This document shows, piece by piece, positions 1 to 64,000 of a stretch of 64,000 nucleotides of DNA. The stretch is from Undaria pinnatifida (Eukaryota; Sar; Phaeophyceae; Laminariales; Alariaceae): the NCBI GenBank assembly GCA_012845835.1, contig JABAKD010000020.1:4730220-4794219 (forward strand), given 5' to 3'. The notes under the pieces were generated by a model. The model made no database searches. It was not told the DNA's origin and was given only the letters and a program-made list of their open reading frames with translations. The stretch's first letter is position 1. Every line of letters begins with the position of its first letter. A program made the position numbers and the translations under genes.

Positions 1-430
1 AATGAGACCTGGCATTGTACGAAAGAGTAAGTACAGCTCAGGACGCAGCACGGCATAGCACGGCACAGCACCGCACAGTACCGCACGGCCGGGCACGGCA
101 CGGCACCACACGGTGCTGCTCTGCTGAGCTAGCACTGCGGTGCGTTGCTGAGCTGAGCTAGCTCAGCTGGGACCTGGTATGATGATACTACTTCGTAAAC
201 AAAACGAAAAAAAGAGAAGCCAGGTTTCAACATGCAAAACACGGCGTCTTTCAGGTGGGAACTCTCTGAGGAGCTCTGCTTCAGGCACCTGAGCCCACTG
301 AGCAGTTCGGAAAGGAGAAGGTCTTACAGTTAGTGCGTGACAGGAAAAAATGGAGGCCGCTCAGGAAAACCCTAATTGGAAGTACTTCTATATAAAATGC
401 AATACTGATGGGTAGGGATGCATGGCTTAT

Positions 431-749
431 TTTATTGTATTTTATTCTTCATTTTTTTTCACACTTCTACTTTCCAGCTCCTGGACAAGCCGTGGTCACA
501 GGTGTCGTCCCTTCTCCCCCCCGGTTCTTGCCTTCAATTTTTATCGCGCATAGGGTTCAGCAATCCCACTCCTCGTCGATTTTTCATCGAGTGTTGCTAA
601 CTCACGCTCTCGCGTTTTCCGCGAGTCAATTTGTGCACAAGAGAAAAAGTCCCCACGAATTTATACGAGTACGCACTCGGGGGGATTCGAACTCACGAAA
701 CTGACCGATACCGGGCTCGAGGATAACCTGATACGCCACCGTGGCGACC
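431..749 (-). mobile_element. tRNA-derived SINE, copy A
   Basis: Read on the minus strand it starts with GGTCGCCACGGTGGCG, holds an A-box-like TGGCGTATCAGG and a B box AGTTCGAATCC about 45 nt later, then a body of about 200 bp, and ends in an A-rich tail. Flanks share the 7-bp duplication GGCTTAT (424-430 and 750-756). Similar copies lie at 4562, 16979 and 44860. Confidence 0.8.
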
Positions 750-1199
750 GGCTTATATGCAACCCTAGGGGTGTAATTATATTTTTCGGAGGGGTGTATC
801 AGACGATCGATGAAAACCTCTCTGTTTCTTTTAACCCCTTGAGAGCCCCCGAACCCCTCCCTATGCTAAGTTCAAGTAATCTGTCTCCAAACACGGGTTT
901 CCACTCGTAACGGCATTCGATATTCGATAGAACCGAGGGACCTCTCATAAACCAAAAGTGTGGGTTTCGTATTGAACTTGCCCGAGCGCCGAGAGACACA
1001 GCCTTGTCGTCGGCGCCCAAAGAAGCGACCGCGATGCGCACGTACATGAAAAACAAACTTATGTGCTGGGAAAGTACCAGGTACTACTATTAGGACGTTT
1101 GTGGAAGCATGATATTGACAACAAAGGACAAACGTTTTCAGGGGTCTAAAAAAAAAGTCACTAAATATAAATAACTAACGTCCATTTCAATTGGTTCAT

Positions 1200-1880
1200 T
1201 CGACCAATTATTATGAGCAACCTTATTCTTGCCTCTCATAACTGAAATCTAGTCAAAAAATGCCAGCTAGGCGAAAAATATCAGCTGAACAATACCTGAC
1301 ACTTACCATTATAGTGGACCAAAAAATACGACCCTCCAAATAAAAACTCATCTATATTGTATATTACAAGTACCAACAACGCAGCTTGCAAAGATGAGTA
1401 TTGACCTAAAATTCGTCGAACTCACGGCTGACGTCCTTGAAATTTGTTTATAAAATACCTGTTTTACTCGGGCTAAAGTGTCATAAACACCGATCCACTC
1501 CTCAAGATCCACCCCGTAGTTTTGCGAGGGGTATCTGAAGCAAATCTCCGTTTCTCTGGGGGTCTCATTTTGATTTTTGGCGCAACCGAACAGTTTTCCG
1601 AAATAGGTCTTATTGGTCAGAACTGGGGCGAAAAAAAATGGATCTTCGAGGTTTTTTAGCTAAAAGTAATGTCCTCAGAACTGGCAAAAATTGGACAGTC
1701 AAACTATGACTCTGGAGAAACGGAAAAGTACGTCAGAATGCTCTAGGGAAACTGCGGGAGGTATCCTGACGAATCAACCGGTGTTTTCGGCCGTCCCGCC
1801 GAATACATTTCATTATCGGCCAAAAAACTCAATTCTGAGTGCCCACAAACAATTTCCCATAAGACCAACTGTTACGGGAA
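1200..1880. mobile_element. TIR element related to 19226-19711, interrupted
   Basis: Its 1455-1878 part aligns with 19300-19705 (shared blocks such as GATTTTTGGCGCAAC and CTCTGGAGAAACGGA). The ends carry forms of GACCAACTATTATGAG. The extra DNA at about 1250-1440 includes an inverted fragment of the CAGCTGTGAG repeat. Confidence 0.55.
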
Positions 1881-1923
1881 AAAAAATGAGGCGATAAGTC
1901 TGCCTGATATATTTCGAGGTTTG

Positions 1924-2220
1924 GGACTCCAGAAACAACCGCATGAAAAATATAGGACCTCCACCATGGCTTCTCATTTTTGGAAAAAGGTTTCATACAG
2001 AGTTGGTTGTTTTTGTTTTCCAAAGGTTTCATAAAGAGTTGGTTGTTTTTGTTTTCCCGTTTTCCCGTGTGTTGGTATTTGAATCTCTGACTCCAGAAAC
2101 AACTGCAAGGGAAATACGGGACCTCCACTATGGATTCTCATTTTTAAAAAATGGTGTTAAAACAGAATTGGTCCGCCTTGTTTTCCCGTTTTCCCGTGTG
2201 TTTGTACGTGAACCTCTGGC
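1924..2220. repeat. Local tandem duplication
   Basis: A segment of about 170 bp (CTCCAGAAACAAC, then GGACCTCCAC, ATGG.TTCTCATTTTT, TTTTCCCGTTTTCCCGTGTG) occurs twice in a row, with a further short duplication of GGTTTCATA.AGAGTTGGTTG inside the first unit. No coding is evident. Confidence 0.6.
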
Positions 2221-2851
2221 ACGTACACTCTATCGCCGGTGACGTTGTGTCGCCACCGCCTCTGCTGCTGTTGCTGCTGTTGTTGCTGCTGTGCTGCTGC
2301 TATCGCTTTCGGGTGAGGAAGAAAGGCTCCCTCACACGCAACAAGCGCGCAGCAATAGGTACGCTGTAGGTGTGTCTTACGATTACTTGGTGTGGGTGAT
2401 GGCGTGTACAGCAGACATAGATCATCTTATACCAGGTACAGACTAGGCAGTGGCGATACGTGATACTTGATACCAGGTAGTATCCAAGCATCAAACAATC
2501 TCAGTTCTGACCGGGGTGGAAGACTCGATATTTCTGGGATCCGAATATCGGGATTCGCTGATTTCTGGCTCATCCTGTCAGAAATACCTTCAGAACTGAG
2601 ATAAAAAATGTATCGTTTTCCTGTCGCATACTGGACATGATGATTTTGGGGCGTCAGAGGTCCCTGGTAAAGAGAGAAATAATCACTCAAGAAAAATCCC
2701 ATAGTAGTTGGTCTAAGAGCACATATTTCGTACCACGCTTTGGAGCTGACCTAACAAGTTGGGCACCCGGATCTTTGGGGCGGGGGGCTGTTCGCGCGTT
2801 TGCGAGCAGAAAGCACACCCTGGTCGGATAGAGGCACGGGCGTAGACCCAA

Positions 2852-2905
2852 CCCAACCCCTAACCCTAGCCCTAACGCCAACCCTAACACCCCAAACCCG
2901 GACCC
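2852..2905. repeat. Degenerate telomere-like repeat block
   Basis: CCCTAA-type hexamers with variants (CCCTAG, CGCCAA) in a short block. A second, larger block is at 3899-4008. Confidence 0.6.
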
Positions 2906-3354
2906 AAAAACGGGCAAGAAATGGGCGAGAAACGCGGCTGCGCCGCTTTTGGAAATTTTATTCATCATTCCGATCTGCGGACCACCACATAGCCCTCGGC
3001 CAATGAGAAGAGCGTAAAAACCACCCTCCAAAGAAAGATCCGGGCGGCCGCGTTGTTAGGTCTTCTGACGTATTGTGCCAAAGCCATTTTGACCTCCGCT
3101 TAAGTCGGCACTGTTCTTCAAGTCATACCTGGTACCACCAGCCCTGAAACCGTGGCCACTCCTGTCATTGTATAGATGAATCTCGGTCGGCTGCGGACCG
3201 AAAAACAGGCTTTGGCTATCTTTTCGTTTATCTTCTTTTCTTTTCTTTGTTTCTTTTTCTCCAATTGACTTATGCCTGTCGTGCGTATGCGGAGTGATAG
3301 ATACTGCGTGTAATATATACGTGGTAGTCTTCCTTGGGTGGCAATCGGAATATT

Positions 3355-3612
3355 TGGTTTCTCCAGGCGTGAGTAATGAGACGTATGCACCGGCCTGGAC
3401 CTGGCACATCGTAGACTGACTCCCGATTGCACTTTTATATGTTTCTGGTGGAGGCATGAATTGCGTCAGCTGTGATATATGCGTGTACCACCTTGGGTTG
3501 TGTGTGTTTTTTCCTGGGGTATTCCTCAGCTCCAGAGTGACTGGAGCCTGTCCTGTGACCACGGACTTGATTATACGAGTTAATGTGAGAACAACAACAA
3601 CAACAACAACGG
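3355..3612 (-). repeat. Dispersed repeat ending in (ACA)n, copy 1
   Basis: Reverse complement of 6839-7090 with high identity over about 230 bp (for example GTCCGTGGTCACAGGACAGG and CACAGCTGACGCAATTC). One end carries a (ACA)n/(GTT)n tail. A tail-side fragment recurs at 43299-43375. Probably a retroposed element; the class is not certain. Confidence 0.6.
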
Positions 3613-3788
3613 GACCCCCATTATTTGGTGCGTTTTTTTTGTTCGTTCTTTAGTCAACTCTTATAATATACCCCAGGTAAACTGATTCTGAGCACCTAAA
3701 ATGGAGGTTTCAGCACCTTCGCAGGCGTGAAATACCCGGGGAACGGGAGAATCGGGCGCGCTTTTCGAGGCGCCTACACCGGCTTTGT

Positions 3789-4126
3789 CCCACAAATCGT
3801 ACCAGGTAAAGTACCAAATGTATTTTCACTTTATAGAAGTTTTTGAGCTGTTTTTTGTGTTCGTGTGCTTTTTCGTCAAATCGCGAGAGGGCGTCGACCC
3901 ACCCTAACCCTAACCCTAACCCTAACGCCGACCCTAACCCTAACCCCAACCCTAACCCTAACCCTAACTCTAACCCTAACCCTAACCCTAACCCTAACCC
4001 TAACCCAGGCTAGGGCTCCGACCCGAGCGCGGCTTCGCCGAGGGTTTTGGAAAAACTGACGAAAAATGTGCGGACCACATCAAACATCGAAATCTATTTG
4101 GTACTTTATCTGGTATGATTTGTGGG
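3789..4126. mobile_element. TIR element carrying telomere repeats
   Basis: The ends are about 30-bp inverted repeats with two mismatches: CCCACAAATCGTACCAGG at the left, and at the right the reverse complement of CCCACAAATCATACCAGA. The interior holds a CCCTAA array. Confidence 0.7.
3899..4008. repeat. Interstitial telomeric (CCCTAA)n array
   Basis: About 18 hexamers of CCCTAA with few variants (CGCCGA, CCCCAA, CTCTAA). This matches the TTAGGG telomere type. Confidence 0.9.
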
Positions 4127-4561
4127 GTGAGAACATCGCAAAGTGAAAGGCTACTGCGCCCTTCTCAAAGTCCGACTATTAATAGCCTTTTTGCGAGACG
4201 CATCCAACGACGTGTGCCGTTTCTTCAGGATAGGCGTTTGACATTTTTCCGATACACAGCAACTTCCTCAAAATCAGTTTTTTGGCACTATTTGTCCCAA
4301 AAAGTGTTCGGATCAAAATGCGACAAAATACATCCGAAACTGGTTTTGCGATATATATATATTTTCAAATTCAAAACTGATATCCTGAAGAAAGGACAAA
4401 CGTCGTTAGATGCGTCTCGGAAAATAGGCTAGCCGGACTCTGAGATAGGCGGGGCCGATTCCCCCGTTCCTCGGGTCAAACACGCCTACGAAGATGCTCA
4501 AACCTCCACTTTCGGTTTTCAGAAGATTCAGTGTATCGTAAGACTTGGCCCAATCATCACA

Positions 4562-4914
4562 AATTTTTACTTTCCAGCTCAACTCGCTGCTACTAATAGA
4601 GGTTTTACCGTCAGCGACCTTCTGGACAAGCCATGGTCACCGGTGACTCCCCTTTTCGGTACGTGTGCCTTCATTTTTATGCCGTGTAGGGCTCAGCGTT
4701 CCCATCGCGCTCGTCGGTGTTTCTCCAATTTTGAAAACTCACGCTCTCGCGCTTTCCGCGAGTCCTTTTTTCGCACAAGAAAAAGCCCCCTAGGAGTGCA
4801 CCAGGTATGCTCGTACGAGTATGCCCGAGGGGCGTCTTGAACCCGCGAAAATGACCTTGCCAATAGCATATACTGCTTGTTTCGAGAGTTACATACTGCA
4901 CCACCGGGGACGCC
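4562..4914 (-). mobile_element. tRNA-derived SINE, diverged copy D
   Basis: Same body as copy A but more diverged, with an insertion of about 40 bp after the tail-proximal CTGGAAAG segment and extra bases near the head. The B box is degraded (GGGTTCAAGACG). An old copy. Confidence 0.65.
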
Positions 4915-6112
4915 GGCTCGGTGCGCGATGCAAAATCAGAAACTCGCATTCGATCGGGGGAAAAAAAAACTACCAGGCTGGGTAAATAGGGTAAATCGGG
5001 TAAAAGCACAAACGACAAAATGTTCCGCGTGCACCTGGAAGAGCGGGTTAAGAGTTTTTTTTTTTTTTTTCCAATTTTGTTAAATCGAGAAAACTCGGAG
5101 CGTCTTTTTCTAGAGCCGGAACCGCCGCGCCCCAGCAAACGTTCGCGGGTTTGTTTTTTGCAGGGCGCTTCGTAACCTGACAATTGTCGTCATACTCGGA
5201 CATGTGCCCGGCAGGATCCTGGGTGTGTTGGTCTTCCAAGAGCATAAAACTCCATTAGTAGAGCAATTTACAGGATGAGTCGTACTGCTCTACGCGTTTT
5301 TTTTAATATATCAGGGTACGTAGTTACTACTATTTCGATGTCGTGACGGCCTATATATAATACAGCACTAACACGTATTTATTTACAAATGAGCACACAC
5401 CTCAGCTGGGAGATCGATAATTTCGTTGAAACTCGTCTTTGTAATCATGCGGTAATTATGCGCGGTCTTCGTTCACAGATCAAGGACTTAATATTTTTCG
5501 TCGGCACATTCCATGCGCACAGTCCGCTCGGGGGGGGGGGGGGGTAAGACGGCGGCATACAAATGTCCCACCCGTGTACGCACTTTCATGAGAATAAAAA
5601 CAACGCATCATTTTTTCCCTCACGAGAGGAATCAGTATTACGCCTCCTTCTTACACACTCCTTGAAGGCGATATCTTGCACGAGTGCGGCGAAAACACAG
5701 CCCAACTCTTGGAGCTGCAGATTTCACCTATAGAGGTTGCTCTGCACGCGGGTCCCAGGGACACTGGACACTCAAAAAGCCTACACGGAAGTACATTCGG
5801 TTGAGCCTCTGCGCCGCAGGGGGGCGTGACGGGGAGAAATGTGCGCCAACAGAGGTACCGTACAAAGCACGGGTCAAAACATACATACTTGAGATACTCT
5901 TTATGTTATATATGCGCTGGACTCTAGTGGTGGCCTTGCAGGAGCAATGGTACGTTAGGGGGGGGGGAATGTGCCTCAAAAAGGGACAAGGGTGGTCTAC
6001 CACGTTTTTTTTCAAAGTTGGGGCAAGTCGTAGATGAACAAGGCTCTTCGCGGGTGGGATCGCGTCTCGCGGCCCCTTGGGGACCAGGCCCGACCCGTGA
6101 TACTCGAAAATT

Positions 6113-6225
6113 TCTTGACCCGACCCGACCCGACCCGACCCGACCCGACTCGATCCGTGAGGTATCGAACACCTCCTGACCCGACCCGACACGATCCGCG
6201 ACATTTTCAAAACCTCCTGACCCGA
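6113..6225. repeat. (GACCC)n microsatellite blocks
   Basis: Pentamer GACCC/CGACC repeats in three blocks between less regular DNA. No coding is supported. Confidence 0.75.
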
Positions 6226-6312
6226 CCCGCGGGCCATCCGCGGGCCAGGTCGCGATCAGTGAAAAGCCCTGTAAATAAAAACACCACAGTCACTTCAAGC
6301 AAAGGTACTTAC

Positions 6313-9300
6313 CTCCTCCACTACCGCCGACACCACGCGGCACTTGAAGTCTGTGCACGCGGTGGCGAGCACGAGGCCGTTGGGGTGCCACGCCACCTGC
6401 TGAACCTGGAGGGGGGGGGGACAATGGCAAGGCGAACGGCAGCAGAACCCGCGCGGCGCACCCGGGGAGGAGGAAGGGGGGGGCATAAGGACGCGAGCGC
6501 ATCACCGACAGAGCGAGGCGCTTGCGCAGTGAGGGCAGCGATGAGTTTGCGGGTTGTTGCGGGATGGGTGGGTGGGTGGGTGGGTGGGTGGGCGGAGCGA
6601 TGGGTGAGCTGTGCACCCTGCGCATTCCCTCCTGCTGCCCAGCCCTCTTGTGAAAGCGGCGGGAGAGGCGACACGCGCGCGGCGTCGGTCTACCTCAAAG
6701 CCCACAGCCAAACTACACCCAGATCGACAGTCCATGGGGGTTAGAGGCGCCACCTTCCTTCTCCCGCGTCCCTCCAGCCAACCTTGTCGCCGATAACGCC
6801 GACCCGAGCAACCGTCGTCGCCCTATCAGCATACCAAGTTGTTGTTGATGTTCTCACATTAACTCGCACAATCAAGTCCGTGGTCACAGGACAGGCTCCA
6901 GTCACTCTGAAGCTGAGGGATACCCCAGGGAAAAAACACAAACAAACCAAAGGTGGTACACGCATATATCACAGCTGACGCAATTCATGCCTCCACCAGA
7001 AACATATGAAAAGTGAAATCGGGAGCCAGCCTACGGTGCGCCAGGTCCATACTGGTGCATACGTCTCACTACTCGCGCCCGGAAAAACCGCCAAGTATAC
7101 GTAGTTGACGACTACGTAACAGCTGGCGTCCAACGTAAAAGCATTACGCACGCGAGCGCACTCTTTTTGGGATATCGGTTGACGGGAAAGAGATATTGAT
7201 GTGACACAAGTCCCTACGTGCACGCGCTTATATTTAAGACACAATACCCCATTCACAAAATTTTGGAGCAGTTTTCCCTGGAAAAAAAAAAGGAACCTAT
7301 GGCCGCATAAAGAAACCGCCTTACATAGAACACTACACCGGCAAGGGCTTCACGAATACGTGAGCGTGTGGCAACCTGTTGACAGGATAATAGTAGGACG
7401 TTGAAAATCTTCGAGGGCGATATTTCTGAGAGAAGAGGGTGCGAGAAAGACAGAGAGAAGCTCGCGAGATAGACCAAGAACAGCAAGAAAGAGAGCGAGA
7501 CTGACCGAGAGCAGCGAGAGAGGGCGAGAGAGAGAGAGAGATAGATAGAGAGAGACATAGAGAGAGAGAGATAGAAGGCTCACCGTCGACTTGTGGCCCT
7601 TGATCAGCTTGCTCACGTACCAGTCGCTCCACTGCGACCGGTTCAGGCGGCTCACGGCGATCGTCTTGGCGCCGCTTGCGACAGCAAACTTTGTCCCTGG
7701 AAGGACGGTGACAGAGGCACACCCGGCAAGCAACGACGACGACAGCAGAAAAACAATTACGGACGGCACGCGTGCTACGGATAGAGGCGAGGCGGCGGCA
7801 CGTGTTCACGTGTTCACGTGTTCCCGTGTTCAAACGGTAGTGACCTACGGAGCTCCTCGACAAAAACAACAAACTAACAATCAGATCAACTGATCGACTA
7901 AGGAAAATTTGCCTCATTATCCTTGGGATGTCGTTTTGTGTTTTTACAATATTCACCGTTGGTCACTTCAGACCATCGTATGCTTCGTCGGGTTGGCCCA
8001 AGCATCTGATAACCTCTTTGGGGTTTCAGAGGGAAACAATTACCAAACAAAGTCACGATTCCAGAATCGGTCACACGAAGCAGCCCCCTCTGCCGGGAAC
8101 AGGGTGAGTTCAAAGCGCAAAGGTAGGAGCTACGTATACGACCGCACGCGCTGCCTTTTGATATTATTAACATAATAACATATACTTCTTCGGGCTCTTC
8201 CTAGACGGTTCATGATAATAACATCGCAAGTCTCTTGTTTTTGGTCGATATGATTGGACCTCCGAAGGGTCAACAACCGGCAATTTTTGAAGCGAGTGTG
8301 CGCGCCTAACGCACGCTACGACAGCGAGACAGGGGTAGGTAGCGCTTTTGACGCGTGCTACGATAATAGAGGTGCACCACTTTTTTTTCTGAGGTTCGTC
8401 AACTTTGGGGAACTTAAAACCTCTCCCTTAAAACCGACTTGGACAAAGCTCAACACTGCTACCGGATGAAGATTCTCATGGCCTAGATACACCACGATAA
8501 TAATGCAAAAAAAAATGATCAACTTCCGACGATTTTGGGTTAAGGAGTGTCTTGAGTCATTCAGAAAACAAAATAGCCAAAAAAAGGTATACCTTAATAT
8601 CTCTATCGTAGCACGCATCTGTTTCGACCAAGGACCCAGGCCGCGGAAAGGGGGACACTTTTTGGGACCCTGCCTTGCAGCGGCTCGGTTGTCATTCGCA
8701 CGAGTGACCTCCCTATTCCGTCGCGTTCTTCAAGCGCTCGTGCGGTAAACCTCCGCGATGCGAACCCGGAAATCGGAACGGCAAAGCTACGCTGCGCCGA
8801 AAAAGTAAACCCAAAGTACTTTTCTCGCTGAGGTACAGAGTCAGCCGTGCGAGTGGCTCAAGGGCGAATATGGGGGTATGATACTACAATACCGTACACT
8901 TGGAACACGTGCTACGATCGAGGTAGCACTTTTCGTCTGAAAATGCTTTCTGAAAGAGGTGGCGACTTGACTCAAAATCGTCGGAAATGCGCCGGGTTTT
9001 TTATAGGCAATGATTTATCTGTGTATATCTTTAGGCCATGGGATTTTTCATCCGAGATAAAGCAGGTTTATTTTTGTCCAAATCAGTTTTGTGGTGACAT
9101 GTCTTAACCTCCTCCTAAAGTGAGGGGTAGTATTAAGAAAAAGTGCTGCTCCACCTCTATCGTAGCACGCGTCTTGGTCCTCAAGAAAACTTCGACCGAT
9201 GGCATAACTCAACCGAGGAGCTCCACCTAGCAGTAACACCCTTGAAATATCGCTTGTACATAATTTTCAAGGTTATGTTCTGTAGGGTTTGTGGATTCCT

Positions 9301-12300
9301 GGTAAGGGTATGGGAGTCTTACAGAAGTTCCAGAAGTTTTGGGTACGGGTATGAAAGTGTCTCATAAAATAAATCGAGCTCTCCTAAATCGTGAGCACCT
9401 CTGTTGCACAAATATTCACCGGTACCTTTTTCAGTGCCGTAAAAAAAAGCAACGCGGCGAACGTTACTAATTCGCTTGCTGTACTAATCCAATTATCATA
9501 TTCCGTGCTTGGGCAAGGTATAGATAGAGCCCAACGAGTGAGGGAAGCGAAAGAGAAACGTTATAAGGTACAACTCCACCGCGACACGAATTGTCTCCAA
9601 CTCTGAATATAGCGTAATAGAAAACCGCGCCGCCTTGCCCCACCAGGGCTCACGATACGGCAAACACCGCGTGCTAACGCGAAAAGCACACACAAGAAAG
9701 CCAAAATTCCGGAATCGACGACTCTAAGCCTCGGGTCCCAATGACCGAGAGCTAGACAACTTGAAGCATTGTCCATGCACGTGGCAGATCCCCTCCCCCC
9801 CCTTCCCCCCCGCTCGTGCCCTTTTCGTATGTTACGCTAGCAAGGTGATCAAGGGTACGCCGGCAGCTATCGGAAACCCTCCGAAAAAATACACCCTCCC
9901 GCCCCCCCCACATGCCAACCCCGTATCAGTATCACATGTAGCCCCTGTGACCGCCTTTTTTCCCGGCTTACCTGCGGGGCTCCAGTGCACGTCGAGCGCG
10001 GCGCGGTTGAGCATGAGAGCGCAGAGGATCGGGTTCCACTTGTTCTGTTTTTCGCGAGTCGGTAGAGAGGGTATTGTGCCGGGTCAGTCAGAGTTCAACG
10101 TTCAAGCTTCAACGTTCAAGGTTCAAAAGTTTTAGGGCTCAAGTTCAAAGGTCATATGGTTTACAATTGAAGGTCAAGTAGGCGCGACGTTTTCTGGCAA
10201 AGGGAACGAGGGAAAGGGGAAATCGACGCCCTCCATAGCTGTTGCGTTTAAACTCGTTAGCGCTGCACTCCCGTTAGGGGGACGACAACACTAGGCGTTA
10301 GACTAGGATGCGTGTAGGGGTTGGAAAATGATTTCGAGTAAGGACAGTGCAACGTGGGACTCCAGCTAACCGCGTGTTGCTAAATAAAAAGGGACACAGC
10401 GGGGCGCTACGTATGGGTGGCGCGATGTTCAAGGGGTGTGTCCAGCAGGAGATATCCGAGGGCGACACCACGGGCTCGTCCTGGCTCACCGCAGTTCTTC
10501 AAACACAAGAGCAAAACGACAAAAGCACGACTACTGTTGGTAATGGGGTGATCAGTCCGACATTTTTTTTGTACCACAACAAAAGGCAGTCCGTGGTATA
10601 CAGCACCCGGCAGGTTCTACCCTTTCAAACTCGACTACGTACAACAATAGGGTTAGTATTATTGCCAACACGGAAAAAAACGGGCTACATAACACACACT
10701 GCTCTGCACATATGACGTGAACTCGTCGAGCTACCAGGTGTAGAGTACAACACAGCGGTAGGGCCGTACGTTGAAGTCGTGCAGAGGTGTGCGTTTGTAT
10801 TCGTTCTATTGACACATTAGCACTGGAGCACTGACGCGAGAGGCATGAGAGAGCCGTGCCGAAATATAAGCCTCTCTCGAAACTCGAACCTCCAAGGAGC
10901 GAATACACGAGACGAAGCGATCGCCACGTACAGCAGCAACTCCTTTGCACAGACACTAAAAAACAAGCACAAAAACAATACACCAGACGCTGGCAAAGAA
11001 GCCAACTGTAGCTTGTTTTGCTGTTATTCAGACGTTCGCCACCGAGAAAAAAAAAGTAGGAACAAACAACTCGAAACCTGCTACCGAAAATAGAATAAAC
11101 CGGTAGCTCCAAATAGTAAGTATACACACCAGGAATAAACAGGCCCTATAACACAACGTCCGACTGTTTCTTACGTGCGCGCGATCGAAGTACGTGTTTT
11201 TATACCGCTCGCCCCATGCTTGCCTCTTCTGCTACCCAGTTCTACTTGATAAAATAGTGTACACCATTAGCAAATGCTACAAAACAGTAGGAGCAGTACT
11301 GACACTTACCATCGAGGTAAGGGACGGCATGCACCCTCTCCTGAGCATCGCCGTCAGCGGCCGTTTTGTGCGGCAAAGGCTACAAGACTACCGCTCTGGG
11401 AGTCTTTGGCTGGGCTGAAGCAGCCCCCCAACCCCAGACGCCCCTACTCCGGCCCTACTCGACAACTAAAAACAAGGCGACCCGTCCTTAGCACGCCCAC
11501 AGCAGCGGCAGCAGCAGGAGCAGCAAGAGCTTATGAATGTACTTCGTATACATGTCCCTACCTTTTCCGCATCGTAGGACCAAACGAAGGCGTTTCGATC
11601 GTGCGAGCAGGTGACGATCTTGTTGGTGACTGGAGACCAAGAGATGCCCGAGATTACCAGGTCGTGCTCCTCCAGCACGTGCGCCAGGCGCCAAGAAGAG
11701 AAGCTGGGGCTGTTGCACCCCTCGTAGATCTGCAGGCGGTTGTCGTTGGAGCACAGCGCGAGCACTGCCACGCGGCCATCGCACCCGCACGGCAAGAGCA
11801 AGCAAACAACCAAACACAAAAATGAACAAACAAAAACACAACCCCCGACGTAAGCACTCGTATGTGCTAGGTGAACAGCAACCAACAGCTACCCTTGAGG
11901 CACCCCAGAGAAGAAAATTCGCCAAAAACAGGTACGATTACAGCATCAGCCATACGAAGCAAGGCGGGCTAAACGGCTTCTCCGCATGGCTATCTGGGGC
12001 GATTCATGCAATTGCATTTCGTGATCGAGCTGAAATAATGCAAACAGGTTGCACGGACGGCCTTTGGTCCTACTCGTACCGCCGCGCACTCACGGAGACG
12101 GTGGAAAATATCGCACGTATCACGTTTTTGCTGCGACACCAGCAACACCAGGAATTCCCGTTGGTGCCATTCGAACACCACCTCGTTCCGGGTCCCGGTA
12201 GGCAAGCCCCAGAAACTTCACGCTGTCATCCGTCCTTAGACGATTGGAGCGGTGTGGTATTAATGTCGCGGGGATGAGTTTCTCGGCGGATGGGGGGGCT

Positions 12301-15300
12301 TCCCTCACAAGTGTTCGCCCAGACGCATCAACTCTGAAGAGTTTTTAGCGCTGCTCGATAGAGTGCGGTTGAGCGCAACCGAGATGGCTCTGACGCGCGC
12401 AGCTGGTGGTGGGCGTAGACAACCATGTCGTGGTGGACGCGTACACACCCACCCACAGGTTGTGAGTTGGATTATTCCAGCTAAAGGTAGACCAGGGTTT
12501 CGGGCCGTCCCTGAGATGGGTGCCGACGGCAGAGGAACTAGCGGCGAGGTCGGGGTCGGGGTGAAGCAGGGACCTCCGTCGGTGGCAGTCCAGCTGCGTC
12601 ATCTAGTGTGGGACACGTGCCGTCGCACACAAAGGCTGCCCATAGCAGCAGAACGTAATCGCATTGATTCGTGACGTGGTCATCTTCTGCGTGACACTCT
12701 ATACACAGGGAAGTGCGGTGTCAAGGTGTCGGTAGCGGTTGCGTCGAAATTTTGCAGATGACGGGAAGCGAGAGGTTCTTTTTCAGTTCCTACTTCGGAA
12801 GATGTTGCGAAGTTCCTCCCAAGCAGTCGTGGTAAGGAAGAGCCTAGACTGCCGCAAAAAATGCCCGGTCGCAGCCGTGGCAGAGTACCGACAGGAGGCG
12901 GAATCCATGCACGGGTCACTGACATAGAGGTCAGGATTCTTGTTCCCGAGTGTTATAGAATGCGGGAATATGATATATGTGGCGTCAACGCCGGCGCAGT
13001 TGACCACCAACCTCCACATCCATTTGCGGGCGGCGGGCACGGAGGACATGGAGCGGTACACCGTGCGCTCTCCCGGTTGGGAGGGGCGGCGAGCCATAAG
13101 ATGGACCGTACGGCCATAGGCATTGTTATGGAATACGTGGGGTGACAGTCCGCAACCGTCGCACACAAAGAAACATAGGGTTAACAGCCTCCGCCGCCGT
13201 GGCGGGGGTGAAGCGTTCTCGCCAAACCGCGTTCATAGAGGCGGACGTCCTGCAGCTGTCCACAAAGTTTGCATGTCCGTACACAGCGTGTGCACGGGAT
13301 TATCGAAGCCGAATCTACTGGGGGCCAAGGTACTATAAAAGTTTGGGTATCCTAAGGGCGACAAGAAACCCGAAGAAAGGATGCTAACAAGAGACAAATC
13401 AACTGCGCCCTGAGAGAAGGGCAAAGGGGCAATAAGTATGGGTGTGATCTCATGCCGCAGCAGAGAGGCCTCATTGATCCCAAACTATATACGAATTACA
13501 GCGTCGGCGAAAGGTTACAGCAGTAATCTTGGAGCAAAACTCCGGGGACGGAAGAAGGCCGTCCCCTTCTTCCGTCCCTGGGGTGGGAGAAAAGCCTGAT
13601 AGCTGTACAGAAAAAGCAAGACGATCCCATTTGCGTCGTCGGCTCCTGTGCAGCAGCTAGAGAGAGTAGGAAGCGGTTAGGGAAAACAGACCATCCCGCC
13701 CACCCATCATTGGGCGCTAAACACGCCGACAAGGACATCAGTTTTATTTTTTAGTGTTATTTTACCGGGGTAACTACTTTCTGCGACGAGGTGCCGCGTT
13801 GATTACCATCGAATCAACGCGGGGGTAGTAGCCCTGGGTGAGAGTCTCCGGCTGATCGCAGCAGAGAGGCCTTATTGACCCCAAACTATATACGAGTTAA
13901 AGCGTCGGCGATATGTTACAGCAGTAAAGTGGCGGTGCGCCAGAGCTACATGATCGCATTATTGCGGGAAACCATCATATTAACTCCAGGTTACGGGCGC
14001 ACTTCCCCCGTCGCGCCAGGTGGTTATAACCGCCTTATATCGGGATACCGTTTTACTAAGACCACCTTATTGGGGAACCCCTACATATATACCCGAGCTC
14101 CAAAAGGGCTAATGGTCGCTTCAATATACCCACTATTCGTGGATTAAAAGTCAAGGGTCAAGAAGCCAGCGCCGAAAACCGTAACGCTCGGTGGTGGTGG
14201 TGGTGGTGATGGTGATGGTGATGGTGGTGGCGGCGGGCGCGGCTCGTTGCAATCCTATTGGTTAGAGCTGCAGCACTAGTGGCGAGCCACACGATTACGG
14301 TTCGCGCTTACGCGCTCACGGTGCGGCGGCTAGGGCTGACTATATATCTGGACGTGCCAAGCGGGATTAGGTTCGGGTGGGATCAAGGTAGAAGGTTGAC
14401 CAATCAAAATGGAGGTGTGGTTTATTGGGGTGGTCCGACAACGCCTTTCACCTTGGAACACCATTAATAAAACCCTGATAATAACGCCGTTGTAGTCTTC
14501 ACATTAAATCGGTCCTTTCTGTACCCAACGTCACCAGTAGAACACCGTATTAATAATATTCATCCCGATTGTTCGTCCCAGAGAGACACAAATAGGTCAG
14601 ACTGCTGTGAAACAGAGAAAGCAAAAACAAATAATCGCAAACGAACAGAGGAAGGCAAACTAAGTGTAAGCGTACCGGATACGAATAGCGTGTGGCTTGC
14701 AAGTTAGTGCTGCAGTTGTAAGATTGCAAGGAGGTCCTATCGGTGGCGGAGGCGGCGGCGGGTGTGGGCCTTCGAGGGCATCCTCCCAGCGTAACACACG
14801 CACGAGGACGGGGGGGAGACGATACCGGTGTAATGACAGCTACTTACGTTGTACGCGCGGGTATTGTTTAAGTAGCCGTTCCTGCTATCATACGTAGGTA
14901 CTGCTGTGTGTCCTCGTATGCTGCTGCTGTGCGACGACCGGATTGCCGTTCCTGCTATCGTACGTAGGTATGCTGTGTGTCCTCGTATGCTGCTCCTGCT
15001 GCTGCTGTTCGACGATCGGATTGCTTGCTGCTGCTGTGTACAAGGTGCAAAACTCATAGTATTAACAGTGCGCACAAAACATAAATGAAGGACAAGCGAG
15101 CAAGCGGGCGGCAGGCGGGTTCTCGAAGCATAGTGATGCTGCGGGGGGCGGGGTACAGATTGCAAGGGCAGGTGCATTGAGTTGTTGCCGAGCGCGCCGC
15201 GATGTCAGCGTCAGGGAACTTTGACTTGGGCCGGGGGGGGGGGGGGGGCTGGTCAAGGCTTCGCACCTCGCAGTACACCAATTACAATGCGTAGAGCAGC

Positions 15301-15711
15301 CCGGAACAACAGCAGCTCAGCAACACTAATACCGGACGTCTCCCGATAACCCGAGGGAAATTGCAACCAACACCACCACAACACACGACACCGCCATATC
15401 CACGACACGCAGGGACAGAGTAGTACACAGGACACACCGGACACAAGGCGGGCACAGAGAGGGCGCGTCGTGTCAAAAGGCGGCGGAATAACACCGCAAT
15501 ATATTCGAGGGGAGAAGAAAGTATAGTATTCGAGGCATGCTGTATCCCGCAGTGCCAGTGGCCCATGGCCCATGAGACACCGAGGGCACAACGCTCCGAG
15601 GCAATAGAAACAACGTGACATAGTGGTGCACTCACTGGACTTATCGGCGTTCCACGCATGGCACGAGATGCCCGCCGAGGGCGATACGACCTGGTACTTC
15701 GTCGGCGGCAT
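6313..15711 (-). CDS. ARPC1: Arp2/3 complex subunit 1 (WD40), C-terminal half outside window
   Basis: This encodes the WD40 beta-propeller subunit of the Arp2/3 complex, which nucleates branched actin filaments in the cytoplasm. Minus-strand exons are 15711-15636, 11764-11562, 10044-9972, 7696-7584 and 6405-6313; together they give 186 in-frame residues with GT/AG borders. Recognisable blocks in order are ISCHAWNADKS (residues 15-25), the WD repeat ending in TCSHDRNAFVWSYD, NRAALDVHWSP, TKFAVASGAKTIAV, and AWHPNGLVLATACTDFKCRV, which matches the family's CDFKCRI block. The family is about 370 aa long, so roughly half is missing. No further WD-like coding is seen in 1-6312, so the gene most likely runs off the left edge inside a long intron. 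The start at 15711 is the only ATG that fits the N-terminus. It is divergent to the oxidoreductase gene. Family assignment is firm; the exon 1/2 junction (phase 1) is inferred. Confidence 0.9.
6839..7090 (+). repeat. Dispersed repeat ending in (GTT)n, copy 2
   Basis: Inverted counterpart of 3355-3612, in the intron before ARPC1 exon 5. It begins with GTTGTTGATGTTCTCACATTAA. Confidence 0.6.
7425..7577. repeat. GA-rich simple sequence
   Basis: GAGA/GATA-rich tract directly downstream, on the minus strand, of the donor of ARPC1 exon 4. Confidence 0.8.
8351..8618. mobile_element. MITE of the ACGCGTGCTACGATAGAGG family, copy 1
   Basis: Inverted ends: ACGCGTGCTACGATA at the left and TATCGTAGCACGCAT at the right, flanking an AT-rich interior with the family segment CGACGATTTTGGGT. 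It lies in the intron between ARPC1 exons 3 and 4. Confidence 0.7.
8905..9172. mobile_element. MITE of the ACGCGTGCTACGATAGAGG family, copy 2
   Basis: Ends ACACGTGCTACGAT and ATCGTAGCACGCGT. The interior has CTCAAAATCGTCGGAAA and CATGGGATTTTTCATCC, both shared with the other copies. Confidence 0.75.
12783..13166 (-). other. Unrecognised 127-codon open frame in ARPC1 intron 1
   Basis: The frame starts with a CDGCG segment and contains VVNCAGVDATYIIFPHS. It is the only longer frame in this intron that is neither repeat-like nor strongly biased, and the adjacent minus-strand DNA down to 12120 has similar codon-like texture in shifting frames (for example VKFLGLAYRDPERGG). It may be a decayed transposon gene. 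I do not recognise a family, and chance is not excluded. Confidence 0.2.
13450..13930. repeat. Pair of 75-80 bp direct repeats 400 bp apart
   Basis: 13452-13530 and 13855-13930 share GCAGCAGAGAGGCC, CCAAACTATATACGA and GCGTCGGCGA with a few mismatches. The ends do not start TG/CA and I see no priming site, so this is listed only as direct repeats. Confidence 0.5.
14876..15022. repeat. Tandem duplication of about 75 bp
   Basis: Two units of CCGTTCCTGCTATC.TACGTAGG, then GCTGTGTGTCCTCGTATGCT and a CTG-rich stretch, in ARPC1 intron 1. Confidence 0.7.
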
Positions 15712-16033
15712 CTGGTTCGCCTTTCGCCCTATATGTTGCTATATATCGGCCTTTCGTATCCGAACCACAGAGAAATTGGACCCCACTTTTGCGCGCACAG
15801 ATAGGATCTACACAGAAGCTTTGGCTGGTCCTTTCTCCTGCAACCTCAAAGCCAGAGGTATAGCGAACTGGCAAACACTGCACTTTCGATCTACAAGCAG
15901 CAAAAGTACGCCCTGTTTGAAACATCCTTCTTATTCTCTACAAACTCTTTCCATTCAAAGAATCTCACCGCATCACGTGTGGCAGCTCTACAGGAGCAGC
16001 ACGGGCATAGAAAAGCACCGCGAACACACTACC
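15712..16033. promoter_or_regulatory. Shared head-to-head promoter interval ARPC1 / oxidoreductase
   Basis: Only 322 bp separate the two opposite start codons, so the interval must hold both 5' untranslated regions and most likely a bidirectional core promoter. I see no TATA box in a convincing position on either side. The inference is from layout only. Confidence 0.6.
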
Positions 16034-19000
16034 ATGCTGGCTGAGGCTGGAGTGATTCGATGGGGCCTTGTCGGCGCAGGGAGTGTTTGCGAGGTTTGTT
16101 ATTGGGCGTGCGGTCTTCTTGCTTGTAGCAGTCGACCTTGCTAAAAGCAAGCATGACCACGCTCGAATCCAATACCATGGCATGGTACGTCGTATTGCTG
16201 CTGCACTATTAATAGAGGTATCTCAGAACATTTGACGATTGCTGTCGAAGAATTCGACATGGATGCACACAGCAGCCGCGCAGCAGGGTACTGGTATGTA
16301 CGACATCCTTTCCAGTAGGACATTCATGTTTCACATGAATATACCTGTGCATATGCCGACGTGGCAATCTAAATGTCGTATCGCGACCTTGCCTAACGTC
16401 CTTTTGATCTCAATATCATAGGTGAAGAGCGGCCCTGCGTTCTACAAGGCCCCCGGAAGCTCCTTGGTGGCGGTTATGGTGAGACCTCGTGCGTTCGTGT
16501 ATGATACCTGGTTTCATACAAGTGCTTGTAGTGGGCTTGGAATGCCGGGGGTGTCGCAGGTTAAAAGGGGGCGGGGACTCTTGAAAACCAAAGTACGAAA
16601 AGTCAGCTCAGGCCATTTCTTATGTAGTCGGATTCCGCCAGTCGAAAACGGCCCTTTTCGACTGGATTCTTCTGGTCCTTCTTATCGTCAGTCGAGTTGA
16701 TTTTATAGTTTTTGTGCTCTTCCTAGAGGCGGTTGGTGTGAGGGAGTACTACTGTACAGCAGGCGAAATCGGTTGGCAGCTCTGTGCTTCGCGCTGTCTC
16801 CGCGAGCAACGGCTCGACGAACCTTCGTCCCATCGAGTTGGTGGCGTTGGGCTTAGCCGAAAGCCGCCAAAGCTACGTTCGTGGAGTTGCACTCAGCCGA
16901 GAGCCGCCAAAGCTACAGCAGGCGCAGCCGTTGTTGGCAGCATGGGATCGAGACCGCGCGCTGCTGCCGTCGTGTGATTTTTTTTTCTCACACTTTTACT
17001 TTCCAGCTTCTGGACAAGCCGTGGTCACAGGTGTCGTCCCTTCTACCCCCCGGTTCTTGCCTTCAATTTTTATCGCGCATAGGGTTCAGCAATCCCACTG
17101 CTCGTCGATTTTTCATCGAGTGTTGCTAACTCACGCTCTCGCGCTTTCCGCAAGTCAATTTGTGCACAAGAAAAAGTCCCAACGAATTTATACGCGTATG
17201 CACTCGGCGGGGCTCGAACTCACGAAATTGACCTACACCAGGCTCGAGGATAACCTGATACGCCACCGGGGCGGCCGATACACGCTGCTGGCGAGCGGAG
17301 CTAGGAATGCGCCACGCTTACTTGCTGCGAGAAGCAACAGCAGGGATAGCCAAGCCAGCGTCAGCGCCTTGTATGATACTGCAGTGTGGTACCTGGTATG
17401 GGTGTGTGGCCGTGTGGCCGTGTGGGTGTGTGTTTGGTGGTGGGATGGGCGATGCGACCGGTTCGAAAAACACGTGTAAGACTTTTTCGACTGAGTTTTC
17501 CGACTGGAGGATCCGGTCGAAAAAGTTCGACTTTTTCGACTGGATTCGCCAGTCGGAATTCTCAGTCGAAAAGAGTTGAGTCGAAAAAGCCCTTTTTCGA
17601 CTGCGTAAGAAAGCCCGATTTGGGCTTCAGTCGAGAACGGCCGTTTTCGACTGACAAATCCGACTGCATAAGAAACGGCCTCAGACGTTTTTATAGCTGA
17701 GGCCATTTCGTATACAGTCGGATTCCGCCAGTCGAAAACGGCCCTTTTCGACTGGAATCTTCTGGTCCTTCTTCCTCCTTATCGCCGGTTCTATAGTTTT
17801 TGTGCTCTTCCTAGAGGCGGTTGGTGTGAGGGAGTACTGCGGTACAGCAGTCGAAATCGGTTGGCAGCTCCTCGCGCTTTCTCCGCGAGCAACGGCTCGT
17901 CCCAGCGAGTTGGTGGCTTTGGGCTCAGCCAAAAGCCGCCAAAGCTACGTTCGTGGAGATGCACTCAGCCGAGAGCCGCCAAAGCTACAGCAGGTGCAGC
18001 CGTTGTTGGCAGCATGGGATCGATTCCGCGCGCTGCTGCCGTCGTGTGATACACGCTGCTGGCGAGCGGAACTAGGAATGCGCCACGCCGACTTGCTGCG
18101 AGGAGCAACAGCAGTGATGGCCACGCCAGCGTCAGCGCCTTGTATGATACTGCAGTGTGGTACCTGGTACGGGTGTGTGGCCGTGTAGGTGTGTGTTTGA
18201 TGGTGGGATGAACGATGCGATCGGTTAAAAAAACACGTGTAGAACTTTTTCGACTGGGTTTTTCGACTGGACAAAAAAGTCGAGTTTTTCGACTGTATCC
18301 GCCAGTCGGAGTTCTGAGTCGAAGAAAGTCGAGTCGAAGAAGCCCTTTTTCGACTGCGTGAGAAAGCTCGATTCGGGCTTCAGTCGAAAAAGGCCGTTCT
18401 CGACTGACAAATCCGACTGTATAACATGGCCTTAGACCATTTCTTACACAGTCGAATTCCGCCGGTCAAAAACGGCCCTTTTTGACTGGACTTTTTTTCG
18501 ACTGGATTCTTCTGGTCCTTCTTCTTATCGTCAGTCAAGTCGATTTATAGTTTATGTGCTCTTCCCAGAGGCGGTTGGTGTGAGGGAGTACTGCTGTATG
18601 GCGCTCGAAACTCGGTTGGCAGCTCTGTGCTTCGCGCGTTCCTCGCGAGCAACGCGTGCTTCACGCGCGACAAACCTTCCTCCAAGCGGGTTGGTGGCGT
18701 TGGGCTTAGCCGAAAGCCGCCAAAGCTACGTTCGTGGCGTTGCACTCTGCCGAGAGCCGCCAAAGCTACAGCAGGCGTAGCCGTTGTTGGCAAAATGGCA
18801 TCGATAACGCGCGCTACTGCTGTCGTGTGATACATGCTGCTGGCAAGCGGAGCTAGGAGTGCGCCACCCTGACTTACGGCGAGAAGCAACATCAGTGATA
18901 GCCAAGGCAGCGTCGGCGCTGGTGTATGATACTGCTCTGTGGTACCTGGTATGGGTGTATGGGCGTGTGGGAGTGTGTTTTGAGGTGGGATGAGCGATGC

Positions 19001-22000
19001 GATGAGTTCAAAACACAGGTGTAAAACTTCTTCGACTGAGTTTTTCGACTGACGGATCCAGTCGAAAAAGTCGAGTTTTTCGACTGGATTCCCCCGTCGG
19101 AAAACTCAGTCGAAAAAAGTTGAGTCGAAAAAGCCCTTTTTCGACTGTGTAAGAAAGCCCGATTTGGGCTTCAGTCGAAAACGGCCGTTTTCGATTAACA
19201 AATCCGACTGTATAAGAAATAGCCCTAGACCTACTATTATAGGAAAACATATTTTTGGCTCTCAGAACTGAATTCTGGGCCAATTATACCAGTTTTACTC
19301 GGCTGGACTGTCGAAAACACCGATACACTCTTCAAGATCTATCACGTAGTTTTCCGAGGGCTTTCTGGAGCAGTTTCCGTTTCTCCAGGGTCTCGTTTTG
19401 ATTTTTGGCGCAACAAATCAGTTTTCAAGAATATGCAATGTTGCTCAAAACTGGTGCCAAAAATAATGGATTTTTGAGGATATTTGGCTAAAAATCATGA
19501 GGTCGTCAGAATTGGCAAATTGGACGAACAGACAAGCTACGAGTCTGGAGAAACGGATAAGTGCGTCAGAAAGCTCTCGGAAAACTACGGGGAGCATTCT
19601 GAAGAGTCTAAAGGTGTTTTTGGTCATCCCTCCGAGTAAGTCGCGTATCATCAGCCGAAAATCTCAGTTCTGAGGGCCCAAAAGTGTTTCTCATAATAGT
19701 TGGTCTTAGACCTATGAGACCGGTGAGGGCCCACATCAACGAAGAGCACGGAAAATCGTAATTCGATTTTTTTTTCCTATTTCATGAAAAATACACCAAA
19801 AATTCAGCTCTGCTTCTCATCAGGAACAGCGTAGTGCGTTCTAAAAAATATAAAAAAATTCAAAAAACGCAAAAGGGTCAACGAACACCCGTGGGCAACG
19901 ACCGAGGCGAGCGATGGTTAGCGTCCTCCCCGGAGCGCCGCGTCTAGCGGCAGATTGCTTTGGCCGGCAGCGGCTTGGAGCTTGGAGGCTATGGTTCTAG
20001 GCGTCTCTTGGATGGGGTGGCGCCACCCCGCCGCCCGACACGGACAGCAGCGACGGGGATATAGCGGTCGAACTTCTGAGCGAAGTCATCATGTGATAGT
20101 TGGTCGAGTAACTTTCGAGGTGCAGGGCGACGAAAAACTGGGTTTGCTGATGTCTCGATTGTTTTCGAAGCGTCGCAGGCGGTCTACGCTGTGCTTAGGA
20201 CCTTCGAAGGCCGCGCTGCGGCTGCTCCGGTGGTCCTACGTCTCGCAATGGTGGCTTCTCGCCTCTCAATCAGCCGACGACATGGCACCGATTCGCGTGG
20301 CCGGCTTCGGTTACACAAGAACAAGCCATGTCTAGGTGGACAAACTCCCCAAATTGAATTTCGATTTTCGTCTAAATTCGACCGAGAAAGTCTTTTTTTA
20401 CTTGTTTGTTGAATTTGATTTTTCGTAATAATTCTAAGAATGCCTGCTTGGTGATTTATTATTGACCAATCAAATGCAAATTAAATTCAATTCTAGGCAA
20501 AATATCGAAATTCGATTTGGCAAGTTCCTCGTTAATTCGGGCCCTGACAATGGAAGGCCAAGAGTTTGAAATTCCCGAAGATCCCAGCCAAACTTTGCCC
20601 AAACGGTCGCTCGTGGACCCAATTTCGTAGAATTATTTGTTGAAACTTTGCAGAACTCAGGGAAAAAACGAGTTCTCGCGGAGATCTTGGCCAACATCGG
20701 CCTGAGAATGTCTCAAGCGGATCTCGGATTAGACGCGGCGCAATTTCGTGTTCTCCACACACGTCGTTCGACGAAATCAACGACAGCGTCGTGAACTCTG
20801 AACGTGGCTAGCTCGTTAGGGGCTCCGACCCCCCCTTGGTGTAGAGCGCTCACTCTACGGCCGGTGATTTGTGGCGGGCGCCGATCAGGCTTCTGTTAAA
20901 AAACACACTTGGCGGCTGGTGTGTAGAAAACCGAGACAAAAACTCTTTATCGTCTCCCAACGGGCGAAAAACAGAATTTTGAGAGGATGTGACGGAATAC
21001 CACAGGACAACACAAGCAACCTCTCACTTCCTAGAGCATGGACGCGGTAAACTCTTCAGCGCTGTCACCTACACCCATGTGGCCTTGTCCGGAACAAAGA
21101 GGAGTGGCCATGGGTTCTCTCTATCTCGCGATCGATGGTCAATCGTGTTTGGTGGGCAGTGTTGATCAAGGGTTGATGAAAATAGACACAATGACCTGTT
21201 GGACCGCATGACCCAAAAAAGAGCCAGAAAAAACACAAAGTAGCCAAATTTTCCCCATAGCGACGTTACCCGGAATCTTTCAGCAAATAACCCCCAAAAA
21301 AGGTTGCAAACTTTTAGGCCAAACTCTCGGCTTTCCATTGTCAGACTTTCCCCATACCGACGTTACCCGGAATCTTTCCGCAAATAACCCCCCGAAAAAG
21401 TTTGCAAACTTTTAGGCCAAACTATAGGCTTTCCATTTTCAGAAAAGTGTACAACCTTTTTTTGGGTTTATTTGCTGAAAGATTCCGGGTAACGTCGCTA
21501 TGGGGAAAATTTGGCTACTATGGTTTTTTTCTGGCTCTTTTTTGGGTCATGCGGTCCAACAGGTCATTGTGTCTATTTTCATCAACCCTTGATCAACACT
21601 GCCCACCAAACACGATTGACCTTCGATCTCGAGATAGAGACAACCCATGGCCACTCCTCTTTGTTCCGGACAAGGCCACATGGGTGTGGGTGACAGCGCT
21701 GAAGAGTTTATCTCGATCCATGCCCTAGGACGTGAGAGGTTGCTTGTGTTGTCCTGTGGTATTCCGTCACATCCTCTCAAAATTCTGTTTTTCGCCCGTT
21801 GGGAGACGATAAAGAGTTTTTGTCTCGGTTTTCTACACACCAGCCGCCAAGTGTGTTTTTTAACAGAAGCCTGATCGGCGCCCGCCACAAATCACCGGCC
21901 GTAGAGTGAGCGCTCTACACCAAGGGGGGGTCGGAGCCCCTAACGAGCTAGCCACGTTCAGAGTTCACGACGCTGTCGTTGATTTCGTCGAACGACGTGT

Positions 22001-25000
22001 GTGGAGAACACGAAATTGCGCCGCGTCTAATCCGAGATCTGCTTGAGACATTCTCAGGCCGATGTTGACCAAGATCTCCGCGAGAACTCGTTTTTTCCCT
22101 GAATTCTGGGAAGTTTCAACAAATAATTCTATCAAATTGGGTCCATAGGCGACCGTTTGGGCAAAGTTTGGCTGGGATCTTCGGGAATTTCAAACTCTTG
22201 GCCTTCCATTGTCACCGGTCTTAGTCAATGTGTGCTACAGGCTTTGCGTACCCGTGGTTCGTCGAATGATACCAGTACTTTTGCTTGCTTTGCCACATGG
22301 AATATCTTACAGTATCGTGTGATCTCTACTATCAATAACACACAACCCGAGTTAATCGCGAGCCCACATTATGTGAAAGAGAAACGAGTTGCTGCGATAA
22401 TCGGCAATTCAAGTAGCTTTGTCACCGAGTCGTAGCCTTTCCGGTGTTCTCAACCCACGAAAACACACCAGATAAAATGCCCAACATATGTACTGTTCGG
22501 GTTAGGGTTAGGGCTGGGTTGCGTCGATGCCCTCTCGTGATTCGCAAACAATACATAGACCGAGAAGGGTGGAGTGCCTGGTGTGATGTCAGCGTGTTGG
22601 TGACTCGCTCTGGCGAGAAGGAAGTGATCGGAAGGCGTGTAGTGGTTGGGGCAAAACCAAGGCGTGTTGATGGCTCCCTTCGGCGAGGGGTGATCGAAAG
22701 ACGTTTGTTTGTGGGAGCAACATCGCAGTTGGCGAGAAGGCAATCATCGGGAGACTTTTGTTGGTGGAAGCGAATTCACGGCGGGTCGGTTGCTCGCTTT
22801 GGCGAGGTAGCAGTCATCGAGATACGTGCATATTGTGGGAGCAACATCACCGTCTGTTGGTGGCTAGCTTTGGCCAGAAGGCAGTTAACGGGAGACGTGT
22901 TGGTGGGAGCAAAATCACAGCGTGCGGGAGGCTCGCTTCTTCGAGAAGGCTGTAATGGGGGGTGTGATCCGGCGTCATTTTAGTGTAACGTGCATGTCTC
23001 CTCCCGCGGCATTGGTAAAGTAATCGAAAGTCACACCTTTTCGGTTGATTTCAAGTACGTTCTACTGGAGTCCCATATCATAGCATACTGTACGTTCCTT
23101 CCCCCCGTGGTTACTGTAACCGTGGCCGGCGCGCTGGCCCGTGTGTCGTTCAACAACGATGTGGCCGCGGAGAGAGCAGATAATCGCAGCAACAGCAGTA
23201 GCACCACCAGCAGCAGTCAAAAATATCAAAGTAGGGTTTCCGCAACATGCTGATGCGAACGAAACCGGGTCACACGCCTTTCCACCCAGGGTACATTGTT
23301 TTGGCCGTTTTCGATTGAAAAGTCGAAACTATGTGGGGATGATATTGGGAGGGTTTCCACACGACTGAACGCAGTTGCACGTTTGGCGATAATCATTGAC
23401 ACAAGTGAGAGATTGTGTGCTGACGTGCACTGGTATGTACATAATGTGTGAGAGGGTTTCTGTCTACTGCTGTGTGTGAGCACGTGTATACTGTGTTGGA
23501 ATGCTGCTGTGTGTGAGCTCATGTTGCTGCGTGCGAGCTCGTATGCTGGTGGGACTGAGCTGGTAGACCAGTGGCTCGCTCCGCTCGAAATCACTTGTTG
23601 GCCCGCGTGCAGTAGTTGAACTGCACTGGCATCCTAGTGGCTCGCTTCGCTTGAATTCACTCGTCGGTCCGCGTGTGCTTGTTGAACTGCACTGGTAGAC
23701 TAGTGGCTCGCTCCGCTTGAAATTACCTGTTGGTCCGTGTGTGCCAGCAAGACTGCGCTTGTAAACTAGTGGCTCGCTTCGCTCCAGATCACTTGCCGGT
23801 CCGCGTGTGTACTAGTGGGACTCAGCTTGCAGATTGCTGTGGGAGTAAGTCGAATATGTTTTGGTTTGATTTAAAGAACAAACCACAACAACACCCAAAA
23901 CAGCGTAAGGCCAACTCTTGTAATACACCGATTCTGACCACCGAAAATAAATGCTTTAGCGCCTTCGCAGGCGTGTTTGACTCCGGGGGGCGGGGGGATC
24001 AGGCCCGCTTTTCTCAAAGTCCAACTGGATTTTTTGCGAGACCCGTCCAACGACGTTTGCCGTTTGTTCAGAATAAGAGTTTGATTTTTACGATTCACCG
24101 CATTTTCCCAAAATCAGTCTCGGACGCTATTTTCCGCGAAAAAGGCCGTTTTTTCGATTAAATTGCGATACATATCCGAAATTCGTTTGCAATGTGTTTT
24201 TATAAAATTTAAATTGACCTTAAGAAACGGCAAACGTCGTTGGATGCGTCTCGCAAAAAGAGTAGTCGGACTTTGGGAAAAGCGGCCCGATTACGCCGTA
24301 ACCCGAATCCAACACGCCTGCAAAGGTGCTGAAACCTGTTCAGAATCGGTTTAAGGCCAACTCTTACAAGGACTTAGCCGAAACCGAAAAATGAGACGAG
24401 TTTTCGGGTCGCCGAACCAGACTGGCAAAATCGAATCGACAGCCCTTACAATGAAACCCAAATTTTACAGATTACTTTCGGACAGTTCTCGCGAAAATGT
24501 CAATAACGACGATGGCTTGACTATTATACGTATTCGGACGACTTCGTAGTACCAAGGCATCTCAGCGCACGCAGATGAAGCTTTGTGAGCGGGGAGAGGG
24601 AAAACACGTCGTGTGCACATCAAGCGAAGAAGGTTGTCTTCCCCCTCGCTCTCGTTGACATGTCGCAGACGCTGTCCTCGTCCTTGGCTACAAGAGATGT
24701 GAGGTTTGAGTTAAACGTTTGTTTGGCGAATGCCGCAATCGCGACTGCGAGTAGTGTGGCAAGGCTCTCGTAGCCGTCACCATCACTATTAATAAGCGAT
24801 TCCATCGGCTCGTGGTGATGCCCGAGTTGTGTGCCAGTTGGTAGCGGGACACAGCAGCAGCACGAACACGCCCATGATGCATCTTGTTGCTTGCTCAGTA
24901 GATGCGTCTTCTTGGGTCTTGCACTGCTGTGTTCGGGTTATTTCCACGCTTGCTGCCTCCCATGACGAATGGAAACCTGCAATGATCCAAATCCAGACGC

Positions 25001-28000
25001 CATTTTCGGAAACGATTTTATCCGAAACTGGACCCCGATCTCTGGGTGAGAGCCGTCCCAAAAACGATATCCGAAATGGACGCCTGAAATGTCACCGGTT
25101 TCGAGTCTACAACACTTGCAAACCGGTTTTGCGATCCGAAAGATGGTACTCCGGAGTGTTTTTCGGATTCAGAAACGGTGTTGTAAGCGATGGCCTAAAC
25201 GCCGCTATAAAGAGAAGTATGTTTGGCACTTTATCTGGTACCTGGTGTGATTTGCGTGTGAAACCGGTAAAGGCGCCTCCGAAACGTGGCCGCACTTATA
25301 TAGGGGTGATGTGGGGTATCCGTTTTAAGAGCCCCTCGGAAAAGGCCATCCTGCTCTTGTCTAAAGTTGGGTATCATGTACAGTAGGTTTTAGTATACGT
25401 GTGTGATTACAGAGCTTGTCTATATAGGAGGCTTCCTTACGGACGCTGGTTGGGCTGGATGTAGATGGGTGGCACTATCAGTTTATTGTGTAAAACACAC
25501 GCAATTGTGTATGCATCACAATGATATACGTTATAGTATATGCGTGACGAGGCGATTTCACCGCTCCTGAGTCCGTTTGCTCTTATCATGGACGCTCTTA
25601 AATCGGAGACCCTACCGTACCAGTATACTCGCAGGCACTGCTATTAATAGTTGATAATATGTCTTGATCAAGTCAGAATGCGAGCATGTTCCATGCCGCA
25701 ATTGGCCACAGGTTTCGCAGGCAGTATTATAAATCGTTAATAGTGTGTCTTGATTATGTCAGAATTCGAGCATGTTCCATGCCGCAATTGGCCACAGGCT
25801 TAACCTCGAACTCGTATGGAATACGTAAAGTAACGCGAATTGGTGAATGCGTACGAAACACATCTGATCGGATTATTCGTCCCTCCCTCCGCCATCACTT
25901 GCCCGAATACTCTAGCTGGCACCCCTACATAGAGCTCGCGTGTCGATTTCCCTGGTGCGATTCCTGCTTCTCCTAGATAGACTACCTAGGTATACCAGTA
26001 CCGTGCATGCGTGTGTTTATGAACATCATCTGTTTTTCGGTGCAGTGTGGATTTGTGGATGCCAGGCTGACCATAAAGTCGTCGTGCGCGATGCACATCA
26101 GAGTTTGTCGTTGCAAGCCTCCACCTCGATACTCCAAGACAGAAGCAGCAGCAGCAGCTACAGACCTTGGCCCTTCGCGCAGGTAGTCGCTGCGCCTCCA
26201 TGCCGTCCAACCTTTCGCAGCCCGCAGCAGTACGGTATCTATACCTAGACCACGCCACAATTGTATGGGCAGATAAAAAGCGCCAAAGAGTGAGCTTGAT
26301 GGCGCCTGCAACGATATACACGAAAGGAACTCTGCACAGAAAAAACTGTTACGACTGGTTGCATGTGTACTTTGCATCTCTGTAATATGATGCTCGTATA
26401 CACCACGAAAGGTAAACCACTCTACGACAACTCATACCAAGAGCATTTTATGAACCTAGCCCACTTTTTTTTTCCCCTCTGTATTCAGGTTTCATGTAGG
26501 GTGTCGATACTGTATTCCAGGGAATTCACCGACCGTCTTATTTCTCCCTCTCTTCATCTCTTTCTTTCTCTAACCGCCGGTCCTGCATGCGGTGAAATTC
26601 CCCGGCAGCGACGTACGGAGAGCGCCGCCCAAGACTTCGCCAGGCGGCACAATGTGCCGAAATTTTACACGGAGCTCGATGACCTGCTCAACGACCCCGA
26701 GGTAGACGCCGTGTACGTGGCGACCCCGCCGGGCACGCACAAGGAGCTCGCCCTAAAAGTATGTGCGGCCGGGAAACCGTGCTACATGGAAAAGCCGATG
26801 GCGAGGTAAAATTTGGCTGGTACGCGTTGGACTGTTTTGCCACGGTTAAGAAAGAGGACCGTGATTTTCAGTTTTAAGCAGTCCCTAGTATTTTTTTACT
26901 TTATTCCGCGATACCAAAGTATTAATGGGAGGACGGGTCTTCGGAACAATTTGTTTGACTGAAAGCTTCTGCCGTTTTGGTGCGCGTGTATGCTGAGTCT
27001 GGGCATAGCGACGTTGTACGTTAGAGTATAAGAGCTCCTGCTGCGTGTAGTGTATGTTACGCCTTGTCAGCCGTTCTCTCTGCTTGATTAACCCCCGCCG
27101 CCGCCGCTTTAGCGCAGGACCCACGCGGAGTGCTGCGACATGACCAAGGCATTCGAGGCTGCCAAGCTCCCACTGTACATGTGAGCTTCTGGTGTGACCA
27201 CTGGCGTGTGCCTACACTATTCGTACTTGGGTAGTACCGAAGGTGCCGTCTTGGTCGAGAGCATGTCAAGACACCGTCTACATCGCGTGATGTTAAAGAC
27301 GATTCTTGTTTTCGTTCTACGTGTGTATTTTCCGATAACTTTTCGCACCCGGACCGAGTTTCCCCCCATCGCCTACAAGTAGCACCCCGTGCTCAGCGGG
27401 GAGCGCACCGGCTATCGACCGAGTCACTCCCCCCGCTTGCGGCCTCCCCGCGAACCCTCTTATCCCACGTATCTTAGCGCCGAGAGCTGCTGTAGTTCGC
27501 CGCAAACTTCGTACGCTTCGAAAGCTTTTTCCACGCCGTGTCCTTTTCTTAACCCTTTCACTACTGAAAAATAGCCATGCCATGGTGGAAGGTTGCGCTT
27601 TTTGAGCCCATGTATTTATCACTGACGGAGCTCCTCGCCTCAGGGGCTGCCCATTTTTTCTTTTTTTTTCGACGTGTAATTTACCATCACTTCGATAGAT
27701 ACCTACCCCATGAGATTGTGTATCGGGCTCATGATAGCTGCCCTTTTTTTTCAAGGTCGGTTTTGGGGTAGTGGAGGTTGTCGCGTGAGTAGCTTTTCAC
27801 CCCGACCGTAGCACGCGCCGAAATGACTCAACTTTGGTTCCGAGCACTTTGCTCTCAAAACGCCGGTGCCGGTCCAAGGTAGATGCGGACCAAACCAGGG
27901 TCAACTGTTTTTCCAAGTAGTTTCCCGCATATACCGTGTATGCCGCCTCAAAGAGGTTATTAAGCCGTTCCTTGGCTTCTTGCTGACTTACCGACGGAAC

Positions 28001-29597
28001 CAAACGCTATTGTCGTCCCTCTTCGACAGCGGGTACTACCGACGATACCTCCCCAAGTTCGTGTACGTGAAGTCCGTTCTCGACTCGGGGGCTGTTGGCG
28101 AGGTGACAAGCGTCAACCTTCGCCTGTCGCAGTCCCGCCACAAGTTCGAGGGGGAGGAGGTCCGCGCTGATTGGAGAGTCGACGCCACCAACGCCGGCGG
28201 CGGGCTCTTCATGGACCTCGGGTAGGAAGGAACTGGAGGCGTTTTTTTTTTAATATATACATCTGAATTCCATGAACAGTTGATCTGTAGAGATAAAGCT
28301 GCGCTTGGAAAATTCAAGTATCTCGCCCCTTGAGCTCCCCTTGTTCGCCTTTTGCCCCTATAGCCCATAGACTACAGTAATAAAATATCTCCTCGCGCAA
28401 GCTTTTACCCTTCCTCGACAGTATTTTTGATATTATTGTTGTGACGTCGTTGCCCGTGCTTTTGGACCGTGCTTTCACGGCCCATGTGCTGAACGCGTGG
28501 TGCGTTTATGTACTTGCGCGTTTGTGTGTCTGTGTATGTTGTCCATGGAGATGCACATTTTCATCAATTGGCGTGTACTCGTGAATAGCGCGCGAAACGT
28601 CGCTTGAATGAATTGCCAGCCTGGAGAGGATGGGCGAACGTGGATAACAACAGGTAACTGCTAACGGAGGTGTCTTTTTTGTGTTTTTGGCGAAAATGTT
28701 GGGATAACTCGCTCGGTTGTTGTCGGCACGTACCCTGCATTCCCCCACGAGCTTCACGTCGCCGATAGGCTAGGGAAATTGAAAAGTGATTTGGCCGTCC
28801 ACTCTTCGTCCTGACTCAAGAAGATAGATAGCATTCTTCACTTTGATAATTACCAACTTATACTGGTCTGCTGCCATATGGCCTGGCCGAGGGTAACCCT
28901 GTTGCGCGTGTTGCTTTTTTTTGCTACAAACCTCTCCAGGTCTCACCAGCTGGACCTCCTAGACCACCTGGTCGGCCCGTTGAACCCACACGGGGGAGCT
29001 GCGCGCCGCCTGAGGCCAACCTCGGGCCTGCCAGGCCCGTCTTACGCCGTCGAGGACGTGGTGTGCCTCACGTTCGAGACATCCTCAGGCGCGCTAGGCA
29101 CCGCCTCCTGGAACTTCTGCTCCGGCGTCTGGGAGGACACGATCGAGATCGTCGGCGAGTTGGGTTCCGTTTCGTTCTCGTGCTTCAACAATAAACCCGT
29201 GCGGGTGGAAGTGGCCGCGAGGAAGGCATTACCGCAAAAGGACGGCGGCCTCGCCTCCGGAGCCCTCGCGCGGGTCGAACGCCTCAAAGATCCCGAGGTG
29301 ACGCTGCACCAGGCCGACCAGCCGGACCACGTGCACCAACCGCTGGTTGAAGCGATGCTGCGAGACTTGCGCCTGTGGTTCTCCCTCCCCACCGGCGCGC
29401 CGGAGAAAGCCTCCATCGCGACGTCGTCGCATGAAGGCCTCTGCTGCAGCAGCACCGGCAGAGCAGCCGCGCGCACAGCGCTCGTCATGGACCGAGCCCT
29501 GGAAGAGTTCTACGGAGGACCGGGCAGCCGAGACAAACCGTTCTGGGAAACGCCAGAGAAGTGGGTGACGGCGGCGACGATGACGACATCGACGTGA
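16034..29597 (+). CDS. Gfo/Idh/MocA family NAD(P)-dependent oxidoreductase
   Basis: This is a Rossmann-fold dehydrogenase of the glucose-fructose oxidoreductase / dihydrodiol dehydrogenase type; the substrate cannot be told from sequence. Exons are 16034-16093, 16422-16478, 26609-26805, 27118-27180, 28030-28221 and 28940-29597: 1227 nt, 408 aa, all junctions in frame. The dinucleotide-binding motif GLVGAGSV is at residues 11-18, the family lysine motif EKP at 100-102 (in MEKPMAR), and the catalytic-region motif DLGSHQLD at 188-195. Length is slightly above the usual 330-390 aa because of an extended C-terminal domain. The start ATG opens directly into the first Rossmann strand, so there is no targeting peptide. 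Intron 2 is 10.1 kb and packed with transposable elements. The gene is transcribed away from ARPC1 and converges on TPK1. An AATAAA lies 278 nt after the stop. Confidence 0.9.
16611..17680. mobile_element. PIF/Harbinger-like non-autonomous element, copy 1 (with SINE inside)
   Basis: Terminal inverted repeats begin GGCCATTTCTTATG at the left and end in CATAAGAAACGGCC. The subterminal zones are filled with TTTCGACTG units in both orientations. The flanks are TCA on both sides. It is 769 bp without the nested SINE and has no transposase frame. Confidence 0.75.
16979..17276 (-). mobile_element. tRNA-derived SINE, copy B, nested in a DNA transposon
   Basis: Close relative of copies A and C. It interrupts the sequence CGTGTGAT/ACACGCTGCTGG, which is uninterrupted at 18041, 18821 and 47538 in the other copies of the host element. 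The duplicated target is GAT. Confidence 0.8.
17701..18431. mobile_element. PIF/Harbinger-like element, copy 2
   Basis: Same ends (GGCCATTTCGTATA to TATAACATGGCC) and TTTCGACTG subterminal arrays. Flanks are TGA and TTA. It has the uninterrupted SINE target site at 18041-18060. Confidence 0.75.
18435..19224. mobile_element. PIF/Harbinger-like element, copy 3
   Basis: Begins GACCATTTCTTACA three bases (TTA) after copy 2 ends, and ends TATAAGAAATAGCC followed by CTA. Same interior, with an empty SINE site near 18825. Confidence 0.72.
19226..19711. mobile_element. TIR element beginning TAGACCTACTATTATAGG
   Basis: The left end TAGACCTACTATTATAGG and the reverse complement of the right end (TAAGACCAACTATTATGAG), followed by shared CTCAGAACTGA, form imperfect inverted repeats of about 50 bp. 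It is related to 1200-1880. It abuts PIF-like copy 3. Confidence 0.6.
19712..20544. other. Intronic stretch without recognised gene
   Basis: AT-rich DNA with a GC-rich island at about 19900-20340. The island has short open frames, none of which I recognise. It lies in the 10-kb intron 2 of the oxidoreductase gene. Confidence 0.4.
20545..22214. mobile_element. Foldback-type element with arms of about 760 bp
   Basis: 20545-21304 and 21452-22214 are near-identical inverted copies beginning TGACAATGGAAGGCCAAGAG. The spacer of about 147 bp contains a further duplicate of the arm tip (GACGTTACCCGGAATCTTTC). No transposase frame is present. Confidence 0.8.
22499..22516. repeat. Short TTAGGG-type block
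   Basis: Three telomere-like hexamers, GGGTTAGGGTTAGGGCTG. Confidence 0.6.
22570..22965. repeat. Degenerate minisatellite, unit about 65-70 bp
   Basis: Repeated GTGGGAGCAA.ATCAC and GCTCGCTT.GGCGAG.AGGCA.TCA..GGAGACGT, about six units. A 179-codon frame through it is a by-product of the repeat. Confidence 0.6.
23553..23830. repeat. Minisatellite, unit about 66 bp, 4 units
   Basis: Units contain AGTGGCTCGCT.CGCT, then CACTTGTTGGTCCGCGTGTG, and TTGAACTGCACTGGTAGA. Unit starts are near 23571, 23635, 23701 and 23767. Confidence 0.75.
23908..24374. mobile_element. MITE with TIRs of about 200 bp
   Basis: Left end AAGGCCAACTCTTGTAA, and right end the inverse TTAAGGCCAACTCTTACAAG (imperfect). The inner inverted blocks TTTTTGCGAGACCCGTCCAACG and its inverse near 24240 show the arms meet close to the centre. 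Confidence 0.65.
24375..26608. other. End of oxidoreductase intron 2, no gene seen
   Basis: Holds an imperfect inverted stretch (24960-25200) and a 90-bp direct duplication at 25661-25800 (TTCCATGCCGCAATTGGCCA twice). The other frames are short. Confidence 0.45.
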
Positions 29598-31494
29598 CAA
29601 AAGCGATTTTGCCGGTGATAGGATAGCGCGTGCAGGTTGGCGACACGCGTAGAACGAATTTTGCGCGCTTTGTGTGTGCCGTGGTCTTAGCGGGGGTTAT
29701 GTTGTGGATTTGTTTGTTGCGAGTTAGTTTATGGTGGTGGCGCGATGGTTGGCAAGAAGAAAAAACACAGTGGGTAAACATTCTAGCCGTGCTCTGCGTA
29801 TCGCCTACGAGGACATACATATGTATAGCTGCACCAAGCGCGGCAGCAAGCGATGCGTGAGATAACATGCAACTAATAAAGGTGGTACCCGCGAATGAAT
29901 GTTAAACGAGGCTGACATGTGTTTGTTTCAACGAATAAACTACAGCGGTTACTGTTGGGTTTGCTTATCTGCTGTGAATAACAAGCAGCTGGCATGACGG
30001 GCGCGGGTGGGAGCATCAAATCGCACCACACAAGCTGGCAAAGAGGCAGGTTCGGCCTCGGGTGCCTTTCAATGCCTCTCATGGGCATTAATGGCTACGA
30101 GTGGCGTGAATTTACAAACACGGAGTTCATTAAGATGCAGCTCTCATATGCACATCTGGCGAATATCGTGGGCACTCCAAATTACGTACGGCATGTTACT
30201 CCGATCCGCGAATGTCCACGGGAGCGTGGCGAATATGGTATCGTGCCAAAGTCTTTTTCTTTCGGCGAATCGTAATTACTCCATTGAACCAAAAATAACC
30301 CAATCGCAAAACTGCGGACACGCTTTCCCAGTCTTCAACTAGCCGTCCACAAGGTACGACTAGAAAAATAATGAATCCAGGACCGCGGAAGACGTCCCAG
30401 GCCAACCAAGGGTTTTCGACCAATAGTAATTGATGAAAATATTGTAACGACGTCAGCTGTGAGCTCGACGACTTTTTCTCCATTTGATCGTAGGGAAACT
30501 ACCGACGCAACGGTAGTATTGGCATATTTTCCCTTTCTCTTGGTAAATGGCTAGTATGGACGTAGTACGTAGAAATCTACTGAGGAAGTTAATCGCATTA
30601 GCTGCACAGCCCAAAGGAAAAATGATCCTGGCACTTTTGAAAGCTACGGATACGTAAATACTCTTGATTTTCACTGCGGTCAAACACAACCCAAACCTGG
30701 AGAATAGCATTTAGCGTAAGGGGGGAAATACACAACGACCGCAAAGTCCGCGGCCCGCTCATCGAAGAAAATGCACGCCAACCATTACTAGTTGTCGAAG
30801 AACAATCTTGACAGCATCCACGATAAAATGTGTTCCAACGCACGCATGGTCTATGGCACGCTTATTCCGAATAAAAGCACATCGACTGCCGAAGAAACAA
30901 CACACGTCAACTTGTCCACGGCAAAACGCAAGCAAAGCGTGCCGTAGACCTACCCAAAACAACACAACAACCAAGACATATATATGCACCCCTAGGGGTG
31001 TACGTACGTCATGCATCCCTACATATATACTACCTCTGGTAGTATTAATAGTATGCCGATATATACCTGGTATCAGGTCCCAACCCAACCAGAAGCCCAC
31101 AGTAAGCCCTAACCTAGCCCGAAATCATAGGGCCTAGCCCGAAAATCATAAGGGGTGGTTTCAGGGTGCGTATATGAATCACATTACTGTGGGTAGGGGT
31201 GCGTGGCCTATATACACCCCTAGGGGTGTAAATATTTTTTCACAAGACACCGACAGCAACCGTAACGCCGGAACTACCTGAGGAGAGCGTCAGTTCCCAC
31301 AAACTAAAGGACGGACAGAGAGATAGCCCCTATGGAGATAAAAGCCGTCCTAACATGTTCTCGTCCAAACTAGCGACGAAAAACACCACGCGGACGTAAA
31401 TTTACCGACCGCTAAAATATGTATCAGGAACATATACACGTCTGACAATGTTCGTTAATACTATAACAGCAACAACGTTCATACTATAACAGCA
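29598..31494. other. Convergent intergenic region
   Basis: 3' flank of the oxidoreductase gene. It contains a fragment of the CAGCTGTGAG repeat near 30453, two CACCCCTAGGGGTGTA palindromes (30988, 31213), and a TATTAATA palindrome at 31043. No coding seen. Confidence 0.45.
29875..29880 (+). terminator. Candidate polyadenylation signal of the oxidoreductase gene
   Basis: A canonical AATAAA lies 278 nt after the stop codon on the coding strand, and a second is found about 55 nt further on. Use of this signal in this organism is assumed. Confidence 0.35.
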
Positions 31495-31589
31495 ACACGA
31501 CGCGTATGAAAATACGTGGAAGTGTGGTGAGCTAAAGCTTTATTTTTCCCCATCCGCCGGAGGATGGAAAAAAAAAAAAAAAAAAAAAA
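31495..31589 (+). repeat. Retroposon-like 3' end with oligo-A
   Basis: The sequence TATGAAAATACGTGGAAGTG, then CCGCCGGAGGAT and an A run of about 20, recurs at 61776-61858. It lies just downstream of the TPK1 stop. Confidence 0.55.
31539..31544 (-). terminator. Candidate polyadenylation signal of TPK1
   Basis: AATAAA on the minus strand, 140 nt after the TPK1 stop. It lies inside a dispersed repeat (31495-31589), so a transposable-element-derived signal is possible. Confidence 0.3.
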
Positions 31590-31683
31590 GCAACACAGCA
31601 AGCAGGAAACATCGGTTGGAGCCACGGACCCCTCCTCCCGTCCCGTCCAGTCCACCCCCCCCCAAAAAAAGTTATTCACCTCG

Positions 31684-33171
31684 TCATATACCCAACGACT
31701 CGATCCAATCCGCGGCCCTAAACTCGGCGGTCCAGACGAGCGGAGCGTCCGTTGTAACACTGACCTCGTCCGCCACTACGCAGTTCGACGAACTCACGAG
31801 GACACCGAATTCGAGGGAGCCGCCGTCGAGGTTCCACTTGAGTCCGTCGGTGCTTACTGACCTGCAGGCGCCGCCCACCGGAATTAGGCCGACGGTGGGA
31901 CCCTCAAACCGCGGGTCTGGCTCGATGACATGGCTCAGCCCTGGCTGAAGCAAAAATGCGACGTTTTCGGACCCCATGAGGACGAGCCGGGAGAAGCGGG
32001 AGGTGTAGGCGTGTAGGACGCTGATGCCCGCCATCTCGTGGTCGAAGCGCCCGCCGAAGGCACCGAGGCTCACCACGGTCGCGGGGCAGACGGGGTGCGG
32101 ATCACTGCTTCCTGCTGCTGCTTCTGCTGTTGCTGCTGACGTTGTTGTTGACGCTACTACTGATGTTGTTGACGCTGTCGTTGCTGTTACTACTGCTGGT
32201 GCTGCAAGCGCAGCTCCTGCTGTTACTGCTGCTGCTATCGACAGCCGGGCCTCCACCTCGACCAGGCACTTCTCGAAGTCGTTGTGGTCCTGGTCCTCCA
32301 CCAGCTTCACGTCGGTGCCAAGGGCCGAGTAGAAGGCGGAGACGTCCGGGCGGAGCGAGTCTAGATCGCCAACTATCACGTCGGGGATAAATCGCTCCCG
32401 CTCCCCTGGGAGTTCGCCGTCGAAGCTATCGTGGAGCCGGTTGGCGGCGCCGTCGGCGCAGACGCGGATCGCCGCTCCTTCCCACATGCGGCGCAATAGG
32501 TGCTTGGCCTCGTAGTCGCCTTTCGTATTAAGGAGTATGAGAGCGAGAGGCTCCTCGATACCTTCAGCTCGGCTGGATAAGGCGGCGACGGGGTCGGAAC
32601 CGAGGCCCCGCTCCGCGGGAGCTGTAGCATCTTCGGTCGATGCTATTGGTGGTGGTGGTGGTGGTACTGACGGCGGGGGTGTTGAGAGGAAGGTGTTGCG
32701 GTGGCGCTTGGAAGGGACGGTCGAGAAGGAACAGTGCGACATCGCCGTGGACGATAAGGAGTAAGGAGCAACGTACCGCGTTCGGCGCCGAGTGCTCGCG
32801 GCCACTGGGGACAGCAGATGGGTTGAGAACGCTGCGCCGATGATGTTGCTGTCGATGCTGCTGAGGTGGCGTCTGTGGTTGTAGTGGTGGCAGCGGTGGT
32901 GGTGGTGATGGTGGAGGTAGTTGTTGACGTTGCTGCTGTTGAACGACGAGGCGAAAGCAGCAGCGGCAGCAGTGCACCCTCGAGGGTTGCTGCGAGGGTT
33001 GCTGCGAGGGTTGCTGCAGCCACGCGCGTAGAAGGTCGTGAACGCTCGACCCCCGCGCAAGTTCAGCAAGGCGAAAATCACGGCGGTGTTTACGACGGGC
33101 GCACTGGACGCGCGGCGTACCATGTAGGTTGGTCTCTCTGTTGATGTTCGCCGCTGTGTGAGCTCGCCCAT
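31684..33171 (-). CDS. TPK1: Thiamine pyrophosphokinase, intronless, long N-terminal extension
   Basis: The enzyme transfers pyrophosphate from ATP to thiamine to make the cofactor thiamine diphosphate. It is a single 495-codon frame. The catalytic core begins near residue 208: CADGAANRLHD at 238-248, VGDLDS at 267-272, DQDHNDFEKCL at 293-303, GAFGGRFDHEMA at 370-381, and the thiamine-binding-domain motif GLKWNL at 443-448 followed by an SSSN segment. Typical enzymes are 240-270 aa. The extra length is a low-complexity N-terminus of about 200 residues (Arg/Ser-rich, a His run at 87-92, a Pro run near 165-175) and an Ala/Thr-rich insertion at about 311-355 inside the core. The first 50 residues could be an organelle-targeting peptide; Met17 or Met143 are alternative starts. 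It is the only intronless gene here. A TRIM-like element ends 24 bp upstream of the ATG. Confidence 0.88.
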   Translation of the reverse strand: MGELTQRRTSTERPTYMVRRASSAPVVNTAVIFALLNLRGGRAFTTFYARGCSNPRSNPRSNPRGCTAAAAAFASSFNSSNVNNYLHHHHHHRCHHYNHRRHLSSIDSNIIGAAFSTHLLSPVAASTRRRTRYVAPYSLSSTAMSHCSFSTVPSKRHRNTFLSTPPPSVPPPPPPIASTEDATAPAERGLGSDPVAALSSRAEGIEEPLALILLNTKGDYEAKHLLRRMWEGAAIRVCADGAANRLHDSFDGELPGERERFIPDVIVGDLDSLRPDVSAFYSALGTDVKLVEDQDHNDFEKCLVEVEARLSIAAAVTAGAALAAPAVVTATTASTTSVVASTTTSAATAEAAAGSSDPHPVCPATVVSLGAFGGRFDHEMAGISVLHAYTSRFSRLVLMGSENVAFLLQPGLSHVIEPDPRFEGPTVGLIPVGGACRSVSTDGLKWNLDGGSLEFGVLVSSSNCVVADEVSVTTDAPLVWTAEFRAADWIESLGI

Positions 33172-33915
33172 TCTGTGTTATGTGTTCTGTGAGTATGTGA
33201 GGAAGTAGACTAAAAATGTTGAACAACAAATGCTACTCGAGTTATTTCCTTCTAAACTCGTTTTTCCACCACATTCTCCCCCACTAAACCTGACATATTT
33301 CCCAGATTATGTCAGGAACCCCGATGAGGTACCCAGTATCCAATGCGACATTTTCGGTATTGGAGTGACTTGCAATGATCCTCTACATTGCTCTCATCGT
33401 TGTTTTTCAAGTGGTAGAGTTTTACAGGTTCTTGAACGTGAGAAAATCCCTTTTTTTTTCTTTTTTCTGGGAAAGACGGTGAGAATCGAACCAGCGACCT
33501 CACTGTTCATAATCTCACGTCCTGCCGTCGACGCCATTGTGAGGAAGTAGACTAAAAATGTTGAACAACAAATGCTACTCGAGTTATTTCCTTCTAAACT
33601 CGTTTTTCCACCACAAGTATCAAGTGGGTTTCCGCTATACTTTGGGTGGCATACCGTTTCGGGGTCGTGGTTTGCCTTTCACGTGATGAGTTGAGAGCTG
33701 GAGCCGCCCACAGAAGGAGTGCACCCGTGCACGGGACAAAACGGGTGCAGTGCACCTGCCGTTGGATTTTTCGCGGTCACTCCCGTGTTGCTGTAAGCCA
33801 GACAACGCTGGCTCTCTATTTTGTCGACGGGCGGAGCCTAGCGCGAAAGACGGGCGGCCCTTGGTCGTTTGTCGTCGAGCCAGCCGCATTTCCTGTCGGT
33901 TCTGCCTCCGGATCC
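33172..33915. promoter_or_regulatory. Shared promoter interval TPK1 / GPCR, occupied by a mini-retrotransposon
   Basis: The 744 bp between the TPK1 and GPCR start codons contains a 420-bp TRIM-like element (33196-33615) starting 24 bp from the TPK1 ATG. The remaining unique DNA is 33616-33915, so the original spacing was about 320 bp, similar to the other head-to-head pair in this window. Confidence 0.55.
33196..33615 (-). mobile_element. TRIM/SMART-type miniature LTR retrotransposon, intact
   Basis: Two identical 78-bp direct repeats (33196-33273 and 33538-33615) begin TGTG and end CACA. The flanks are a 4-bp duplication, AGTA (33192-33195 and 33616-33619). On the minus strand a TGG-starting priming-site-like stretch (TGGCGTCGACGGCAGGA) follows the 5' repeat after one base, and the purine tract GTGGGGGAGAA abuts the 3' repeat. 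There is no coding capacity in the 264-bp interior. Confidence 0.85.
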
Positions 33916-48882
<14,967 letters not shown>

Positions 48883-48892
48883 GCGATTGCGT

Positions 48893-49033
48893 GCGGGGGG
48901 GGGGGGGGGTACTCAGTTTGTGCATGGCCGTAGTCGTATGAACATAGACCCGAGCATTCCTACTATGCCGGGACGGAGCACGTCTTTCACCAACTAGGCA
49001 GGCATTGCTTGCACCAAGCGCGAAGCGCCGGGG
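48893..49033 (+). repeat. Poly-G-led dispersed repeat, copy 1
   Basis: A G run, then GTACTCA, GTGCATGGCCGTAGTCGTATG, CTATGCCGGGACGGAGCACG and TTGCTTGCACCAAGCGCGAAG. The same block is found at 59888 and 62158. Confidence 0.7.
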
Positions 49034-51491
49034 GGGGTGGTAAATGGAAATAACGGAGAAGTGAGGTGGTCGGTAAGGGAAATAAGATATATCTATGGGG
49101 AAATATCTTTCTTTTTTTGGATAATGGACGTTTTTTGTTTTTTATCGATTTCGTGGAAGTTTTTTTTCGATTTTTTGGAATTATCGTTTTGTGGAAATTG
49201 TCCGACTTGTGAACATAGCGGTTTTGTGGACGTTTTCGATATAGGGACATGGTCGATCGATGCGGGAATATGACCGCTTTCATTGATGTATTTTTTTTTT
49301 TCCCCGTTAATTTCAAAGGGGTAATGCTCCCTCCGTCGTTGTAGTTGTGCGAGGGTCCACGGCTATAGAACTGCTACGGCTAGGCATGGATTGAGTACCC
49401 CCCCACACTGCCCGAGAAATGATTGCTTTATGTTTTCCCGGCTTTAAACCCGTTTACTACCTCAAAAACCATCCCACGTTTACGTCCAAGTTGTTTTTCC
49501 CCAAAAACGTAGATGCGGTTGGGTCTATATATGCACAACGGCGTATGAAAAAAATATCAAATTGGAAAGCGCTGTAATCCAGACTCGATCAAGGAAAACA
49601 CGAAGCGAAATTAATTTGAGGGAATTGGGCGGGGGTAGGGCATGCAACCACGACGGGTCCTGCTGGCGGACGGCAACCGGTCGTGCTGGCCGGGCAGTGG
49701 CGTGTTTGGGGAGGGGGGGGGCAGTGCATCGATCCGTCGTACAGTTGTTTGTGGATGCGTGGGGGGGGGGGAGGTGTGCGTTCATGTTTGCGTCAGTGCC
49801 ATTGTAGGAGTTTTACCCTGTAAGGTGGCTTCTTGAGGCGCAGATGCGTGTGGTGTGTCATGGCGCTACGTACTATTTTCTAGTGCTCGTTCGCTCGCTC
49901 TGCTTGTTTGTCTTTCCCCCGCCTCTTTATCTCTGTTTATTTGTATGCCTCTCGTGTGTGATCCTCTCAGCCGTAAGTTAGCCCGGTGGGGGGGGGTTAG
50001 ATTTCCCACTGTTATTTGATGTTATTTGTTTCCAGTGTATGCATACTGACTAGTGCGTTTGATCTCACGGGCGGGTGGTTTTTTTTTAGGTCCCCCTCCT
50101 GCTCCTTGGCGTTTTCACGAGTTGACGGCAACGAAGCTGAGTTGTTTTCTAGATTATGTTCATGTTTTCCGGGGGTGGGGGGGGGGTTCACCCCTTTTTT
50201 CCACCGCACAGAGGGTGAATCAGGTTGGCCCAGTCTTTGTCCCGATTGCGCCCGCTTCGCACCAGCCCCACGTTTTTTCGCCCATGGCGTCTTTGCTGCT
50301 TCCGTAGAAGGGTAGGCTGAGGTTGGGGAGGCGGGTTGGGTCGGGGGTGGGGGAGTAGGATGGTTGGTGAGGGTGGGTGGAGAAAAGAGGTGTTGTCGAT
50401 TCGGTCGGTCTCCTCTCGTGCTCGCTCAACGGCGAAAGGAAAGTCACAGAAGGCCTTGGCATTTTTTTGTTCTTCGCTAAACACGTTGCGCGCTAAATAC
50501 GTGCGTATCATCGGGTCGAGAGATTGTATAATTCGTCGTTTTCGGCTGTTTTGTGCCCCCCGCACGTCTCGCGCGTCTTTCTTGTGTTATGCTTTTGTCG
50601 AATTCCCGACTGCCTGTTCTCGGGAAGTGTTGGGGGCGGGGGAAAGGAGGGAAAGTGGTTCGAGACGGGATCCTCTGCTTATTTGGTTTCGCGAAGCAAT
50701 GCTTTTTTTTTTTGCAAGGCGACGAATTGGATTGCAAAGGCACTCTGGCGGTGGGTGCGGTTAACCAACGGCTCTGAGGCTTTCAAGGCAGCGGCTCTGC
50801 TCGTAAAAACGATTTGGCCCGATCCGTCCGTTCTGTTGATCCATCCATCCTGACGCACCTGTCCTGATCCATCCATCCATCCATCCATCCGTCCATTCAC
50901 CTATCCATTCACGATGTGTTTTTTTTACGATGGTGGCGCAATGAGTATGTGGTGTGTAGAGCATGGCGCCACCGACGTCCATTGCCCCCCCCCCTCCCCC
51001 CCGCTGTAGCGCGGTAGCGGGAGTAGATTCAGCACTAACAGTGTTGTTTTTGGTGAGAAAATATAGTAGAAAGTCGGTAGGGGTGTCGGACTGCTGCTTC
51101 CTGCTCTCGTTGCTGCTGCCATTGGACCTTCTTTTTTTTTCTGTATTGGCCTGCCAGGCGTCCGGTTGCTAGTATTTTGCTGTTGCTATTGCTGGGCCTT
51201 TTTTTGTGGGCGTCTGTTACAGCTGCTGCCACTGTTTAGTTGTACTACAATGTCCCAGTGCTGCCGGTGGTTTGTAGAATTTTTACCCGGCTCTGAAAAG
51301 TTGGAGGGTAACGGGAGAGAGAGCCTTCTGAATACGACGTACAGCTGTAATGGATCCCTCTATACGGCGGTCTGAGTAAGGCACTATCCCGATATATCGC
51401 GGTCCAGATCGCTGGGCCCGCCGGGGGAATCGCGCTCGCAAACCCGGAATGAAAAACGCGGCTTCCCCCACGAACGCGGTCATGCTCTGCG
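49034..51491. other. Intergenic stretch without recognised gene
   Basis: Low-complexity T- and G-rich DNA and a (TCCA)n block near 50835-50905. None of the short frames resembles a known protein. Confidence 0.45.
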
Positions 51492-51763
51492 ACGCATGCT
51501 GCGATAGAGGTGTACCTTTTTTTGGCGAAAATGTTTTCTGAGTGACGGGGCTCCTTGACCCAAAATCGTCGGAAAAAAAATAAATAATGGGCCATTTTTT
51601 TTTAATGGTTCTCGTTGTGTACCTAGGCCATGGGATTTTTCATCCGGGGTAGCAGTTATGTTTTTCTCTCTCCGAATCGGTTTTTGTGAGGATCATGTCT
51701 TAAGCTCCCAAATTGAGGAAGCCCCACAAGAGAAGTGGTGCACCTCTCTACCGTAGCACGCGC
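51492..51763. mobile_element. MITE of the ACGCGTGCTACGATAGAGG family, copy 3
   Basis: Ends ACGCATGCTGCGATAGAGG and CTACCGTAGCACGCG. Interior GACCCAAAATCGTCGG and CATGGGATTTTTCATCC. Confidence 0.75.
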
Positions 51764-53724
51764 GTCCTGCCACGCTGGTGACCGTCTTCCCCGGGGAACC
51801 CCTACTGTGCACAAGGACAACAGATTGTTTGAAGAAGGAAACTAGTAATGATAGAATCATCGAAAGGAAAAAAAAAAGGGGGGGGGGGGGGGGGGAGTTT
51901 CGGGAGATGAAAAGAAGAGTTTCGGAACGGCCAAGAATAAACACCCAGCACGGTAGTTCCCCCGTGTAAATTGACTCTTTTAGAATTGCGGCGCCGCCCG
52001 CCATTTTTTTGGGGGGGGGGACACAACTGCGAGTGCGCAAAATTTTTACGTGGAATCTGAGTGGTTGGGTGATTTTCGCAGTAGTACACGTAGTAACACT
52101 CATGGGTTCGGAAAAGTGGCTGGGGAACGGTCCGATTGACTCTTCGCGCTCTTATCTGGTGTGGCCCTCGTGGTGCTATGCTCCGGAACGAACAAAGTAC
52201 GGTAGATATGGCTGTTTTTTACGTTTTGAGAGTTGCGCCTGGGGGAGGGGAGGGGAGGCGCGAGGAAGGGCGGGGCGGTACATGGTACAGCCGCGTGGTC
52301 CCTCATGAGTGCGGTGCGTCGTCAGATGGCATTGGCCGCGCATTACAGTGTCCCCCCGCACCCTCCCGAGATAGGCATTGCCAGCGTTAAGGTGGGCTCC
52401 CGCACTATCCCTAGACAGTATAAACAGTGGAGTACTCTATAGGGTGAGGTCGGGTCAAGCAATTTTCACCGCACTAAGCTGCCCCCCCGCACTAGTGATT
52501 ACAGCACTATCGTGGTATGACCGTAGCGGCAAAAGGTGAAGGACAATGAGGTTAAAAAATATGTGGTATGTACGGCTTTTTTTTAGAGCTCTCTAGAGGT
52601 GGGATCGCGCAACCCGACGGCCGTGCCTGGGTGTTGCTGGAGAGTTACCACTCGCGTTTTACTCTGATGGGGTTGTTTTTGGGCAATGCTTGGTCGGATG
52701 CGACGACTAGCTATATGATACTGCAGGACGTGTTGACGTTTTCCATGGGGTTCGATGAGTTTGCGGTGGCGCGTGTGGGGGCGGGTAGCTGAGTTTTCTT
52801 TTTGTGTTTTTTTGCATTCATGGTGTAAGCAGCGCATGCATATCGATTTGTTTACTGTGCGGGTGCCCTCGTGCACGTACACGTGATGGTAGTCGGGAAG
52901 GACTTTGTTGTGCTTTTCGTGTACTCTGTGGTGTGTATGTCGCGTTCTGCACTATGTGAGCGTAGCGCTTTGGTGCTTGCCTGCCTGGCGTGCATTCGGC
53001 ACGAATACGTTTACTAGTGTCATGTTTTTCAGGTTCTTTGAAAGCATAATTATACCTGGTACGCTACAGGATAGTTTTTCTTTTCAAAGGATAAAATACT
53101 TGGAAGCAAAGAAAGCGGAATGCTGGCTTGATTGCGTCTGGATTTATTTGTTTTTTTTGGCGGAATGGTTTGCTGTACACTACAACCTTCAATGCAACGG
53201 CTCCCGAGTTTCTTGTGTTCCTGTAAATCTCTCAGGCTGGCTCGTGTTGTTTTGACACTTATGATATCTAGGTTTGCCTGTAGCGCACGCGCGCGTCCTC
53301 CTGCTAATGGTGGCATCATGTTCCGTACAATAACAGCAGCAGTGTCTACAAAGCGTTGTTTATCTTGTTGGGAGTCCCACCTAAATAGTTGAGCTTGTCG
53401 TTGGGGTCCGGGTATAGCGACACCAAGGACGTCATAAATGGCCACACGCATGATTAATGTAAAATACAAAATGCCATCTTACTTGACGTATAGGTCTGTA
53501 TAATAAGGTTTGTTGCCTCATGAAAACTTTCTAACAACGGGCGACCGGCGTAGTACGCGGCTTGCAAAGATGAGTATGTATGCTCGACCCTAAATTCGCC
53601 GAGCTCACAGCTGACGTCGTTGTTGGAATATCTTCATGAAACGCGATGTTGTCCGCCCCGCCTTCGCCATTGCGCAGCAGCAGCAGCAGCAGCAGGAATG
53701 GGATTATTATAAAAAATGAAAATA
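51764..53724. other. Intergenic stretch without recognised gene
   Basis: Poly-A/poly-G runs and an inverted fragment of the CAGCTGTGAG head at 53560-53612. A 74-codon frame at 52568-52792 is unbiased but unrecognised. Confidence 0.4.
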
Positions 53725-54165
53725 CACAGCTGTGAGATCGAAGATTTCGTCGAAACTCATCTTTTTGCAAGCTGTGTGATACTCCGATCGCGCGTATTAT
53801 GAGTTGTGTGTCCTCATTAAGGATATAGGTCGGCGACTCCCCTTACAACTACAGTGTAGCTATCAGGGTCAACAGGGTGATGTTAGTCAGTCTGTGCGCG
53901 GAAACTCTAAAACCCGTTTCTGAGGGGGACCAAATCTGACAGCTGTGGAGGGAAATGTATCCGTTTATCAAGTGAATCCTGTAAGTCGAATAACCGGTGA
54001 GGGGGGGGCGGAGTTTCGAAGGACGTGGGGGCCTGATTTTGATCAAAAGCGAGCGGGGTTGGAGGGGGGGGGGGGGGGGGGGGGGCGGACGGGCGGGCAA
54101 TTTGTGCGTGGAAGCTATAAATCCTTGTAAGGGGATAAATCTGACGGTTTTGGGAAGGAAAAAAA
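53725..54165 (+). mobile_element. Truncated plus copy of the 1.4-kb element
   Basis: Head and first internal repeats as in 36409-36830 (CAGCTGTGAGATCGA, GGATATAGGTCGGCGACTCC, GCGCGGAAACT). The tail half is absent. Confidence 0.65.
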
Positions 54166-54273
54166 AATATGTATACGTGAAGGTATTGCGCGGGGTCAAG
54201 GCCAAGGCCGTACCTTAACACGAACGCCTTGCTGTATTTTACTGCTGCGGTTCGGACGAGATATGTGTATACG

Positions 54274-54373
54274 ACGCGTGCTACGATATAGGTATACCTC
54301 TTTTTGGCGAAAATGTTTTCTGAATGACCCGGCTCCTCAACCAAAATCGTCGGAAAAAATAAATAAAGAAATA

Positions 54374-54434
<61 letters not shown>

Positions 54435-54437
54435 GTA

Positions 54438-54478
<41 letters not shown>

Positions 54479-54482
54479 CATG

Positions 54483-54566
<84 letters not shown>

Positions 54567-54753
54567 GGCAATTTTTATTTTGCATGATTTTCGTCGTGTA
54601 CCTAGGCCACACATGAGATTAATTCATCCCGCGTAGGAAGTTTCTTTTCCTCCTCTAAACAATCCGTTTTTGCCTTAGAGAGGTCTTAAGCTCCCAAATT
54701 GAGGGGTAGTACCATTAAGAAAAAAAGTGGCGCACCTCTATCGTAGCTCGCGT
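54274..54753. mobile_element. MITE copy 4, expanded by a (TAA)n array
   Basis: Ends ACGCGTGCTACGATATAGG and CTATCGTAGCTCGCGT. Between the family segments CCAAAATCGTCGG and GCATGATTTTCGTCGTGTAC lies a (TAA)n run at 54377-54567. Confidence 0.75.
54377..54567. repeat. (TAA)n microsatellite
   Basis: About 64 TAA/ATA units with a few G and C interruptions, inside MITE copy 4. Confidence 0.95.
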
Positions 54754-54784
54754 GGTATCACTTGGTCAATCAATGTCCAAGAAG

Positions 54785-55098
54785 ACGCGTGCTACCATAC
54801 GTAGAGGTAGCGGTTTTCGTCTGGAGTGTGGTTTCTGAATGATGGGCCCTCCTTCACCCAAAATCCTTCGAAATACGTTTAGATCTGGGTGCTTTTTTTT
54901 GCATCATCAAATTCTCGTCGTGTACCTGGGGCATGGGATTTTCCATCCGCGATAAAGCAGGTTTATTTTTGTCTAAATCAGTTTTGGGGTTGAGAAGGGC
55001 ATGCCTCAACCTCCCAAATTGACATGTGTCTTAAGCTTCCAAATTGAGGAACCTCAGAAAAAAAGTGGTGCAGGAGCCTCTACTGTCGTAGCACGTGT
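54785..55098. mobile_element. MITE of the ACGCGTGCTACGATAGAGG family, copy 5
   Basis: Ends ACGCGTGCTACCATACG and CTGTCGTAGCACGTGT, 31 bp after copy 4. A segment ending CCTCCCAAATTGA is partly duplicated near the right end. Confidence 0.7.
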
Positions 55099-56668
55099 CC
55101 GCGGCCCGCGATCATGGCTATGGCAGAAAGGATGCTATGATGTATACCCCCCCTTTTTCAGTACCGGGTCTAAGCCACTCGCACGAGTGAGACTCTGCTG
55201 TACCTCACCGACTAAAACGCGCGTTACGTCCACATATACCAGAAAAAACGCGTACTACTTGTGTTTTGCCTGTCTGTCGAGCGTTTTTTCTTTCTTTCGA
55301 TCACGGTCCCTCGCACTTTCATGTTGGTGCTGCAGCTCCTGCTGCAGCTGGATCATTCCCTTCCACAGCAGTGCGCACTGGTACACTCAGTAAACTGCAA
55401 CACGTTTGTCCGTGCTTTCGCTCTCTGCCGCGCGAGACACTTCTTCGTTCCAATTTTCGTACCTTTTACCTTAGTTCTCTACCTACGACTTCAGCTCCAT
55501 CCATTCTGCGGCACACGAACACTCCGGGTGAATTCAAAACCCCCCAACCCCCTTCCCCCGGCTCGCCCGTCATCAAAACCATCCCATTTTTTTTTCTTTC
55601 GACGATGCCAACACTACAATGCTCGATCCATCTGCGAACTCAGACATCACGTGGCAACACTAAATAAAACAACGTTCACCCTGCCGCTCTTCAGCCACAA
55701 CACCTACGCCCCAAAGCATAATACTCTGCGCCGCCATCCACCATGAGGGGCATGCAATAAATACACAACTCGACCACGAGAAACGTAAAAAAAAAAAAAA
55801 AACTTACCAGGCATGTCAAACGATAGACCCTCCCCCCCCCCCCCCCCTTCCCTCCCCCTCGCCCGGTTCACGGTGGGCGTATAGCTCGATCTCGTGCTTC
55901 TCTCCGCCCACGCCCAGAAAACGGACAAAAAAACGTACACTGGCAACAGCGGCAAGAACACCACAACAGAAAAAACTGCGAAAACTCGCCGAACGTCGAA
56001 AGCCAGGGGAATAATGAAAACCGATTCCACACACTGTACCGAGCAATTATCGCAACACACGCCACTGGGGGGAAAATACCGATCCGCCGATTCTAACGCT
56101 GCCTACAGGCGACACTGAACACCGACTGCTTCTTTGAACAAACTAATGCCGTAGGCGAACAAAAAAAAGAACGATCTACCGGTTCCAAAGTTCCAAGACC
56201 GAATGCTTATTCGGGAAACACCAGAGGTGCCGATTTCAAAAAGTTCGATTCCGTGCCCGATTTTACCTCAGCAGCAAAGAACATTTAAAACATACCGATC
56301 TACCGATTTCAATGTTCGATTCCGTGACCGAATGTTTCTTCGGCGAACAAACACCCCATAAATATTGATCAACCGATTCCAACGCCGATTACTCGACCAA
56401 TTACTTACTCAGCAAACAACCACAAACGTCACAGGCGGGGGGGGGAACGAAGTCATCGGCGCGAACGTCATCGAACACTTTCCTTCAGCGAATAACCACA
56501 AACGCCACAGAGGGGGGCGGGGATATTGATTCCAACGCCAGTGCCAAGATCGACGATAAAAATACAAATTCAAGCACCGCCCACTCCGGCACCGATTTCA
56601 AAATACCGATGACAACGTCGAATCCCAAAATCGGGCGCAAAAATACCGATTCCAACGCCTACCGCCCA
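55099..56668. other. 3' flank of the arginine methyltransferase gene
   Basis: C-rich and A-rich tracts (55787-55803 A run, 55828-55850 C run), then AC-rich DNA with repeated CCGATTCCAACG-like phrases at 56085-56660. No gene recognised. Confidence 0.45.
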
Positions 56669-63346
<6,678 letters not shown>

Positions 63347-63780
63347 CTGTTTCCGGTACCAAAACAACAAAAGGCCGTCAGGACAAGCAGCATCAAACTG
63401 AGTCATCCCACGCTAAGGGCTAAGTACAGCAAGAGTTTCTTAGAGCGCCAATTTCGTCAGGCATCGTTTGAGAAGAAATCTAGCATGAGCAGCTCAACAT
63501 CTCACCCGAATCACGGCTCCGAAGACGTCCATTCATTCACGCAACCCGACCATCATGTCTTACGCGCTAGTCCTACACCAAACACACTCGTAGACTTATC
63601 ACACTAACCCATATGACCACACTCGAAGAGCTTTTGAAACCAGTCAGACGGTTGGCCGAAAAAAGTGCAAACCCTGCCGCGGAATGGCTCAAATATACTG
63701 CCAGCATACTGCCAGCATACTGCCACCGTACTGCTGGATATACCGCCAGCATATACCCATAACCTCGGCAGTACCGGTAC

Positions 63781-64000
63781 CCCAGATTGCACCCCGGAAC
63801 CTCAGATTGCACCCCGGTACCTCAGATTGCACCCCGGTACCTCAGATTGCACCCCGGTACCTCTGATTACACCCCGGTACCTCAGATTGCACCCCGGCAC
63901 CTCAGATTGCACCCCGGTACCTCAGGTTGCACCCCGGTACCTCAGATTGCACCCCGGTACCTCAGATTGCACCCCGGCACCTCAGATTGCACCCCAGTAC
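63781..64000. repeat. 20-bp minisatellite running off the right edge
   Basis: Eleven units of CTCAGATTGCACCCCGGTAC with single-base variants. The array continues to the last base of the window. It is preceded by a shorter ACTGCCAGCAT repeat at 63698-63758. Confidence 0.93.

Follow-up and report, generated by a model that had tools for sequence, protein, structure and literature searches.

A probable TRIM-type LTR retrotransposon of the kelp Undaria pinnatifida with mixed primer-site alleles among its copies

The locus and its 420-bp element

The window, i.e. the whole stretch of 64,000 nucleotides of Undaria pinnatifida DNA that was analysed, carries a thiamine pyrophosphokinase (TPK) gene and a GPCR gene (Table 1). 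We modelled the two genes as lying head to head, since joining the GPCR exons from the ATG at 33916 improved the match to Dicty_CAR to 8.8e-10, compared to 1.4e-5 for one ORF alone. The interval between this ATG and the first ATG of TPK at 33171 measures 744 bp. The TPK ORF starts with a long N-terminal extension in which simple runs abound (32494-33171), and the TPK domain begins at residue 227; the leader that follows from the second in-frame Met at 33123 is basic-hydrophobic and looks like a signal peptide. A 420-bp element is inserted on the minus strand between the two genes, and the original prediction that it sits in their common interval, 24 bp from the TPK start codon, was exact for the first ATG (72 bp for the second Met). 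In the direction from the 5' LTR to TPK, seven upstream ATGs come with the element, and its geometry makes the insertion a candidate regulatory change for this gene.

Table 1 Features of the element and of the neighbouring genes in the window.
Feature	Position	Strand	Basis
Thiamine pyrophosphokinase gene, 495-aa ORF; in-frame second Met at 33123	31684-33171	-	PF04263 and PF04265
GPCR gene exon 1, head-to-head	33916-34023	+	our exon model
GPCR further exons	35830-35993, 39376-39499, 42091-42696	+	our exon model
Whole element, probably TRIM-type, 420 bp	33196-33615	- (sense = minus)	repeats and 40 other genomic copies examined
5' LTR in sense orientation, 78 bp, TGTG..CACA	33538-33615	-	direct repeat comparison
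3' LTR in sense orientation, 78 bp, identical to 5' LTR	33196-33273	-	direct repeat comparison
18-nt primer-binding site TGGCGTCGACGGCAGGAC, exact complement of tRNA-Ser(CGA) 3' end with CCA	33519-33536	-	genomic tRNA comparison
Polypurine tract GGGGGAGAA, adjoins 3' LTR	33274-33282	-	sequence
Purine-rich simple tract, differs between copies	33446-33474	-	copy alignment
Target duplication AGTA, left	33192-33195		sequence
Target duplication AGTA, right	33616-33619		sequence

The element is bounded by two identical 78-bp direct repeats (TGTGAGG...CACCACA on the plus strand), whose exact match stops at TG and CA, and the tetranucleotide AGTA is duplicated at both flanks. Among the eight exact direct repeat pairs listed for the window (at least 40 bp long, 60-15,000 bp apart and built from 20-mers occurring at most six times), this pair alone combines TG..CA ends with a flanking duplication. 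On the minus strand, a single base separates the 5' LTR from TGG, and a run of nine purines, GGGGGAGAA, abuts the 3' LTR. Repeats, duplication, orientation, primer site and purine tract were all as originally predicted, and so was the lack of coding capacity: since the longest ATG ORF on the sense strand has 47 codons, a length reached in 434 of 2000 shuffles, the 264-bp interior is non-coding. A Pfam search gave no match above cut-off for this ORF or for a 113-codon antisense stretch. RNA folding gave a z of -2.91 for the whole element (0/100 shuffles as good) and of -2.44 for the interior alone (4/200 shuffles as good); we make no claim of a packaging signal from these values.

The LTR contained no tRNA- or 5S-like sequence according to ARAGORN and cmscan, and no hammerhead ribozyme in terms of an Rfam match at E values up to 5 or of the sequence CTGATGA, which we take to be the hammerhead motif. 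Pol III boxes, as judged by the consensus that we assume for A and B boxes, were considered as the promoter of a TRIMp3-like element, with an A box that shares bases with the primer site and a B box that follows at a spacing of 33 nt. The A box has one mismatch and the B box is perfect, and a sense pair with this spacing arose in 76 of 5000 shuffles, or 134 of 5000 if the primer site was kept. Against this, 13 such pairs occur over both strands of the window, the element's own included, the A box is a consequence of the primer-site sequence, neither ARAGORN nor cmscan reported a tRNA match, and the boxes are located outside of the LTR, unlike those of Helenus. We thus rate these boxes as weak promoter candidates and transcription by Pol III as very improbable.

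Elsewhere in the window, an inverted repeat whose arms measure about 772 bp and are 96.6% identical (20545-22214) resembles a long-TIR transposon or a hairpin. A pair of 71-bp direct repeats, 91.5% alike and 401 bp apart from start to start (13456-13927), marks a possible second TRIM.

A dispersed family in the kelp genome

The Undaria pinnatifida assembly (511,146,479 bases in 68 contigs) was searched with the whole element as query. This yielded at least 48 matches, window copy counted (40 scored of 428 candidates), so that the copy number is a lower bound. From 39 stretches, 40 copies or arrays were examined besides the window copy; the 48 additionally comprise four partial matches and three array units that received no separate assessment. 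Thirty-five of these 40 copies start with TGTG and end with CACA, the exceptions being L014, L026, L033, L036 and L043. An exact 4-bp target duplication, expected by chance in about 1 in 256 per copy, flanks 31 of the 40, and in none is the duplication longer. It is lacking in nine copies (L009, L014, L026, L027, L032, L033, L038, L040 and L043), of which L009 and L043 sit in broken arrays and L026 is without an LTR tip. The 31 duplications are not all independent, as L035 and L045 have common flanks and represent one event, and L020 and L020b have a common TTTG junction. In the latter case, a younger and an older copy are arranged head to tail and each of their three junctions reads TTTG, which looks like an insertion of one exactly at the duplication of the other.

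These data bear on the alternative that the 78-bp segment was merely duplicated locally and is immobile. Exact direct repeats at a single site are what such a duplication would leave behind, but the genome search, set beforehand as a possible refutation of the original prediction, revealed dispersed copies with TGTG..CACA ends and 4-bp duplications of their own, and their flanks are mostly unrelated, a few containing other repeats in common. This refutes a local duplication, to which we assign next to no probability.

Two arrays carry a single outer duplication: L024 with three units sharing LTRs (CACG) and L018 with two units (ATCT). With the LTR alone as query, at least 40 perfect matches were obtained (all 40 scored, of 541 candidates). 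Of the five isolated-looking ones that were read, L168 proved to be a solo LTR flanked by a TAAA duplication; family interior borders L169, L170 and L171, and no duplication flanks L172. The first and last 78 bases are identical in 14 of 39 single-unit copies, window copy counted. LTRs of 78 bp therefore date insertions poorly, and, while the identity of the two repeats in the window is real, the recent insertion suggested from it in the original prediction is to be taken with caution. At C30:24898162-24905466, seven primer sites of the C type described below lie on one strand about 0.9-1.8 kb apart, as in a larger tandem array containing the element (four of the seven were read).

We found no autonomous helper, having followed one candidate locus: at C18:11341289, an exact LTR is bordered on the right by unrelated sequence, and the locus was rejected as neither a duplication nor, within 6 kb downstream, a second LTR was present. 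Scans of viral contigs with LTR, primer-site and tRNA patterns gave 0 matches, as did a scan of prokaryote contigs with the tRNA-Ser pattern.

Taken together, the paired TG..CA LTRs, target duplication, tRNA primer site, polypurine tract, absence of coding sequence, and dispersed copies with a solo LTR make it very probable that the element is a TRIM-type, non-autonomous miniature LTR retrotransposon with a tRNA-Ser primer, i.e. a new family of an already known kind. With 420 bp and LTRs of 78 bp, it is smaller than the range given for TRIMs in the part of PMC3281118 consulted (500-900 bp and LTRs of 100-350 bp). We did not treat size as defining, because PMC5963040, in the part available, bounds TRIM size only above, at 4 kb. 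The label "TRIM/SMART" of the original prediction holds for a small TRIM and does not for a strict SMART, i.e. the grass element FRetro129 with its 5-bp duplication.

Primer-site alleles and their tRNA-Ser counterparts

The primer site was compared in 38 copies, namely 37 others and the window copy, in an alignment where sense positions 80-97 make up the 18-nt site. Leaving out the simple purine tract, which itself varies more than the primer site, four of the seven sites with an entropy above 0.9 fall into these 18 nt (P = 1e-4, post hoc test). Classed by position 88, the copies comprise 24 C, 9 A, 4 T and 1 G; the exact aligned 18-mers are C in 17, A in 8, T in 4 and G in 1, with the other 8 distributed over six minor variants. 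Position 97 changes with the class; at position 98, 37 of the 38 copies have G. Some sites mix C and tRNA letters, i.e. L023 (CAGGCAGGAT), one copy with CAGACAGGAC, and L015, whose longer site has CAGTCGACGGCAGGAT after TGGCGTCG and was placed in class C. In the arrays, L018 has an A unit beside a C unit and L024 has C in all three units. Ten copies that are identical across the 373 columns used for the tree, primer site and simple tract being outside of these, split into 5 C, 3 A and 2 T. On the tree, which is poorly resolved (0 starred branches; two forced changes per label), the alleles change 11 times compared to 11.5 times in shuffles, and 92 of 200 shuffles were as low. The primer-site alleles thus do not follow the remainder of the element sequence.

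In order to relate the alleles to primers, tRNA-Ser 3' ends were predicted from the alleles first and the genome was searched afterwards. The tRNA-Ser pattern gave 100 matches, many of them retro-copies rather than genes, compared to 0 for the reversed control. ARAGORN, run on 29 of the 30 loci of the first pattern set and on 20 more, located the A-allele end in tRNA-Ser(CGA) genes (L062, L064, L153 and L157) and the T-allele end in tRNA-Ser(AGA) genes (L061, L075 and L076); both alleles match across 15 gene-encoded nucleotides plus CCA, and in none of these seven genes is CCA present in the DNA that follows. Rfam, applied to 20 loci, agreed on L061, L062 and L064 and also scored L052, L060 and L073, each of which is then followed by CCA. 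Exact 18-nt complements of the 3' end of one or the other isoacceptor, CCA counted, occur in 12 of the 38 copies, with the window copy (tRNA-Ser(CGA)) among them.

For allele C, the predicted tRNA failed. Its 15-nt end has 98 genome matches, of which 74 were read and a further 16 belong to copies already described; no tRNA gene was seen by eye at these 90 or by ARAGORN at 21 of the loci. Of the 74 read, all except L125 are flanked on at least one side by sequence of the element family. For the G allele (1 of 38 copies), ARAGORN found no tRNA gene at three matching loci. Because of the failed prediction, these sequences are most simply read as allele C being the element's own site, with A and T as tRNA copies.

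We propose the following mechanism. The LTR transcript would be packaged by an autonomous LTR element, perhaps a Copia or Gypsy helper with a primer site starting with TGGCGTCG and an LTR starting with TGTGGTGG, and tRNA-Ser isoacceptors would prime its copying, followed by integration. Plus-strand transfer may leave a heteroduplex at the primer site between the element's own sequence (allele C) and the tRNA copy (A or T), which are alike in 14 of 18 nt, and repair or replication would fix one of the two strands, giving near-identical copies with different primer sites. We consider it somewhat favoured that this resolution step occurred repeatedly, and give the same slight preference to the view that each insertion stores one such outcome, either the own site or a copy of the priming isoacceptor. 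If true, the family would be a natural, genome-wide ledger of primer choice.

A possible, though less likely, alternative is that the alleles are ordinary inherited markers of a few masters, spread by recombination of co-packaged RNAs and not repeatedly re-templated. Both lineages defined by sites 200 and 233 carry C, A and T, as recombination could give, and, tree support being weak, a few near-identical masters or RNA recombination could scatter the alleles. The ten copies that differ only at the primer site and in the simple tract nevertheless span all three classes. In addition, A and T are exact counterparts of two tRNA-Ser isoacceptors, for which reason tRNA templating occurred at least once for each of these alleles.

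Among the first 30 tRNA-Ser pattern matches (L048-L077, where L048 and L049 represent a single place), 22 have CCA right after the tRNA 3' end, and by eye most of these CCA ends are followed by a TG-containing LTR-like end. The tRNA-like part measures 20-81 nt over the 30 matches and is the whole tRNA plus CCA in L052 and L060; nine of the 30 contain a second copy of the same end within the locus. L048/L049 is a palindrome of two tRNA-Ser 3' halves, each followed by CCA and an LTR-like end. The same CCA was seen by eye in 15 of 21 matches of L148-L167, and ARAGORN labels some CCA-carrying loci (L052, L060, L073 and L074) as tRNA genes. Copying of a tRNA by reverse transcription normally stops before m1A58. 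If our reading is true, the LTR-like loci with a tRNA-Ser copy past position 58, two of them with the whole tRNA, would reflect a reverse transcriptase reading through this usual stop.

Relation to known small LTR elements

Whether tRNA sequence is inherited at the primer site is a question known mostly from retroviruses and yeast Ty1. For Ty1, Lauermann and Boeke reportedly found no inheritance of the sequence of the primer tRNA. In brown algae, TRIMs and LARDs have already been reported from Ectocarpus (PMC3145265), and LTR elements range from 3.9 to 14.5 kb according to the accessible part of a study of Ectocarpus from 2025 (PMC12477816); our limited literature search retrieved little on small non-coding LTR elements of these algae.

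As far as the consulted portions of the respective papers go, the kelp element shares two short LTRs, a primer site, a purine tract, lack of coding sequence, an inferred helper and solo LTRs with the TRIMs of plants, PbTRIM of ants and ta-TRIM of Echinococcus (PMC4558846). It differs from ta-TRIM in the primer, which is tRNA-Leu there and tRNA-Ser here, and from TRIMs in the mixing of primer-site alleles among near-identical copies. SMART/FRetro129 of grasses is likewise very small (292 bp) and non-coding, and its 85-bp terminal repeats with TGT..ACA ends resemble those of the kelp element, whereas it is described in the section of PMC3281118 at hand as grass-restricted and with a 5-bp duplication, compared to 4 bp (31 of 40 copies) in a brown alga. 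Helenus, Ajax and Cassandra (TRIMp3, PMC10886601) are, in the available text, also small LTR elements that possess a primer site and a purine tract, and animal Helenus has 4-bp duplications too; unlike in these elements, we found no small-RNA-derived sequence in the kelp LTR.

Beyond HIV-1, a limited literature search, based in part on excerpts, gave no account of mixed primer-site alleles in retrotransposons. The primer site of HIV-1 pairs with 18 nt of the tRNA and, when altered, is re-templated over these 18 nt from the tRNA used, according to the portion of PMC1797187 consulted, which is similar to what we propose for the kelp family. The reversion of HIV-1 is a viral experiment, whereas the kelp case concerns natural copies of a non-coding element. 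The kelp elements are tiny and abundant, and so young that the differences between near-identical copies are mainly confined to the primer site and the simple tract. Natural insertions of this family can thus show how tRNA sequence is inherited at the primer site.
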